A stretch of DNA of 64,000 nucleotides from Methylonatrum kenyense (GTDB lineage: Bacteria > Pseudomonadota > Gammaproteobacteria > Nitrococcales > Aquisalimonadaceae), in NCBI RefSeq assembly GCF_023195885.1, contig NZ_JALPKO010000011.1, forward strand, positions 1-64,000. The letters run 5' to 3'. The notes under the pieces are model-generated. The model had not been told where the DNA came from. It made no database searches and worked only from the letters and a program-made list of their open reading frames with translations. The position numbers and the translations under genes are program-made. This document shows positions 1-64,000 of the stretch, one piece after another (the first letter of the stretch is position 1; every line of letters begins with the position of its first letter).

Positions 1-13
1 CTTCCTGCACAGC

Positions 14-37
14 GCGCCTTGCCTCGGATAAATGCGG
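14..37. repeat. Partial copy of the TAG-ended dispersed repeat (inner right-hand part)
   Basis: The segment GCCTTGCCTCGGATAAATGC closely matches the part just inside the right end of the two long copies near 29424 and 31878. Beyond it the sequence diverges before the stop codon of the first minus-strand gene at 59. It is probably a remnant of a copy whose main body lies left of the window. Confidence 0.5.
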
Positions 38-58
38 CCCAACCAGAGGCAAGGCCGC

Positions 59-1174
59 TCAGGACCTGTCCTTTGCGGCCAATGCCCGCACCGGAATGAA
101 ACTGCGTTCCACCGATTGGCGCAGATCCGCGTGCTGCTGCTCCACGACGAAGTGCCAATGCGCCAGGACCTGGGCTTCGAGGTCCTCGCGCAGTTCGGCG
201 ATGGCATTATGCAACTCCGCTTCAAGGGCGGCCTGGTTGCGCCAGGCATCGAAACGCAGCAACCCCCAGTCGGTGGCGACCCAGGTCAGGCCGAAGGCCA
301 GTGCGCCGCACACCGGGGCCCCGACCACGGTGGGGCTGCAAATGGCTGCGCCCGCCCCGGCCGCCGGCCCGGCCCTGGCCGCGCTGCGGCTTGCGCCCCG
401 GGCGGCCAGCGAGCCTCCTGCCGTACCCAGCGCACGCCGTCCCAGCAGCCGTGCCGTAACCGTCGCTGCCCCGGCTCCGGATGCAGCCATCGAGGAAGCC
501 GCCAGACGGTCTTCAAAGGCCGGACCGGAGCGCTGATCGAGAGCCGGCAGCACATCGTCCAGCGACAGTCGGATTTCGTTCTCCGGCAACGTTTCCGGCG
601 CAACGGTGCGACCGGAGACGCGTTGCATCACCTGCTCGATCCAGTCGGCACGCATCTGTTGATGGTGGGTCTGCATCGTCATCGCGCCGGCCCGATTCAG
701 GCGTTGCAGCCGGGTTGCGTAATCGGTGTCATCGAACAACTCGCTCTGCAGCCGCTGCAACACGACATCGCCATCAACCATACCGGCCTGCCCAAGCAGC
801 CAGAACGTGATCCGGCTGTACTCGCCCGCCAGGGAAAAATACCAGTCGGCGAAAGCCGGCACGCGCGCATGGACATCGGCGAACAGGCGATCCAGTTCCT
901 CATCAACCAGCTGCGTCAGTTGCTGCTGCAAACCGGACTGTGAGGCCTGCAGATGCTCGCGGGACAGGGCATCGAGCTCCAGGGCCTCGGTCGGCGATAA
1001 CCGGTGGTGGGCACCACCCAGCTCGACCACCAGCGCCGGCTCATCCCGCCAGAGATCCTGCAGGGTTTCGCGCTGATCGATGGCAAACCACAGCAGCCCG
1101 CCAACCAGTACGGCAACCCCCAGACCGAGCAGGCTCCTGTTCGCTGATCGCTCCATCTCAGTTGCCACCGCCAT
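59..1174 (-). CDS. Hypothetical membrane-anchored protein
   Basis: This 371-residue protein has one N-terminal membrane segment around residues 15-31. A long, charged, helix-rich region follows, then an Ala/Gly-rich hydrophobic stretch around residues 230-300 that could form one or two more membrane helices, and a final charged helix. I do not recognise the family. The ATG at 1174 is chosen because GGAG lies six bases upstream; a second ATG at 1156 lacks a convincing site. The start overlaps the end of the upstream membrane protein gene by 17 bases, so the two are probably translated together. The end abuts a repeat remnant. Confidence 0.75.
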   Translation of the reverse strand: MAVATEMERSANRSLLGLGVAVLVGGLLWFAIDQRETLQDLWRDEPALVVELGGAHHRLSPTEALELDALSREHLQASQSGLQQQLTQLVDEELDRLFADVHARVPAFADWYFSLAGEYSRITFWLLGQAGMVDGDVVLQRLQSELFDDTDYATRLQRLNRAGAMTMQTHHQQMRADWIEQVMQRVSGRTVAPETLPENEIRLSLDDVLPALDQRSGPAFEDRLAASSMAASGAGAATVTARLLGRRALGTAGGSLAARGASRSAARAGPAAGAGAAICSPTVVGAPVCGALAFGLTWVATDWGLLRFDAWRNQAALEAELHNAIAELREDLEAQVLAHWHFVVEQQHADLRQSVERSFIPVRALAAKDRS

Positions 1175-1973
1175 TCCGACTCCAGCAGGTCCGGACCTCC
1201 GCCGCCAGCATCAACACGCCGGCCAGGTACAGCAGATAGGACCACAGAAACAGCGCCTTGACGCCAAACAACAGCAACCAGCCGCCAAGCTGGAGTATCG
1301 GCAGGCCGACCGCCGGCGTCAGTTGCTGCGCCAGCCACCAGGCAATGGCATCCAGGGCCGCATGCAACTGCAGCGCGGTCAGTAATACGCGGCTGCCCGC
1401 CTGTTGCAATGCCACCTCGGCGGACACCGCGTTCACCAGACTGAGCCCATGCATATCGGGATAGCTGCCATGGAGACCGGCCACGGCCAGCAGGATGACA
1501 AGCACACCGAGGTTCAACCCCAGACCAAGGCGCCAGCAGGCAATCGGCAGGTAATCCGCCGACAGATGGCGTGCCAGGCTGCGTTGCAGCCAGACTTGGG
1601 CCAGGGCGGCCAGCGGCAGATGCAGCAACAGCAGCTGCCAGGCCGCCGTCTGATCCAGGCGCACGACAAACGGGGGCAGCAGCATGCCGAGCACCGCAGC
1701 GAGCAGGGCTGCCTTCAGGCCCAGAAACAGCCGGCCACCCAGGAGCCGCTGTAGCGGACTGTCTGCGCGCACATGCGCCGCGATGAACAGTCGACGCCGC
1801 GCACGCGCCTGCCGGTAGAGACCGCGGGCAAGCACCAGACTCATTAGCAGCCAGACGGTGACCATCGCGGCATCGCCAAGGTCGGAAGCCACCAGGTGCA
1901 ACAGAAAGAGCCCCGCCAGCGCCGCCAGAAGAGTTGCCAGGACAGGACCGAAATCGAGCCAGGTGCGATTCAT
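1158..1973 (-). CDS. Hypothetical multi-pass membrane protein
   Basis: This 271-residue, strongly hydrophobic protein has about six predicted membrane segments and an Arg-rich loop near residue 50. I do not recognise a family and see no catalytic motif. The start at 1973 (MNRTWLDFGP) is chosen because the longer reading upstream is Cys/Arg-rich and looks non-coding; no clear ribosome binding site supports either choice. It overlaps the next gene downstream on the same strand, so the two probably form one operon and may act together in the inner membrane. Confidence 0.7.
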   Translation of the reverse strand: MNRTWLDFGPVLATLLAALAGLFLLHLVASDLGDAAMVTVWLLMSLVLARGLYRQARARRRLFIAAHVRADSPLQRLLGGRLFLGLKAALLAAVLGMLLPPFVVRLDQTAAWQLLLLHLPLAALAQVWLQRSLARHLSADYLPIACWRLGLGLNLGVLVILLAVAGLHGSYPDMHGLSLVNAVSAEVALQQAGSRVLLTALQLHAALDAIAWWLAQQLTPAVGLPILQLGGWLLLFGVKALFLWSYLLYLAGVLMLAAEVRTCWSRNGGGN

Positions 1974-2162
1974 TGAAGAGGGAGGCGATTGCATCTGCCG
2001 GCGGCAGCAATCGTGCGCATGCTGCCGCCGCCGGTGGATGCCGATCGGAGGCCACAGACAGGAGGCACCGCAACAATCCCTGGCAGCGCTTCGCCCTGGA
2101 GGGCGGTCTGCCTGCGATGGCACAACGGCGCGGGGCGCGCTGCCGTTATCCAGCCCAAGACG

Positions 2163-2516
2163 TCAGTCGCGGGCGCGCTGCCAGCCGCGCTCGCGCATGC
2201 AGTCATGCAGGGCGCGCCGTCGCAGTGCCTGCCGCTCGCCATCCTCGTAGATGGCCGTGTCGGCATCGGTTTCGCCCTCTTCCTCGGCCTCACGCATGCG
2301 CTGTTCATCGATTTCCATGATTCGACGATCGGCAATCGGCTCGCAGCGGGACATATCGAGATTGTACCGTCGGCGCTGGTCCTCGGCGGAGACATCAGGG
2401 TTGACCCAACGCGCTTCCTCGGCAAAGCGCCCGCCCTCCGTGCCGGCACAGGCGACAAGCATCAGGCTGGCGAGCAGGCTTGCCGGAACGACTATCCTTG
2501 CACTGTGGTGACGCAT
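2163..2516 (-). CDS. Small lipoprotein, unknown function
   Basis: This 117-residue protein starts MRHHSARIVVP and has a hydrophobic signal ending in the lipobox LVAC at about residue 23, so it should be lipidated and held in the envelope. The mature part is short, charged and Glu/Arg-rich, with Cys residues near the middle and close to the C-terminus that could form a disulfide. The family is not recognised. The start at 2516 is chosen because it gives a compact lipoprotein signal; the longer reading upstream has none. It is transcribed away from the SMP-30-like gene. Confidence 0.75.
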   Translation of the reverse strand: MRHHSARIVVPASLLASLMLVACAGTEGGRFAEEARWVNPDVSAEDQRRRYNLDMSRCEPIADRRIMEIDEQRMREAEEEGETDADTAIYEDGERQALRRRALHDCMRERGWQRARD

Positions 2517-2596
2517 CAATCCATTCCTTATGCTTGAACCTGCAGTCTGAAACCCCATGTTATCCGAGACGACCTTCAGACAGGAGACCGAATTCG

Positions 2597-3490
2597 ATGT
2601 CCAGTGAAAACCGACTTGCCGCACCCCGCCACCTCGCCCTCGGCCTGAGCCTGGCCGCGATCGGTTTCGCCGGCACCGCCAGTGCGCTGGAGCCGGCCTG
2701 GGAGACGGATGCCGTCTTCGAACAACCCGAATCCATCGCCTACGACGCCGCCTCCGGCTACCTGTACGTGAGCAATGTTGCCGGCGACCCGGATGACGCC
2801 AACGGCGAGGGTTTCATCAGCAGGATCACCCTGGACGGCGAGGTGGACACCCTGAATTGGGCTTCGGACCTGAATGCTCCCAAGGGCATCGATATCGTGG
2901 GAGACCGGCTGTTTGCGGCCGACATCGACCATCTGGTTGAAATCGACCTCGCCAGTGGCGATATCGTCGCGCGCCACGAAGGCAGCGGTGCAGTATTCCT
3001 CAACGATGTTGCCGCGGCTCCGGATGGCAACGTCTACGTCTCCGACATGATGACCGATGCGATCTACCGGCTGCGGGATGGCGAATTTACCCGCTGGCTG
3101 GAGAACAGTGAGCTGCAGGGGCCGAACGGTGTGCTGGTCGAGAACGGCACGCTGATCATCGGTTCCTGGGGCAATATCGTCGACGGCTTCGAGACCGATA
3201 CCGTTGGCCACCTGAAACAGGTGGAACGGGATTCCGGTGCAGTCCAGAGCCTGGGAGATGGTAGCGAAGTCGGCCATCTGGACGGCGTGCAGCCGGATGG
3301 CGACGGCAATTACCTGGTGACCGACTGGGTGAGCGGTGACCTTTACCGGATTCAACCGGACGGTAGCTTCGAAAGCCTGATGAATCTGGGCCAGGGCCTG
3401 GCCGACCATCTGGTGCTGCTGGACCAGGGCCTGGTCATCCTGCCGCAGATGATGGATGGCGTCGTGCATGCCTATCACCTGGAGCCCTGA
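2597..3490 (+). CDS. Periplasmic SMP-30/gluconolactonase-like beta-propeller protein
   Basis: This 297-residue protein has a signal peptide ending near ASALEP. The rest shows repeating propeller blades of the type YLYVSN, LFAADID, NVYVSDM and YLVTDW, as in the SMP-30/gluconolactonase/LRE family and related NHL/YncE-like propellers. Family members are lactonases or ligand-binding proteins that use bound calcium; the substrate cannot be read from the sequence. The ATG at 2597 follows AGGAG at 2582-2586, which favours it over the upstream start at 2480. The nearest plus-strand neighbour is the CPBP protease gene 49 bases downstream. Confidence 0.8.
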   Translation: MSSENRLAAPRHLALGLSLAAIGFAGTASALEPAWETDAVFEQPESIAYDAASGYLYVSNVAGDPDDANGEGFISRITLDGEVDTLNWASDLNAPKGIDIVGDRLFAADIDHLVEIDLASGDIVARHEGSGAVFLNDVAAAPDGNVYVSDMMTDAIYRLRDGEFTRWLENSELQGPNGVLVENGTLIIGSWGNIVDGFETDTVGHLKQVERDSGAVQSLGDGSEVGHLDGVQPDGDGNYLVTDWVSGDLYRIQPDGSFESLMNLGQGLADHLVLLDQGLVILPQMMDGVVHAYHLEP

Positions 3491-3539
3491 GCGCAGGCTG
3501 ATGCAATCGGCCGTGCCCGTGTCTGCTTGAGCGGCAGGT

Positions 3540-4232
3540 TTGGCCGAGAGTTCAAGACCGACGCGGCTGGCACTGACCGGCGAACTAGCACTGGCTGTAG
3601 CACTGGTCCTGTTCGCCGGCATCACCGCGGCCGTGATCGGCAGCGCCTTCGCCGGCCCGGCGACACCCCTGGCACTGCAGGTGGTGCTTGCCCAGGGGCT
3701 GATCATTCTCGCCGGTCTTTACAGCCTGCTCCGCTGGCGGGCGATCCCCTGGTCGGCAATCGGCCTGGTCCGTCCCCAGCTCCGAGACCTGCCCCGCGGG
3801 CTGACCGTCCTGCTGGTGGTCTTCCTGTGCAATGGGGTGTTCGCCGGCCTGGTCATGCTCTTGTCGCCGGGGGCGCTGGAACAACACCATGCACGACTGA
3901 CTGACGTCGCCGGCTTTCTGGTGGGCGGCCTACCGCTTGCCGCGATCGCGGCCCTGATGCTGTTTGTTGCCCTGTATGAAGAACTGCTGGCCCGGGGCTT
4001 CCTGCTGCATCGGAGCCGTCTGCTGCTTGCCGGGATCTGGCCTCCGGTGATGCTGTCGTCCCTGCTGTTCGGCCTGGGCCACGGCTACCAGGGCTGGATC
4101 GGCATCGCCCAGACCGCCCTGGTCGGCATCGTGCTGGCCCGGGCCACCCTGCACTGGAACACACTGTGGCCGGCAATCATCGCCCACGCGGCTCTCAACA
4201 CCGTGGCTCTGGGCCTGCTGCTTGGCGCCTGA
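3540..4232 (+). CDS. CPBP-family intramembrane metalloprotease (CAAX protease-like)
   Basis: This 230-residue protein has six to eight membrane helices. Motif 1, YEELLARGF (EExxxR), lies near residue 146; motif 2, FGLGHG, near residue 180; and a late motif with His and Asn (AHAALN) near residue 220. These are the conserved metal-binding and catalytic positions of the Abi/CPBP family (Rce1-like). Bacterial members cleave within membranes or have unknown substrates. The start is a TTG at 3540, the only one that keeps the N-terminus without a long unsupported extension. Confidence 0.85.
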   Translation: MAESSRPTRLALTGELALAVALVLFAGITAAVIGSAFAGPATPLALQVVLAQGLIILAGLYSLLRWRAIPWSAIGLVRPQLRDLPRGLTVLLVVFLCNGVFAGLVMLLSPGALEQHHARLTDVAGFLVGGLPLAAIAALMLFVALYEELLARGFLLHRSRLLLAGIWPPVMLSSLLFGLGHGYQGWIGIAQTALVGIVLARATLHWNTLWPAIIAHAALNTVALGLLLGA

Positions 4233-4324
4233 ACTGCGCCGGTCGGCTTCGGTCGACAAGCCCAAGACATTGCCCTCTAAGCGCTGATGAGGCAGCCATC
4301 TGTTCCGCCAGGGAGATCCCGGTC

Positions 4325-4591
4325 ATGCGCATTCCCCACCTGTTTGCCATTGCACTTGCCGGCATTCTGGCCAGCAGCAGTCTGCTCGCCGACGCACCGG
4401 ATACTGACGCAATGTTTAACCATGAACTGCGGCGCCTGCACGCCGATGAGACCGTCAAACTGCGCGATGTTCTGGCCGGGCAGCCGCTGCTGCTGGTCAA
4501 CACCGCCAGTCGCTGCGGTTTTACCGGCCAGTTCGAAGGCCTGGAGGCGCTGCACCAGGAGTTCGCCGAATCGGGACTAGGGAACCACTGA
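4325..4591 (+). pseudogene. Glutathione peroxidase, truncated by a repeat end
   Basis: The 88 codons encode a signal peptide (MRIPHLFAIALAGILASSSL) and then the first third of a GPx domain, including the catalytic loop NTASRCGFTGQFEGLEAL with Cys in place of Sec. Family members are about 160 residues and need a later Gln and Trp-Asn-Phe motif; neither is present here or in the following 190 bases. The reading passes from the native ESGL into CTAGGGAACCACTGA, which is the terminal inverted repeat of the dispersed element, and stops there. AGGGAG lies upstream of the ATG. It was probably once a periplasmic peroxidase and is now inactive. Confidence 0.8.
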
Positions 4592-4612
4592 ATTATTCGC
4601 GCGTCTGCCTCG
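4577..4612. repeat. Solo end of the TAG-ended dispersed repeat
   Basis: CTAGGGAACCACTGAATTAT and the bases after it match the reverse complement of the right end of the copy at 31652-31939 and, more loosely, its left end. The internal hairpins of the full element are absent, so this is a deletion remnant. It lies in the 3' part of the peroxidase gene and supplies that gene's premature stop. Confidence 0.75.
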
Positions 4613-4783
4613 ACAGACTTCCGCCTGCTGCCTTGCCCGTTGACATGCAGGCCGGTGCGTCTCCGATAGCGCCCGGGGCAACCATCCCAATATCGGAACC
4701 GCGACGGAGCGGCCGCCCCAGCTTGCCGTGACCCGGGGTGATTGGTAGAACCGGTAACTCGAATCAGGCAGGGAGGCAACGGA

Positions 4784-5263
4784 TTGGCGGAACGGCGCAA
4801 CTGGGCACTGGCAACCGGCCTCTTCGCCTTCGGCTTCTGGTGGCTACTTGCCGGTGCGTATGGCCTCGCTTACGCCCTGGTCGCCGCCCTCGCCACCGGC
4901 TTGCTGGCAGCCTGGCTGGCTCCATCCAGGCTGCCGGCGATGCGCCTGTCGGGCCTGCTGGCTTTTCTGAGGTTCTTCCTGAGCCGTTCGGTACTCGGCG
5001 GCATCGATGTGTCGCGCCGCGCCCTGCAACCCGACCTGCCACTGGACCCGGGCTGGCTGGACTACACCTGCCGGCTGCGAACGCCGCCCGCCCGCAACCT
5101 GTTCCTGCTCAGTATCAGTCTGATGCCGGGAACACTGGCCGCCGATATGAATACGGACACGGTACGCGTGCATCTGCTGGATCCCGCCATGCGAGACGAC
5201 CTGCCCCTGCTGGAACAACGCATCTCGTGGGTATTTCCCGATGAACCGGAGCTTGAGCCGTGA
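4784..5263 (+). CDS. mrpE: Mrp-type Na+/H+ antiporter subunit E (Mbh-like locus)
   Basis: This 159-residue protein has three membrane helices at the N-terminus and a soluble C-terminal domain with the MnhE signature SISLMPGTLAAD. MrpE is one of the small membrane subunits of the multi-subunit sodium/proton antiporter. The TTG at 4784 is preferred because GGGAGG lies seven bases upstream (4771-4776); a TTG at 4742 is possible but has no such site. It opens an operon in which each gene overlaps the next by four to eight bases. The order E-F-G-A'B-C-D follows the archaeal Mbh antiporter module rather than the classic mrpA-first order. Confidence 0.88.
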   Translation: MAERRNWALATGLFAFGFWWLLAGAYGLAYALVAALATGLLAAWLAPSRLPAMRLSGLLAFLRFFLSRSVLGGIDVSRRALQPDLPLDPGWLDYTCRLRTPPARNLFLLSISLMPGTLAADMNTDTVRVHLLDPAMRDDLPLLEQRISWVFPDEPELEP

Positions 5264-5520
5264 TCGTACTGGTGCTGGATGCCGCCTGCCTGGCACTCAT
5301 CCTGCTCCTCGGACTGGGTCTGGTCCGCGTCATCGCCGGACCGGCCGCCGCCGATCGCATTCTCGCCATCCAGCTGTCCGGCACGACCACGGTGGGCCTG
5401 TTGCTGCTGCTGGCGATACGGCTTGAGCAACCGGCCCTGATCCATGCCGCACTGGTGTTTGTGCTGTTTGCCGCGTTGCTGGCCCTGGGTTTCGTCTACG
5501 GCACGGAGCGCAAACCGTGA
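5260..5520 (+). CDS. mrpF: Mrp-type antiporter subunit F
   Basis: This 86-residue protein has three membrane helices and the MnhF motif RVIAGPAAADRILA. It is a core small subunit of the Mrp antiporter (MbhB in the Mbh naming). It starts with a GTG that overlaps the stop of subunit E (GTGA), which indicates coupled translation. Its paralogue in this window is the 89-residue protein at 50962. Confidence 0.9.
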   Translation: MIVLVLDAACLALILLLGLGLVRVIAGPAAADRILAIQLSGTTTVGLLLLLAIRLEQPALIHAALVFVLFAALLALGFVYGTERKP

Positions 5521-5822
5521 CCCTGGCCAGTATCACTGCCAGTGTGCTGATCGTCGTTGGCACCGCTTTCTATATCGCCGGCACCGTCGGGCTGTTGCGC
5601 TTTCCGGACATTCACAGCCGGCTGCACGCCTTGACCAAGGCGGACAATACGGGCCTGGGTTTTCTTGCCCTCGGGGTGGCCCTGCTCAGCGGATCGCCGC
5701 GCCTGGCCGTGCTGATAGCGCTGGTCTGGCTGCTGGCCCTGATCGCCGCCTCGGTGGCCTGCCACCTGATCGCGCGGTACGCACTGGATGGCACGGATTC
5801 CGATTCGGAGCCGCGGGCATGA
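5517..5822 (+). CDS. mrpG: Mrp-type antiporter subunit G
   Basis: This 101-residue protein has three membrane helices and the MnhG signature LLRFPDIHSRLHALTKADN, in which the His/Arg/Lys residues are conserved across the family (MbhC in Mbh naming). It starts at a GTG overlapping the previous stop by four bases. It lies between subunit F and the fused MbhD/E/B gene. The tail after the last helix is short and acidic. Confidence 0.9.
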   Translation: MTLASITASVLIVVGTAFYIAGTVGLLRFPDIHSRLHALTKADNTGLGFLALGVALLSGSPRLAVLIALVWLLALIAASVACHLIARYALDGTDSDSEPRA

Positions 5823-6748
5823 TGCTGCTGGATGGCGTCCTCGCGCTGCTGTTGCTCCTGCTCGCCGGGCGATGCGTCACCGCCGCCAGCCTGCTCCAGG
5901 CGATCGTGGCGTTCATCGTGCTTGGCCTGCTGTTGGCCCTGTCCTGGGTCAGGCTTCAGGCGCCGGACCTGGCCCTGGCCGAGGCGGCCATCGGCGCCGG
6001 ACTGCTCGGCGTGCTGCTGCTGGGGACGTGGCGCCATCTGCCGGCTTCAGGCATCCATCACGAGTTCCCGTGGCCGTGGCACGGCATGAAGCAGGCTGTC
6101 TCCGCACTGGGCGGTCTGGCCCTGGCGGTGATGCTTGCGCTGGCGCTGCATGAAACGGCGCCCGAACCGGCGGCAGCCGGCGAGACTGCCCTGGCGCAAC
6201 TGGATGCGGCAGGCGTCAAACAGCCGGTCACCGCCGTACTGCTGAACTTCCGCGCCTACGACACATTGCTGGAAATGGGTGTCCTGCTGATGGCCTTGAT
6301 CGGCGCCCTGATCGTGCGCCGACCATTGCAGGACGGCTCCCGGATCGCGCCGGCGACCCTACTGTCGCCAAGCCTGGCTCGTCTGTTTCTGCCACCGATC
6401 CTGCTGATCGGCCTGTATCTGGTCTGGGCCGGGGCCTACAGTCCCGGCGGTGCTTTCCAGGGCGGCGCCGTGCTTGCCGGTGCCGGTGTCATGCTGGCAC
6501 TGACCGGTCTGTTGCGCGGCGCATCCGTGGACGGCCTTTGGCTGCGCGGGCTTCTGGCCCTGGGCGCCATTGTCTTCACTACGGCAGGGGTTTTGCTGGT
6601 GCCGGTGACCGGGCATTTCATGGCGTATCCCGATGGACTGGTCACACCACTGATGGTGCTGATCGAATTCAGCCTGGCGATTTCCATCGCGCTGTCGTTG
6701 CTGTTGCTGTTCACCGGCACGCCCGGACTTGCCAGGAGCCGGCCATGA
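5819..6748 (+). CDS. Fused antiporter subunit: DUF4040 (MbhD) + MrpA C-terminal (MbhE) + MrpB
   Basis: This 309-residue membrane protein joins three parts that are separate or differently joined in other systems. Residues about 1-80 are DUF4040/MbhD-like ([17 protein letters not shown]). Residues about 95-170 match the MbhE-like end of MrpA ([19 protein letters not shown]; compare [18 protein letters not shown] in the MrpA at 45887). Residues about 180-300 are MnhB ([18 protein letters not shown]). The ATG overlaps the previous stop. No full MrpA exists in this locus, so this gene supplies its C-terminal module and MrpB on one chain. Confidence 0.85.
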
Positions 6749-7032
6749 GCGGGATTGATCCGTTCGCCCTGGCCGCGGCCGGGCTGATGGCCTTCGGCCT
6801 CTACGGTTTCTGCGTGTGCCGTCATCCACTGCGACGGCTGCTGGCAATCAACCTGGTCGGCAATGGCGTTTTCCTGGCACTGATCCTGATTGCCCGACGC
6901 CTGCCGGACGGCCCGGACCCCGTGCCCCATGCCATGGTGCTGACCGGAATCGTGATCGCAGTCAGCGCGACCGCGTTCGGGCTGGCCCTGATTCGCCGTC
7001 AGGCGCGGCCGGAGGACGACGGCAATGACTGA
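6745..7032 (+). CDS. mrpC: Mrp-type antiporter subunit C (NuoK-like)
   Basis: This 95-residue protein has three membrane helices and is related to complex I subunit NuoK. The MnhC/NuoK pattern LLAINLVGNGVFLALI is followed by DPVPHAMVLTGIVIAVSATA, the usual DP-hAhVLTAIVI region. It sits between the fused A'B subunit (ATGA overlap) and the first large antiporter subunit (8-base overlap). Confidence 0.9.
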   Translation: MSGIDPFALAAAGLMAFGLYGFCVCRHPLRRLLAINLVGNGVFLALILIARRLPDGPDPVPHAMVLTGIVIAVSATAFGLALIRRQARPEDDGND

Positions 7033-8467
7033 GGCCTTGCCGGTGCTGCTGGTCTTTGTCCCGTTTCTTGCCGGCCTCGGCCAGTTCGTGCTGGGCCGTG
7101 CCGTGCCCTGGTCCCAGCAGTTCGTTTCCGGCTTCAACCTGCTGCTAGTGCTCCTGCTGCTGCGCGCGGTCGCTGGCGGCGAGCCGGTGATTGCCGATCT
7201 CGGCGGCTGGGGAGAACCGCTGGCCATCCACCTGCAGGCGGATGGCCTGGCCACGTTGATGCTGCTGCTCACCGCGGTGCTGGCGGTCGCGATCTCCCTG
7301 TACGCGATACCCGCATTCGGTGGTCATGCCCGTTCCGCCTGGCAGTTCTGGACGCTCTGGCCATTGCTGCTGGGGTCATTGAATGCCCTGTTCCTGTCCC
7401 GCGACCTGTTCAACATCTACGTCACACTGGAACTGGTCACCCTTGCGGCGATCCCCCTGGTGCTGCTGGCCGGGCCGCGAAAAACCGTCGATGCCGCCCT
7501 GCGTTACCTGCTGTTCGCATTACTCGGCTCTCTGATCTATCTCGCCGGCGTGGCGCTGCTTTACGCCCAGGCGGGCACCCTGGACCTGGCCCTGCTTCCC
7601 GCGGCGACGCCCACGGGCAGTCTCGCCGGCCCACTGGCGGCCGCGCTGATCATCACCGGCATATTGATCAAGGGCGCAATCCTGCCGTTTCATATCTGGC
7701 TACCGGCGGCGCATGGCGGCGCGCCGGCAGCGGTCAGCGCGATCCTGTCTGCCCTGGTGGTAAAGGCCGCAATCTACCTGCTGCTGCGGCTCTGGACCGG
7801 GGCCCTGGAACCGCTGGTCTCGATCGCCGCCGGCCAGTTGCTGGGCCTGCTTGGCGCCAGCGCCGTGCTGTTCGGTTCCTGGCAGGCATTCCGGCAGTCC
7901 CGTCTCAAGCTGGTGGTTGCCTATTCCACGGTGGCCCAGCTCGGCTACATGCTGCTTTTCTTTCCGATGGCGGTGACTGCCGCCTGGCAAGGCGCCGTTT
8001 ACCACGGTCTGGCTCACGGCGTCGCCAAGGCGGCGCTGTTTCTGGCAGCCGGCAACCTCCTGTATTACCTGGGCCAGGATCGACTGGAGGCATTGCGCGG
8101 CATCGACCGTCCACTGGCGGTGAGCCTGCTGGCCTTCGGCCTGGCCGGCGTCAGCATCATGGGATTGCCGCCAAGCGGTGGTTTCACTGCCAAGTGGCTG
8201 TTGCTCACCGCATCGCTGCAGACTGGGCAATGGTGGTGGACTGCCGCGCTGGTGGCCGGCGGCCTGCTGGCGGCCGGCTACATTTTCCGTGTGTTGCGCC
8301 TTGCCTTCCTGCAATCCGCCGAACCGGCAGAGCGCCGCGACGGCCCCGTGCCGGGCCGCCTGATGGCATGGACGGCAACTGCCCTGGCGCTGCTGGCCAT
8401 TGGCCTGGGCCTGATCTCGGCACCGCTGCTGGATCTGCTTGGTGACATCCCGGGAGGCGGCTCGTGA
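7025..8467 (+). CDS. mrpD: Mrp-type antiporter subunit D (NuoL/M/N family), first copy
   Basis: This 480-residue protein has about 14 membrane helices of the proton_antipo_M family. Family landmarks are the conserved Glu in YVTLELVTLAAIPLVLLAG, the Lys in GILIKGAILPFHIWLPAAHG, and KLVVAYSTVAQLGYM. These charged residues form the ion path in MrpD and NuoN/M. It is the first of three such large subunits in a row. The ATG overlaps the mrpC end by eight bases. Which of the three corresponds to canonical MrpD cannot be fixed from order alone. Confidence 0.85.
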   Translation: MTEALPVLLVFVPFLAGLGQFVLGRAVPWSQQFVSGFNLLLVLLLLRAVAGGEPVIADLGGWGEPLAIHLQADGLATLMLLLTAVLAVAISLYAIPAFGGHARSAWQFWTLWPLLLGSLNALFLSRDLFNIYVTLELVTLAAIPLVLLAGPRKTVDAALRYLLFALLGSLIYLAGVALLYAQAGTLDLALLPAATPTGSLAGPLAAALIITGILIKGAILPFHIWLPAAHGGAPAAVSAILSALVVKAAIYLLLRLWTGALEPLVSIAAGQLLGLLGASAVLFGSWQAFRQSRLKLVVAYSTVAQLGYMLLFFPMAVTAAWQGAVYHGLAHGVAKAALFLAAGNLLYYLGQDRLEALRGIDRPLAVSLLAFGLAGVSIMGLPPSGGFTAKWLLLTASLQTGQWWWTAALVAGGLLAAGYIFRVLRLAFLQSAEPAERRDGPVPGRLMAWTATALALLAIGLGLISAPLLDLLGDIPGGGS

Positions 8468-9948
8468 GCCTCGCCTATCAGGCCATGCCCCTCTGGGTGC
8501 TGCTCAGTTCACTGCTTGCCGCGGCCGTGATCTTCGCCCTCGGTGAAGGTCGGCCGAGGTTGCGCATCGGGATCAACCTTGCGGCCGCCCTGATCAAGCT
8601 GGTGCTGGTCGGGATCATGTTGCTGGGTGTCCGGGCCGGGCACGAGTTTATTGTCCGGCTGCCGCTGATGCCGGGCATCGATCTGGTGCTGCAGGCGGAC
8701 GCGCTCAGCATGCTGTTCATCAGCCTGTCGGCGCTGCTTTGGCTGGCCACCACCATCTATGCCATCGCCTATCTGGAGGACTCGCCCAACCGGGCACGTT
8801 TCTTCGGTTTCTTCAGCCTGTGCGTGGCTGCAACCATGGGCATCGCCACCGCCGGCAACCTTTTCACATTCTTCATTTTCTACGAGATGCTGACCCTGGC
8901 CACCTGGCCGCTGGTGATCCATCGCGGCACACAGCAGGCGATGCGGGCCGGCCGTGGCTACCTGTGCTACACGCTTGGCGGCGGCGCGGTGTTATTGCTG
9001 GGGATCGTGCTGCTGCACGGCTTGGCCGGACCGCAGGATTTCGTTGCAGGCGGCACCCTCGTGGAACGTGGCGAAAGCCATCCACTGGTGCTGACTTTGA
9101 TATTTGCCCTGCTGATCACCGGCATGGGGGTCAAGGCTGCACTGGCGCCGCTGCATGGCTGGTTGCCGACCGCCATGGTGGCACCGGCACCGGTCAGTGC
9201 CCTGCTGCACGCCGTTGCCGTGGTCAAGGCCGGCGCCTTCGGTATCGTCCGCGTGGTCTACGACGTCTACGGCATCGAACTGACCCAGGCGCTGGGCATG
9301 GCCGAAGTGCTGGCGATTGCCGCCTCCGTGACCATCATCTACGGGTCGCTGCGCGCGATCTGGCAGACCGACCTCAAACGCCGGCTGGCCTATTCCACGG
9401 TCAGCCAGGTGTCCTACATCGCGCTCGGCGTTGCCCTGGCCAATCCGCTGGCCAGCATCGGCGGGCTGGTGCACCTGGTCCATCAGGGACTGATGAAGAT
9501 CACCCTGTTCTTCTGCGCCGGCTGCTATGCCGAGACCCATGGCATTCATTCCATCGACGAGCTCGACGGCATCGGACGCCGGATGCCGTGGACCACGGCC
9601 ATGTTCACGCTGGGGGCCCTGGGCATGATCGGCCTGCCGCCGCTGGCCGGGTTCATCAGCAAATGGTACCTGGGCCTGGGGGCGGTCGCCGCCGGACAGC
9701 TCTGGGTAATCGGTGTCCTGCTGGCCAGTACCGTATTGAACGCCATCTATTTCCTGCCGATATTGCACCGGGCCTGGTTCCGCCCGCCGAAGCAGGCCGA
9801 TGACAGCCTGGCCGAAGCTCCCGTGGGTCTACTCGGTCCCACCCTGTTCGCCGGCTTCGCCGCCCTGGCGGTCGGTCTGTTTGCCGGCTCCGGCTGGAGC
9901 CCACTGGCCTGGGTCGAACTGCTGGTCCAGCGGGAGTACAGCCCGTGA
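8464..9948 (+). CDS. Antiporter large subunit, NuoL/M/N family, second copy
   Basis: This 494-residue protein has about 14 membrane helices. Family motifs are FIFYEMLTLATWPLV (conserved Glu), GMGVKAALAPLHGWLPTAMV (conserved Lys), KRRLAYSTVSQVSYIALGVA, and a late GMIGLPPLAGFISKWYLG. It resembles MrpD and NuoM proteins. It starts at a GTG that overlaps the previous stop by four bases, and its own end overlaps the third copy in the same way, so the three are probably made in equal amounts. Confidence 0.82.
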   Translation: MSLAYQAMPLWVLLSSLLAAAVIFALGEGRPRLRIGINLAAALIKLVLVGIMLLGVRAGHEFIVRLPLMPGIDLVLQADALSMLFISLSALLWLATTIYAIAYLEDSPNRARFFGFFSLCVAATMGIATAGNLFTFFIFYEMLTLATWPLVIHRGTQQAMRAGRGYLCYTLGGGAVLLLGIVLLHGLAGPQDFVAGGTLVERGESHPLVLTLIFALLITGMGVKAALAPLHGWLPTAMVAPAPVSALLHAVAVVKAGAFGIVRVVYDVYGIELTQALGMAEVLAIAASVTIIYGSLRAIWQTDLKRRLAYSTVSQVSYIALGVALANPLASIGGLVHLVHQGLMKITLFFCAGCYAETHGIHSIDELDGIGRRMPWTTAMFTLGALGMIGLPPLAGFISKWYLGLGAVAAGQLWVIGVLLASTVLNAIYFLPILHRAWFRPPKQADDSLAEAPVGLLGPTLFAGFAALAVGLFAGSGWSPLAWVELLVQREYSP

Positions 9949-11609
9949 ATCTGCTGCTGATGCTGCTGCCGTCGCTGCCGCTGGTGCTCGGCACCGCAGC
10001 CCTGGCCGGCCGCCTGGGCCGCAACAGCGCCGGCGGCGGCGTTATCGGCACATGTGTGGTGGCACTGCTGGTCGTGCTGCTGGAGCCATCCGACTTGCAT
10101 CTGTCCTGGCTGCTGCTGGGGACAACGCTGGCGCTGGACGAGGTGAGTCGGGTCCTGTTGTTCTGCGCCGCACTACTCTGGCCGGCTGCAACGCTGGCCG
10201 CCGGCGGCTTGTTCGAGGGCCGCGACGGACGCCGTTTCGGCATGTGCTGGCTGTTTACGCTGAGCGGCAATCTGGGCATGTTGCTGAGCCAGGACCTGGC
10301 CTCGTTCTATCTCTGCTTCGCGGTGATGACCTTCTCCGCCTACGGCCTGGTTGTGCATAAGGCAAACCATGAGGCGTGGTACGCCGGCAGGATCTACCTG
10401 ATCCTTGCCATCGGCGGCGAGAGCCTGCTGCTGGCCGGGATCTTCCTGCTCGCGGCCGAGGCCGGCAATCCGACCGTCGCCGATATCCCGCAGGTGTTCG
10501 CCGCGCTGGACAGGCCGGCGTTGGCCGGGGGCCTGCTGCTGACCGGTTTCGCGGTCAAGATGGGCGTGATTCCGCTGCATGTCTGGCTGCCGCTGGCGCA
10601 TCCGGCGGCACCGGTGCCGGCCAGCGCGGTACTCTCCGGCCTGCTGGTCAAGGGCGGCCTGATAGGCTGGCTGCGTTTTCTGCCGTCGGACACCGAGCCA
10701 CTGCAGCTGGCCGCAGACATCCTGCTCCTGCTCGGCTTCGCCGGCGCCTTTCTCGCGGCCCTTGCGGGCTGTCTGCAGCAGCGGCCGAAAACAGTCCTCG
10801 CCTATTCCACGATCAGCCAGATGGGCTTGCTGACCGTACCGGTGGCGCTGTTACTCGGGGGCCGGCTTGATCCGGTGACCGCGATGCCCGTAATCGCCCT
10901 GTTCGCCGGCCATCATGTCCTGGCCAAGGGTGCCCTGTTCCTGGCGGTGGACCATTGGCCAGGCGCCCGCTGGCGCCGGCTTGTGACCGTTCTGCTGGCG
11001 CTGACCATCGCCGGACTGCCCATCAGTGGCGGACTGCTGGCCAAGGCAGCGCTGAAATCGACACTGATCGAACCGCTGCCGCTGCTTGTCACGCTGAGTT
11101 CAATCACCACCAGCCTGCTGCTGCTGCGAGCCTTGCAACGCCTTCGCGAAACGGCAAGCGACCAGCCGCCACCGGACACCCTGGCGACCTGGTCCTGGGT
11201 CATTCTGGCCATCGCCGCTGTCAGTCTTCCCTGGGCCCTGGCGGATGGCGATGTCCGCAGCTACGCAATGGCTGCTAGCGGACTGATCGACGCGAGCTGG
11301 CCCATCGCACTCGCCGGCCTGATCGTCCTGCTTGGTGCGAGACACCTGCGCTTCACCATCGCCGAGGGCGATATCCTTGCGCCGATCGAGCGTCTGGTCA
11401 GACGCATGCTGGAGAGCGTAAACCGGCTACGGGACCAGCTCGGGCTTGAACGGGCCCAGGCCGCATTGGAGCAAGGTCATCGACGGGCGGCCGACGGCAA
11501 GGACAGGCTGCTCGGCCTGCTGGAAAGGGATCTACCGGAACAGTTGGTCACGTTGCTTCTGATCGGTCTGCTGCTACTGCTGGGCATACTTCTGATCGCC
11601 GGCGGATGA
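9945..11609 (+). CDS. Antiporter large subunit, NuoL/M/N family, third copy with C-terminal helix
   Basis: This 554-residue protein carries the family core with FAVKMGVIPLHVWLPLAHPA (conserved Lys) and KTVLAYSTISQMGLL. After the last core helices it adds about 70 charged residues rich in Arg, Glu and Gln, then a final hydrophobic helix ending LLLLLGILLIAGG. A long helix plus an extra membrane anchor is reminiscent of the lateral helix of NuoL, so this may be the MrpA/NuoL-like end subunit of the complex; that is inference. GTG start, four-base overlap with the second copy. It closes the operon. Confidence 0.8.
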   Translation: MNLLLMLLPSLPLVLGTAALAGRLGRNSAGGGVIGTCVVALLVVLLEPSDLHLSWLLLGTTLALDEVSRVLLFCAALLWPAATLAAGGLFEGRDGRRFGMCWLFTLSGNLGMLLSQDLASFYLCFAVMTFSAYGLVVHKANHEAWYAGRIYLILAIGGESLLLAGIFLLAAEAGNPTVADIPQVFAALDRPALAGGLLLTGFAVKMGVIPLHVWLPLAHPAAPVPASAVLSGLLVKGGLIGWLRFLPSDTEPLQLAADILLLLGFAGAFLAALAGCLQQRPKTVLAYSTISQMGLLTVPVALLLGGRLDPVTAMPVIALFAGHHVLAKGALFLAVDHWPGARWRRLVTVLLALTIAGLPISGGLLAKAALKSTLIEPLPLLVTLSSITTSLLLLRALQRLRETASDQPPPDTLATWSWVILAIAAVSLPWALADGDVRSYAMAASGLIDASWPIALAGLIVLLGARHLRFTIAEGDILAPIERLVRRMLESVNRLRDQLGLERAQAALEQGHRRAADGKDRLLGLLERDLPEQLVTLLLIGLLLLLGILLIAGG

Positions 11610-11660
11610 ACATTGCCGGGCGGCGTCTGTCAGTGGATCAGTCCATTCGGAGAGACCACC

Positions 11661-12185
11661 ATGCACCGTGTACCCGCTCCGCTCTCGCTGCTCGCGGCAG
11701 GCCTGCTTGCCGGCTGTCAGTCCACCCCACCGATGCCGACCGTCGATCATGTCGACCTGGACCGCTACATGGGCGACTGGTACGTCATTGCCAACATCCC
11801 GACATACCTGGAACGGGACGCCCATAATGCGGTGGAAAGCTACAGCCTGAACGCGGACGGCACCATCGACACGGTGTTCACCTTCCGCCAGGGCGGTTTC
11901 GATGGTGAAAAAAAGCGCTACAACCCCACCGGCTTCGTCCGCAGTGACAACAATGCCGAATGGGGCATGCAGTTCATCTGGCCGATCAAGGCCGAGTTCC
12001 TGGTCATCTGGCTGGACGAGGACTACACCCAGACCGTGATCGGCCGCAGCAAGCGCGACTATGTCTGGATCATGGCGCGGGAGCCCGAGATGGCCGACAA
12101 GGACCTGCAGCAGATCATCGCCTTCCTCGGCGACAAGGGCTACGACACATCCGAGATCCAGATGGTGCCGCAGCAATGGGATTAA
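11661..12185 (+). CDS. blc: Bacterial lipocalin, outer membrane lipoprotein (Blc-like)
   Basis: This 174-residue protein has a lipoprotein signal ending in LLAGC at about residue 17. The lipocalin GxW motif follows in YMGDWYVIANIPTYLE, with later family blocks YNPTGFVRSD and WIMAREPEM. Blc-type lipocalins bind fatty acids or lysophospholipids at the outer membrane. The ATG at 11661 is chosen because it gives a compact lipoprotein signal. It follows the antiporter operon by 51 bases. An A/T-rich inverted repeat begins right after the stop. Confidence 0.9.
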   Translation: MHRVPAPLSLLAAGLLAGCQSTPPMPTVDHVDLDRYMGDWYVIANIPTYLERDAHNAVESYSLNADGTIDTVFTFRQGGFDGEKKRYNPTGFVRSDNNAEWGMQFIWPIKAEFLVIWLDEDYTQTVIGRSKRDYVWIMAREPEMADKDLQQIIAFLGDKGYDTSEIQMVPQQWD

Positions 12186-12189
12186 AATC

Positions 12190-12258
12190 CCGTTTTAGGT
12201 GTTACGTTTTATGTTTTACGTCAACAACTTAAAACCTTAAACGTTACACCTTAAACGC
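12190..12258. repeat. A/T-rich long inverted repeat (family 2), copy 1
   Basis: CGTTTTAGGTGTTACGTTTT on the left is matched, inverted and with few changes, by the right half ending in CGTTACACCTTAAACG, separated by a few bases. It lies between convergent genes (lipocalin and mtgA) and could fold into a long hairpin that ends both transcripts. A sister copy lies at 32723-32784. The A/T richness contrasts sharply with the surrounding coding DNA. Confidence 0.75.
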
Positions 12259-12275
12259 GCGCTCCTAGAGCGCGC
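12257..12275. terminator. GC-rich hairpin over the mtgA stop codon
   Basis: GCGCGCTC-CTA-GAGCGCGC is a perfect 8-base stem with a 3-base loop. It includes the TAG stop of mtgA (12265-12267). On the minus strand it is followed by the A/T-rich inverted repeat, so the pair may work as a terminator for mtgA. There is no simple T-run directly after the stem. Confidence 0.4.
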
Positions 12276-12996
12276 CTAAGTAAGCCGTCCCGCCGAGGGA
12301 CTGCATCTGGCGCTGGATCCAGATCTGGCGTGAGCGGACATGATCCGACGGCGCGTCGACCCGGAAACGGTTGGGGCTCGGCAGCACTGCGGCCAGCAGC
12401 GCGGCCTCCGCCGGCTGCAGCTGGGCGGCAGGCTTGTTGAAATACTGCTGGCTCGCGGCCTCGACACCGTAGACCTCGGGGCCGAACCGGGCGACATTCA
12501 GGTACACCTCGAGGATCCGGCGCTTGCCCCAGAACTGCTCGATCAGCACCGTGAACCAGGCCTCGACACCCTTGCGCACCAGACTCCGCCGTGGCGACAG
12601 AAACAGGTTCTTCGCCACCTGCTGGCTGATCGTGCTGGCACCACGGAGTCGCCCGCCATCCCGGTAGTCGGCGACAGCGGCAGCGATCGAATCGAAATCG
12701 AATCCCCGGTGGTGCGGGAAAAGCTGGTCTTCTGCGGCAACCACCGCCAAGCGCATGTGCGGCGATATATCGTCCCAGTCTATCCATTCCCGGCGCGGCG
12801 CAGCCAGTTCCTCATTGCCCCAGGCCTGCCAGGAATGCTGCAACATGAAGGCGGTGGTGGGTGGATTCACCACCCGGAACAACAGCACCAGCAAGACACT
12901 GAGCGTCGCCAGCAAAAGCAGGGTCCCACCCAGGACCAGAGCCACTTGCCGCAGGATTCGGGGCAACAGCTTGCGTTTACCGGCTCGCTTTTTCAT
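12265..12996 (-). CDS. mtgA: Monofunctional biosynthetic peptidoglycan transglycosylase
   Basis: This 243-residue GT51-family enzyme polymerises lipid II glycan strands at the outer face of the inner membrane. It has a basic N-terminus, one membrane helix at about residues 15-40, and the catalytic block VVAAEDQLFPHHRGFD with the active-site Glu. The family motifs RGASTISQQVAKNLFLSPRR, KRRILEVYLN and GVEAASQQYFNKPA follow. The length is normal for MtgA. The start at 12996 (MKKRAGKRKLL) places the basic residues before the membrane helix; the longer upstream reading is unsupported. Confidence 0.93.
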   Translation of the reverse strand: MKKRAGKRKLLPRILRQVALVLGGTLLLLATLSVLLVLLFRVVNPPTTAFMLQHSWQAWGNEELAAPRREWIDWDDISPHMRLAVVAAEDQLFPHHRGFDFDSIAAAVADYRDGGRLRGASTISQQVAKNLFLSPRRSLVRKGVEAWFTVLIEQFWGKRRILEVYLNVARFGPEVYGVEAASQQYFNKPAAQLQPAEAALLAAVLPSPNRFRVDAPSDHVRSRQIWIQRQMQSLGGTAYLGAL

Positions 12997-13051
12997 GCTC
13001 GGGATTCTTGCCCACTCGCAGACATCACGCAAAAACACGGGGAACCGGCAG

Positions 13052-13681
13052 ATGAAAACACTGGTCATCGGCGCCAACGGCCAGATCGGTCGCCAGCTCT
13101 GCGCGCTCGCCGCCCGGGCGGATCTGCCCGTACGCGCGATGCTTCGGCAGGCCGAGCAGGCACCATGGTTCAGCGACCAGGGCATCGAGACGGTGATTGC
13201 CGATCTCGAAGGCGACTTCCGCCATGCCGCGGAAGGCTGCAGCGAGATCCTCTTCACTGCCGGCTCAGGACCCCACACCGGGGCCGACAAGACCCTGTTG
13301 ATCGATCTGCTGGGGGCCATCCGGGCCATGGACCTGGCCGACGCGACGAGCATGCGCCGCTTCATCATGGTCAGCGCGTTGCGGGCCGAGGACCCGATGC
13401 AGGCGCCCGAGGCGCTGCGCCCCTATGCCGCGGCCAAACATGCCGCGGACCGCCTCATTCGTCTTGCGCGAACACCTCATTTGATCCTGAAGCCCGGCAA
13501 GTTGACGGATGAGCCGGCCAGCGGATATCTGACCACGAACCCTGCGACTGTCGGTCATATCACGATTTCCCGGGAAAACGTTGCGCTGGCGCTGCGCGAA
13601 GCGTTGCGGCGACCGGAGCTTCGCCAGACCGAATTCGAGTTGCTCGACGGCGACATACCGGTCGAGCAGCTATTCTCCTGA
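13052..13681 (+). CDS. NAD(P)-binding atypical short-chain dehydrogenase (NmrA/YwnB-like)
   Basis: This 209-residue Rossmann protein starts MKTLVIGANGQIGRQLCALA, a GxxGxxG nucleotide-binding motif. Later blocks are VIADLEGD, MRRFIMVSAL and RPYAAAKHAADRLI (YxxxK-like). It resembles the NAD(P)H-binding SDR-like proteins of the YhfK/YwnB type; the substrate is unknown. Transcribed divergently from mtgA with 55 bases between. The next gene follows 30 bases downstream on the same strand. Confidence 0.82.
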   Translation: MKTLVIGANGQIGRQLCALAARADLPVRAMLRQAEQAPWFSDQGIETVIADLEGDFRHAAEGCSEILFTAGSGPHTGADKTLLIDLLGAIRAMDLADATSMRRFIMVSALRAEDPMQAPEALRPYAAAKHAADRLIRLARTPHLILKPGKLTDEPASGYLTTNPATVGHITISRENVALALREALRRPELRQTEFELLDGDIPVEQLFS

Positions 13682-13711
13682 GACGCCTGGCGACAGAGAG
13701 GGATCTCGGCG

Positions 13712-15148
13712 ATGGAACAACGCTACCTGCCGATCATCTACGTACGTGGTTATGCAGGCAACCAGGGCTTCGTGGAGTCCACGGTTGACCTGCCCTATTA
13801 CGGCTTCAATCTCGGCAGCACGAAGATCCGGACGGGCGCCGATGGTGATCCGGAGTTCCGGATCTTTGAGAGCCCGCTGGTTCGCTTGATTCGGGATCAT
13901 GGTTATACGGATTATTTCGCCCGGGTCCGCGATGGCGAGGTGGAGGTACTGCGCGGCGAATCCGGCGACGAGGTGCCGCAACGTTCACTCTGGATCTACC
14001 GCTATTACGACCAGACCTCGCGCGAGATCGGCGACGGCACCCGCGACCCGGTGGAGGATCTGGCCGGCGACCTCGGGCGGCTGATCGAGCATGTGATACG
14101 GTGCAGCGGCGCACCCCGCGTGCACCTGGTGGCCCATTCCATGGGCGGCTTGGTCTGCCGCAGCCTGATCCAGCGCCACCTGCGGGACCGCGCCGAGGAA
14201 CGGGTCGATCGCCTGTTCACCTACGGCACGCCGCACGGTGGCATCCACTTCCGCACCGGGCTCGGCTTTGCCGCCAAGCTGCGTGACCTGTTCGGTATCA
14301 ACGATGCGGATACCTTCGGCCCGCGCCGCATGCGCGAGTACCTGCGCGTGCCCGACGACTGGGATGATGACCGGCTGCACGAGATCAGCCACTTCCCGCC
14401 GCAGAAAGTGTTTTCCCTGATCGGCACCAATCACGAGGACTACAACATGGCGCGTCTGGCCGTCGGCCCGCGCAGCGACGGCCTGGTCAAGATGAAACAC
14501 GCCTATGTTCGCCACAGCAGCCGCGCCTTTGTGTTCCGCGCCCACAGCGGCCCGCTGGGCATGGTCAATTCCGACGAGGCCTACCAGAACCTGCAACGCT
14601 TCCTGTTCGGCGATACCAGCGTCGAGATCGCGATCGAGGACCTGGTGCTGAGGGACGCCTTGCGGGACAACGACGAGTTGCGCCACCTGCTGATCGAGAC
14701 CCAGGTCGTGATCCGCGGCGAGGACGTGACCATGACGGACCAGCGCGAGGAGGACGGCTCGGCCATCCGCACCAGTCCGGCAGCGCTGGAGGACGGCCGC
14801 GAGACATTGTTCCGCGTGTTCCTGATGCGCGGTTTCCGGCCGCAGGCACGGGAGAAATACTCGTTTTTCCAGATCCGGTTGCGGATCCTGCCGGTGTTCG
14901 TGCGCGAACGGCGGGTCGTGCGCGACCGCCATTTCTCGGGAGAACACCTGTTCTCGGACACGCTGACCATCGGCGTGCGGGACCAGGACGATGCCGAAGG
15001 ACGGCTGATTCGCGCGGGCTGGGGCGGCCTGGAAAGTGATGCGCCGAAACAGGGCAAGCGCTATACCGACGAAATCGTTCGTATTCCGATGGAAGGCCGA
15101 CACCTGCAGTCCGGCGACGTCACGCTGACCATCCGCGACGAGAGTTGA
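13712..15148 (+). CDS. Alpha/beta-hydrolase, lipase/esterase-like
   Basis: This 478-residue protein begins with a lipase-type first strand (PIIYVRGYAGN), and the nucleophile elbow VHLVAHSMGGLVCRSL puts the catalytic Ser near residue 144. FTYGTPHGGIHF follows, as in triacylglycerol lipase and PGAP1-like folds. After about residue 310 comes a beta-rich domain of unknown role. No signal peptide is visible, so it is probably cytoplasmic or peripherally bound. The substrate cannot be told. It converges on the DUF294 gene with eight bases between the two ends. Confidence 0.8.
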   Translation: MEQRYLPIIYVRGYAGNQGFVESTVDLPYYGFNLGSTKIRTGADGDPEFRIFESPLVRLIRDHGYTDYFARVRDGEVEVLRGESGDEVPQRSLWIYRYYDQTSREIGDGTRDPVEDLAGDLGRLIEHVIRCSGAPRVHLVAHSMGGLVCRSLIQRHLRDRAEERVDRLFTYGTPHGGIHFRTGLGFAAKLRDLFGINDADTFGPRRMREYLRVPDDWDDDRLHEISHFPPQKVFSLIGTNHEDYNMARLAVGPRSDGLVKMKHAYVRHSSRAFVFRAHSGPLGMVNSDEAYQNLQRFLFGDTSVEIAIEDLVLRDALRDNDELRHLLIETQVVIRGEDVTMTDQREEDGSAIRTSPAALEDGRETLFRVFLMRGFRPQAREKYSFFQIRLRILPVFVRERRVVRDRHFSGEHLFSDTLTIGVRDQDDAEGRLIRAGWGGLESDAPKQGKRYTDEIVRIPMEGRHLQSGDVTLTIRDES

Positions 15149-15156
15149 AGCCTCAC

Positions 15157-16218
15157 TCACAGACCCTGGCCGAGAACGGTCTGCCGCAACACCGCTTGCA
15201 TGGCGGAAATTGCGCGGAACCCCTTGCGCAGGGCGTCCAGCTCGTCAGCGGTCATTCGCCGCGGACTAAACCGGTTTGCCAATGGCTCACCGGCCTGAAT
15301 TGACTCGGCCTGCAACCGCGCCCGGATCCCGGTCAGTTGACGATAGGCATCGGCCAGTGCCTGCGCCGAGTCGGCGCTCAGCAAGCCGGCCTGTTGCGCC
15401 TGCCGCAGCCGATCCAGGGTATGCAGCGCCGGCAGTCCGCCGCGAACCGCAAAACAGCGGGCAAGCTGCACCAGCGGCAGGATTCCGCCCTGTTTTAGAT
15501 CAAGCAATCCCGCGTTGGCGCCGAACCACGGCGTTCGAAACCGCCCGAACAGGTTGATCGGTGGCCTCGTCCGGATCGCACCATCCCGCAGACGCGCCAT
15601 GAAACGGCGGTTGATACCGGCCTCGGTCAAGGCCTGGCGGCGAAGGGGTTCGAACAGATCCGGAGGGCCGTCGACCACCCGCAGGTCCATGTAATGCGTG
15701 GCCAGCATCACGGCCCGGTTTTCCGGGTTGCGAATCACCTGCTCGAATGCCCGGCGCCAGCCACTGGCCGGCCGCCGCCATTCCGGGTTCGAAGGCCCGA
15801 CTCCGCCGGGGCAGAGTGGCAGACCGCAATCCGCCAGGCCGCGACTGATCTGACGGGCGGTCTCGCCGAACCAGGCATCCGCCGATGCCGGCAGGTCGTC
15901 AGCGTAGACCATCGCATTGTCCTGATCGGTATGGACCGTCTGCTCGCTCCTGCCCTGGGACCCGCAGGCCAGCCAGGCCCATGGCCCGGGCGCCGGCTGA
16001 TCGCGACGCTCAATGACCAAACGGATCACCACCCGCGTGAGCCTGTCCATCAGCGCGGTGAGCTGCCGGGCCTGCTCGATTGCATCCACCGAGCCGGCCT
16101 GCATGTCGGCCTGGAACCCGGGAAAACGGTTCGAGATTGCGGCCAACGCAGGAATCTCCCGCGCGTCGTCCAACTGCTGCTCCAGATCCCTGCACTGATC
16201 CGCCCAGCCCTCAGTCAT
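15157..16218 (-). CDS. Short DUF294 nucleotidyltransferase-like protein
   Basis: This 353-residue protein has the nucleotidyltransferase signature LACGSQGRSEQTVHTDQDNA (GSxGRxE plus DxD) near residues 85-105, then the DUF294 C-terminal helical domain. It matches the last half of the 643-residue protein at 18488 (LAFGSEGRREQTLKTDQDNG) but lacks the cNMP-binding and CBS domains. GlnD-related DUF294 proteins are thought to modify or regulate a partner protein; the target is unknown. It lies downstream of the symporter gene beyond a terminator, so it may be separately expressed. Confidence 0.82.
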   Translation of the reverse strand: MTEGWADQCRDLEQQLDDAREIPALAAISNRFPGFQADMQAGSVDAIEQARQLTALMDRLTRVVIRLVIERRDQPAPGPWAWLACGSQGRSEQTVHTDQDNAMVYADDLPASADAWFGETARQISRGLADCGLPLCPGGVGPSNPEWRRPASGWRRAFEQVIRNPENRAVMLATHYMDLRVVDGPPDLFEPLRRQALTEAGINRRFMARLRDGAIRTRPPINLFGRFRTPWFGANAGLLDLKQGGILPLVQLARCFAVRGGLPALHTLDRLRQAQQAGLLSADSAQALADAYRQLTGIRARLQAESIQAGEPLANRFSPRRMTADELDALRKGFRAISAMQAVLRQTVLGQGL

Positions 16219-16282
16219 CGAACGTGCCCCGCGTCAATGCGTCGTATCCCACCACGTTAAGGAAACGGAGCACCGGGCACAA

Positions 16283-16308
16283 AAAAGCCCGCCGGAAGGC
16301 GGGCTTTT
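16283..16308 (-). terminator. Intrinsic terminator after the symporter gene
   Basis: AAAAGCCCGCC-GGAA-GGCGGGCTTTT is a perfect 11-base stem with a 4-base loop, followed on the minus strand by a T-run. It lies about 55 bases past the symporter stop at 16362 and before the DUF294 gene start. Confidence 0.9.
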
Positions 16309-16361
16309 GTTTCACTCCAGAGCTGCGGCCGCGGATCACGGCCAACAGCTTGACGACCGGG

Positions 16362-18143
16362 TCAGTCGGCGCGCGGCACGCGCACGCTTTCCACCAGGTC
16401 CTGGATGTGGGCCGGCGGCGGCGCCGTCACCTTGGCGACGATGAAGGACACCGCCAGGTTCGCCAGGGCACCGATCACCCCGAAGCTGCCCGGGTTGATG
16501 CCGAACAGCCAGTAGTCGGCGTTATCCGGCAACAGCGCGAGCTGCGGGAAGAAGAACAGGCCCTTATAGGTGAAGATGTAGGCGCAGGTTACGATCAGAC
16601 CCGCCAGCATCCCGGCGATGGCACCTTCCCGGTTCATCTTCTTGTAGAAGATACCCAGCATCAGGGTCGGGAACAGACTGGCCGCTGCCAGACCGAACGC
16701 CAGGGCCACCACTTCCGCCGCAAAGCCTGGTGGATTGAGCCCCAGGTAACCGGCCAGCAGGATGGCCGCTGCCATACTGATACGGGCCGCCAGCATTTCC
16801 CCCTTCTCGGTAATATCCGGCCTGAACACGCCCTTCAGCAAGTCATGGGAAATCGCCGACGAAATCGCCAGCAGGAGGCCTGCCGCGGTGGACAACGCCG
16901 CGGCGATACCACCCGCCGCCACCAGTGCGATCACCCAGGTTGGCAGCCCGGCAATTTCCGGGTTGGCCAGCACGATGATGTCGCGGTCGAGGGTGGTCAG
17001 CTCGGAGCCTTCCCAACCCCACTCGTCCTGGGCCATCTGCGCGAACTCTTCATTGTCCGCATTGTAGTACTGGATCCGGCCGTCCTCGTTCTTGTCCTCG
17101 AAGCCAAGCAGACCGGTCTCGCCCCAGCGCTCCATCCAGGCCGGCTGATCCTCAAAGGCCAGGTGGGCCTCTTCCTGACCGATGTTGTCACGGTCCAGGA
17201 TCAGGGTATCCAGCAGGTTCCAGGTCGCCATGGCACCCACCGCCGGAGCCGTGGTGTACAGGATGGCGATGAAGAACAGCGCCCAGCCGGCGGATTTCCG
17301 CGCATCACGGATCTTCGGCACCGTGAAGAAGCGGATAATCACGTGCGGCAGACCCGCGGTGCCGATCATCAGCGAGATCGTCAGCAGGAACATGTTGAGC
17401 ATGCTCATGCCGCCGTCAGTGGCGGTGTACTGGGCGAAGCCGAGATCCACCAGCGTCTGGTCCAGAGCCGTCAGCAGGTGGGTATCAGATCCAGCCAGCG
17501 TGCCACCGAGACCGATCTGCGGGATCGGCATGCCGGTAATGGTGATGGCGATGAACACCGCCGGCACCGTGTAGGCAAAGATCATGACGCAGTACTGGGC
17601 AATCTGGGTGTAGGTAATGCCCTTCATGCCGCCGAACACGGCGTACAGGAACACCACGAACATGCCAGATACCAGACCAACGGTCAGCGGCACCTCCAGG
17701 ATGTTGGAGAAGGCGATACCGACGCCTCGCATCTGCCCGATAACGTAGGTGATCGAGATGACCAGCAAGCAGATCACCGCTACCACACGCGCCGTGGTCG
17801 AGTAGAACCGGTCACCGATGAACTCGGGCACCGTGAACTTGCCGAACTTGCGCAGGTACGGAGCCAGCAACAATGCCATCAGCACGTAGCCGCCGGTCCA
17901 GCCCATCAGGTACGCACCCCCGGTGAAGCCGAGGAATGCGATTAGGCCGGCCATGGAGATGAAGCTGGCCGCCGACATCCAGTCGGCCGCCGTGGCCATG
18001 CCGTTGGCGACAGGGTTGATGCCCTTGCCGGCGACATAGAACTCACTGGTACTGCTGGTGCGGGCCCAGATTGCGATCCCGATATAGAGCGCAAAGGTCA
18101 GGCCAACGACCAGCAAATTGATTATCTGTTGGGAGCCTTCCAT
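16362..18143 (-). CDS. Sodium:solute symporter, acetate-type (VC_2705 subfamily)
   Basis: This 593-residue member of the SSS family has about 13 membrane helices. Its N-terminal SSS signature is FYVAGKGINPVANGMATAAD. ActP-like members import acetate, propionate or similar acids with Na+. Around residues 325-405 it has a soluble insert containing DKNEDGRIQYY, which fits an EF-hand-like calcium loop. The partner gene for DUF4212 lies directly upstream (12-base gap), the usual pairing for the VC_2705 subfamily. The regulator genes further upstream complete the module. Confidence 0.9.
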   Translation of the reverse strand: MEGSQQIINLLVVGLTFALYIGIAIWARTSSTSEFYVAGKGINPVANGMATAADWMSAASFISMAGLIAFLGFTGGAYLMGWTGGYVLMALLLAPYLRKFGKFTVPEFIGDRFYSTTARVVAVICLLVISITYVIGQMRGVGIAFSNILEVPLTVGLVSGMFVVFLYAVFGGMKGITYTQIAQYCVMIFAYTVPAVFIAITITGMPIPQIGLGGTLAGSDTHLLTALDQTLVDLGFAQYTATDGGMSMLNMFLLTISLMIGTAGLPHVIIRFFTVPKIRDARKSAGWALFFIAILYTTAPAVGAMATWNLLDTLILDRDNIGQEEAHLAFEDQPAWMERWGETGLLGFEDKNEDGRIQYYNADNEEFAQMAQDEWGWEGSELTTLDRDIIVLANPEIAGLPTWVIALVAAGGIAAALSTAAGLLLAISSAISHDLLKGVFRPDITEKGEMLAARISMAAAILLAGYLGLNPPGFAAEVVALAFGLAAASLFPTLMLGIFYKKMNREGAIAGMLAGLIVTCAYIFTYKGLFFFPQLALLPDNADYWLFGINPGSFGVIGALANLAVSFIVAKVTAPPPAHIQDLVESVRVPRAD

Positions 18144-18155
18144 CGTCTTTTGTCC

Positions 18156-18431
18156 TCAGTCTTCGTAAACGTCGTATTCCCGGTCCAGCTTGTTCATGCG
18201 CCAGGCGTAATAAAAAATGATCACCAGGAAGGTGTAGATCGAGCCTTGCTGCGCGAACCAGAAGCCCAGGGGATACCCGCCAATGCTGAAGTTGTTGAGC
18301 GGCCCCGCGAAAATGATGCTCAGTCCCAGCCCAACGAAGGCCCAGACGAAAAGGCAACCGGCAATGATCTTCAGGTTTTTCTGCCAGTATTCGCCTCGGT
18401 CCTTTGTCGGCTGATTTCCAGAATCAGACAT
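18156..18431 (-). CDS. DUF4212 small symporter subunit
   Basis: This 91-residue protein has two membrane helices and the family block GYPLGFWFAQQGSIYTFLVI, followed by YYAWRMNKLDREY. DUF4212 proteins are encoded next to VC_2705-type sodium:solute symporters and are taken to be small accessory subunits. It lies 12 bases upstream of the symporter, in the same transcript. Length is normal for the family. Confidence 0.9.
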   Translation of the reverse strand: MSDSGNQPTKDRGEYWQKNLKIIAGCLFVWAFVGLGLSIIFAGPLNNFSIGGYPLGFWFAQQGSIYTFLVIIFYYAWRMNKLDREYDVYED

Positions 18432-18487
18432 TTATCAACTCTCCTCTCTTTCCCAGGACGAAGGGTTTTTGTGTGTTGCTGTTACGA

Positions 18488-20419
18488 TTACAACTGATAA
18501 TCCGATGCAAGCTTCGACTGTAATTTTCTCGCCTCCCGAAACGCCTCTTTCAAAATCTTTCGATCCAGTTCGTTCAATTGGTCCGGCGCCACATGGTTGC
18601 TGAGTTCCTCGCCGGCCTGACCCTGCTCCTGGTGCTGCCGCGTCCGCAACACCTGGATGTAGTGATAGGCGATGACCCAGGCCTCGACATCACCGCGCGA
18701 CAGCGCCCCGCACTCGGCCCCTTGCCATAGCCTGTCCACGGTATTCGTGGCCGGCAGGCCGTGGGCCAGTGAAAAGATTCTCGCCGCGTCGACGAATGGC
18801 GTCACCCCGTTGATTTTCAGATCAATCACGTTGCGCTGCTCGCCATGACTTCGGGTCACGAAGTCACGGATGATGCCGAGTGGCGGTCGATTTTTCAGCG
18901 CGTTCGCCGCCATCTGTTGTCTGAACCTGCTGTTGCGCCGGGTCAATTCCATCAGCTCCCGGCGCATCTCCTCGGCATCCTGCCCCGGGCCATGGATTAC
19001 CCGGAAATCGAAAAAGATTGCCGCCTTCAGCAGGTGTTCCGGCGTGCCCTGTTCAATCCAGCGCCGGAAGCGCTTCTGCCACTCCTCCCGTGACAGGCAG
19101 CATTCCGGGTTGCCCGCCATGATATTGCCCGGACACAGCGGATAGCCGCAGCGATCCAGGGCCTTGTTGATCCGTTCGGCCACCGGCAACAGCCGCCGCC
19201 GGATCGCATCGGCGTTGCCACCGGCGGGCACCTCGAACAGGATGCCATTATCCTGATCCGTCTTCAGTGTCTGCTCGCGCCGCCCCTCGCTGCCGAACGC
19301 CAGCCAGCAGAACCGGACGTCGCTCAGGTCCTCCTCGTTGTCCTGCATGCACAGCTCGATCACACGCTCGCAGATGTGGTCGTTCAGCAGCGTGATGATC
19401 TGCATGATCTGGCCGACCTTGATGCCCTGATCGATCATCTGTCCGACCAGCGCATGGATGTCCGCCTGCAACGGTACCAGCGCATCCACGGTCGTCGCCC
19501 GGCGGATCGTCCGGGTCAGATTGACCAGCCCGACCCGCTGCAGCGAGAACAGGTCACGCTCGGAGATCACGCCCCTGAGCCGGCCCTCATCCACCACGCA
19601 GACATGGTGAATCCGGTTCTGCGCCATCACCATCGCCGCCTCGAAGGCAAATGCGGTGGACGACAGTGTCACCGGATCAGGCGACATGACCTGCCCGATT
19701 TCCTGGTCCAGGTCGACCTCCGGCAGCGCGACCCGACGCAGCAGGTCATTCAGCGTGAACACCCCCACCGGTGCCGTCGACTGGTCGACTACCACCATAC
19801 TGCCGACGTGGGCGTCAGCCATGGCCTGCAATGCATTCCGGATGCTGCTCTCCGGCGCACAGGTAACCGGCGCCTTGCGCAGGCGCTCGCACAGCTGGAT
19901 GTCCAGCGAGGTATCGCCACCGGCCAGGCTTTTTATGCCAGCATTGTCCGCCTGCTCCAGAAGGCGGTCCAGCGTGTGCGACAGACGCCGGTTGCAGAAG
20001 GCATGAAACGCATCCGACGCCCGCAACAACTGCTGGAAATCGGCGCGATCCAGTTCCAGACAAACGGTATCTTCCTCTGCCTGGAACGCCCGCCGAAGAC
20101 TTCGGCCGCTGAGCAGCTCGCCAACCGGAAAGCATTCGCCCGGCAGCAGTTCAGAGTCTGCGGCCAGGCGCCGACCATCCTCCACCCTCGCGCCTGTCAC
20201 CCGCCCCGTACGAATGATGCAAAGGCTTTGTGCCGGCTTGCCATCGCGCGGACCGACCTGCGTTCCGGCGGCATACCGCTGCTCACGCACACGCTCGGCC
20301 AGCAGGGCAAGGTGCTCCGCACTCATTGCATCAAACGGGGGATACTGACGAAGAAACATCCTGATCGCTTCGCGATCCACATCCACCCGGGGGCCTTGCT
20401 TATCGTTATCCGCGCCCAT
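18488..20419 (-). CDS. cNMP-binding / CBS pair / DUF294 regulator
   Basis: This 643-residue cytoplasmic protein has, in order: a cyclic-nucleotide-binding-like domain (about 20-150), two CBS domains (about 175-300; motifs VGSMVVVDQSTAPVGVFTLN and IHHVCVVDEGRLRGVISERD), a DUF294 nucleotidyltransferase domain (GSEGRREQTLKTDQDNG, about 375-395) and the DUF294 C-terminal domain. CBS domains usually bind adenine nucleotides. The gene precedes the DUF4212/symporter pair and probably adjusts its activity or expression; that is inference from neighbourhood. Two small palindromes lie upstream of its start. Confidence 0.88.
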   Translation of the reverse strand: MGADNDKQGPRVDVDREAIRMFLRQYPPFDAMSAEHLALLAERVREQRYAAGTQVGPRDGKPAQSLCIIRTGRVTGARVEDGRRLAADSELLPGECFPVGELLSGRSLRRAFQAEEDTVCLELDRADFQQLLRASDAFHAFCNRRLSHTLDRLLEQADNAGIKSLAGGDTSLDIQLCERLRKAPVTCAPESSIRNALQAMADAHVGSMVVVDQSTAPVGVFTLNDLLRRVALPEVDLDQEIGQVMSPDPVTLSSTAFAFEAAMVMAQNRIHHVCVVDEGRLRGVISERDLFSLQRVGLVNLTRTIRRATTVDALVPLQADIHALVGQMIDQGIKVGQIMQIITLLNDHICERVIELCMQDNEEDLSDVRFCWLAFGSEGRREQTLKTDQDNGILFEVPAGGNADAIRRRLLPVAERINKALDRCGYPLCPGNIMAGNPECCLSREEWQKRFRRWIEQGTPEHLLKAAIFFDFRVIHGPGQDAEEMRRELMELTRRNSRFRQQMAANALKNRPPLGIIRDFVTRSHGEQRNVIDLKINGVTPFVDAARIFSLAHGLPATNTVDRLWQGAECGALSRGDVEAWVIAYHYIQVLRTRQHQEQGQAGEELSNHVAPDQLNELDRKILKEAFREARKLQSKLASDYQL

Positions 20420-20520
20420 GCTGCGCTATGTTCTCCCCACCATCACCGTCACTTGCAGGTGGCGTGCCAGTCAGCGCACGCCATGAATCAATGAATTGGC
20501 TACCCAGCCAGCGCCGAGAG

Positions 20521-20555
20521 GTTACGGATCGTAACAATTCGCTACCTGAGGTAAC
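20521..20555. promoter_or_regulatory. Pair of small palindromes upstream of the CBS/DUF294-symporter operon
   Basis: GTTAC-GGATC-GTAAC (20521-20535) is followed closely by a second inverted repeat, TACC-TGA-GGTA with GGTAAC. Both lie in the 173-base gap upstream of the minus-strand operon that starts at 20419. The spacing suits a dimeric repressor or activator. No known operator is recognised. Confidence 0.35.
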
Positions 20556-20592
20556 GTCCCGGTGGCAAACGCGGGGAGTGAGCAGTGCCTCC

Positions 20593-22728
20593 CTAGCCAC
20601 CAGCCCGACCCGCCTCTCCGGCACCGAACACGGCGGAGCGGTGCCGCAGCTCCGCCTCCATATGCGAATCCCGCATCACCTGACCCAGCGTGGTCTTGCC
20701 CTGCGCCTTCAAGCGGTCGATAAAACGCACCAGCAGCCGCGCGGTGGCCATGGCATCGCCCAGCGCCGTATGCCTGCCACTGATCGCGATACCGTAGCGA
20801 TCGCACAGCGCATCCAGTGAATGACTCTCCTCTTCGCCATCGAGCAGGGCGGACAACAGCAGGGTATCCAGTACCGGATTGTCGAAACTGACTCCGGCCT
20901 GACGTTGCCGCAAGCTGATGAACTTCATGTCGAAGGCGGCGTTATGCGCCACCAGCACCGCATCACCGGCAAAGGCGTGGAATTCGGGCAGCACCTCGGT
21001 GATTGCCGGCTTGTTCGCCACATCCTGGTCGGTGATACCGTGGAATCGAATCGAACCGGCGGGGATCGGTCGCCCCGGATTGACCAACCGGTCAAAGGTC
21101 TCGCCGGTCAGGACGCGTCCGTTGACCACGCGGACACCGGCAATCGCGATGATCTCGTCGCCCTGCTCCGGGTTCAGGCCAGTCATCTCGCAGTCAAACA
21201 CCACGAAACTCAGCTCCGTCAGCTGCTTGCCGGACAGGGCGTCGCGCTCACGAAAATCCTGCAGCAATCCGAAATCGTAGAACTCCGGCCGCGCCGGCAG
21301 CCGCTCCTCATCCATGAACTGCGGCCGACGCGAATCCATCAGCGGCAGGCGCAACAGCGCGTGTCCCTCCCGGCTCGAGGGCTGGCTCCAGGGTTCACAG
21401 CCGTGCCGCTCCAACGTATCGCCAAGGCTCTGACCGCCCGGCTCACCGTAGCCGCAAGGCAGTTCGAACCACTGATTGAGGACGCTGCTGGGTAGCATAT
21501 TGCCAGCCCAGCTGATGTCCAGGTAGACCCGTCGATCACCCAGCAGGGATTCGATCTCGAACAGTTCGGCACCGGTGTGGTCGTGCAACTGCCGCAACAG
21601 GCAATCCAGCGCCAGCATCAGGGACAGGCTGTCGCCGTGAACCCATAACGGCGAGCCGGCCAGCTTCACATGCACGGTGGGCAGGTCCGACAGCCTGTGT
21701 TCCAGGCAATTGACCAGGTCGCCGACAAACACGTCTGCCATCGGCCAACGGCTCATGTTGTAGCCGTGGATACGCTTGGCCAGTTCGTCGATGGCCTCAC
21801 TCAGGCGCTCACTCTCCTTGTTGATCACCTGGTCAAACGATGCCTGCTCCTCCGCAGACATGTCCGGATAGGCCATCCGGGTCTCCGCTGCCGCCCGAAG
21901 ATTGCCCACCATGCCGCGCATGTCCCGGGTCAGCACCCGACGGACATGGTCAATCTGCGCCATGCGGCCCAGGTCCGCGGAAATGTCCACCAGGGTCACC
22001 AGGTAGCCGGTCACCGCACCATCGTGCTCCTGCATCAGGGCCATGCGCCCATGAAACATGCGCTCGGAGTCGACGCTGGTGCAGACGAACGGCGCCGAGA
22101 ACTCCACGGGCTCGTCATCCTGCCGCCGGTGGCGCCATTCCAGTCGCTCCATGGTGTGCTGCAGCGGTGCCTCGGACAGCACGCCGTGCAATGGCCGGCC
22201 CAGGCCGATGGCTTCCGGCTGGCCGAGGATCGCCACCGCCGCCCGGTTGTAGAGCATGATCTGGTGCTGCCGGTTACAGACCAGCACCCCCTCGGTAAGC
22301 CCCTGCAGAATCACCTCAAGCCACGCCTTCTGCTCGGAGAGCTCGGCCGTAGCCGACTGCGTTGCCTTGTGCGTCTCGCGCCGGGACAGCCGCAGCGCGT
22401 CGGCCAGCGCGGTGACAGCCGGTGCCAGCTCCGCCAGCGCATGGCGCTGGGGCAGGCTCAGTTCCTGCTCCACGTTGCGGGATTCGAGCAACGCGTTGAT
22501 CCCGCGCGCCAGCTTGCGACCGGGGCGCATCACCAGTCGCTCCATGGTCCACCAGCAGAACAGGCCGCAAGCAGCCAGCAATAGGATCGCGAGGGTGAGG
22601 ACAACTCCCGGCCCGGCTCCATCACCGACCTCGTTGGCAATCACGTAACGCACGGCGATCACGAGAACGGCAATCGCAAGCACGGTCTGGAGCGTGCAAA
22701 GAACGATTGTCAGGTTGCGCGCCCGCAT
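20593..22728 (-). CDS. PAS/degenerate sensor kinase fused to DEDDh 3'-5' exonuclease
   Basis: This 711-residue protein has two N-terminal membrane helices, a PAS domain (about 135-245), and a region shaped like a histidine kinase. Where the phospho-accepting His box should be it reads RRVLTRDMRGMVGNL, with Asp in place of His, and the ATP-binding boxes are weak. From about residue 510 a DnaQ-type exonuclease follows with VFDCEMTGL, VAHNAAFDMKF and HTALGDA, giving the full DEDDh set. Proteins of this kind lie next to CBS/DUF294 and DUF4212/symporter genes in Pseudomonas. Its substrate is unknown. Confidence 0.85.
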   Translation of the reverse strand: MRARNLTIVLCTLQTVLAIAVLVIAVRYVIANEVGDGAGPGVVLTLAILLLAACGLFCWWTMERLVMRPGRKLARGINALLESRNVEQELSLPQRHALAELAPAVTALADALRLSRRETHKATQSATAELSEQKAWLEVILQGLTEGVLVCNRQHQIMLYNRAAVAILGQPEAIGLGRPLHGVLSEAPLQHTMERLEWRHRRQDDEPVEFSAPFVCTSVDSERMFHGRMALMQEHDGAVTGYLVTLVDISADLGRMAQIDHVRRVLTRDMRGMVGNLRAAAETRMAYPDMSAEEQASFDQVINKESERLSEAIDELAKRIHGYNMSRWPMADVFVGDLVNCLEHRLSDLPTVHVKLAGSPLWVHGDSLSLMLALDCLLRQLHDHTGAELFEIESLLGDRRVYLDISWAGNMLPSSVLNQWFELPCGYGEPGGQSLGDTLERHGCEPWSQPSSREGHALLRLPLMDSRRPQFMDEERLPARPEFYDFGLLQDFRERDALSGKQLTELSFVVFDCEMTGLNPEQGDEIIAIAGVRVVNGRVLTGETFDRLVNPGRPIPAGSIRFHGITDQDVANKPAITEVLPEFHAFAGDAVLVAHNAAFDMKFISLRQRQAGVSFDNPVLDTLLLSALLDGEEESHSLDALCDRYGIAISGRHTALGDAMATARLLVRFIDRLKAQGKTTLGQVMRDSHMEAELRHRSAVFGAGEAGRAGG

Positions 22729-23039
22729 CAGCGTTTGCCACCGAGACCGCTGGCGCCTGCGAGGCCATGTCGGTCAGGCCATCTCCGGGACACGGGACTG
22801 GCAGTCGATGTCATCCTCTCCCCCGGGGCACCGCGATGGGCGCCTCTGTTATATCGCGCTACAGCCCGAACGTAGCACACCACGGGACCCGCAATCAGAA
22901 CCGCTTGATCCGCCGAACCCGACCGCCTAGCCTGATCGGGCTTGGGGCGTCGCTGACCCATTCCCGTGCCTGGGTCAGAAACTGGTTCGTCATCTGGCAA
23001 GACCTGGAAATGATTTAACTCACCGGAGAACGAACGCAC
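22729..23039. other. 311-base divergent intergenic region
   Basis: There is no gene here. It should hold the promoters of the exonuclease fusion (minus) and the small membrane protein pair (plus). A perfect 8-base inverted repeat CTGACCCA/TGGGTCAG with a 10-base loop lies at 22953-22978, and a CGGAGAA ribosome site precedes the plus-strand ATG. No clear sigma-70 pair was found. Confidence 0.5.
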
Positions 23040-23288
23040 ATGAGTGACCAGCCGCAACGCCAGGTGCTGCCACCTGATCCGATGCTGCGCATGCTGATGA
23101 AGATAGGCCTGCCCATCGGCGCGGTCAGCCTGATATGCCTCTGGCTTGCCTACTTCCTGAACAACCAGGCCCTGCTGACCGTGTTCTTCGTCACCGCACT
23201 GGTGGCCTTCGGTATCGGTCTGGTCTACAACGCGCGCCTGGTGCTGGTCATGCTGCGGCGCAAACGCGAAGAGCAGAACTCCCGATAA
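23040..23288 (+). CDS. Small two-helix membrane protein, unknown
   Basis: This 82-residue protein has two membrane helices (about 22-40 and 45-68) and a basic C-terminal tail (RRKREEQNSR). The family is not recognised. CGGAGAA lies ten bases before the ATG. The next gene starts on the base after its stop, so the two are almost certainly co-translated. Confidence 0.75.
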   Translation: MSDQPQRQVLPPDPMLRMLMKIGLPIGAVSLICLWLAYFLNNQALLTVFFVTALVAFGIGLVYNARLVLVMLRRKREEQNSR

Positions 23289-23660
23289 ATGCCTCAACGA
23301 CAGCACGATGACCTGACCACAGGCCAATGGCTGCTCGCCTTCTGGTTTGCGCACTGGCACCTGGCAAGGATGCCGGCGGAGACGGAACAGGATCGACTGC
23401 GCCGGGCTGCCTGGTGCCGCGATTACTGCAACCGTTTCGCCGCCCGCTGGTTCGTGCTCGCCATCGTTTTGATCTTCGTCCAGAACTCGCCGCTGGGCTT
23501 TGTCTTCGTAATTGGTGGCGTGCCTGTGCTGCTGCCACTCTTTCTGCTCACCTTCTGCGTCGCCATCGGCCACCTGGTCTGGCAGCTCCTGGCGCAAAAG
23601 AAGGCGGGCCCACCGGAGATCGATCCACCCCAGGACTGGGATGACGACGATCCGCGCTGA
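23289..23660 (+). CDS. Hypothetical membrane protein
   Basis: This 123-residue protein has two membrane helices (about 52-68 and 73-100), a basic amphipathic N-terminus and an acidic tail (PPQDWDDDDPR). Family not recognised. It starts directly after the stop of the 82-residue membrane protein, which suggests that they act as a pair in the inner membrane. Confidence 0.72.
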   Translation: MPQRQHDDLTTGQWLLAFWFAHWHLARMPAETEQDRLRRAAWCRDYCNRFAARWFVLAIVLIFVQNSPLGFVFVIGGVPVLLPLFLLTFCVAIGHLVWQLLAQKKAGPPEIDPPQDWDDDDPR

Positions 23661-23883
23661 CCAGTCCGAGTCACCGGATCGTCAGGCACTTTCCCGCAGA
23701 CCCACGGGACTATGACGTGCCGTTGCTGCCCATCCCCTTACTCACCGGAAACCCGGCCCCGGCCACGCTATTGCCAGGTTCTGAAGATGGGCATGGATCA
23801 CGTTTCTGCCCTTTCACCCTTGCAACTGACCGAGCGGCATCTGACCCTCTCGCCCTGCACCAATCACAATGGAGAAAGCAACG

Positions 23884-24534
23884 ATGAAACCTTTGACCGG
23901 TTACTGCAGTGCCTTGGCGTTGGCCGCTGTCCTCACTACCGGATCTGCCCACGCCCACAATCACGTTCAGACGGGCACCAGCAGCTGGGACGGTCCTTAT
24001 GTGGGTGTCACGCTGGGTTACACCGACTTCACGATGGAATTCCGCGGCCGGGACGACTTCGGCTCCGTGCGTTCCGATTTTGGCGGCAGCGGCGCCAACT
24101 ACGGCATTCTGGCCGGATGGGGGTTCACGCACGGACAGGGTTATCTCGCCTTTGAAGCGAATTTCGGCTCCAGTGCGGCGGATTCAACGATGAGCGTCGA
24201 CGGTGATCGCATCAAGATCGATCAGGAAGAAAGCTATGGGTTGAGCATGCTTGGGGGCGGCTTCGTTGCGGATTGGCTGTTGCTTTATGGTCGCCTTGGC
24301 TGGCAGCGCACAAACTATGAGGCCTCCGTTTCCGGCGCGGGTTCCGACGACGAGGACTTCGATGGCGTGCGCGCCGGCCTTGGCGCCGACATGAGATACA
24401 ACGATAACTTGAGCTTGCGCATTGAGTACAACCGAATCTATTACAGTTCCGAGCGTTTCCGCGCCGGAAATGCCCGAACATCCTTCGAACCCGAAGAAGC
24501 CCGCTTCGAGCTTTCGGCAATCATGCGCTTCTAA
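23884..24534 (+). CDS. Outer-membrane beta-barrel protein (OmpA/opacity-like)
   Basis: This 216-residue protein has a signal peptide ending at SAHA and then alternating strands such as GPYVGVTLGYTDFTMEF, LLLYGRLGW and LSLRIEYNRIYY, and ends in Phe (SAIMRF), as barrel proteins do for assembly by BamA. It looks like an eight-stranded barrel. Ligand unknown. The ATG at 23884 is preferred over 23869 because GGAG lies upstream and the signal peptide is then compact. A 12-base hairpin follows the stop. Confidence 0.85.
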   Translation: MKPLTGYCSALALAAVLTTGSAHAHNHVQTGTSSWDGPYVGVTLGYTDFTMEFRGRDDFGSVRSDFGGSGANYGILAGWGFTHGQGYLAFEANFGSSAADSTMSVDGDRIKIDQEESYGLSMLGGGFVADWLLLYGRLGWQRTNYEASVSGAGSDDEDFDGVRAGLGADMRYNDNLSLRIEYNRIYYSSERFRAGNARTSFEPEEARFELSAIMRF

Positions 24535-24544
24535 GCCCCTTGTT

Positions 24545-24573
24545 GCTGACCCGCCGTCCAGCGGCGGGTCAGC
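24545..24573. terminator. Hairpin between convergent genes
   Basis: GCTGACCCGCCG-TCCAG-CGGCGGGTCAGC is a perfect 12-base stem with a 5-base loop, between the barrel protein (plus) and the hydrolase (minus). The T-runs on either side are weak. It is probably a shared terminator. Confidence 0.7.
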
Positions 24574-24582
24574 CCTGATTGC

Positions 24583-25593
24583 CTACTCCTCGAGATCCGC
24601 CTGGAATAACCCGTCCAGCGCTTCCAGGTACTGCTCCGGCGCCTCGATGTGGGGCATGTGCCCGATGCCTTCGAACAGGATCAGTTCGCCGTCCTGGAGT
24701 CGCTCCAGTGCGCGATCACCCAGCGTCGTGTAGTCGCCCATCCTTTCGCCGAGTTCGTCGTCCACCAGCGGACGGCCGATGGCGGTTCGGTCACGGTCAC
24801 CGATCAGCAAGGTCACCGGCATCTCCAGCTGGTCGAACTGGTAAAGCACCGGCTGCGTCATCACCATGTCCGCGGTCCGCGCCTGGGCCCATGCCACGCG
24901 GTCGCGTTCATCCGACTCATAGGTGGCAGCCAACATCCGCGCCCAGCGGTCGTAATTGCTGTTCCAGTTGCCGTCGTAGTAATAGGTCTTCTGGTACTCG
25001 CGGATACTCTCGTAGTCCTTTTCCATTTCCGACTCGAAGATCTGGTCGACACTCCGGTAGGGCACGCCCATGGCGCGCCAGTCCTCGAGACCAATGGGGT
25101 TCAACATAGCCAGGTGCTCGACCCGGTCCGGGTACTGCAGTGCAAAGCGCGTCGCCAGCATGCCACCCATGGAATGTCCCAGCAGCTTGACCTGCTCGAC
25201 ATCCAGCGCATCCAGCAACTTCCGCGTGTTATCGGCAAGCTGGGCGAATGTGTACTGATATGCTTCCGGTTTGCTGCTCTTGCAGAAGCCGATCTGGTCC
25301 GGAACGACGACGCGATAACCACGGGCGGCCAGATGATCGATCGTCTGATGCCAGTAGGCACCACAGAAGTTCTTGCCGTGCAGGAGCACGACGGTTGCGG
25401 CCGGTTCCTGCTCCGGTTGCACGTCCATAAAGGCCATCGACACGGGTTCGCGCTGGCTGGTGAACTCGAATTCGGACACCGGATGCGGATAGGTGAAACG
25501 CTCCAGGTCCGGCCCGTAATCCGGCGCCCCGGCGTGGCCGTTGCTGCCAAGAGAAACGGCAATGAAGGCGAAAACCGCGGTGATGACACGCAT
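24583..25593 (-). CDS. Exported alpha/beta-hydrolase
   Basis: This 336-residue protein has a signal peptide (MRVITAVFAFIAVSLGSNGHAG). The oxyanion region VVLLHGKNFCGAYW, the nucleophile elbow KLLGHSMGGMLATR (catalytic Ser near residue 145), the acid region LIGDRDRTAIG and the late His in GIGHMPHIEAPEQ complete the triad. It resembles periplasmic epoxide hydrolase/esterase-like enzymes; substrate unknown. The start at 25593 has AGGAG upstream. It is divergent from the YigZ-family gene with 38 bases between. Confidence 0.87.
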   Translation of the reverse strand: MRVITAVFAFIAVSLGSNGHAGAPDYGPDLERFTYPHPVSEFEFTSQREPVSMAFMDVQPEQEPAATVVLLHGKNFCGAYWHQTIDHLAARGYRVVVPDQIGFCKSSKPEAYQYTFAQLADNTRKLLDALDVEQVKLLGHSMGGMLATRFALQYPDRVEHLAMLNPIGLEDWRAMGVPYRSVDQIFESEMEKDYESIREYQKTYYYDGNWNSNYDRWARMLAATYESDERDRVAWAQARTADMVMTQPVLYQFDQLEMPVTLLIGDRDRTAIGRPLVDDELGERMGDYTTLGDRALERLQDGELILFEGIGHMPHIEAPEQYLEALDGLFQADLEE

Positions 25594-25631
25594 GATCGGG
25601 AAACTCCTGGTGAGCAATCACACTTGATGAA

Positions 25632-26249
25632 ATGACAGACTCAGGCTACCCCATACCGGAAGAAGACCGGGAACGCGAGACGGAAGTTCGCAAGAGCAGA
25701 TTCATTGCGCGGGTGCACGCGGTTCGCGACCGACAGCAGGCGATGGAACGCGTGGCACTGGCGCAGCAGGACCACCCCAACGCCAGTCACCACTGCTGGG
25801 CCTACGTGCTGGGCCGGCCCGGCGCGGCGACCAGCGCGGCGATGAACGATGACGGTGAGCCCTCGGGTACCGCCGGCAAACCGATCCTGAATGTAATCGA
25901 GCACAAGGCAATCGGCGATGTCCTGGTTGTCGTGATCCGCTATTTCGGCGGCGTGAAGCTCGGCGCCGGCGGCCTGGTCCGGGCCTACGCCGGGGCCACC
26001 GAGTCCGTGCTGGGCGATCTGCCACTGCGCCGCGAAACACCGCAGATTCACTATCGCCTGGTGCTGGACTTTGCCGACGAACAACCGCTGCGCCACTGGC
26101 TCGATCAGCACGGGGGAGCGCTGATCGACATATGCTACGCAGAACAGGTCACCGCCGAAATCGCCGTTCCGGGTACCCTTCAGCAGGCCCTCGTCGATTT
26201 CGCCGGCAGCCAGGGCATCGACCATACCGAAGCGCAGCCGAGACGCTGA
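25632..26249 (+). CDS. yigZ: YigZ/IMPACT family protein (UPF0029)
   Basis: This 205-residue protein has the UPF0029 N-terminal domain: KSRFIARV, DDGEPSGTAGKPILNVIEHK and VVVIRYFGGVKLGAGGLVRA. The smaller DUF1949-type C-terminal domain follows. The family is implicated in translation-related regulation (YigZ, yeast Yih1/IMPACT), but its bacterial role is not settled. Length and order are standard. It converges on the sensor kinase gene. Confidence 0.93.
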   Translation: MTDSGYPIPEEDRERETEVRKSRFIARVHAVRDRQQAMERVALAQQDHPNASHHCWAYVLGRPGAATSAAMNDDGEPSGTAGKPILNVIEHKAIGDVLVVVIRYFGGVKLGAGGLVRAYAGATESVLGDLPLRRETPQIHYRLVLDFADEQPLRHWLDQHGGALIDICYAEQVTAEIAVPGTLQQALVDFAGSQGIDHTEAQPRR

Positions 26250-26311
26250 CCCAGCACCGTATCCACTGCGGATCATCGGGGACAAATCAGGGTAGAACCT
26301 GCCATGTCTCC

Positions 26312-27661
26312 CTAACCTGCCGACGCCAGGCTGGCGCTCTCCCTTTCCGGCGCAGTCATCCGAACCCGGACGCCCTGACCGGGACGGCTATCGATGCTGA
26401 CAGATCCCCCCAGGCCGGCAAGTCGCTCGCGAATGCCGAGCAGGCCGAATCCGCTGCCGCCCGCTTCGGTTTCGAAGCCACGGCCATTATCGCGAACCTC
26501 GGCCTGGATGGTTCCGCTCCGACGGTTGACGGACACCGTGACGCGTGTCGCGTCCGCATGCCGGCTGATATTGGTGAGGCACTCCTGCACCGCACGATAG
26601 ATATGAATGGCGAGGGCCGGCGGCACCTGTTCCAGGCCATCGGACAAATGCAAATCCACCTGGATGCCGCGATTCCGACGGCTCCAGTCCGAGACCATCT
26701 GCCGGATACCGGCCTCCAGCCCCAGTTCCTCCAGGGCCGCCGGATGCAGGCGATGAATCATGTTGCGGGCAATGTCATAGACCTGGCCGGCTGTGCGGGC
26801 AATGGCTGCCGCACCGTCGCGAACGGCACCGTTATCCGGCGTCGTGGCCTGTCGAATCGCGGCCGCCTCGGCACGAATCGCGGACATGCACTGCCCCAGT
26901 TCGTCGTGCAGCTCGCGGGCGAGGTGCCGGCGCTCGTCCTCCTGGACTTCGAGGATCTGCCGGTTCAACCGCCGGACCCGGGCCCGGCTCTGGTCCAGCG
27001 CACTGGAAAGTCGGTTGAACTGGCGCGAGACGCTGTTGAATTCAGGCACGGAGAATTCCGGAAGCCCGCTGGTGTAATTGCCGTGCTCCAGGTCATCGAG
27101 GCCCCGGAGAATGACATTCAGCGGACGCAGCGCCCGATTGACGACGAAATAAATGATCAGGTTGGCACCAATGGCAAAGCCGAGCAGCACCGCAAGCAGG
27201 CCACGGGCAGCTTGCCAGGCCTCGGTGATTTCGTCTGCGGGCTCGGCATGCACCACAAACCAGGCACTGTCGGCGGTTGGCACGGGCACGGTACGGTGAA
27301 AACTGGCCACGGGCGGCTTCACGAAATAGGTAAACCAGGCTGGTGCATCGGGGCTTCGGGGTTCAGGCGCGTCCGCAGGCGGTGGCGGTTCGGCCCCTTC
27401 GTGGACATCCAGGCGAATGTGCCGATGCGCGCCCAGCCCCTCGATCTGATACAGCAGATCGTCGGCGCTGATTTCCAGCCCTTCCATCTCGGTCAGGCTC
27501 TCCATTGAGGCCTCGACCAGCTGGACGGTCAAGTCGGACGCCGAGCGCAGTTCGGCCTCGACGGCAACCCGGGAGTTGTGCACCACGAACAGCATGCCGA
27601 TCAGCAACGCCACCACGGTCAGCAAGGCAAGCAACAGACTCAGGCGGGTGCGCAGCGTCAT
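26312..27661 (-). CDS. Sensor histidine kinase, NarX/UhpB type
   Basis: This 449-residue inner-membrane kinase has a membrane helix (about 8-28), a periplasmic sensor region (about 30-165) with a Pro-rich stretch, a second helix (about 165-185), HAMP, and a HisKA_3 domain with the phospho-accepting His in RRHLARELHDELGQ. The ATPase domain has RDNGRGFE and GLLGIRERL. The start overlaps the stop of the response regulator (ATGA), so the two form a two-component pair. The signal it senses cannot be told. Confidence 0.92.
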   Translation of the reverse strand: MTLRTRLSLLLALLTVVALLIGMLFVVHNSRVAVEAELRSASDLTVQLVEASMESLTEMEGLEISADDLLYQIEGLGAHRHIRLDVHEGAEPPPPADAPEPRSPDAPAWFTYFVKPPVASFHRTVPVPTADSAWFVVHAEPADEITEAWQAARGLLAVLLGFAIGANLIIYFVVNRALRPLNVILRGLDDLEHGNYTSGLPEFSVPEFNSVSRQFNRLSSALDQSRARVRRLNRQILEVQEDERRHLARELHDELGQCMSAIRAEAAAIRQATTPDNGAVRDGAAAIARTAGQVYDIARNMIHRLHPAALEELGLEAGIRQMVSDWSRRNRGIQVDLHLSDGLEQVPPALAIHIYRAVQECLTNISRHADATRVTVSVNRRSGTIQAEVRDNGRGFETEAGGSGFGLLGIRERLAGLGGSVSIDSRPGQGVRVRMTAPERESASLASAG

Positions 27662-28293
27662 GGCTGCACCACGCCCTCGCGAATCGCCAGTCGGGTCAGA
27701 TCGGCGGTATTCGCCATGCCGAGTTTGTCCCGGACGATGCTGCTGTAATTGGCAACGGTCTTGTAGCCAAGATTCAGGGTCTCGGCGATCTCGGCGACGC
27801 CGCGGCCCTCCGCCAGCAGGCGAAAGATCTCGAATTCTCGGGGGGACAGGTTGCGCAGGGCATCCTCCGGGTTTCCGTCGCCCTGATGCGCGACCATGGC
27901 CTCCTGCACGTCGGCGCCGAGAAAACGGCCGCCTTCGGCCACGCGTGATACCGCTTCCACCAGCACTTCCGGCGCGCTGGACTTGGTGATGTAGCCGTCG
28001 GCACCTGCTTCCAGCGCTTGCTCGGCAAATACCGCCTGGTCGTGCATGCTGAACACCAGGACACGGACCTCCGGTTCGCGCCGTTTCATGCGTCGAAGCG
28101 CCTCGACACCACTGATGCCGGGCAGTGACAGGTCCATGACCACGACATCGAACGGCGTCTGACCAGTACGCTTGTAGGCGCCTTCACCCGTGGCAGCCTC
28201 CTCAACCACCCAGGCGCTGTCCGCCTGCTCCAGCAGCCGGCGGTAGCCGGCACGCACAACAGCATGATCATCCACGAGCAGAATGCGTAACAT
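27658..28293 (-). CDS. LuxR/NarL-family response regulator
   Basis: This 211-residue protein has a receiver domain with the acidic pair in LLVDDH, the phospho-accepting Asp in VVVMDLSLPG and Lys in YITKSSAPE, followed by a LuxR-type helix-turn-helix (LSPREFEIFRLLAEG, ETLNLGYKTVANYSS). It resembles GacA/UvrY regulators. The ATG at 28293 is preferred over 28335 because it starts directly at the receiver domain. It is the first gene of the pair with the sensor kinase. Confidence 0.93.
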   Translation of the reverse strand: MLRILLVDDHAVVRAGYRRLLEQADSAWVVEEAATGEGAYKRTGQTPFDVVVMDLSLPGISGVEALRRMKRREPEVRVLVFSMHDQAVFAEQALEAGADGYITKSSAPEVLVEAVSRVAEGGRFLGADVQEAMVAHQGDGNPEDALRNLSPREFEIFRLLAEGRGVAEIAETLNLGYKTVANYSSIVRDKLGMANTADLTRLAIREGVVQP

Positions 28294-28446
28294 GCGTTTA
28301 TCCGTCTGATTCAATACGCGACTGCGACACAGCATAAGACATCAGTGGCCAGGAATGGGTCGCCACCACCCCGTCTTCGCGCATGCCGCAGGAACAAACA
28401 GGCCGTGTCGCGGATCTTTTCCAGACACAACGGAGGAGTTCGAACC

Positions 28447-28878
28447 ATGCCAAAAACAATGATCGCCCTGCTTGCCGCCGCCCTGATAGCCACGCCTGCC
28501 CTCGCCGCAGTTGCCGGCACACCGGACGAGGCACCCCAGGCTGATGCTGCCGAGGCCGCGGATGCCGACCACGGCGTGCGTGTCCGCGGTGACCGTGGGC
28601 AAGGCGCATTTTCCATGTCCATGCTGCAGATGACCCGCCAGTTCCGGGACGGCCGTGAACGGCTGGCTTTCCGCACCGCCTTCAATACCGTGGTCGAGAA
28701 CCGGGAACGGGAGAAAGGCATTCGCCAGGCCTACGAAAACGGTGAACTCAGCGAAGCGGACTACGAACGCCAGAGGGAACGGGTCTACCGTTCCATGCAT
28801 GGCATGACCGTGGAAGACATCCTCGCCGAGGCCGAAGCCGAAGCCGAAGCCGAAGCCGAAGCCGAAGCCGGCGAATGA
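28447..28878 (+). CDS. Exported small protein with (Ala-Glu)n tail
   Basis: This 143-residue protein has a signal peptide (ending ATPALA), a low-complexity Ala/Asp/Glu stretch, a charged helical core (DYERQRERVYRSMHG) and a tail of alternating Ala and Glu encoded by tandem GCCGAA units. GGAGGAG lies upstream of the ATG. Family not recognised. It is divergent from the response regulator and could be one of its targets; that is a guess from position. Confidence 0.72.
   Translation: MPKTMIALLAAALIATPALAAVAGTPDEAPQADAAEAADADHGVRVRGDRGQGAFSMSMLQMTRQFRDGRERLAFRTAFNTVVENREREKGIRQAYENGELSEADYERQRERVYRSMHGMTVEDILAEAEAEAEAEAEAEAGE
28825..28870. repeat. In-frame GCCGAA hexanucleotide microsatellite
   Basis: About seven tandem copies of GCCGAA/GCCGAG encode Ala-Glu pairs at the end of the small exported protein. 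Slippage would change tail length in steps of two residues without a frameshift. Confidence 0.85.
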
Positions 28879-29124
28879 AAGCACTTGCCGCGAAGCCACC
28901 GGGTAAACTTTCGACAGGGTTGAGGTCAGTGGAAGTATTGGCTTGGCCCTGTTGGGCCGGAGGCACGTCAGGCCAAGGCAATACTTCCACTGCCCCTACC
29001 TTTCCGTGAGCGTTGCGCCTTATTTGGGCGACGACTGATAGGCAGCTACGTTGAGGACGGGAATCACGTTGGCGGTTGGCAGTGAGTGCCAGGGGAGGAG
29101 AAGATTTTTCTCCGGCGCTGTTGG
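28879..29124. other. Intergenic region left of the long repeat copy
   Basis: No credible gene is seen. It contains the 66-base inverted repeat described separately. An open frame on the minus strand (29020-29256) has no homology that I recognise and runs into the repeat, so it is left out. Confidence 0.5.
28927..28992. repeat. 22-base inverted repeat forming a strong hairpin
   Basis: CAGTGGAAGTATTGGCTTGG (plus two more bases) at 28927-28948 pairs with 28971-28992, with one mismatch and a 22-base loop. It begins 48 bases past the stop of the Ala-Glu protein. There is no T-run, so it is not an obvious intrinsic terminator. It may be a structured 3' end, a small RNA or a REP-like element. Confidence 0.75.
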
Positions 29125-29502
29125 GAGGAAACACTGAGCAATTCCCACGTTCGCGCTCGTGTCCGATTTCGGCAGCCTGGCAAGGCGCGGTGCCGGTTCG
29201 GTAGCCCCACTACCCCAAGGCAACCTGCTTCTGGCCAGATCCGTAGGGCGGGTCAAGCGTAGCGGACCCGCGCGGTGTGATCCGTTATCGAATCGGCCTG
29301 GCCGGCCGGTCTGCCCGGGTCTCCCATGGCCTTGCTTCTCCTGAGAGACTCTTCTGCACCGAGATGCCTGACACCGCGTGCATTCGCTTCGCTTAATGCA
29401 CCCTACGCGTCGTGTTCATCGCGCCTTGCCTCGAAAAAATGCGGACTCCAACGCAAGCGTGCGAATAAATCAGCGTTTCCTAAAGGAAGCACAGTGTTCC
29501 TA
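29125..29502. mobile_element. MITE-like TAG-ended dispersed element, copy C
   Basis: The left end GAGGAAACACTGAGCAATTC (about 29125-29145) and the right end (inverted GGAACACTG, ending at the TAG at 29500-29502) are degenerate terminal inverted repeats. Inside are two hairpins with related loops: 29248-29271 (stem GCGGGTC, loop AAGCGTAGCG) and 29378-29401 (stem GTGCATT). No open frame encodes a transposase. The right TAG is the stop codon of the PCuAC gene. A second end-like motif at 29471-29482 suggests a reworked right end. It shares its internal order with copy D. Confidence 0.7.
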
Positions 29503-29988
29503 GTGATGGTGGTGGTGATCGTGTTCATCGTCACCATTCAGGCCTTCACGCGACACCGGCATTTCCACGGTCAGGATCTCTCCGCTCTGGAAGCGCATCT
29601 GCAGTTCCACCACATCGCCCTCTTCCAGGGCATCACCCTGCCGACCGATCAGCATGATGTGGTATCCACCCGGCTCCAGCACCCGTTCTCCACCGGCCGG
29701 AATGCGCAGCGTCGACCAGTGCACCATCCTGGCCTGACCATCCTCTTCCACCGATTCGTGGATCTCGGCGCGGTCGAACTGCGGGCTGTCGACGCCAATC
29801 AGGATCTTCCTGTCTCCTTCCGGCGCCTCGATCCGCATGTAGGCCGCGGTGCGGTCGGACACCTCCGGCACCCAGCGCACCCAGGGATCATGAATAGTGA
29901 TTTCGTCCGCCGAGGCCAACGGGGCGAAGGCCGCCGCCAGCAGCACCAGGGCGGAGCAGAATCCGCCAGTACGCAACATCACGCTCAT
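29500..29988 (-). CDS. Periplasmic copper chaperone PCu(A)C
   Basis: This 162-residue protein has a signal peptide and then the PCu(A)C core. Metal ligands fit the H-x(n)-M-x(n)-HxM pattern: His in AEIHES, Met in QARMVHW and HIM in GGYHIMLIG. It ends in a His-rich tail (DDEHDHHHHH), which could also bind Cu or Zn. PCu(A)C delivers Cu(I) to the CuA site of cytochrome oxidase. The ATG at 29988 has GGAG upstream; a GTG at 30000 overlapping the IalB stop is an alternative. The TAG stop lies in the end of the repeat element. Confidence 0.9.
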   Translation of the reverse strand: MSVMLRTGGFCSALVLLAAAFAPLASADEITIHDPWVRWVPEVSDRTAAYMRIEAPEGDRKILIGVDSPQFDRAEIHESVEEDGQARMVHWSTLRIPAGGERVLEPGGYHIMLIGRQGDALEEGDVVELQMRFQSGEILTVEMPVSREGLNGDDEHDHHHHH

Positions 29989-29996
29989 CAGTACAA

Positions 29997-30569
29997 TCAC
30001 TCCATGATCCGGTTAAGGGCGGCGGTGAAGCCCATCATCGAGATCGGCAGATCGAAACTTTGGTTGCGAGCATCGCGAATGGTCACGGTGCCGGCGGCAC
30101 CCTGACGGAATTGCTCCAGCATGTCATCATCGAACAGCATTGAGGCCATGCAGCCGTCCTCGCCACAGATATCGACGCCGATGCGTACCGCTTCATTGTC
30201 ATCCACCTTGAGTTCCAGGCCCGGCTGCAGGCGAATCCCCAGTGGCACGGAGAACAGGGCCATCGGCATGCCACGCTCCGGCATGTAACCAACCACAACC
30301 TCCATGATGATTTCCCCGGTTTCCTCCACCGTCACCCGCTGCAACATCTCGCAGGCACGAATGGTTTCCCCGTCCTCCTCAAAGTCCTCGCAGTAGACAT
30401 TCCAGTCCTCGAAGCGCTCGAGTTCCCCATGGTCCCGGTCGCGTTCGGGTATGGTCCCCTCTGCCTGATCGACGTCGCCAGAGAAGTCCTGCTGGGCGAA
30501 AACCGCCGGACCGAAGCCGAAAACGGCTAGCGCAACGGCCAGCGCAAACCGCGTTGAGAGTCGTTTCAT
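29997..30569 (-). CDS. Invasion-associated locus B (IalB) family protein
   Basis: This 190-residue secreted protein has a signal peptide (ending AVFAQQ) and then the IalB domain: FEDWNVYCEDFEEDGE, a Cys in IRACEML, LGIRLQPGLEL and VDICGEDGCMASM. The conserved cysteines are likely disulfide bonded. In Bartonella, IalB aids cell entry; in free-living bacteria the role is unknown. The start at 30569 has AGAGGGGA upstream. It forms an operon with the PCu(A)C gene, nine bases or less apart. Confidence 0.88.
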   Translation of the reverse strand: MKRLSTRFALAVALAVFGFGPAVFAQQDFSGDVDQAEGTIPERDRDHGELERFEDWNVYCEDFEEDGETIRACEMLQRVTVEETGEIIMEVVVGYMPERGMPMALFSVPLGIRLQPGLELKVDDNEAVRIGVDICGEDGCMASMLFDDDMLEQFRQGAAGTVTIRDARNQSFDLPISMMGFTAALNRIME

Positions 30570-30611
30570 CAGATGCTGTCCCCTCTGGAATCGCTGTGGA
30601 TATTCCAATCA

Positions 30612-30626
30612 GTACCGAACTGGTAC
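30612..30626. promoter_or_regulatory. Palindrome GTACC-N5-GGTAC between divergent genes
   Basis: This perfect 5+5 inverted repeat lies in the 126 bases between the ialB-like operon (minus) and the metal exporter gene (plus). Both neighbours relate to metals or envelope stress, so a shared metal-responsive regulator is possible. No family consensus is recognised. Confidence 0.3.
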
Positions 30627-30695
30627 ACTTTTCACAATTTCATAATAATGATGCCCGGGCGCGGAGCACGGGGCCATCATGTCATTCTAGGGACC

Positions 30696-31655
30696 ATGCA
30701 GCAGCAAAGCCGTTCCAGCGACAGCCACTCGCAGGACTCCGCTCGTCTGAGAAGGCGTCGTGCGCTGGTGCGTTTCGCATGGCTGTCAATCGCCGCATCC
30801 TTGCTGGTCATCGCCCTGAAGACCCTCGCCTGGTGGTTGACCGGCTCGGTTGGCCTGTTGTCGGATGCTGCCGAATCGGTGGTCAATCTCGCCGGCGGCA
30901 TCATGGCACTGGTCATGCTCAGCATCGCGGCACGGCCCGCGGACCACGATCATCAGTATGGACACGACAAGGCGGAATACTTCTCCAGTGGCCTGGAAGG
31001 CGCACTGATTTTTCTTGCCTCCGTCGGCATCATCGTGGTTGCGGTCAATCGCCTGCTGAACCCGCAACCCATCGAAATGCCGGTCGTCGGCCTGGCTCTC
31101 TCCGCAGTTGCCACGCTGATCAACCTGGCGGCCGCGCGGGTGTTGCTCAGCGCGGGTCGGCGCGAGGAATCGATAACCCTCGAGGCGGACGGTCATCACC
31201 TGATGACCGATGTCTGGACGTCGGTTGGCGTGATCGGCGGGGTCGCGCTGGTGGCGGTCACCGGCTGGTATATCGTTGATCCGCTGATCGCGCTGCTGGT
31301 GGCGGCAAACATCAGCTATACCGGCTGGAAGGTCTTCATGCGGTCAGTCAACGGCTTGATGGACAGTGCCCTGGACGAGCACGAGATCGCAGAGATTCAG
31401 CGCATCCTTGATCACTACGGCCGCCAGCACAACGTGGATTTCCATGCACTGCGGACACGGCAATCCGGCGCCCGCCGCTTCATTTCCATGCATGTACTGA
31501 TGCCCGGCGACTGGACCGTGCAACGCGGCCACGACGTGGCCGACGCCATCGAGAACGCCATCCAGGATCGCTTCAGTGGCGCCAGCGTCATTACCCATCT
31601 GGAACCGGTGGAGGACCCACGCTCCTACCGCGACATTTCGCTGGATCGGGACTAG
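30696..31655 (+). CDS. fieF: Cation diffusion facilitator (FieF-like metal/H+ antiporter)
   Basis: This 319-residue CDF protein exports divalent metal (Zn, Fe, Cd or Co) from the cytoplasm. Six membrane helices come first; the metal site in helix 2 is SDAAES and in helix 5 ADGHHLMTDVWTS (HxxxD), with DHDHQYGHDKAE in a cytoplasmic His-rich loop. The C-terminal domain is the usual cytoplasmic dimer domain. The ATG at 30696 is chosen; nearby upstream ATGs would add about 16 unsupported residues. The TAG stop is also the first bases of repeat copy D. Confidence 0.92.
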   Translation: MQQQSRSSDSHSQDSARLRRRRALVRFAWLSIAASLLVIALKTLAWWLTGSVGLLSDAAESVVNLAGGIMALVMLSIAARPADHDHQYGHDKAEYFSSGLEGALIFLASVGIIVVAVNRLLNPQPIEMPVVGLALSAVATLINLAAARVLLSAGRREESITLEADGHHLMTDVWTSVGVIGGVALVAVTGWYIVDPLIALLVAANISYTGWKVFMRSVNGLMDSALDEHEIAEIQRILDHYGRQHNVDFHALRTRQSGARRFISMHVLMPGDWTVQRGHDVADAIENAIQDRFSGASVITHLEPVEDPRSYRDISLDRD

Positions 31656-31939
31656 CGAGACACCGATTGATTCCCGCGTCTGGCCAGATGCGTAGGGCGG
31701 GTCAAGCGTAGCGGACCCGCGCGGTGTGATCCGTTGGCAGGACATGAAAGGTTTTCAGACAAGGCAAGGTGTTCGGACGAACAAGGGCCGGGATGGGCAT
31801 TGGCGGTGACCGAGAGCCTGTTGCCACAATTGTGACGGATCACACCGCGTGCATTCGCTGCGCTTAATGCACCCTTGTGCCTTGCCTCGGAAAAATGCGG
31901 ACGCCGACGCAGGCGAGCGAATCAATCAGTGTTTCCCTA
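31652..31939. mobile_element. MITE-like TAG-ended dispersed element, copy D
   Basis: This is the most complete copy, about 288 bases. The left end is CTAGCGAGACACCGATTGAT; the right end, read inverted, is TTAGGGAAACACTGATTGAT. Inside are hairpin 1 (31697-31720, stem GCGGGTC, loop AAGCGTAGCG), a perfect 15-base inverted pair CGCGGTGTGATCCGT (31720-31734 with 31835-31849) and hairpin 2 (31849-31872, stem GTGCATT, loop CGCTGCGCTT). The left TAG is the stop of the metal exporter gene and the right TAG the stop of phoU. No protein is encoded, so it would depend on a transposase elsewhere. Confidence 0.78.
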
Positions 31940-32659
31940 ACGCCTGTCGCCGGTGGCCTCCTCGGCCATCTGTTCGAAGCTGATGTGGCGGACGTCCTTG
32001 CCCATCACGAAATAGATCACGTATTCACAAATATTTCGTGCACGATCACCGATGCGTTCCAGCGCCCGCACCGACCAGATGATGTCCATGACCCGCGGGA
32101 TCGAATCCGGGTCATCCCGCATCCGCTTCAGCAACTGACGCAGGATCTCCTCGTACTGGCTGTCGGCGCTGAAATCCATCTGCGCCGTGCGTACGGCATG
32201 TTCCGTGTCCATGCGCGCGAAGGCATTCAATGCATTGTTCAGCATGCGACGGACGTATTCGCCCAGCGCCGCGATCTCGGCCATGGGATGCAGTTCACGG
32301 TCCTTGTCCAGCAGGTGCAGCGCCATCTTGCCGATACGCTCGGCCTCGTCACCGATACGCTCCAGATCGGTGATGGTCTTGATCACCGCCATCACCAGCC
32401 GCAGGTCGCTGGCCGTCGGCTGGCGCCGGGCAAGGATGTGCGTGCACTCCTCGTCCAGCTCCACTTCCATGGCATTGACCCGGTAATCGCGGGTAACGAC
32501 AAGTTCGGCCTTGCCCGTGTCACCCTCGGCGAGGCCGTCCATGGCGTCGGCCAACTGCTGCTCCACCAGACCACCCATACTCATGGCCCGGTTGACGATG
32601 TCTTCCAGCTCCTCGTTGAACTGCCGCGAGATGTGCTGGGTGAAGATGGATTTGTCCAT
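31937..32659 (-). CDS. phoU: Phosphate signalling regulator PhoU
   Basis: This 240-residue, all-helical protein has two PhoU repeats with the metal-binding E/DxxxD pattern in TDLERIGDEAERIG and VRALERIGDRARNICE. PhoU links the Pst transporter to PhoR and keeps the Pho regulon off when phosphate is plentiful. It follows pstB after an A/T-rich inverted repeat, so it may be partly uncoupled from the pst transcript. Its TAG stop coincides with the end of repeat copy D. Confidence 0.95.
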   Translation of the reverse strand: MDKSIFTQHISRQFNEELEDIVNRAMSMGGLVEQQLADAMDGLAEGDTGKAELVVTRDYRVNAMEVELDEECTHILARRQPTASDLRLVMAVIKTITDLERIGDEAERIGKMALHLLDKDRELHPMAEIAALGEYVRRMLNNALNAFARMDTEHAVRTAQMDFSADSQYEEILRQLLKRMRDDPDSIPRVMDIIWSVRALERIGDRARNICEYVIYFVMGKDVRHISFEQMAEEATGDRR

Positions 32660-32722
32660 GTTACGGGCCTCGATGGTCGGGTGGACCTGATTCGGTGTTT
32701 ACGGCTTCCGGAATGGCTCTGG

Positions 32723-32784
32723 AAACGTTTTAGGTCTTACGTTTTATGTTTTACGTAAAACCTGAAACCTGAAACGTAAAACGT
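32723..32784. repeat. A/T-rich long inverted repeat (family 2), copy 2
   Basis: AACGTTTTAGGTCTTACGTT on the left is matched, inverted, by CCTGAAACGTAAAACGT on the right. It shares its sequence with copy 1 near 12190. It lies between pstB and phoU and could fold into a hairpin that reduces read-through into phoU. Confidence 0.75.
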
Positions 32785-32792
32785 ATCGGCCG

Positions 32793-33635
32793 TTACCCAT
32801 AACGGCCGGTAATATAATCCTCGGTCTGTTTTTTCGCCGGCGACGTAAACAGCGTGTCGGTGTCGGCGAACTCGACCATTTCGCCCATGTACATGAAGGC
32901 CGTGTAGTCCGAGACGCGGGCGGCCTGTTGCATGTTGTGGGTGACGATGGCGATGGTGTACTCCTCCTTGAGCTCGAACATCAGTTCCTCGATCTTCAGC
33001 GTGGCCAGCGGGTCAAGCGCCGAGGCCGGCTCGTCGAGCAGCAGGACCTCGGGTTCGATGGCCACCGCGCGGGCAATGACCAAGCGCTGCTGCTGACCGC
33101 CGGAGAGGCCGAAGGCGTTTTCGTTCAGGCGATCCTTGACCTCGTCCCAGAGCGCGGCGCGGCGCAGGGACTTCTCCACCACCTCGTCCAGCACGCGCCG
33201 GCTCTTCACGCCCTGCAGGCGCAGGCCGTAGGCCACGTTCTCGTAGATCGACTTGGGAAACGGGTTCGGCTTCTGGAACACCATGCCGACCCGGCGCCGC
33301 AGCTCGGCCACGTCCACCGCGGGATCGTAGATATTCTCGCCGTGCAGCAGCACCTCGCCCTCAACGCGGGCCGCGTCGATCAGGTCGTTCATGCGGTTCA
33401 TGCAGCGCAACAGCGTCGACTTGCCGCAGCCGCTGGGTCCGATGAAAGCGGTGATGCGCCCTTTCGGAATCATGAGATCCACGCCCTTCAGCGCAATCTT
33501 GTCGCCGTAGTAGAGCTTCAGGTCTCGGATTTCCATCGCCGGCGTCTCCTGGCTGATGCGCCGCTTTTCGCCGGCGCGGCCGCGCATGCTGGCCGGATCC
33601 ATGCCGTGGGTCAGTACCTTGTGTTCGTCTTTCAT
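32793..33635 (-). CDS. pstB: Phosphate ABC transporter ATP-binding protein
   Basis: This 280-residue ABC ATPase has Walker [10 protein letters not shown], the signature LSGGQQQRL, Walker [14 protein letters not shown] and the switch His in IVTHNMQQ. Most PstB proteins read DEPTSALDP, so Ala replaces Thr here, a mild change. It powers phosphate import through PstA/PstC. ATG at 33635 is preferred over GTG at 33644; neither has a strong ribosome site. The N-terminus has about 30 residues before the ABC domain, as in other long PstB forms. Confidence 0.95.
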
Positions 33636-33695
33636 CGTGGACACCGTGTTGTCTCGCTCTGTCTCGTCGTGCGTCTCGTCGCCGTCAGTCGCGGG

Positions 33696-35360
33696 CTAAT
33701 CGCTCTCGCTCTTGTACTTCTCCCGCAGGTAGTTGCGGATCGAGATGGCGGTGACGTTGAGGATGATGATCAATAGCACCAGGATCAGTGCGGTCGCATA
33801 GACCAGCGGCCGGCCAGCCTCCACATTCGGGCTTTGGAAGCCGACGTCGTAGATATGGAACCCCAGGTGCATGAAGGCCCGGTCCAGGTGCAGGAACGGG
33901 AAGCTGCCGTCAATGGGCAGGTTCGGCGCCAGCTTGACCACACCGACCAGCATCAGCGGCGCTACCTCACCGGCGGCACGGGCCACGGCCAGGATCAGAC
34001 CGGTCATCATGGCCGGTGCGGCCAGCGGCACGACGATTCGCCACAGCGTTTCGGCCTTGGTCGCGCCCAGCGCCAGGCTGCCCTGGCGAATCGTGCTCGG
34101 AATCCGTGACAGACCTTCCTCGGTGGACACGATCACCACCGGCAGCGTCAGCAGGGCCAGGGTCAGCGAAGCCCAGATGATCGCCGGACTGCCGAAGGTG
34201 GGTGCCGGCAGGGCCTCGGGATAGAACGTTCGGTCGATGCTGCCGCCGAGGAAGTAGACGAAGAAGCCGAGCCCGAACACGCCGAACACGATCGAGGGCA
34301 CGCCGGCCAGGTTGTTCACCGAAATGCGGATGGTCCGCACCAGGGGACCCTGCTTGGCATATTCGCGCAGATAGATCGCGGCCATGACGCCGAACGGCGT
34401 GACCACGATGGACATCAGGATGACCATCAGCACGGTGCCGAAGATCGCCGGCAGGATGCCGCCCTCGGTGTTCGCCTCGCGCGGGAAGCCGCTGACAAAA
34501 TCCCAGAACGTGCTGCCGTAATGCGAGAGCTTCGCGCCCAGACCCATGTCGTTGGGCCAGGTGGCCCGCACGATATCAGCCAGCAGGACCTCCTGGGTGC
34601 GGCCGTCCATCAACTCGGCGGTGATGCCGTAGCGACGGATCTCCCGGCGCAGCTCGTTGCGCCGCTGCTCCAGCTCGTCGTATTGCGACTGGAACTCGGC
34701 CCGCCGGTCGTCGAGCAGGGCTTCCTGTTCCGCGCGCTCCTCGTCGCTTAGCTGCGGGTTGAGTTCCAGGGCCCGCCGCTGCAGGCGGATCTGTTCGATC
34801 TCGTGGTTGACCGCACCGATCTCGAACCGCTCGATACGCTGGATCTCGCGCACGCTGGTCCGGGTTTCCTCGAGCTGCGACTCGAACGCGGCGCGGGCGT
34901 CGGCACCCTCGGCGACCACCTCACCGTCTTCCCGGTAGTCCTTGAGATAGCCGATCAGGTCGCCCCAGGTCAGGCGCTCCAGCACCATGGCCTCGCGCGG
35001 GTAGCGGAATTCCGAGGCGTTCTCGCCGATGTACCAGACGAAATCCCGGCCCGTGGCGTCACGGTTGCCGCGCTTGATCAGATGGCGCGTGACGATTTCC
35101 TGGTCCTCGGGCACCTCATAGCCGGCATCGCGCATGGCCGCCGCAGTCATGGTTTCCGAGCGGCTGAGCTCGCCCAGCACGCGTTCCGGCTCGTCTCCGG
35201 ATACGGCGTAGTCGAACTCGGCCACGGCCTTCGGCCAGAAGTGACCCAGGCCGTTGACGGCGATCATCAGCAGCAGCCCGACCACCATGATCAGACTCAC
35301 GGTAACGGCTCCGGCGTTGAGCCAGATCCAGGGCGTGCCGCTCTTGAACCAGTTATTCAT
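33696..35360 (-). CDS. pstA: Phosphate ABC transporter permease PstA, long form with periplasmic coiled coil
   Basis: This 554-residue protein has the first membrane helix at about 12-35. A long insertion (about 45-270, DUF3333 type) follows, with a charged, heptad-like stretch (about 155-240) predicted to form a coiled coil, and then the standard permease core with the EAA-like loop LSRIPSTIRQGSLALGATKA. Together with PstC it forms the phosphate channel. The start at 35360 follows GGCAGGA. The gene lies 26 bases after pstC. Confidence 0.93.
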   Translation of the reverse strand: MNNWFKSGTPWIWLNAGAVTVSLIMVVGLLLMIAVNGLGHFWPKAVAEFDYAVSGDEPERVLGELSRSETMTAAAMRDAGYEVPEDQEIVTRHLIKRGNRDATGRDFVWYIGENASEFRYPREAMVLERLTWGDLIGYLKDYREDGEVVAEGADARAAFESQLEETRTSVREIQRIERFEIGAVNHEIEQIRLQRRALELNPQLSDEERAEQEALLDDRRAEFQSQYDELEQRRNELRREIRRYGITAELMDGRTQEVLLADIVRATWPNDMGLGAKLSHYGSTFWDFVSGFPREANTEGGILPAIFGTVLMVILMSIVVTPFGVMAAIYLREYAKQGPLVRTIRISVNNLAGVPSIVFGVFGLGFFVYFLGGSIDRTFYPEALPAPTFGSPAIIWASLTLALLTLPVVIVSTEEGLSRIPSTIRQGSLALGATKAETLWRIVVPLAAPAMMTGLILAVARAAGEVAPLMLVGVVKLAPNLPIDGSFPFLHLDRAFMHLGFHIYDVGFQSPNVEAGRPLVYATALILVLLIIILNVTAISIRNYLREKYKSESD

Positions 35361-35386
35361 TGATCGTTCCTGCCGTGGCTGCCGGA

Positions 35387-37702
35387 TTACAGCGAGCTGT
35401 ACTTGCGCCGCAGGCGCTGGCGCACCAGCTCTGCCGCGGTATTGACGACAAAGGTGAGGACGAACAGCACCAGCGCGGCCAGGAACAGGATCCGGTAATG
35501 GGTGCCACCGACCGCGGTCTCGCCCATTTCCACGGCAATGTTCGCCGACAGCGTGCGCATGCCCTCGAAGATGTTGAAGTTGACCACCGGGCTGTTGCCG
35601 GTCGCCATCAGCACGATCATGGTCTCGCCGACCGCGCGGCCGAAGCCGATCATCACCGCCGAGAAGATCCCCGGGCTGGCGGTCAGCAGCACCACCTTGA
35701 CCATGGTCTGCCACGGCGTCGCACCCAGGGCCAGCGAGCCCTGGGTCAGGTGCTTGGGCACGTTGAACACCGCGTCCTCGGAGATCGAGTAGATGGTCGG
35801 AATGACCGCGAAGCCCATGGCGATGCCCACCACCAGGGCGTTGCGCTGGTCATAGGTGATGCCGACATCGGTCAGCCACTGGCGCATGTCGCCGTTGAAG
35901 AACCAGATCTCGATCAGCGGGCTGGTGGCGACACAGGCCCAGACCGTCAGGATCACCACCGGCACCAGCAGCGCCGCCTCCCAGCCGTCCGGCACCAGAC
36001 GCCGGGCCAGCGGGCCGATATGCACGCTCCACAGCCAGGCGAACACCAGCATCGCCAGTGGCGTGAACAGCAGTATCGTGAACACCGATGGCAGGTTGGC
36101 CTCGACGAACGGCGCCAGCCAGAGCCCGGCGAGGAAACCGAGGATCACGGTGGGCAGGGCCTCCATGATCTCGATGGTGGGCTTCACCGAACTGCGCATG
36201 CGGGGCGACATGAAGTAGGCACTGTAGATGGCGCCCATGATCGCGATCGGGGTCGCGAACAGCATCGCGTAGAAGGCCGCCTTCAGCGTGCCGACGGTCA
36301 GCGGCACCAGCGAAAACTTGGGTTCGAACTCATCGGTCGCCGATGAGGACTGCCAGACGAATTCGGGTTCCGAGCGTCCCTCGTACCAGACCCGGTTCCA
36401 CAGCGCCGACAACGACATTTCGGGATGCGCGTTGCGCACATCAAGCGCATGCAGGCGCTCGTTGTCGTCCACCGCGAACAGCGCATTGGCGCGGGGCGCG
36501 AAGGCCAGGGTGCGGATCGAACCACCATCACCGATCCGGGTCGAGAGCAGGGTCTGCTCCGAGGTGGAGAAATGCAGCTTCAGACCGCCCGCCTCGTCGG
36601 CGGTGGCGAAACCCTTGCGGCCGTATTCCGGCGCGATGGTGCGGATCGGCGCGTCGTGGCCGTCAAAGCCTCGCACCCGGGTCAGGCGGCGCACATTGTC
36701 CGCATCGCGGACCAGGAACCACTGGCTCACGCTGCCATCCGAACCCCCGACGATCAGGGATTCCGAACCGAGCAGATATTCCATCGCCGTGACCGCGGCA
36801 TCATCGCCGTCGATCACCCGGGTCACGTCCACCAGCTGCGCATCCGCCGGACGTGCGATGTTGTAATAATGCACCTGCCCGGCCTCGTCACCGAGCAGCA
36901 GCACCCGCCCGGTGATATCGATCAGCATGCGGGTAACGTCGGCATTCTCCGGCGGCGTCAGATCGAAGCGCTTGACCTCGACCGTGGTCTCGCCGGTCAT
37001 GAACGAGGTGGTCTCGGCGAAGTTGACCAGGATCAGGCGATCATCGGCCAGTTCGACAGCCAGCATGATGCCGCCGGATCCGCGCTGGATGGCCAGGTTG
37101 CGGACCGGGGTGCCGTCTCCGGCGATGTCCAGCAGCTGGCCTTCCTCGGTTTCCATCGGAAACTTGATCCGGCCGCTGACACGGCGCTCACCGTCGCGGA
37201 ATTCCTCGTCAAACACATGCTCGACGATCAGCACCTCGCCACTGTCCAGCCCGTAGGCGGAGATCCGCGTACGCGGCTCGGCCTGGGCCCGGGCCGTGAC
37301 CTGGGTACCCTCACCCAACGGCACCTCGAAGGTGTCGCTGACCTCACCGTCGAGCGGATTGAAAAAAACGGCCCGGCGGTCATCGGTAAAACGAACGGCC
37401 AGCGAGCGATGCCGGTTCGAGGCCACATGCACGGTCTCGACATCGGCACCACCCGGCGCCTCGTAGCTGGACTGCAGCTCGGTGGAAGCCGACTCCAGCA
37501 GCGGAAAGACTTCTGAGAACAGGTAAATGAAAATCAGCGCCAGCGCCCCAATGACACCCACACCGAAGACCGCAACCAGCACCTTGGCGGCGACATCCTT
37601 GACCGCGCGCCAACGCCGCAGGCGTTTGCGGGCATCACCGCTTGGAAGCAGGCTGCGCACCGAACCGGATCCTGCTTCCGGCCTGCTGGAGAGATCATTC
37701 AT
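35387..37702 (-). CDS. pstC: Phosphate ABC transporter permease PstC, long form with propeller-like insert
   Basis: This 771-residue protein has a first membrane helix at about 40-65. A periplasmic insert of about 380 residues follows, with recurring blade-like strands (SLAVRFTDDRR, NLAIQRGSGGI, VTAMEYLLGSESLIVGGSDG, IRTLAFAPRANALFAVDD) typical of a WD40-like beta-propeller. The permease core then begins near residue 470 and carries LTQGSLALGATPWQTMVKV. Long PstC forms occur in Pseudomonas and Vibrio. A Pho box lies 56 bases upstream of the start at 37702. Confidence 0.93.
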   Translation of the reverse strand: MNDLSSRPEAGSGSVRSLLPSGDARKRLRRWRAVKDVAAKVLVAVFGVGVIGALALIFIYLFSEVFPLLESASTELQSSYEAPGGADVETVHVASNRHRSLAVRFTDDRRAVFFNPLDGEVSDTFEVPLGEGTQVTARAQAEPRTRISAYGLDSGEVLIVEHVFDEEFRDGERRVSGRIKFPMETEEGQLLDIAGDGTPVRNLAIQRGSGGIMLAVELADDRLILVNFAETTSFMTGETTVEVKRFDLTPPENADVTRMLIDITGRVLLLGDEAGQVHYYNIARPADAQLVDVTRVIDGDDAAVTAMEYLLGSESLIVGGSDGSVSQWFLVRDADNVRRLTRVRGFDGHDAPIRTIAPEYGRKGFATADEAGGLKLHFSTSEQTLLSTRIGDGGSIRTLAFAPRANALFAVDDNERLHALDVRNAHPEMSLSALWNRVWYEGRSEPEFVWQSSSATDEFEPKFSLVPLTVGTLKAAFYAMLFATPIAIMGAIYSAYFMSPRMRSSVKPTIEIMEALPTVILGFLAGLWLAPFVEANLPSVFTILLFTPLAMLVFAWLWSVHIGPLARRLVPDGWEAALLVPVVILTVWACVATSPLIEIWFFNGDMRQWLTDVGITYDQRNALVVGIAMGFAVIPTIYSISEDAVFNVPKHLTQGSLALGATPWQTMVKVVLLTASPGIFSAVMIGFGRAVGETMIVLMATGNSPVVNFNIFEGMRTLSANIAVEMGETAVGGTHYRILFLAALVLFVLTFVVNTAAELVRQRLRRKYSSL

Positions 37703-37757
37703 GGGGGAAGTCCGCGTTCATGAACTGCGTGATTTCGGCGGATGCTACGTGCCGTCC

Positions 37758-37786
37758 ATGACAGTTCCGTGACGGAAATATGACTG
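37758..37786 (-). promoter_or_regulatory. Pho box upstream of pstC
   Basis: On the minus strand three PhoB half-sites are spaced exactly 11 bases apart: CAGTCAT, CCGTCAC and CTGTCAT (consensus CTGTCAT). It lies between the pstS terminator and pstC, which gives pstCAB its own phosphate-starvation promoter. Confidence 0.85.
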
Positions 37787-37821
37787 AACGGAGACAGCAG
37801 CTTGCGACGGCGGCAGAAACA

Positions 37822-37849
37822 GAAAAGCCCTGCCTGGGCAGGGCTTTTC
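37822..37849 (-). terminator. Intrinsic terminator after pstS
   Basis: GAAAAGCCCTGCC-TG-GGCAGGGCTTTTC is a perfect 13-base stem, followed by a T-rich stretch on the minus strand. It lies 25 bases past the pstS stop and so separates pstS from pstC. Confidence 0.88.
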
Positions 37850-37873
37850 CGGTTTTTCGCGCAAGACCGAGGC

Positions 37874-38857
37874 TCAGAGACCCAGCTTCTCGCGTTCCTG
37901 CTGGGCGACGGCGGCCGGCAACGGGATGAAACCGTCACGCACCGTGACGTCCTGGCCCTGCTGCGACAGCACCAGCTTCAGGAACTCGCCAACCCGCGGT
38001 TCCAGGTCCCGTTCCGGGTGCTTGTTCACGAAGACATAAAGAAAACGGGCCAGCGGATAATCGCCCGAGGCCGCGGTTTCGGCGCTCGGCTCGGCCATCA
38101 CGCTGTCGGCGTCGTGGGCCAGCGGAATCGCACGCACGCCGGAGGTCTCGTAGCCGATGCCGGAATAGCCGATGCCGTTCAGCGACTCGGTCACACCCTG
38201 AACCACCGAAGCGGAACCCGGCTGCTCGTTGATGGAGTCCTTGAAGTCGCCATCACAGAGTGCGTTCTGGCGAAAGAAACCGTAGGTACCGGACACCGCG
38301 TTACGGCTGTAGAGCGTGATATCGCGGTTGGCCCAACTGCCTTCCAGCCCCAATTGTCCCCAGCGGGTGATGTCCTCGTCATGGCCGCAGCGGCGGGTGG
38401 AGGAAAACACCGCGTCGACCTGCGGGATGGTCATGCCCTCGATCGGGTTGTCACGGTTGACGAACACGGCAATGGTGTCGATGGCAACCCGTACCGGTGT
38501 GGCCGGATAACCATGGGCCGCTTCGAATTCGGCCTCTTCGCTGTCGCGCATCGCGCGGCTCATCGGGCCGAACTGCGAAGTGCCCTCGGCCAGCGCCGGC
38601 GGCGCGGTGCCGGTGCCGGCACCCTGGATCTGCACATTGACGTTCGGGTAGAAGCCGTTGAACTCCTCGGCCCACAGCGTCATCAGGTTGTTCAGCGTGT
38701 CGGAACCAATCGAGGTCAAATTGCCGGAGACGCCGGACGTGCTTTCGTAGATCGGCAGGTTCGGATCCACCTGCACCTGCGACTCGGCAAAGGCCGTGGC
38801 GCTGAAGGCGGTCACGGTCGCGGCGGCGATCAGGCCGGCCAGGGAATGCTTGCTCAT
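37874..38857 (-). CDS. pstS: Periplasmic phosphate-binding protein
   Basis: This 327-residue protein has a signal peptide ending TAFAES. The phosphate-binding fold follows, with the first helix-loop GNLTSIGSDTLNNLM, MSRAMRDSE and the dipole loop RNAVSGTYGFF that contacts phosphate. It hands phosphate to PstCA. The start at 38857 (MSKHSLAGLI) has GGAG upstream; the longer reading upstream includes the Pho box and is not coding. It has its own promoter and terminator, so it can be made in excess. Confidence 0.94.
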   Translation of the reverse strand: MSKHSLAGLIAAATVTAFSATAFAESQVQVDPNLPIYESTSGVSGNLTSIGSDTLNNLMTLWAEEFNGFYPNVNVQIQGAGTGTAPPALAEGTSQFGPMSRAMRDSEEAEFEAAHGYPATPVRVAIDTIAVFVNRDNPIEGMTIPQVDAVFSSTRRCGHDEDITRWGQLGLEGSWANRDITLYSRNAVSGTYGFFRQNALCDGDFKDSINEQPGSASVVQGVTESLNGIGYSGIGYETSGVRAIPLAHDADSVMAEPSAETAASGDYPLARFLYVFVNKHPERDLEPRVGEFLKLVLSQQGQDVTVRDGFIPLPAAVAQQEREKLGL

Positions 38858-38946
38858 TGGAATACTCCGTTGTTCGCGTTCGCAATCATTGAACTGCGCT
38901 TTTCCCGGTGAGAGCCCGAGAACGAGTCGGAGTATGGGGAGCGAGT

Positions 38947-38975
38947 GTGACAGGACTGTGAAGGGGGAGTGACGA
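38947..38975 (-). promoter_or_regulatory. Pho box upstream of pstS
   Basis: On the minus strand the half-sites TCGTCAC, CCTTCAC and CTGTCAC lie exactly 11 bases apart, 90 bases upstream of the pstS start. The middle half-site is the weakest. Confidence 0.82.
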
Positions 38976-39008
38976 CCACATGAAGCCGCCGCAGGCGGCT
39001 TCATGTGG
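38976..39008 (-). terminator. 15-base hairpin between phoR and pstS
   Basis: CCACATGAAGCCGCC-GCA-GGCGGCTTCATGTGG is a perfect stem with a 3-base loop. It directly adjoins the Pho box of pstS and lies 87 bases past the phoR stop. It has no T-run. It may end the phoBR transcript or insulate the pstS promoter. Confidence 0.6.
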
Positions 39009-39018
39009 AGGTTTCAGA

Positions 39019-39208
39019 CACGCAGTTTTCAGTGTTCAGACAGGGCGGCCGGGGTTCCCGGGATTACACGGTGGGCACCACTGAGCCTGCGACACTAGCG
39101 AGAGTTTTCCCGTCTCTTGCCTTGGTCTTCATCTTTGTCTTTGTCTGAAAACTGAACACTGAAACCTGAATCACTTCGCCCCTGCTCACTGAAACCTGAA
39201 TCACTTCG
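39019..39208. repeat. Family 2-like repeat region reaching into phoR
   Basis: GCAGTTTTCAGTGTTCAGAC near 39022-39041 is inverted relative to CTGAACACTGAAA near 39151-39163. In addition a 22-base segment CACTGAAACCTGAATCACTT(CG) occurs twice with a 30-base period (39157-39178 and 39187-39208). The words AAACCTGAA and CTGAAAC recur in copy 2 at 32756-32784, which links the families. The part from 39095 on is translated as the PhoR tail. Confidence 0.6.
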
Positions 39209-40573
39209 GTCGTGATCACCTGTGCCTTCCTCGAGTGTCAATCGCTCGGGGAAGGTGACACTGAAACGGCTGCCCTCGCCTGCCTCGGAGTGGATCTGCA
39301 GGCGGGTGCCGTAACGGCCGAGCACGTGCTTGACTATGGAAAGACCGAGACCGGTGCCACCGGTACGGGAGGAACGGCCGGAGTCGACCCGGTAGAAACG
39401 CTCGGTCAGCCTCGGTAGATGCTGGGGAGAAATGCCCGGCCCGTTATCCTCGACCTGGAAGTGGGCGCGATTGCCGCGACGCTGCCACAGGACGCGGATC
39501 CTGCCGCCGGACTGGGTGTATTTTACGGCATTGAACACCAGGTTCGACAGTGCGCTGCGGAGTTCCGATTCCTCGCCAAGGATCCAGAGCCCGGGATCCA
39601 CATCCAGCGTTATCTCGTGGCCGTTCTCGGCACTCAGGGTTTTCGCCTCCTCGCCAAGTACCCGCAGCAGTTCCGGCATGTTCACCGGCTTCATTTCCAC
39701 CGGCCTCTGCTCGGTTTCCAACCGGGACAGGGTCAGCAGGTCTTCCACCAGGCGATCCATGCGCAGCGATTGCTGATGAATCAGCTCCAGGGCGCGCCGG
39801 ACCTGTGCCTCGGCGTGACCGAGTTGGTCGCTCAGATTCTCCGAGACACCCTGAATCACGGTCAGCGGCGTCCGCAGTTCATGCGAGATGTTGGCCACGA
39901 AATCCCGCCGCATGCGCTCCAGCCGGTACAGGCGCGTAATGTCCCGCGCCAGCATCAGACGCTGATTCTCGGCATAGGGGATAAGCCGGATTTCCAGCAT
40001 CAGCTCCTCGTTCACCGGTGAAGGTACCGTGATGGTCGAGGTCTCCTGCTCCTCACGCCGGACGAAGGCGCCGAATTCGGGGTGGCGGAACAGGTTGGCG
40101 ATGCGCTGCCCCTCGTCCTGCGGCCAGCTCAGCCCCAACATGTCGCCGGCCGGCCCGTTCCACCACTGGATCTCGCCGTTCTCGCGCAGGATGACCGCCC
40201 CATCCGGCATGGCATTGATGCCCTCGCGGATGCCCTGGAGGATTTTTGCCAGCTTGCGCCGGCGGCCACGCTGGCGCCGCTGCAGGCGATGAATGCCGTT
40301 GAAGATCTCGCCCCATAGGCCGCTGGAATCGGGCGGCTCGAGGCTACGTCCCTGACGCAGCCAGCGCTCCAGTCGCACTTGATTGTGAATGTTCCAGACC
40401 AGGTAGACGGCGGTGCCGAGAAACAGACCCAGCAGCAGGTGTCCGACGAGGAAACCGATCGCGGCCGAGACGGCCGTTACCAATAGAAGACGCAGGAAAA
40501 CAGCGGGCCATGGGGATTGGCCCGATAACGGATCCCTCACGGCTGGTCCATCACGGCGCGGCAGCAGGCGCAT
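39095..40573 (-). CDS. phoR: Phosphate regulon sensor kinase PhoR
   Basis: This 492-residue kinase has N-terminal membrane helices (about 25-60), a PAS domain (about 110-215), HisKA with the phospho-accepting His in VANISHELRTPLTVI, and an ATPase with VEDNGPGI and GGTGLGLSIVKHVL. It phosphorylates PhoB when phosphate is low. After the usual end (SRFSVTFPERL) it carries about 45 extra polar residues with a tandem repeat (RSDSGFSEQG / RSDSGFSVQF) encoded by repeat DNA. The gene follows phoB by 22 bases. Confidence 0.94.
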   Translation of the reverse strand: MRLLPRRDGPAVRDPLSGQSPWPAVFLRLLLVTAVSAAIGFLVGHLLLGLFLGTAVYLVWNIHNQVRLERWLRQGRSLEPPDSSGLWGEIFNGIHRLQRRQRGRRRKLAKILQGIREGINAMPDGAVILRENGEIQWWNGPAGDMLGLSWPQDEGQRIANLFRHPEFGAFVRREEQETSTITVPSPVNEELMLEIRLIPYAENQRLMLARDITRLYRLERMRRDFVANISHELRTPLTVIQGVSENLSDQLGHAEAQVRRALELIHQQSLRMDRLVEDLLTLSRLETEQRPVEMKPVNMPELLRVLGEEAKTLSAENGHEITLDVDPGLWILGEESELRSALSNLVFNAVKYTQSGGRIRVLWQRRGNRAHFQVEDNGPGISPQHLPRLTERFYRVDSGRSSRTGGTGLGLSIVKHVLGRYGTRLQIHSEAGEGSRFSVTFPERLTLEEGTGDHDRSDSGFSEQGRSDSGFSVQFSDKDKDEDQGKRRENSR

Positions 40574-40595
40574 GATTCAGGCCCAGCCAGGCCGT

Positions 40596-41285
40596 TTACG
40601 GCTTGGCGGAAAACCGGTATCCGGCACCACGGACGGTCTGCACCAGGCGATCGTGCCCGCTGTGGGCGATGGACTTGCGCAGGCGGCGGATGTGGACATC
40701 GACGGTGCGTTCCTCGACATACACGTTCATGCCCCACACGTTATCCAGTAACTGACCACGGGTATAGACGCGCTCCGGATGGGTCATGAAGAAATGCAGC
40801 AATCGGAATTCGGTGGGACCCATATCAACCGCGGCATCGTTGACACTGACCCGATGACTCACCGGGTCAAGCCGCAGCCCCTCCACCTCGAGCACCTCCT
40901 CGGCACTCATCGGCGAGGCGCGGCGCAGCACCGCCTTGATGCGGGCGGTCAGCTCCCGTGGCGAGAACGGCTTGGTCACGAAGTCGTCGGCACCGGACTC
41001 GAGCCCACGGACCTTGTCCTCTTCCTCGCCGCGCGCGGTCAGCATGATGATCGGGATGTCGCTGCACAACGGATCCTTCTTGATCCGCCGCGAGAAGTCG
41101 ATACCGCTCATGCCGGGCAGCATCCAATCCAGCAGGATCAGGTCGGGCACATGCTCGTTCAGCAGAGTAAAACCCTCCTCTCCGGACTCTGCCTGATGCA
41201 CCTCGTAGCCGGCGACACTCAGCGCCATCATCACCATTTCGCGGATCGGCGCCTCATCTTCAACGATCAGTATCTTCACTGCCAT
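40596..41285 (-). CDS. phoB: Phosphate regulon response regulator PhoB
   Basis: This 229-residue OmpR-family regulator has the receiver acidic pair in IVEDEAP, the phospho-accepting Asp in [10 protein letters not shown], Lys in [11 protein letters not shown], and a C-terminal winged helix ([34 protein letters not shown]). It binds the Pho boxes found upstream of pstS, pstC and itself. Length and domain order are standard. Confidence 0.96.
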
Positions 41286-41368
41286 GCCGATTCAGTTCCT
41301 CGCTGAGGAAACCGCTGCTCGATTCCTGCATCCGGGACCGGGTCCGCGATTGCCAGACTGGTTCGGCG

Positions 41369-42166
41369 TCATTCAATAGCAACCTTGTGACCGTTTTGTG
41401 ACAGCAACATGTCGCGCATGTGACGTTCCACGACGTCGCGCAGACTGGCGCGGTCGTGGCCGATGCTCGACAGCGTATCGCCCGCGATCAACCGCGCCTC
41501 CACCCGGGGCTCGCCGGCAAGCCGGATGACCTGCGCGATGAGGTTCTGGTTGTCGACAAAGGGTGTCCGGCAGTTGACGCTGCCGTCCGGATTCAGATAG
41601 CGCAACAGCAGTGGCTGCACCGGCACCTTGGCGTCGACGGCCGCCTGGAACAGGCGATGCTTCAGCGGCAGCAGGTCCATGCCGCGCGTGGTGGTGCCTT
41701 CGGGAAAGAAGGCCACGCGATCGGGCAGGTGCAGCCGCTCGACCATATCGGCCACCACCTTCGGCGCCGCCCGCGGGTTGCCGCGCTGCACATAGAGCGT
41801 GCCCAGGCAGGTGGCAACGAAACCGATGCCCGGCCAGCGACGCACTTCCTCCTTGCTGAGAAAACTCACCGGATGGTCGGCCGAAATCACCAGGATATCG
41901 AGCCAGGAGACATGATTCGCGGCCAGCAGCACAGGGGGATCGGCAATCCTCTCGCCGGCATGCCGGATACGGACGCCGAGCAAGCGGCAGATACTGTGGC
42001 ACCAGAATGCCTGGGCACGACGGCCGAGACCGCCATGCAGGGGTTTCTGCAGCAGACGGTCGATCGCGACACAGGCGAGGATGACGACAACGCCCAGCAT
42101 AACGTGCAGAAACAGGACGGGAATCCGGACCAGGCGCCGGAGGTTGGGCAACACATATGCACCCAT
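41369..42166 (-). CDS. 1-acyl-glycerol-3-phosphate acyltransferase (PlsC-like)
   Basis: This 265-residue membrane enzyme has an N-terminal helix and the acyltransferase motifs I (NHVSWLD, HxxxxD), II (GTLYVQRG) and III (FFPEGTTTRG). It transfers an acyl chain to lysophosphatidic acid or a related lysolipid. The ATG at 42166 shares a base with the DUF1631 stop (TGATG), so the two are coupled. The 3' end carries the phoB Pho box. Confidence 0.88.
   Translation of the reverse strand: MGAYVLPNLRRLVRIPVLFLHVMLGVVVILACVAIDRLLQKPLHGGLGRRAQAFWCHSICRLLGVRIRHAGERIADPPVLLAANHVSWLDILVISADHPVSFLSKEEVRRWPGIGFVATCLGTLYVQRGNPRAAPKVVADMVERLHLPDRVAFFPEGTTTRGMDLLPLKHRLFQAAVDAKVPVQPLLLRYLNPDGSVNCRTPFVDNQNLIAQVIRLAGEPRVEARLIAGDTLSSIGHDRASLRDVVERHMRDMLLSQNGHKVAIE
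41387..41404 (-). promoter_or_regulatory. Pho box upstream of phoB, inside the acyltransferase 3' end
   Basis: On the minus strand CTGTCAC-AAAA-CGGTCAC gives two PhoB half-sites 11 bases apart, 102 bases upstream of the phoB start. It lies within the last codons of the acyltransferase gene (stop at 41369). It fits self-activation of phoBR. Confidence 0.7.
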
Positions 42167-44355
42167 CAAGAGGCGGCCTGCTGTCGCAGCTCCGTTACGA
42201 CCTGTCCGAGCGCCTTGTCGAACAGCGCACTATCGTCGAGCTGCCGCAGGCGCCCGCTGGCCAGTTCCTCGGCCATTGCCCGCCGCGGCAGTTCCGCCAG
42301 GCGGAAGCCGGCCCGGTTGACCAGCACCAACCAGGCACCGCCGGAGAATCGCGCGGCGAGACGGCAACGCGCCGGGGCATGACCTTCATGCCGCCATTCC
42401 AGCCAGCAGTCCACCGGTAACGAATCCACCGCCTGGAGATGGGTTTCCAGTTCATCATCCCCGCTCTCGGCGGCGACCTCGCCCAAACCCACCGACTCGT
42501 CCGCGGGCGGCGCGTCGGTCAGCGGCCGGGTCAGCACGTCGATGTGCGCACCTTCGAGGTCATGCAGCAATTCGGTCATCCGCGAGTTGTCGAACATGAT
42601 GCCGTTGGCGCCGGCGCGCAACTCCTTCAACACGCCCGGGATTTTCAGCACCAGATCCCGCCGTTCCTCGTGGTCGTTGCTGAACTGCACGGTCTCCAGC
42701 AGCCGTTCCACGGTCTTCAGGTACCGGTGCCAGGTATCACTGCCATCACCTTCGCGCAGCAGGGTCATCGACAGCACCCGCATCCACGGACCTTCCAGAA
42801 TCGCCTGCACGGCCGGCGGCACCTGCAGGCCGGCACAACGCTCCCGTATTTCGCGAGCGGCGCGATCCTGGGCCTCACTCAGGCGGGCCTTGCCCTCGGC
42901 TACCGCGCGGGTCCGGGCCTCGACCTGCCGCACGCGCTGCAATTCCGATGCACGGAAGCGCTCGAAGGTGCTCAGCGCCTCGCGGAAGACATCCAGGTCA
43001 TTGCGGAAATCCCGCTGGATCTGCGCCACCACCTCATCAATGCATTGCAGCAGCGGGTCGCCCTCTTGCTCCGGTTCGGTTGCCGGGGTCCAGCTCACGG
43101 CGGCCCGGGTCAGTTCGTTGATCAGGCGGCGCGCGGGGTGCGAACGTTCGCTGAACAGCGCCGGATCGAGCAGCGCCACCTTCACCACCGGAATCTGCAA
43201 GCGGGAGATGGACAGCTTCATGCGGTCCGGCAGGTCCGGATGCTCGAGTACCGACTCGAACACCAGGCTGACGATTTCGATGGCACAGGAATGCGCCGGA
43301 TCCATGCGTTCACCGCCGGCGCTGGCACCCAGTCCTTCACGCACGCGCCGCCGAATAATCGCGGGCGGCATATAGACATACGCATCGTTGTCCGCATCCC
43401 GGGGCACGTTCTGAAGCGTCGAGAGTACGGCCACGACATCCTGAATGCTTGCCGGCAGACCGGGTGCGTCGTCTTCTTCGGCATCGAACTGCTGCAACAG
43501 ATTTCCCGGCAGCGAGAAGCCGCCCCCGCTGCCGGGGGCTGGCGCCTCGCCCTCGCTGACGGAGCGAACCAGGGCCTCCAGCGCAAGGATCAGTCGCTGC
43601 CCGGGTTCATTGGCCGGCCTGCCGGCCCCTGGGGCCGAGCTTCCACCACCCGCGCGCGGCTCTGCTGCCGCCGGGGGCGGTCTCGACCGGCCGGGCTCGG
43701 GCAGGGTGACGCCGGCATCCGCCAGCACCCGATTCAGTTCACGGTAGAAATCGGGCAGCTGCGGGTTGACCTGCTCTTCGAACAGTTCAAAGAATGCACG
43801 CCACGCGGGCATGTCGGCATCGATATCGTCCAGTGCCGCCTTGAGCATTTCTGCGAGCTGGCGCGGGTCGACCGGATTGCTGCCGCCATCAACCGGATCA
43901 CCGGTCGCAAGGCGCGTCAGTCGCTGGCACAGGAAATCGAGCGTCTGCCTGTTGTTCTTCCGCGCACGCCCGACAATGGCCTCCAGTGCCAGGTCCCGGT
44001 CGAGGGTTTCCGAGGGCACCAGACTCAGCGCGGATAGATCCGGCTTGGGCGGGGCGGCGGCCGAACGATCCTGGCGCAGCCGCTGGATGGCATCGCTCAA
44101 TGCGCCGATCACCCGTTGCTCGATGGTAAATCGATTGCGGCGCAGTTCGGTCGCGAAACGATGGTGTGCGGTATAAAGCTCGAAGTCGTCACTGGACTCG
44201 ACCCGCGCCATCAGCTGCGTGTCAGCGGAATCCAGCACCGACCGCAACAACTCCAGCAGCCGCCGCTCGGCGGTGCGCTGGAAACGACCCAGTGCCTCCG
44301 TCACCTCGACGCGACCCCGCAGCCCCTTGTCCTTGTTGTCCTTGTTGTCACTCAT
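42166..44355 (-). CDS. DUF1631 family protein
   Basis: This 729-residue, mainly helical cytoplasmic protein starts MSDNKDNKDKG, encoded by short tandem repeats. It has a Gly/Ala/Pro-rich linker near residues 225-260 and conserved DUF1631 blocks (IEIVSLVFESVLEHPDLPDRM, LQIPVVKVALLDPALFSERS, HPARRLINELTRAAV). The C-terminus resembles a PilZ-like or regulatory strand region (LEWRHEGHAPARCRLAARF). The function of the family is not established. The start at 44355 has CGGAACG upstream. First gene of the transcript leading to the acyltransferase. Confidence 0.85.
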   Translation of the reverse strand: MSDNKDNKDKGLRGRVEVTEALGRFQRTAERRLLELLRSVLDSADTQLMARVESSDDFELYTAHHRFATELRRNRFTIEQRVIGALSDAIQRLRQDRSAAAPPKPDLSALSLVPSETLDRDLALEAIVGRARKNNRQTLDFLCQRLTRLATGDPVDGGSNPVDPRQLAEMLKAALDDIDADMPAWRAFFELFEEQVNPQLPDFYRELNRVLADAGVTLPEPGRSRPPPAAAEPRAGGGSSAPGAGRPANEPGQRLILALEALVRSVSEGEAPAPGSGGGFSLPGNLLQQFDAEEDDAPGLPASIQDVVAVLSTLQNVPRDADNDAYVYMPPAIIRRRVREGLGASAGGERMDPAHSCAIEIVSLVFESVLEHPDLPDRMKLSISRLQIPVVKVALLDPALFSERSHPARRLINELTRAAVSWTPATEPEQEGDPLLQCIDEVVAQIQRDFRNDLDVFREALSTFERFRASELQRVRQVEARTRAVAEGKARLSEAQDRAAREIRERCAGLQVPPAVQAILEGPWMRVLSMTLLREGDGSDTWHRYLKTVERLLETVQFSNDHEERRDLVLKIPGVLKELRAGANGIMFDNSRMTELLHDLEGAHIDVLTRPLTDAPPADESVGLGEVAAESGDDELETHLQAVDSLPVDCWLEWRHEGHAPARCRLAARFSGGAWLVLVNRAGFRLAELPRRAMAEELASGRLRQLDDSALFDKALGQVVTELRQQAAS

Positions 44356-44718
44356 GCATCGTTCCGTAACGCGGTTGTACCGGCTGGCGCTCGCCCCTGC
44401 AGCGCCGGCGGCAATTATCAACAGCCATATTCTGCAACCGCATCGTTGCAAATCTACCGGAAACCATGACGAAAGTATCGGAAATTCCTGATTTCAGTAT
44501 GAGAGCGGACTTTTCCGCCGGGATTTTCCCGACAGTCCGTGCGCTTCCGGTCCCGCTTCCCTATAATTCGGCCCCTTGCGGAAGGTCAGAAACCGGCTGG
44601 AATATACGCCAGCCCGCACGAACAGCAATTCACGGCGGCCTGGGCCACGAACACGACAAGAAACGGTGCATGCCGGCACAAGCGAGTTTTACGTCACCTC
44701 TCGGGGGAGTTAAGCAAA
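44356..44718. other. 363-base divergent intergenic region (DUF1631 / aldolase)
   Basis: No gene is seen. It should hold promoters for both flanking genes. A TATAAT box lies at 44562-44567 on the plus strand. GGGGGAG at 44703-44709 is the ribosome site of the aldolase. Confidence 0.5.
44562..44567 (+). promoter_or_regulatory. Candidate -10 box of the aldolase gene
   Basis: A consensus TATAAT lies about 150 bases upstream of the aldolase ATG. No good -35 box sits 16-18 bases before it, so the promoter may need an activator. Confidence 0.4.
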
Positions 44719-45768
44719 ATGACCGATATTCAGAAGCTGCTGGGCGCCGAGGCCGACTCACTGCTCGGCCACCGCTGCACCGGCATCACCAGCGACCAGA
44801 TCCAGCTGCCGGGTCCGGATTACGTCGAACGGGTGGTGGCGCAGAAGGACCTGAAGCCCACCGTGCTGCGTAACCTGCAGACTATCTTCAACACCGGCCG
44901 CCTGGCGGGCACCGGCTACATGTCGATCCTGCCGGTAGACCAGGGCATCGAGCATTCGGGCGCGGCCTCGTTCGGACCGAACCCGGCCTACTTCGATCCG
45001 GCCAACATCTGCAAGCTGGCGGTCGAGGGCGGCTGCAACATGGTCGCTTCGACACTCGGCGTGTTGCAGTCCGTGTCGCGCACCTACGCGCACCGGATTC
45101 CGTTCCTGCTGAAGCTCAACCACAACGAGCTGCTGACCTATCCGGAAATGTACGACCAGACGATGTTCGCCTCGGTGGATCAGGCGTTCGACATGGGCGC
45201 GGTTGCCGTCGGCGCAACGATCTATTTCGGTTCGGAGGACTCCCGGCGCCAGATCCAGGAAGTCAGCGAGGCCTTTGCCCATGCGCATGAGCTGGGCATG
45301 GTCACCGTGCTCTGGGCCTACCTGCGCAACAACGCCTTCAAGAAGGACGGTACCGACTACCACGTGTCTGCCGACCTGACCGGGCAGGCCAACCACATTG
45401 CGGCGACGCTGAATGCCGACATCGTGAAGCAGAAGATGGCCGAGAATAACGGTGGCTACAACGCCATCGGCTTCGGCAAGACGCACAAAAAGGTCTACTC
45501 GGAACTAACCAGTGACCATCCGGTCGACCTGGTTCGTTACCAGGTGGCGAACTGCCTGATGGGACGCGCCGGCCTGATCAACTCCGGTGGCGGATCGGGC
45601 GAAAACGATCTGCAGCAGGCGGTGCGCACTGCGGTCATCAACAAGCGTGCCGGCGGCATCGGCCTGATTTCCGGTCGCAAGGCCTTCCAGCGGCCGATGA
45701 ATGAAGGTGTCGCGCTGCTGAATGCCATTCAGGATGTTTACGCCGACACCTCCATCACGGTGGCGTAA
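44719..45768 (+). CDS. fbaB: Class I fructose-bisphosphate aldolase (DhnA/FbaB type)
   Basis: This 349-residue protein of the DhnA family cleaves fructose-1,6-bisphosphate to two triose phosphates through a Schiff base. Visible blocks are [45 protein letters not shown] and [15 protein letters not shown]. It serves glycolysis or gluconeogenesis. The ATG at 44719 follows a GGGGGAG site. A short hairpin follows the stop. Confidence 0.93.
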
Positions 45769-45780
45769 CATGGCAGACTG

Positions 45781-45803
45781 ATGGCCTCCGTGGGGGAGGC
45801 CAT
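45781..45803 (+). terminator. Weak hairpin after the aldolase gene
   Basis: ATGGCCTCC-GTGGG-GGAGGCCAT is a perfect 9-base stem 12 bases past the stop. The sequence after it is only moderately T-rich. Confidence 0.45.
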
Positions 45804-45886
45804 CACCTCATATTCCGGCCGGTTTCACATGTTTCGCCATGTGATGCAGTCAGTGTTGCCAAAAACAACAGGACGCTCATCCGACC

Positions 45887-48186
<2,300 letters not shown>

Positions 48187-48190
<4 letters not shown>

Positions 48191-48615
48191 CTCCAATGGG
48201 ATCCCTGATTCTGCGCACCACGGCGCGGCTGCTGCTGCCGCTGCTGATCCTGTTCTCGGTGTTTATCCTGCTGCGCGGGCACGACGAACCGGGCGGCGGC
48301 TTCATCGCCGGGCTGGTGGTGTCGGTGGCCTTCGCGCTCTACCTGTTCGCATTCGATGTGGCGCGCACCCGCGAACTGATGGGTGCCGACCCGCGGTTCC
48401 TGCTCGGCCTGGGTCTGCTGATCGCAACCCTGAGCGGCGTGCCGCAGATCTTTTTCGGCCAGGCCTTCTTTACCGGTCTCTGGCTGCCGATCGATGTTCC
48501 CGGGCTTGGCGAAGTCAAGCTGTCCACGCCCCTGGTGTTCGATATCGGCGTCTATCTGGTTGTCCTTGGCGCGGTCATGACCATCGTGCTCGCGCTGGCA
48601 GAAGCGGAGGAATGA
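48187..48615 (+). CDS. mrpB: Mrp antiporter subunit B
   Basis: This 142-residue protein has four membrane helices and the MnhB motif [18 protein letters not shown]. It overlaps mrpA by four bases. Its equivalent in the first locus is the last third of the 309-residue fused protein. Confidence 0.93.
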
Positions 48616-48616
48616 C

Positions 48617-48967
48617 ATGGGATCTGTCATGGCCGTGGTCGTAGGCGCGTTGTTTGCCGCCTCCGTCTACATGATGCTGCGACGCTCCATTGTGAAGCTG
48701 GTGATCGGCCTGATCCTGCTCAGCAATGCCGCCAACCTGCTGATCTTCACGGTCTCGGGTCTGACCCGTGGCGCACCGCCGCTGATCCCGGAAGGCATGA
48801 CCGTGCCGCCTGGCGGAGCTTGGGCCGACCCATTGCCGCAGGCGCTGATCCTGACCGCGATCGTGATCGGCTTCGGCGTTCTGGCCTTTGCCGTCGTGCT
48901 GATCCACCGCGCCTATGAGGTGGTCGGCGAAGATGACATGGACCAGATGCGGAGCACGGATTCGTGA
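48617..48967 (+). CDS. mrpC: Mrp antiporter subunit C (NuoK-like)
   Basis: This 116-residue protein has three membrane helices and the pattern [20 protein letters not shown], followed by [20 protein letters not shown]. One base separates it from mrpB, and it overlaps mrpD by four bases. Slightly longer than the subunit in the first locus because of a loop before the last helix. Confidence 0.93.
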
Positions 48968-50478
48968 GTACTGCAGTTGCCCTACCGGTCCTGATCCCGC
49001 TCATCGCCGGCTCGCTGTCATTGGTCTTCTACAAGTCCCATGCGGTGCAGCGCTGGGTCGGTGTGATCGGCACGGGCGCCCTGTTCCTGGCCACCGTCGC
49101 CTTGCTGGCCAAGACCTGGACCGATGGCATCCAGGTCATGGAGTTCGGCAGCTGGCCGGCGCCGTTCGGTATCGTGCTGGTTGCCGACCTGCTGAGCGCC
49201 ACGATGACGCTGATGGCCGGCATGATGGGCTTCGCCCTGGCCGTCTATTCGCTGCCGTCGATGAGCCGGGATCACGAGGCCTTCGGCTACTACCCGCTGA
49301 TGCACCTGCTGCTGGCCGGCGTCTGCGGTGCCTTCCTCACCGGCGACATCTTCAACCTCTACGTCTGGATCGAGGTGCTGCTGGTGGCCTCGTTCGCGTT
49401 GCTGATCCTTGGCGGTGAGCGCGGCCAGATGGAGGGCGCGGTCAAGTACGTGACGCTGAACCTGTTCTCGTCGATGATGCTGCTGGTCGGCGTCGGCCTG
49501 ACCTACGGCCTGACCGGCACACTGAACATGGCCGACCTGGCAGTGAAGTTGCCGCAGGTCGAGGAACAGGGCCTGGTCACCGTGGTCGGCATGCTGTTTC
49601 TGGTGTCGTTCGCCATCAAGGCGGCCGCCTTCCCGCTGTTCTTCTGGCTGCCGGCGTCGTATCACACGCCGCCGATCGCCGTCACCGCGCTGTTCGCGGC
49701 GCTGCTGACCAAGGTCGGCGTCTACGCCCTGTTCCGGTTCTTCAGCCTGATGTTCGACAACGACGTCGGCTACACCCACGAACTGCTGCTATGGATCGGT
49801 GGTTTCACGATGGTGACCGGCGTGCTTGGTGCCGCCGCCTACTACGAAATCCGGCGCATCCTTGCCTTCCACATCATCAGCCAGATTGGCTACATGATTG
49901 TCGGCCTGGCCCTGTTCACGCCATTGGCGCTAGCCGGCGGCATCATCTATATCGTTCACAACATCATCGCCAAGACCAATCTGTTCCTCATCGGTGGCGT
50001 GATCTACATGCTGCGCGGCAGCTACGACCTGAAGCAGATCGGCGGCTTGTGGAAAACCCGGCCGATGCTCGGCGTACTGTTCCTGCTCTCTGCCCTGGCG
50101 CTGGCCGGCATCCCGCCGCTGTCCGGCTTCCTCGGCAAGTACGTGATCATCCGCGCCGGCATCGAAGTTGAGAGCTGGGGCATCGTCGCAGCGGCGCTGG
50201 CAGTGGGCCTGATGACCCTGTATTCGATGGTAAAGATCTGGGCCGAGGCCTTCTGGAAAGCGCAGCCCGAGGAGCATGCGGAGCGCGCTGCGGCCTTCGA
50301 GCGGGCCATCGACAAGAAGAATCTGACACTGATGATGCTGCCGGTTATCGTGCTGGCACTGCTGCCGGCGGCCATCGGCATCGGCGCACAACCGGTGATT
50401 GAAATTGCGCGGGTGGCCGCTGATCAGTTGCTGGATTCGACGGCCTATGTGGAAGCCGTGCTGGGGGTGACGCCATGA
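48964..50478 (+). CDS. mrpD: Mrp antiporter subunit D (NuoM/N-like)
   Basis: This 504-residue protein has about 14 membrane helices with the conserved Glu in [19 protein letters not shown], Lys in [20 protein letters not shown] and [10 protein letters not shown]. It is the second large ion-translocating subunit of the complex. GTG start overlaps mrpC. Confidence 0.94.
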
Positions 50479-50969
50479 CCCTTTTGATATGGAACATCCT
50501 GCTGGCTTTTGCCTGGATTGCCCTGACCGGCAATTTCGACGCCCGCGGGCTTATTGTCGGCTTCATCTTCGGCTATTTCACGCTGCTGGTGATCAGCCGC
50601 GCCTCGGGCCGGCGGCCGACCTATGTGCGGAAGGTGCCGCAGACCATCGGCTTCGCACTGTTCTATATATGGGAGCTGATCAAGTCGAACATCCGCGTCG
50701 CCGTGGAAGTGCTGACCCCAACGCACACGATGAAGCCCGGCGTCATCGGCCTGAAGCTTGAATGCCAGAGCGACGCGGCGATCACGATCCTCGCCAACCT
50801 GATCACCATGACCCCGGGGACCTTGAGTCTGGACGTGTCCAGCGACAAGAAGGTGTTGTTTATCCACGGCATGTACATCGACGACGAGGAACAACTGCGG
50901 GCGGAGCTGAAAGACCTGCAACGACGCGTCATGGAACTGCTGGACGAAACGGGAGAAAGCAATGGCTAG
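50475..50969 (+). CDS. mrpE: Mrp antiporter subunit E
   Basis: This 164-residue protein has N-terminal membrane helices and the soluble MnhE domain with LANLITMTPGTLSLDVS. It overlaps mrpD by four bases and mrpF by eight. Same family as the 159-residue subunit at 4784. Confidence 0.93.
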   Translation: MTLLIWNILLAFAWIALTGNFDARGLIVGFIFGYFTLLVISRASGRRPTYVRKVPQTIGFALFYIWELIKSNIRVAVEVLTPTHTMKPGVIGLKLECQSDAAITILANLITMTPGTLSLDVSSDKKVLFIHGMYIDDEEQLRAELKDLQRRVMELLDETGESNG

Positions 50970-51231
50970 CTGGGTGATTTCCATCGCGTTTCTATTGCTG
51001 ATCGCGGCCCTGGTGCTGTCCTTCATCCGGCTCGTCCAGGGGCCGAGCCTGCCCGACCGCGTGATCGCGCTGGAATTGATCGCGCTGATCACGACGGCCT
51101 TTATCCTGGTCTACGCCGTCGCCGTGGATGTGCCGGCCTTCATCGACGTGGCCCTGGTGCTGGCGCTGACAGGCTTCATGGCCGCAATCGGCTTCGCCCG
51201 TTTCCTGGAACGGGGAGGCAACCCGAAATGA
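50962..51231 (+). CDS. mrpF: Mrp antiporter subunit F
   Basis: This 89-residue protein has three membrane helices and the motif RLVQGPSLPDRVIALELI. It overlaps mrpE by eight bases and mrpG by four. Confidence 0.93.
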   Translation: MASWVISIAFLLLIAALVLSFIRLVQGPSLPDRVIALELIALITTAFILVYAVAVDVPAFIDVALVLALTGFMAAIGFARFLERGGNPK

Positions 51232-51617
51232 ATACCGTGGTCGCCATCCTCATCCTCATCGGTGCCGGCTTCATCTTCATCGGTGGGCTCGGCGCCTACC
51301 GCATGCCCGACATGATGCTGCGCATGCACGCAACGACCAAGGCGGGTGCCCTCGGCGGCGGCCTGGTGGCAATTGCGGTCGGCCTTTACTTTGCCGACCC
51401 CGCCTACCTGGTACGCACCATCGCCATCCTGGTGTTCGTTGTCCTGACCGCCCCTGTCGCCGCGCACGCCATTGCCCGCGCCGGCTACTTCACCGGTGTG
51501 CCGTTCTGGGAAAAAACACTGAAGGACGAACTTCGCGAGAAGCTCGACACCAAAGGGCACCACATCTACAGCGGGCTGGAATCCAACGGTGATGTCGAAA
51601 CCCGGCGCGAGGACTGA
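51228..51617 (+). CDS. mrpG: Mrp antiporter subunit G
   Basis: This 129-residue protein has three membrane helices and the MnhG signature [21 protein letters not shown] soluble tail of about 40 residues follows. It overlaps mrpF by four bases and nadC by 26, so nadC is probably in the same transcript. Confidence 0.93.
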
Positions 51618-52470
51618 ACCCGCCCTGCCCCCACTCGCGCAGATCGAGGGCGAGGTCCGCCGCGCACTGCAGGAGGACATCGGCCCCGGCGACCTCACCG
51701 CCGAGCTGATTCCGGCGGATCGCCAAATGGCCGCCAGTGTCATCACCCGCGAAGCTGCCGTGCTGTGCGGCACCGCCTGGTTCGACACCGTGTTCCGTGT
51801 GCTCGATCCGGCAGTGGAAATTACGTGGCAGGCGGGCGATGGCGACCGAATCAGTGCGGACCAGTTGCTCTGTACCCTCAATGGTCCGGCCCGGGCCATC
51901 CTTACCGGTGAACGCACCGCACTCAACTTCCTGCAGACCCTATCGGGTACCGCAACCGCCGCACGGCAGTACGTGGATGCCGTGGCCGGCACCGGCGTTC
52001 AGATCCTGGACACCCGCAAGACCATCCCGGGACTGCGCCTCGCACAGAAATACGCTGCCGCCTGCGGTGGCTGTCGCAACCACCGAATCGGCCTGTTCGA
52101 CGCCATCCTGATCAAGGAAAACCACATCGCCGCCGCCGGCTCGATCACCTCAGCCGTCGAGGCCGCACGGAAACACCACCCGGGGGTACACGTCGAAGTC
52201 GAGACGGAGGACCTGGCCGAACTTCGCGAGGCCCTGGCAGCGGGCGCCGACAGCGTCATGCTGGATGACTACAGCCTGACAGACATGAAAAAGGCCCGGC
52301 AATCTGCCGGGCCTGATCATCCCCTGGAAGCCTCAGGCAGTGTCAGCCTGGAAACAATCCGCACCGTGGCGGAGACGGGGGTAAGCTACATCTCCGTCGG
52401 TGCCATTACCAAGCATCTGCGGGCGGTTGATTTATCGATGCGACACGGAAAAGTTAAGTACTCTCAATAA
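51592..52470 (+). CDS. nadC: Nicotinate-nucleotide pyrophosphorylase (carboxylating)
   Basis: This 292-residue quinolinate phosphoribosyltransferase makes nicotinate mononucleotide for NAD. Motifs are [62 protein letters not shown] and [15 protein letters not shown] at 51592 is chosen over the overlapping GTG at 51589. The start lies inside mrpG. A minus-strand terminator for the pilin operon is embedded near the 3' end of this gene (52288-52313). Confidence 0.94.
52288..52313 (-). terminator. Antisense intrinsic terminator inside nadC
   Basis: On the minus strand the stem GGCCCGGCA-GAT-TGCCGGGCC is followed directly by TTTTT. It is a textbook terminator on the strand opposite nadC, about 200 bases past the pilV-like stop at 52511. 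On the plus strand there is no T-run, so nadC itself is not terminated there. Confidence 0.8.
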
Positions 52471-52510
52471 TCCAGAGATGGCACCATTTCTAATCGCTCG
52501 CGCGTGGTTA

Positions 52511-53779
52511 TTAAAGACTGTCGCAATTACCGCCCGGTATACAATAGTTAAAGCCACTGTTCATGAAAAAAATGTCCGGATTTCCGAATACCTCGTCACT
52601 AGCAGACGTTAAGGCATCTCCGCAATCGTCACTGTCCGTTATCAGAAAATCATGCCCCAAGTCGTCGTCAGAGGAGAAATCTTCGCCAAACCCAAGATCG
52701 GTCAAATCCATCTCCTCAATCGGGCGCCCGAAATCGACGCGCTCGACCCCTCGCTCCGGATGTCTACCGATCCCGATAGCTTTTTCCGAACCGGAATCGA
52801 AGCCACGATAACGTCTCACGGCACTCAGGAAGGGCTCCCGAGAATCCCAGCTCTCGATATCCGTTTCGTCTGGATCTCCAACACAGACGGACAAATCATC
52901 AAGAACACCCCCTGCCCGCGGTCGTAACTCAATATTTCCGTACCAACCCACACCGACAAAACATCGGTAAAAAATCGCGTCTACCTGCTCATTAGGTCCA
53001 GCCTGGGACCAGACCGTGTCCTCTTCCTCGAATATATTTGTCGTAACGCAGGATGCGCCCTCACCAGGGCCGATGAAATATTCCCTTAGATCCTCAGACG
53101 CTCCTGATTGAAGAACAACTCCACTAATCGTGCTGAAACCCGGATTTTCCGGCATTTCCATAATCAGTAAGAGACCGCCGTCCGGACCAACCACCTCCGT
53201 ACGATCCCCCTCTCTCAAAACCTGCGTCCCATCCGGAAAACCTTCGACACTCTCCGGGCTCGCCATCGGTGTTTCACCGAACCCCGGTGTTCGCGCCATA
53301 CCGGAAGATTTGGGAATCGGGTTCGGTGAAGGAAGCCGACCTCGCGCAAGGTTCACCGCGTTAATTGCCGTCTCGCTCAGAACATGAGTCGCGATGTTCA
53401 ATTCCTGAAGATCACCACGAACATCTTGCCATGCAATAGAAACGTCCACGTTTAGCTGCCGTTCGTTCTCGGCATCTTCTTCAACGTTTAAATCGACATC
53501 AAATGTAGCGTTGACTCCCTCTACGCCTGTTCGCGGGTGATCACTCATCACTTCAAGAATTTCGGCACCACTCAATGAGTTCCTTACCCGCTCCACCGTA
53601 GAGTCCGCCAGTTGGATAGCCTCTGCCCTGGCCTTCGACTCTCCAGTTGCAGCCGTAATTTCACCGTGCATCCGGAACACAGCCAGAAGTCCAATCGAGA
53701 TGATTGCCACGCCGATAAGTGCATCGATTAGACTTATTCCCCGACAAGCTTTGTGGTTCCGCAACTTGGCTGTAATCAT
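52511..53779 (-). CDS. pilV: Large PilV-like minor pilin
   Basis: This 422-residue protein has the prepilin cleavage and helix motif CRGISLIDALIGVAIISIG, in which Asp replaces the usual Glu at +5. PilV proteins are normally under 200 residues. Here the N-terminal pilin is followed by about 250 extra residues rich in Asp, Ser and Gly, with paired cysteines near the end (CGDALTSAS, NYCIPGGNC). It is the last gene of the fimT-pilW-pilX-pilV operon. The DNA is visibly richer in A/T than neighbouring operons. Confidence 0.8.
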   Translation of the reverse strand: MITAKLRNHKACRGISLIDALIGVAIISIGLLAVFRMHGEITAATGESKARAEAIQLADSTVERVRNSLSGAEILEVMSDHPRTGVEGVNATFDVDLNVEEDAENERQLNVDVSIAWQDVRGDLQELNIATHVLSETAINAVNLARGRLPSPNPIPKSSGMARTPGFGETPMASPESVEGFPDGTQVLREGDRTEVVGPDGGLLLIMEMPENPGFSTISGVVLQSGASEDLREYFIGPGEGASCVTTNIFEEEDTVWSQAGPNEQVDAIFYRCFVGVGWYGNIELRPRAGGVLDDLSVCVGDPDETDIESWDSREPFLSAVRRYRGFDSGSEKAIGIGRHPERGVERVDFGRPIEEMDLTDLGFGEDFSSDDDLGHDFLITDSDDCGDALTSASDEVFGNPDIFFMNSGFNYCIPGGNCDSL

Positions 53780-53804
53780 TATTTCTTCCTAGCTAGTAAA
53801 CGCG

Positions 53805-55049
53805 TCAGTCAGTCGAAATCCAATCTCTCCACGAACCTGAGTCGGCTGATCGAATACCGGAACCTCCAGCTCGCTGGACTGCTAACGGATCAAAAATAAA
53901 ACTGGGCGTACCAAATATATCCGTTTCCGTTTCTTCAAAAATTCCGTCACCTTCCACAATCACAGAGCCGTAAAAAACCGGATTACCGCGCGCTGTCAGA
54001 TCTCCCGTCACATACAAAATCCCATGAAACTCTTCGAAATTTCCTCGAACTGTAAGGTTTCCGTCGACAATCACGACAGCGGGGTTTTCCCTAGAACCGA
54101 CGGAACCGTCTAGCCTGGCAGAGCCATCGACCCAGGTCACCTGGCCCCACATGCTCTCGTCAATACTAATATTCCCGCCATTCAAGCTATGTGAAACCAT
54201 CGTTTCTCGGTAGTCACTCTTCCCCATGCCCAGAAACCCTTCAAAAAACTCGTCTTCACCGATCTGTAACGCCTTGTCTTCAAAAAGCTCCCGACTCCCT
54301 TCTCTCGCACGGTGATCTCTGTCACGCATTGACCTCCGATCATAAAAATCATCACCTGGAGGTGGAACCGGGTCACTTAATGCTGGCGGTTCGGACCCCG
54401 GAAACCGAGTGTACAGGCCCGCTGCATTACCGCTTATTATCGGTTCCGAGCCCGTTCGAATCGTCTGATCACGATATGCGTTATATATATTGGCGTTACC
54501 CCTAAAATCGACCATTCCGCGGGCGATAAAAGGCACGTCCGGCTCACTTGCGACGGTCGGACCCGCGCGCATACTTACCATGATTGCCTTTCTAGACGAT
54601 CGGTCGTCACTCCAGCCGCAACTAAGGATTACTGCCTCTCTCAAATCTGAAGCCCTAAACCCTTCCACCGCTGACGTCGGGAATGTCGCCGTCGGGAGGG
54701 CTGGACACAAATCGTCTAGTCCGGAAAAGGTTTCCCCCGCCACATCGAGTGTTAGAAAAACTGTTCGATACGTAGCGCGTCCGTTCTCATCGGCATCTGG
54801 CCGAAGGTCATCAGGAGTGTTACTAATTTGCATGTGGGCCATTGCCCGCTCGACACCACCTTGTGCCGCGAAGGCAGTCTGTTTCATGCGGAGTTCGTTA
54901 GCAGACATCCTCTGTTCCAGAATCCCTGTCTGAGCCGTGAAAAGCACAACAAGGGTCACGGCGACAAGAAAAACAATCGCCGTGAAAACCGTAACGACAC
55001 CACGTTGGCCCCTACCAAAAAACTGATTGGTCTCATTCATGGGTAACAT
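53805..55049 (-). CDS. pilX: Large PilX-like minor pilin with beta-helix-like C-terminus
   Basis: This 414-residue protein has the PilX N-terminus RGQRGVVTVFTAIVFLVAVT, cleaved after Gly and lacking Glu at +5, as in PilX. Most PilX proteins are under 200 residues. The last third has short, regular strands (AVVIVDGNLTVRGNFEEFHG, LYVTGDLTARGNPVFYGSVI) like a small beta-helix or bactofilin-type repeat. ATG at 55049 is chosen because AGGTTGGGG lies upstream; 55040 is possible. It lies nine bases after pilW. Confidence 0.8.
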   Translation of the reverse strand: MLPMNETNQFFGRGQRGVVTVFTAIVFLVAVTLVVLFTAQTGILEQRMSANELRMKQTAFAAQGGVERAMAHMQISNTPDDLRPDADENGRATYRTVFLTLDVAGETFSGLDDLCPALPTATFPTSAVEGFRASDLREAVILSCGWSDDRSSRKAIMVSMRAGPTVASEPDVPFIARGMVDFRGNANIYNAYRDQTIRTGSEPIISGNAAGLYTRFPGSEPPALSDPVPPPGDDFYDRRSMRDRDHRAREGSRELFEDKALQIGEDEFFEGFLGMGKSDYRETMVSHSLNGGNISIDESMWGQVTWVDGSARLDGSVGSRENPAVVIVDGNLTVRGNFEEFHGILYVTGDLTARGNPVFYGSVIVEGDGIFEETETDIFGTPSFIFDPLAVQRAGGSGIRSADSGSWRDWISTD

Positions 55050-55058
55050 TGCCCCAAC

Positions 55059-55871
55059 CTACGGTTCAAAAATCCGGTTATTCTTCACGCCAACAATTTC
55101 CTCGAAAGATATTGTTGATTCCGGATTCGTCGCGTGATCCGCTCGCATAATAATACGCACACGGCGTGACTCAATTGATATATCCTCTTCGCCAGCCGTT
55201 CCCTCGTCACATGCGCTTTCTTCGCCGGATGAGGAAAACGTCAGACAGACGGAGGAGTCCATATCGAAGCGCAACTCTCGGATACGAGTTGTATCGTGGT
55301 CTGTTAAGCGAACCCATTGCGCGGATCCCGGCGGGCTGTCTCCGCAGTTATCAGTTGAATTCACGTCTCCAGCAGGGTCACTTAGCATTTCCAATTGGTC
55401 GCCGCTCTGCCGGTAGCCAAAGACAAATTGTGTCCCTGCATCACCCGGCCATGTCGCGTCTTGACCGGGATTATAGGAAAAGGTGGGGTCATAACTGAGC
55501 ATGACACATCTTCCATCGTTCAAAACCTGAATATTCCGAATGCCATCAGGAACACTCGATTGGCCTGGCCAGGATGCTTGAGTTGTCATGAACGGGTTCA
55601 GTGGTGGCCGACCATTTCGCCCTTCAATATGAGACGGATGCGAATAACCAGACCGACGAATATCGGCAGCCATGAGATCCATCGCAATACGGGTTTCCTG
55701 CGTCAGGCGGGCTTCGGCGGTAACGAATGCTGCGCCGCGGATTACCGTTATGTATAGTGCAATGATCGCCCCGACAGCGACTAAACCCACGACGAGACCG
55801 ACCATTAGCTCGACCAGGGTGAAACCGCCAGATTTAGGTTTAAACGCCAACTGATTTATTCTCCTTAGCAT
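55059..55871 (-). CDS. pilW: PilW-like minor pilin
   Basis: This 270-residue protein has the class III signal GGFTLVELMVGLVVGLVAVG with Glu at +5, cut by PilD, and a C-terminal domain with cysteines. PilW helps start pilus assembly. The ATG at 55871 overlaps the end of the fimT gene by seven bases, which is consistent with co-translation. Confidence 0.85.
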   Translation of the reverse strand: MLRRINQLAFKPKSGGFTLVELMVGLVVGLVAVGAIIALYITVIRGAAFVTAEARLTQETRIAMDLMAADIRRSGYSHPSHIEGRNGRPPLNPFMTTQASWPGQSSVPDGIRNIQVLNDGRCVMLSYDPTFSYNPGQDATWPGDAGTQFVFGYRQSGDQLEMLSDPAGDVNSTDNCGDSPPGSAQWVRLTDHDTTRIRELRFDMDSSVCLTFSSSGEESACDEGTAGEEDISIESRRVRIIMRADHATNPESTISFEEIVGVKNNRIFEP

Positions 55872-56404
55872 TGGCGGTATGCTCCTAAGGGTCTGTCCAC
55901 ACCGCAAAGTCTTGGGCGCCCTATCGGATTAACCTCAAGTCGCATCTGAAAATTGTTTGGAGACGAGGTAAACGTAATCGATCGAGCCTGACCGCCCAGC
56001 AATGTGCCGCGAACAGAATCGAATTCTATTACGCCATCATTGACACCATCGCTTTCCATTGCGATGTTTCTAAACGCTTCGTTTGACGTCCGGATTTCCG
56101 AAGGCTCCTCATTACCCGCAAGAACGAGGGAACAACTTCCGGTTTCGCTGCAGCTGCAAGGCCCCTGGGAACTGATCCCATGGCACCATTCACCGCCGTT
56201 ACCTTCGCTCACCAGGAAAATGTTACGTCCCTGCTTTATCGCCTCGGTTCGGGCGAGCTGCACGTGATTAAGCATATCTTCGGCTGCGCCGATCGTGCGC
56301 CTCTGCTCGATCTGATTGAATGCGGGAATTGCCACGGTTACGAGAATCGCAAGCACCGCTATCGTGACCAACAGTTCAATAAGCGTAAAACCGTCTCGCG
56401 TCAT
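55865..56404 (-). CDS. fimT: FimT/GspH-family pseudopilin
   Basis: This 179-residue protein has the prepilin motif DGFTLIELLVTIAVLAILVT and the GspH/FimT C-terminal domain with Cys-rich stretch CHGISSQGPCSCSETGSC. It is the first gene of the minor pilin operon and diverges from the pilE-like gene; the 219 bases between hold their promoters and are A/T-rich. Confidence 0.87.
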   Translation of the reverse strand: MTRDGFTLIELLVTIAVLAILVTVAIPAFNQIEQRRTIGAAEDMLNHVQLARTEAIKQGRNIFLVSEGNGGEWCHGISSQGPCSCSETGSCSLVLAGNEEPSEIRTSNEAFRNIAMESDGVNDGVIEFDSVRGTLLGGQARSITFTSSPNNFQMRLEVNPIGRPRLCGVDRPLGAYRQC

Positions 56405-56623
56405 GATGTGTTGTCAATCCCTTGGCGGAGGCGCAGTGGGTAACAAGGTTTTGGGTCTCCTTGTCAGTATACGGAGTCTCCATGCCCCAAGATATTGGTT
56501 TCACGGGGGTGATTGACCACTCAGACCGCGGATTCAACCGCCCATCGGAAAGCTGGTTTGAGACCGGGTGCCTGTGATCAAATACGAGACGAGAGTTCGA
56601 ATATTGGATTTGGGGGCTAATTT

Positions 56624-57025
56624 ATGACTCGGTGGCGAGATAGCTTCATTGGCTTTACCCTCATCGAGTTGATGATAGTCGTCGCTGTGGTCGCCATCCT
56701 CGCGGCAATCGCCTACCCATCTTATGAGAGGTATGTACTGCGCTCTCAGCGGGCGGACGCACACGACGCAATCCTGCGCATCCAGTTGGCACAGGAGCGA
56801 TGGCGTGCAAATAATGCAACGTATGCGGCGGAAGGCGAGTTACCCGAGGAGCTTTTAACCTCTTCCGACGAACATTACACGTTGGGCGTGTCAGGCGAAT
56901 CTGGATCTAGTTACACCATTACGGCAACGCCACAGGGGCGCCAGGGCAACGACGCATGTGAAAGCATCACGCTGGAGGTCACCGGAGGAACGTCCAACCG
57001 AGGGCCTCGAGACGAATGTTGGTAA
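56624..57025 (+). CDS. pilE: PilE-like type IV pilin
   Basis: This 133-residue protein has the signal IGFTLIELMIVVAVVAILAA with Glu at +5, then YPSYERYVLRSQRADA, as in PilE-type minor pilins. A pair of cysteines (NDACES, DECW) marks the C-terminal D-region. It is alone on the plus strand; in Pseudomonas pilE follows pilY1 in the same operon, but no pilY1 is present here. Confidence 0.87.
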   Translation: MTRWRDSFIGFTLIELMIVVAVVAILAAIAYPSYERYVLRSQRADAHDAILRIQLAQERWRANNATYAAEGELPEELLTSSDEHYTLGVSGESGSSYTITATPQGRQGNDACESITLEVTGGTSNRGPRDECW

Positions 57026-57055
57026 AAGGCGAGGGAGCACGTTCTTTCCGTCATT

Positions 57056-57586
57056 CTAAAGGCAATGCAACACCTCACTCCGCGGGCGCCCAACCGCACT
57101 CACAATAACTCGCCTGCCCTCCGCCGATGCGCAGACCTGGATACTCCCCATCTGCAGTGCGCCGTTAAGCCGCTGCGTTGTCCCGCGCTCGACGTACGAC
57201 ACGTAGCGCCTTACCGGCGTGTTGGCGGTGATCGTTATTCCCCGCACGTCCATATCCTGGAAAGCAATCAAGGCATCCTCATCGCTTGGCTCGCCCACGG
57301 CCGTTGGGTCGGCGAAAAGCAGCCAGCCAGCGGACCAGTCGCCATCATCCCGGCAGGAAAGCCCGTCACTTGAAGGGCAAACAGTGACTCGGTGGCCACG
57401 CTTCAGAGCTTCACTACGGGCGTAGTGCATGGAATTGAGCAGGCTGTTGGTGGCGCCGATCATGCGTTGGCGATCGACGAACTGGGTCATGCGGGGGACC
57501 GCCATCGAGGCGAGGATGCCAAGCACGGCCAGTGCTACAACAAGTTCGATCAGGCTCAGTCCCGAGCCACGAAGTCGGGTGTGCAT
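57056..57586 (-). CDS. GspH/FimT-family pseudopilin (second copy)
   Basis: This 176-residue protein has the prepilin motif GSGLSLIELVVALAVLGILA and the GspH domain (NSMHYARSEALKRGHRVTVC). It converges on the pilE-like gene with 30 bases between. Its base composition is closer to the host average than that of the fimT-pilV operon. Confidence 0.86.
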   Translation of the reverse strand: MHTRLRGSGLSLIELVVALAVLGILASMAVPRMTQFVDRQRMIGATNSLLNSMHYARSEALKRGHRVTVCPSSDGLSCRDDGDWSAGWLLFADPTAVGEPSDEDALIAFQDMDVRGITITANTPVRRYVSYVERGTTQRLNGALQMGSIQVCASAEGRRVIVSAVGRPRSEVLHCL

Positions 57587-57710
57587 CTTGTCTCCTCCCT
57601 GAGAACAAGCACACCGGAAAGGCTAGTCGACGATCTCACAGGCGGCCACCGTCCTGCGCGCGGCTCGTATCTGCCCCCACAGAGAGGTTCGCGCTGTCTA
57701 CACAAACAAA

Positions 57711-57739
57711 ACGGCCCGCCCGGATTTCGGGCAGGCCGT
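57711..57739 (-). terminator. Terminator after tRNA-Thr
   Basis: ACGGCC-C-GCCCG and CGGGC-A-GGCCGT pair with one mismatch, and on the minus strand a T-rich run follows (TTTTGTTTGTG). It lies nine bases past the 3' end of the tRNA. Confidence 0.8.
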
Positions 57740-57747
57740 TAATTTTC

Positions 57748-57823
<76 letters not shown>

Positions 57824-58001
57824 AAATCTGTAAGGATGCGGAGTATACCGAGGGGCTGGACGGCGAACAATCACACCATGACAGGCGCGGGGATACACAT
57901 CGTCCCTGCAAAACCTGCGTGCTAGCATCCGCGTTTCGCTGACGGACTGGCGCCGATTCTGGCGCTGCACGTTTCTCCAAACCGCGCGAGCGCCGCACCG
58001 C

Positions 58002-58811
58002 ATGAGCTTTCTCGAAATCTTCGTCCTCGCCATCGTGCAGGGGCTGACCGAATTCCTGCCCATTTCCAGCGCCGGCCATCTGATCCTGGTTCCGCTTCTG
58101 ACCGGCTGGGAAGACCAGGGCCTGGCATTCGATCTGGCGGTGCATGTGGGCAGCCTGCTGGCGGTGCTGATGTACTTCCGGAAGGAACTTCATGTCATCA
58201 CCTACGATTGGTGCCAGTCGGTGGCGACACGGCGGCAGACGCCGAATTCGCGTCTCGGTTGGGCGGTGCTCTGGGGTACGGTGCCGGTTGGCATCTTCGG
58301 CTTGCTGCTGAAGGACCTGGTGGAGGTCACGCTGCGCACGCCGGAAGTGGGCGCCATTGTCATCGCCTGCTCGCTGATCGGCTTCGGCCTGCTGCTGGGG
58401 CTGGCGGACTGGAAGTTCCGGGGCGAGCGTTCCGAATACGAGATGACCTGGAAGGATATCGCCATTATCGGCTTCGCCCAGGCCATCGCGCTGATCCCCG
58501 GCACATCACGTTCGGGCATCACCATGACCGCAGCCCTCTTCGTGGGCATGAGTCGCGACGCCGCCGCGCGCTTTTCCTTTCTGCTGTCGATCCCGGTCAT
58601 CGTCCTGGCCAGCGGCCTGCAGGTGATCGATCTGGTTCGTGACAGCAGCGGCGTGGCATGGGGTGCGATGGGGCTTGGCATCATCCTGTCGGGCATCAGC
58701 GCCTACCTTTGCATCCATTACTTCCTGACCTTCATCAAGCGCATCGGCATGCAGCCTTTCGTGGCTTATCGCGTCGTGCTGGGCATCATTCTGCTGATGA
58801 TTTTCCTTTGA
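58002..58811 (+). CDS. uppP: Undecaprenyl-diphosphatase (BacA)
   Basis: This 269-residue membrane protein has the two BacA motifs: AIVQGLTEFLPISSAGHLIL (residues about 10-29) and IALIPGTSRSGITMTAALF (about 160-178). It recycles the lipid carrier for peptidoglycan and other envelope glycans by removing a phosphate. Length is normal. It precedes the O-antigen ligase-like gene. Confidence 0.96.
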   Translation: MSFLEIFVLAIVQGLTEFLPISSAGHLILVPLLTGWEDQGLAFDLAVHVGSLLAVLMYFRKELHVITYDWCQSVATRRQTPNSRLGWAVLWGTVPVGIFGLLLKDLVEVTLRTPEVGAIVIACSLIGFGLLLGLADWKFRGERSEYEMTWKDIAIIGFAQAIALIPGTSRSGITMTAALFVGMSRDAAARFSFLLSIPVIVLASGLQVIDLVRDSSGVAWGAMGLGIILSGISAYLCIHYFLTFIKRIGMQPFVAYRVVLGIILLMIFL

Positions 58812-58883
58812 AGAAGCGGGTGCAGGCCGGCGATTTTCGGTAACCTTGATGATTTAGATTCCCGACGCCGGTTGACCGTCCCC

Positions 58884-60239
58884 ATGCACCACATCGCCCC
58901 GCGCCTGCGCGGTCCGCTGCCCGACACACTTAGCCTCTGTGGCCTCTTCGCCGCGGCATTGCTAGCGGGCGCCCATTGGTATGGTTTTCTCGGCGCGATG
59001 GCGGTGCTGACCCTGGCGACGCTGCTTGATGTCCGCCGGGCCTGGCCGCACCTACGACGGCAGCCGCTTTTCTGGCTGGCGATCGCACTGACCGTCTACA
59101 TCCTGATACACACGCCGCTGGCCGTGCGTGAGTTCCCGGTGCTGGCGCAGAACACCTTCCCCGACTGGACCGACCTGCTGGCAATCAGCGGTCTGCTCTC
59201 GATCATTGCCGGCTACTGGCTGGCCCGCCATCTGCGCCTCTATCCCTATCTGCTGGCGGTCACGGCGGCTGGCATTGCCATCGGCCTGGCACTCGGAATC
59301 GAGTGGCAGAACCTCTGGGAGCGCGGTCTGGGCGTGCGGCGGGACTGGGGTTACATGCCGGAACAGGTGGGGCTTCTCTCCGCGATGGGCTTTCTCGGCT
59401 GCGTGGTGCAGTTCCTGCGCCAGCTTGCTGATCGGCAACACCGCCATAACAGCCGCATCCTTCGCGCCCTGCCCTGGTTTCTGGCTGCGCTGGCCTTCGC
59501 CATCGTGCTGTACGGCACGCAGACGCGGGCAACCTGGATTGCGGCGGCGGTGCTCGCGCTGATCTACATGGGCTGGCATCTGCTGGTATCACTTCGGCAA
59601 CGGCAGGGTTTGCGCTCGGGCATTGCCGCCCTGTGTGTTCTGGCCGTTGGTGTTGCCGCACTGGTGCAACTGGATGGCGGCGAACGGCTGGAACGCCGCT
59701 TGAGCGCCGGGCCGGATACCGTTGCCGCCCTGGTCATGCTGGACCGTGAGGGGGTCTACCGCAGCAATCCCTCGCTGGGCGTACGCCTGAACATGTGGAC
59801 CGAAGCCATGCGCGCATTCAGCCAGCGCCCGATTCTGGGCTGGGGCATCGGTGCCAAGGTGGTCACCGATTCACAGGCCCAACTGGACGTGGGCTGGCGG
59901 CAACCGCAGTACCATAATCTGTACCTGGAATTCCTGCTGGGGCTGGGACTGGTCGGCTTTCTGCTGTTTCTCGCCATCTGTGCGTTGCTGATCCGCCCCT
60001 TGCTGCCCGCCCCGTTTGCGCGAACCCATCCCGGCATCGGCGGTGACCCGCCAGCGCCCAGCCGCACCATCCTCTCCCTGTGCGCTGCCCTGACCGCCTT
60101 TGCCGTGCTGTTCGAGTTGCAGGTGGGGCACCCGTTCAGTCGGGCCATGGTGATCTGGCTGATGGCGCTGCTCGCGGGCCTGGCGCTGCATCGCCCGGCA
60201 GGTGATGCGGTGCCGGAAGCCCGCTCAGGCGCCGTCTGA
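58884..60239 (+). CDS. O-antigen ligase family membrane protein
   Basis: This 451-residue protein has about 11-12 membrane helices with the Wzy/WaaL-type block GTQTRATWIAAAVLALIY and a large periplasmic loop with SLGVRLNMWTEAMRAFSQRP, followed by YHNLYLEFLLGLGLVG. Members transfer or polymerise surface polysaccharides; ligase versus polymerase cannot be settled here. ATG at 58884 is chosen over TTG at 58872. The end overlaps that of the GalU-like gene by 15 bases. Confidence 0.85.
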   Translation: MHHIAPRLRGPLPDTLSLCGLFAAALLAGAHWYGFLGAMAVLTLATLLDVRRAWPHLRRQPLFWLAIALTVYILIHTPLAVREFPVLAQNTFPDWTDLLAISGLLSIIAGYWLARHLRLYPYLLAVTAAGIAIGLALGIEWQNLWERGLGVRRDWGYMPEQVGLLSAMGFLGCVVQFLRQLADRQHRHNSRILRALPWFLAALAFAIVLYGTQTRATWIAAAVLALIYMGWHLLVSLRQRQGLRSGIAALCVLAVGVAALVQLDGGERLERRLSAGPDTVAALVMLDREGVYRSNPSLGVRLNMWTEAMRAFSQRPILGWGIGAKVVTDSQAQLDVGWRQPQYHNLYLEFLLGLGLVGFLLFLAICALLIRPLLPAPFARTHPGIGGDPPAPSRTILSLCAALTAFAVLFELQVGHPFSRAMVIWLMALLAGLALHRPAGDAVPEARSGAV

Positions 60240-61136
60240 AGGGGAATCCAGCCGTCCCGAGGCCAGCAGTTGCCGCAAATAGGCACGGGTCTCGCGCCGC
60301 AGGTCCGGACGCCGCAGGGCGTAGGCGAGGGTCGCCTGCAGATAGCCGAGCCGCGTGCCGCAATCGAAGCGTTCGCCCACGTACTCGTAGGCGTACACGC
60401 CTTCGGAGGTGAGCAGCCTTGCGATGGCGTCGGTGAGCTGAATCTGGCCGTCGGCGTCCGGCGGCATACCCTCGAGTGCATCCAGAATCGCCGGCGTGAA
60501 GACGTATCGCCCGATCACGCCAAGCCGTGACGGCGCCCGCGACGGATCCGGCTTCTCGACGATCGCGTCCACATTGTGCAGCCGACCGTCGCCCGCCCGG
60601 ACACCGACGATCCCGTAAAGGCTTGTCCTGTCGTCCGGGACGCGCTGCACGCCGATCACCGAGGCGTGATTCCAGCTGAAGGCATCCATCAGTTGCGATA
60701 ATGCCGGCCTGCCATTGGAGGCGGCAATCAGCTCGTCGGCCAGCACCACGGCGAATGGTTCGCCGCCGATCGCGGCACGGGCGCAGAGCACTGCATGACC
60801 AAGGCCCAGCGGGCGGGGCTGGCGCACGAACAGGCAGCGAACATGGGCAGGCGTGGTTCCCCGGGTTGCGTTGAGGAGGTCCTGCTTCTCCGCCTGCTGC
60901 AGGCGCTGTTCCAGTTCCTTCGCGCGGTCGAAATGATCGGCAACGGCCCGACTCGTGCGGCCGGTGACAAAGATCAGATTTTCGGCGCCGGAGGCCACCG
61001 CCTCTTCCACCGCGTACTGGATCAGCGGCTTGTCCAGCACCGGCAGCATGACCTTCGGGCTGGCCTTGGTGGCGGGCAGGAAGTCGGTGCCATGCCCGGC
61101 CACCGGGAAAACCACCGTCCGAACGTGATCAGTCAC
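60225..61136 (-). CDS. galU: GalU-like UTP-glucose-1-phosphate uridylyltransferase, signature Arg replaced
   Basis: This 303-residue protein has the GalU fold and blocks: DKPLIQYAVEEAVASG, GLGHAVLCA, VEKPDPSRAPS, IQLTDAI and RFDCGTRLGYLQA. The N-terminal signature, normally GxGTRxxPxTK with PKEML, reads GHGTDFLPATKASPKVML: Asp replaces the Arg that contacts phosphate and Val replaces Glu. It may be inactive, or changed in substrate. GTG at 61136 has AGGGG upstream; a TTG at 61154 overlapping the previous stop is the alternative. Co-transcribed with the phosphatase-like gene. Confidence 0.82.
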   Translation of the reverse strand: MTDHVRTVVFPVAGHGTDFLPATKASPKVMLPVLDKPLIQYAVEEAVASGAENLIFVTGRTSRAVADHFDRAKELEQRLQQAEKQDLLNATRGTTPAHVRCLFVRQPRPLGLGHAVLCARAAIGGEPFAVVLADELIAASNGRPALSQLMDAFSWNHASVIGVQRVPDDRTSLYGIVGVRAGDGRLHNVDAIVEKPDPSRAPSRLGVIGRYVFTPAILDALEGMPPDADGQIQLTDAIARLLTSEGVYAYEYVGERFDCGTRLGYLQATLAYALRRPDLRRETRAYLRQLLASGRLDSPSDGA

Positions 61137-61150
61137 GGCGCCCCTGGCAC

Positions 61151-61612
61151 TCAAACAAGGCGTTTCACCCAGTCGTCAACCGCCTGCTCGATCCGCTCCA
61201 CCACCTCCAGGTAGGTTTGGGGGTCCTTGCCGGCGGGGTTGTTGACCACCAGATCCGACCAGTGCCCAAGCGTGTAGATGCGGCCCCGCAACTGCGGGAT
61301 GCGCCGTTCGATCCAGAGCTTCTGGCCCTTCTCCATGACAAAGATCAGATCATGCGCCTGGCCAAGCTCCAGCGTCAGGGTTGGCTGCTCCTCGCCGTTC
61401 AATGACAGCCCCCGTTCCCGCATCAGTGCTACCGCCTGCGGGTCAGCCGGCGACTGATCCTGTGTACCGATGCCAGCGGCATTGACAGTGAACGCACCAT
61501 CATCCGGCAGTTTATCGGTCAGGAGGGCTGCAGTTATCAGGGCACGGCAGCGGTCAGCACCGCCAACCACAAGTAGTTTGCGGAACATGGCTCCGGCTTG
61601 CAGCGTCGACAT
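61151..61612 (-). CDS. LMW protein-tyrosine-phosphatase-like protein without catalytic Cys
   Basis: This 153-residue protein matches low-molecular-weight tyrosine phosphatases in length and order, including DPQAVALMRERGLSLNG, HDLIFVMEKGQKLWIERRIP and LGHWSD. The P-loop, normally VCxGNICRS, reads VGGADRCRA at about residues 16-24. The nucleophile Cys is Gly, and the late acid motif DPY is NPAGKDP. It should be unable to dephosphorylate by the usual route. Wzb-type phosphatases act in capsule control. Start at 61612 has GGAAG six bases upstream. It is divergent from the DUF2868 gene. Confidence 0.82.
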   Translation of the reverse strand: MSTLQAGAMFRKLLVVGGADRCRALITAALLTDKLPDDGAFTVNAAGIGTQDQSPADPQAVALMRERGLSLNGEEQPTLTLELGQAHDLIFVMEKGQKLWIERRIPQLRGRIYTLGHWSDLVVNNPAGKDPQTYLEVVERIEQAVDDWVKRLV

Positions 61613-61820
61613 GCGTGTCTTCCGACCTCTTGAAAGGAAAGTTCGCCGCACCGTCGAACGAGGGCCGAGCACGGGCCACCGCGGTTGAACAACCGGAGCA
61701 GCGGAACGGCCAATCGATCAAGGGGCACATGCGATATAACCCAATCACCTTATGGTGACGATAAGTGGGACGCAAGCATCCATCCTTGCAGTCGTGAACT
61801 GCTTCCGTTATCACCGCTGC

Positions 61821-63314
61821 ATGACACGACTGCGCCAACTGCTGCTCGCCGAATCGCTGCGCCATCACCCCCGGAGCAAAACCGTTCCCGGCGAGCCGGA
61901 AAGCCTGCGAGAGATCGCGAACCAGAGCACAACGGTCGAGGATCGACTTTTCCGTCTGGCCCGCGCGCACCCCTCTGCCGATGCCCTCAGACCCCTGATT
62001 GATCGATTGCTGCAGGGTCTGCGCTTGTTTGCCCTTGGAACTGTCATGCTCGGCGGCCTGCTCGGACTTGGCGCCGCCGGCTCGGCCCTGGGTACCGGCG
62101 GCACGCGGCAGGTCGAAGCCCTGCTGCTGTTGTTGCTGCTGCTCGGGCCACCGCTGTTCGCACTGGGGTTGCTGCTCATTCTGCGAGTCTGGCGCCGCCA
62201 GGTGCGCGGCCAGGCAATCGGCGGCCTGGCCGGCCTGCTACTCACGCCGACCCTGGCGGGTCTGTTGCGGCTGCATGGCGGCAGCCCGGAGGACCGGCAG
62301 GCGGTCGCCCAGGGCTCCCGGGCCGTCGCCGCCCAGCATGGAGCCGGCCTTCGGCTGCTGACTCTGTATGCCCACCTGCTATGGGGTGCCTACGCGTCAA
62401 GCGCCCTGCTCGCCTGTTTCCTGATCCTGACATTCTCCCAGTACGACTTTGTCTGGGGCAGCACCCTTTTCGACGCCGAACCGATCCTGAACCTGCTACT
62501 GGCCATCGGCTGGCTGCCCGGACTGCTGGGCTTTCCGGTACCGGACGCGGCGGTGCTGGACCAGACGCGGCAAGGCATCGGCAGCGTCAGCGCGGCCGCG
62601 CGCAGCACCTGGGGCTGGTTCCTGTTTGGCGCGATCCTGGTATACGGCCTGCTGCCGCGGCTGGTATTGGCCATCGGCACACTGCTGGGCCTGCGCCGCG
62701 CGGTCAACCGCCTGGCGCTGGATATCGCCCTGCCCCATTACCAGCGGCAACTGCTGGATCTCCGCGGGGCCGCCGGCGAACTGGACCGCCACGGCGCCTC
62801 ACCGCCCGACCCGGCATCGAACACGGGCGGTGAGGCGCCGCGGGTCTTTGGCAATGGCCCGCATTACGCACTGGTCGGCCTGGAACTGGATCAGGCAGGC
62901 GACTGGCCGCCGGCATTCTGTGGTGCCGACTGCCTTGCCCTTGCCCATATCCGAACGCGGCAGGACCTGCGCCAGGCGGAGAGCGCGTTGCGGGGGCTGA
63001 GCCCGCGCCCGGTCTTTCTGGTGATCCTGGTGTCGTTGTTGCGCAGCCCCGACCGTGGCAGCGCTGATCGCCTGCACCGGCTCATCCAGGCCGGCGGCGT
63101 GCCGGCGCTGCTCCTGCTGGGTGAACACCATAGTTTTGTGGAACGTGGCGGCGACGTATCCCGGCGCGCGGCGGACTGGTGGCAACACGCGTCCCGCGCT
63201 GGTGCGCTGGCTCACCTGGTCGCCGACGAGGCAAGCCTGCGGCGGCTGGACCGGGACCAGATGCAGGCGATGCTGCGCGGCGCCGGAACCGGTGAACGAG
63301 GCGAAGCCCCATGA
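61821..63314 (+). CDS. DUF2868 membrane protein
   Basis: This 497-residue protein has a short N-terminal soluble part, about five membrane helices between residues 70 and 320, and a soluble C-terminal region (GNGPHYALVGLELDQAGDWP, LSPRPVFLVILVSLLRSP). DUF2868 is encoded next to DUF3482 GTPases in many proteobacteria, as here (stop and start overlap in ATGA). The role is not established; an envelope or membrane-tension function is a guess. ATG at 61821 is preferred over the distant upstream start. Confidence 0.87.
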   Translation: MTRLRQLLLAESLRHHPRSKTVPGEPESLREIANQSTTVEDRLFRLARAHPSADALRPLIDRLLQGLRLFALGTVMLGGLLGLGAAGSALGTGGTRQVEALLLLLLLLGPPLFALGLLLILRVWRRQVRGQAIGGLAGLLLTPTLAGLLRLHGGSPEDRQAVAQGSRAVAAQHGAGLRLLTLYAHLLWGAYASSALLACFLILTFSQYDFVWGSTLFDAEPILNLLLAIGWLPGLLGFPVPDAAVLDQTRQGIGSVSAAARSTWGWFLFGAILVYGLLPRLVLAIGTLLGLRRAVNRLALDIALPHYQRQLLDLRGAAGELDRHGASPPDPASNTGGEAPRVFGNGPHYALVGLELDQAGDWPPAFCGADCLALAHIRTRQDLRQAESALRGLSPRPVFLVILVSLLRSPDRGSADRLHRLIQAGGVPALLLLGEHHSFVERGGDVSRRAADWWQHASRAGALAHLVADEASLRRLDRDQMQAMLRGAGTGERGEAP

Positions 63315-64000
63315 ACGATCCGCGGCGCCCCCGGACAAGCTTCACCGAATTGCATATCCTGCTGGCCGGTCACACCAATGTCGGCAAGACATCGTTGCTG
63401 CGCACGCTGGGACGGCTATCGGACTTCGGCGAGGTCTCCGCCTCGCCCTCCACCACCCGCCAGATCCAGCCGCTGCCGTTGATCGAGACCGATCAACTTC
63501 GCATCGTCTTTTTCGATTCCCCCGGGCTGGAGCAGACGGAGCCCCTGCTGGAGCAACTGGACGCCGGTCCGGACCGGCGGCATAGCCACAGCCAGCGTCT
63601 GCGCGCCCTGCTCGATGAGCCGGCGCTGCAGCACACCGCGGAGCAGGAACTGCGCGTGCTGCGGCAGGCCCTGGACTGCGATGCCTGCCTGTTCGTCATC
63701 GATGCCCGCGAACCGGTGCTGGAGAAGTACCTGGATGAACTGTTCATCCTGTCGCGCACCGGGCGCCCTCTGCTTCCCCTGCTCAATTTCACGGCAGCGG
63801 CGGATAGTCGTGAACAGGAATGGCGCGACGCGCTGCGCTCCCAGGGTCACGCGGTCACGGTGGCCTTCGACGCAGTGGTTTACAGCTGGGAGTCGGAACG
63901 CAGGCTGTATCGCAGCCTGGCTGCCGTGTTCCCGGCGGCCGAACAGGCACTGGACGAACTTGTCCGGCTGCGCTCCCGGGAGACGGACTGGCGGCTGGAT
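63311..64000 (+). CDS. DUF3482-family GTPase, partial at window end
   Basis: The first 230 codons are present and the gene runs off the window. Walker A is LLAGHTNVGKTSLL, Walker B/G3 is VFFDSPGLEQ, and CLFVIDAREPVLEKYLDEL follows, as in DUF3482 and Era/YihA-like GTPases. G4 reads as PLLNFTAAADS rather than NKxD. It is coupled to the DUF2868 membrane protein by an overlapping start. Confidence 0.88.
   Translation, partial: MNDPRRPRTSFTELHILLAGHTNVGKTSLLRTLGRLSDFGEVSASPSTTRQIQPLPLIETDQLRIVFFDSPGLEQTEPLLEQLDAGPDRRHSHSQRLRALLDEPALQHTAEQELRVLRQALDCDACLFVIDAREPVLEKYLDELFILSRTGRPLLPLLNFTAAADSREQEWRDALRSQGHAVTVAFDAVVYSWESERRLYRSLAAVFPAAEQALDELVRLRSRETDWRLD

Follow-up and report, generated by a model that had tools for sequence, protein, structure and literature searches.

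A Wzb-type phosphatase and a GalU paralogue, both stripped of catalytic residues, form an operon-like pair that may regulate glycan supply

Introduction

What does a Wzb-type LMW tyrosine phosphatase (LMW-PTP) do for a bacterium once its catalytic residues are gone? The question is raised by a gene, here called PTP*, in a 64,000-nucleotide stretch of DNA from Methylonatrum kenyense (the window), whose product had been proposed, from the letters alone, to be a binding or regulatory pseudophosphatase in a glycan locus, perhaps one that senses phosphotyrosine. That original prediction noted only the loss of nucleophile and acid, and missed that the GalU-like neighbour, here called GalU*, is a pseudoenzyme candidate as well, which shifts the picture from a single dead phosphatase to a possible paired module. 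Pseudophosphatases and GalF-type proteins are already known kinds of protein. In the literature searched we came across no account of an LMW-PTP-fold pseudophosphatase from bacteria, and three things appear to be new: a conserved Wzb-type pseudophosphatase, a separate GalF-like protein with loss of R21, E238 and E32, and the presence of both in one operon.

Results and discussion

A Wzb fold without the Wzb active site

By profile and fold, PTP* belongs to the LMW-PTP (Wzb) family. Its LMWPc domain scores 61.1 bits (E = 1.8e-16; cut-off 23.2; Pfam PF01451), its closest solved relatives are Wzb proteins (PDB 2wja, E = 2.3e-15), and its AlphaFold2 model (mean pLDDT 87.7, pTM 0.85) superposes on crystal structures of E. 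coli K30 Wzb with TM scores of 0.85-0.86 (0.86 for 2wmy) and an rmsd of 1.6 Å, a predicted structure that agrees with the earlier statement that the rest of the fold is well kept. Wzb/Etp LMW-PTPs (PF01451) are its nearest sequence relatives and share with it fold, length, Cys14-Arg15 and the LGHW and RG motifs; unlike them, PTP* has replacements of the nucleophile Cys, the acid Asp, the loop Gly, Asn and Ser, Tyr117, H63 and R66, and has no wza or wzc adjoining. An N-terminal extension, MSTLQAG[A/T] (61589-61612), precedes the usual family start MFRK and is near-invariant in the three orthologues; AlphaFold2 confidence is low for residues 1-5, and the extension is possibly a conserved docking tail.

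A close-relative scan of about 85,000 species genomes returned two orthologues of PTP*, at 86% and 76% identity, both from Ectothiorhodospiraceae metagenome-assembled genomes that represent further species of the window's genus, as judged by whole-genome search. Aligned to and numbered by the E. coli K-12 Wzb sequence, the P-loop of PTP* reads GGADRCRA against CVGNICRS, and the D-loop NNPA against PDPY. The orthologue P-loops are GGADRCRA and GGTDRCRA, both with NP for DP, so that where an active LMW-PTP has CxGNxCRS with its nucleophile Cys, and DPY with its general-acid Asp and Tyr, all three PTP* have GG[A/T]DRCRA and NP[A/V]. The changes C9 to G, V10 to G, G11 to A/T, N12 to D, I13 to R, S16 to A, D115 to N and Y117 to A/V are thus found in 3/3 proteins, as is the retained pair C14 and R15; the Cys-to-Gly change, the lost acid motif and the surviving second Cys-Arg had all been read correctly from the window. 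The Gly is conserved in both orthologues found (2/2), which rules out a recent loss from relatives with a normal Cys, and the losses are not a sequencing artefact, because three independent genomes agree.

The degeneration extends well beyond nucleophile and acid. At 36 (near-)invariant alignment positions, defined from 12 canonical relatives in other genera, the PTP* trio keeps 16, has lost 17 in all three proteins and is mixed at 3; the kept positions are mostly scaffold, plus Cys22 (Wzb Cys14) and Arg23, and those lost in all three include, in Wzb numbering, C9, G11, N12, S16, H63, A65, R66, D115 and Y117. The full motif is present in all 13 of the nearest canonical Wzb-type relatives, from other genera (the 13th being L070). 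No degenerate loop was found among the wider homologues read at class level, which all have CxGNxCRSP, and the matches of a plasmid tblastn search all lay below 60% identity. In K30 Wzb, backbone groups of the loop and the side chain of the Arg bind the phosphate, the Cys is the nucleophile and the Asp serves as acid (PMC2777267); the D-loop Tyr of Wzb flanks the substrate ring (PMC7948962). On the residues that it lacks, we judge PTP* to be almost certainly dead as an LMW-PTP.

Dead does not mean unable to bind: the C9A mutant of Vibrio vulnificus Wzb has phosphate bound in its crystal structure (PMC7948962), and loss of the Cys alone could therefore leave a phosphotyrosine reader. As such a reader or decoy, PTP* would bind the phosphotyrosine tail of a BY-kinase without cleaving it and so shield it; the XrtA-associated tyrosine autokinase would be one candidate. 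The retained loop Arg15 and Cys14 suit this role, as does the XrtA/PEP-CTERM exopolysaccharide locus of the same genome, which includes a tyrosine autokinase. However, most other phosphate-contacting, phenyl-contacting or invariant loop positions are replaced in all orthologues, unlike in a simple trap mutant, and the kinase locus lies elsewhere in the genome. The suggestion of phosphotyrosine sensing is weakened by the replacement of G11, N12, S16, H63, R66 and Y117 and by the Asp now in the loop; we consider simple phosphotyrosine reading possible but not the leading model, and the decoy role unlikely to be right.

Conservation under selection

Pairwise dN/dS (NG86) of PTP* across the three species is 0.08-0.19 at dS 0.79-1.26, in the range of the adjacent ligase (0.15-0.23) or below it, with dS near saturation in these comparisons and with three orthologues from one genus, mostly in draft or metagenome genomes. 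The same losses in the orthologues, together with the low dN/dS, mark PTP* as what we infer is a functional gene fixed in a dead state, not a pseudogene: as in a pseudophosphatase, the catalytic residues are lost, and fold and gene are conserved under selection. STYX, a eukaryotic pseudophosphatase, has Gly in place of the catalytic Cys; it differs from PTP* in that its phosphate-binding loop is otherwise intact and in that it binds phosphoproteins. PTP* resembles STYX-type pseudophosphatases in the Cys-to-Gly change, the kept fold and the conservation, although these belong to a different phosphatase superfamily. Of the earlier proposal of a binding or regulatory pseudophosphatase, the predicted inactivity, the kept fold, the conserved Gly and the purifying selection stand, and the phosphotyrosine part is the one that has lost ground.

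A degenerate GalU as operon partner

The probable GTG start of GalU* lies 14 nt past the PTP* stop codon. GalU* scores 308.2 bits with the NCBIfam galU model, just under its cut-off of 326.8; the GalU on contig C25 scores 362.9. Its nucleotide-binding motif reads GHGTD...PKV in the window and GHGTH...PKV or GHGTH...PKA in the orthologues, against a canonical GLGTR...PKE, and all other GalU read have GLGTR (or GMGTR) and PKE. With the E. coli GalU and GalF sequences as rulers, the trio shows R21 replaced by D/H/H, E32 by V/V/A and E238 by Q/Q/Q, so that the R21, E32 and E238 of GalU are missing in 3/3; among comparison GalU proteins, R21 and E32 are present in 31/31 and E238 in 30/31. Retained are K31, Q109, G114, D137, G179, E201, K202, Y218 and D265, which include Glc-1-P, Mg and other active-site residues. 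Also altered, besides E238, are E69 and K/R85, all three being subunit-interface positions in Klebsiella GalU (PMC11796359), and mixing of GalU* with GalU may thus be impaired.

The activity to be expected can be gauged from mutants: in K. pneumoniae GalU, replacement of E238 by Ala, Gln or Arg abolishes activity, and R21A and E32A bring it down to 4.6% and 1.4% of the wild-type level (PMC11796359), and in E. coli GalU T20M/R21H lowers activity about 500-fold (PMC4643126). GalU* very probably keeps a few percent of GalU activity at most. Each of the three genomes encodes an intact GalU at another locus (G000:C25, G002:C131 and G001:C116), so that cells are not bound to rely on GalU*.

In the tree, GalU* forms one clade with full support on a long branch, and its dN/dS is 0.10-0.16 at dS of about 0.8-1.3 (true GalU, 0.06-0.09). 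A DNA pattern for AGxGT[D/H]xLP[A/V]TK matched the window alone among 369 class-level and 399 phylum-level sampled genomes, so this form of the motif is rare. The fourth genus genome carries a second, fast-evolving GalU (L052, G003:C27:1029-1955, minus strand) that retains R21 and E32, has Ile at E238 and is changed at 16 of 119 otherwise invariant residues; it groups with GalU* at 92/83, flagged as two long branches meeting. It could be a further GalU that is partly dead, and might be the sister of GalU*.

Two further readings of the pair can be weighed on these residues and rates. Decay towards loss, already disfavoured, would explain the long branch and the absence of both genes from the fourth genus member, but dN/dS lies below 0.2 at near-saturated dS, the frames are intact and the same kinds of substitution are fixed in three species, leaving this reading next to no chance. 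Alternatively, both proteins could have gained other activities, GalU* on another nucleotide, say, and PTP* in redox chemistry at Cys14; K31, D137, E201, K202 and D265 are kept in GalU*, as are Cys22 (Wzb Cys14) and Arg23 in PTP*. The residues lost are, however, the nucleotide-positioning and the nucleophile and acid groups, and apart from the loop Asp and Arg no replacement looks newly catalytic, so that we regard new enzymes as distinctly improbable.

Likeness to GalF and other paralogues

Like GalU*, enterobacterial GalF is a dead GalU paralogue whose gene lies by glycan genes; both have replacements at R21 and E238 and keep the Glc-1-P lysine, and the R21-to-His change of GalF recurs in 2/3 GalU*. 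GalU* differs in keeping T20, A118 and G179, in having lost E32, which GalF keeps, and in having Gln rather than Arg at E238; of the five active-site changes of GalF (M17, H18, S115, S177 and R237 in K. pneumoniae), GalU* shares no more than altered R21 and E238 sites. By profile it is not GalF (208 bits against a cut-off of 659), and judged from this score and its 56% similarity to the local GalU, GalU* would have arisen independently of GalF. E. coli GalF has an activity about four orders of magnitude below that of GalU and has been proposed as a regulatory subunit (PMC4643126; PMC11796359), although the authors of the Klebsiella study doubt stable GalF-GalU hetero-oligomers (PMC11796359). 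The large subunit of potato ADP-glucose pyrophosphorylase is likewise a nucleotidyltransferase paralogue in which the same Arg (a Lys in potato) is lost and whose function is modulatory (PMC4643126); there, in a plant, the hetero-oligomer is demonstrated, whereas one containing GalU* is a prediction.

Locus and genome context

The genes around the pair are listed in Table 1. The order uppP, O-antigen-ligase family, GalU* and PTP*, DUF2868, DUF3482 is conserved in the 86% relative, and the 76% relative has the same order for the part present on its contig. A fourth genome of the genus (86% complete) lacks PTP* and the neighbouring ligase and DUF2868 genes, which may mean either that the assembly is incomplete or that the whole block is truly missing. 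PTP* and GalU* co-occur throughout, both in three genomes and neither in the fourth, and would constitute a genus-specific, operon-like pair of two pseudoenzymes.

Table 1 Features of the PTP*/GalU* region (window coordinates).
Feature	Position	Strand	Remarks
UppP-type undecaprenyl-diphosphatase (presumed)	58002..58811	+	assigned by eye from sequence; synteny kept
O-antigen ligase / Wzy_C family membrane protein	58872..60239	+	convergent neighbour; synteny kept
GalU*	60225..61136	-	GalU paralogue, R21D/E32V/E238Q (E. coli GalU numbering); GTG start probable
Degenerate nucleotide-binding motif of GalU*, AGHGTDFLPATK	61065..61100	-	
PTP*	61151..61612	-	153 aa from ATG; predicted dead Wzb-type LMW-PTP; loop VGGADRCRA; NP replaces DPY
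PTP* residues 125-127, N-P-A (canonical D-P-Y)	61232..61240	-	acid and substrate-stacking Tyr lost
Degenerate P-loop, PTP* residues 17-26	61535..61564	-	GGADRCRALI replaces CxGNxCRSPx; coordinates from ORF start 61612
DUF2868 membrane protein	61752..63314	+	divergent neighbour; then DUF3482/GTPase gene (63311-)

The description of the surroundings as a glycan locus holds, if modestly: uppP and the O-antigen-ligase-family gene adjoin, but wza and wzc are absent. In the loci examined of the window's genome there is no wza-wzb-wzc set, and a capsule locus with wzc beside PTP* is absent, the BY-kinase-type gene sitting in the XrtA locus on another contig. That locus (L081, G000:C28:43500-54400) encodes an export protein, a chain-length determinant, a tyrosine autokinase and exosortase A; GalE and GMP/PMI genes lie upstream of it. 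Two other LMWPc-family genes occur in the genome, of which one resembles a canonical phosphatase and the other ArsC. In a sister genus (G007), canonical Wzb sits with what we take, by eye, to be Wza and Wzc. GalU beside Wzb as an ancestral pair was also considered, and no GalU was seen next to the canonical Wzb genes whose flanks were read.

Near the O-antigen-ligase-family gene lies a run of type IV pilus minor-pilin-like genes (52511-57586; N-termini like FimT, PilV, PilW, PilX and PilE), and pilin glycosylation could be considered as a role for the ligase-family gene. A tRNA gene (57751-57823, minus strand) separates the pilin cluster from uppP. The DUF2868 and DUF3482 GTPase genes (61752-64000) overlap by 4 bases and are a conserved pair, divergent from PTP*/GalU*.

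Whether the two pseudoenzymes act together is a separate matter. GalU* could be a GalF-like modulator and PTP* an unrelated adaptor, co-transcribed by history only; no fusion or structural evidence of contact between them was found, and wzb and galF are neighbours in enterobacteria too, as in E. coli group 1 capsule loci (PMC6128206). Such separate roles, which we hold to be rather improbable, are at odds with the joint occurrence of the two genes, their close spacing and the parallel catalytic loss in 3/3 species. For the enterobacterial wzb and galF products, we know of no contact.

Proposed role

Both proteins being without catalytic residues, they may serve as non-catalytic regulators of cell-surface sugar supply. 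We posit a module in which PTP* and GalU* would regulate, without catalysis, the supply of UDP-glucose for surface glycans. In GalU* the Glc-1-P and Mg residues stay and the UTP-side residues are lost; it would for that reason most likely resemble GalF and serve as a sensor, or as a partner that modulates the intact GalU encoded at another locus. PTP* would most likely be a binding or scaffold protein, its partner perhaps being GalU* or GalU, with a place in glycan control that goes back to Wzb but without the chemistry. A link of tyrosine phosphorylation to UDP-glucose enzymes has a precedent in E. coli, where BY-kinases regulate Ugd (PMC2516531). The absence of wza and wzc from the locus and the altered interface positions of GalU* count against a regulatory module, and we put at a little under one half (about 45%) the probability of a regulatory function of the pair in UDP-glucose or glycan supply. 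In a more specific version, tentative and unlikely, PTP* and GalU* would make up an obligate complex, of single origin in the genus, that detects Glc-1-P or UDP-glucose and adjusts how active the true GalU is.

Conclusions

The role left to GalF after the loss of its activity remains a matter of dispute. In the case described here, a separate lineage would have made a GalF-like protein of its own, with two of the same key positions lost and with an operon link to a Wzb-type phosphatase that is itself apparently dead. A second, independent dead GalU by glycan genes would make a regulatory role for such proteins more credible, and offers a system in which that role can be tested.
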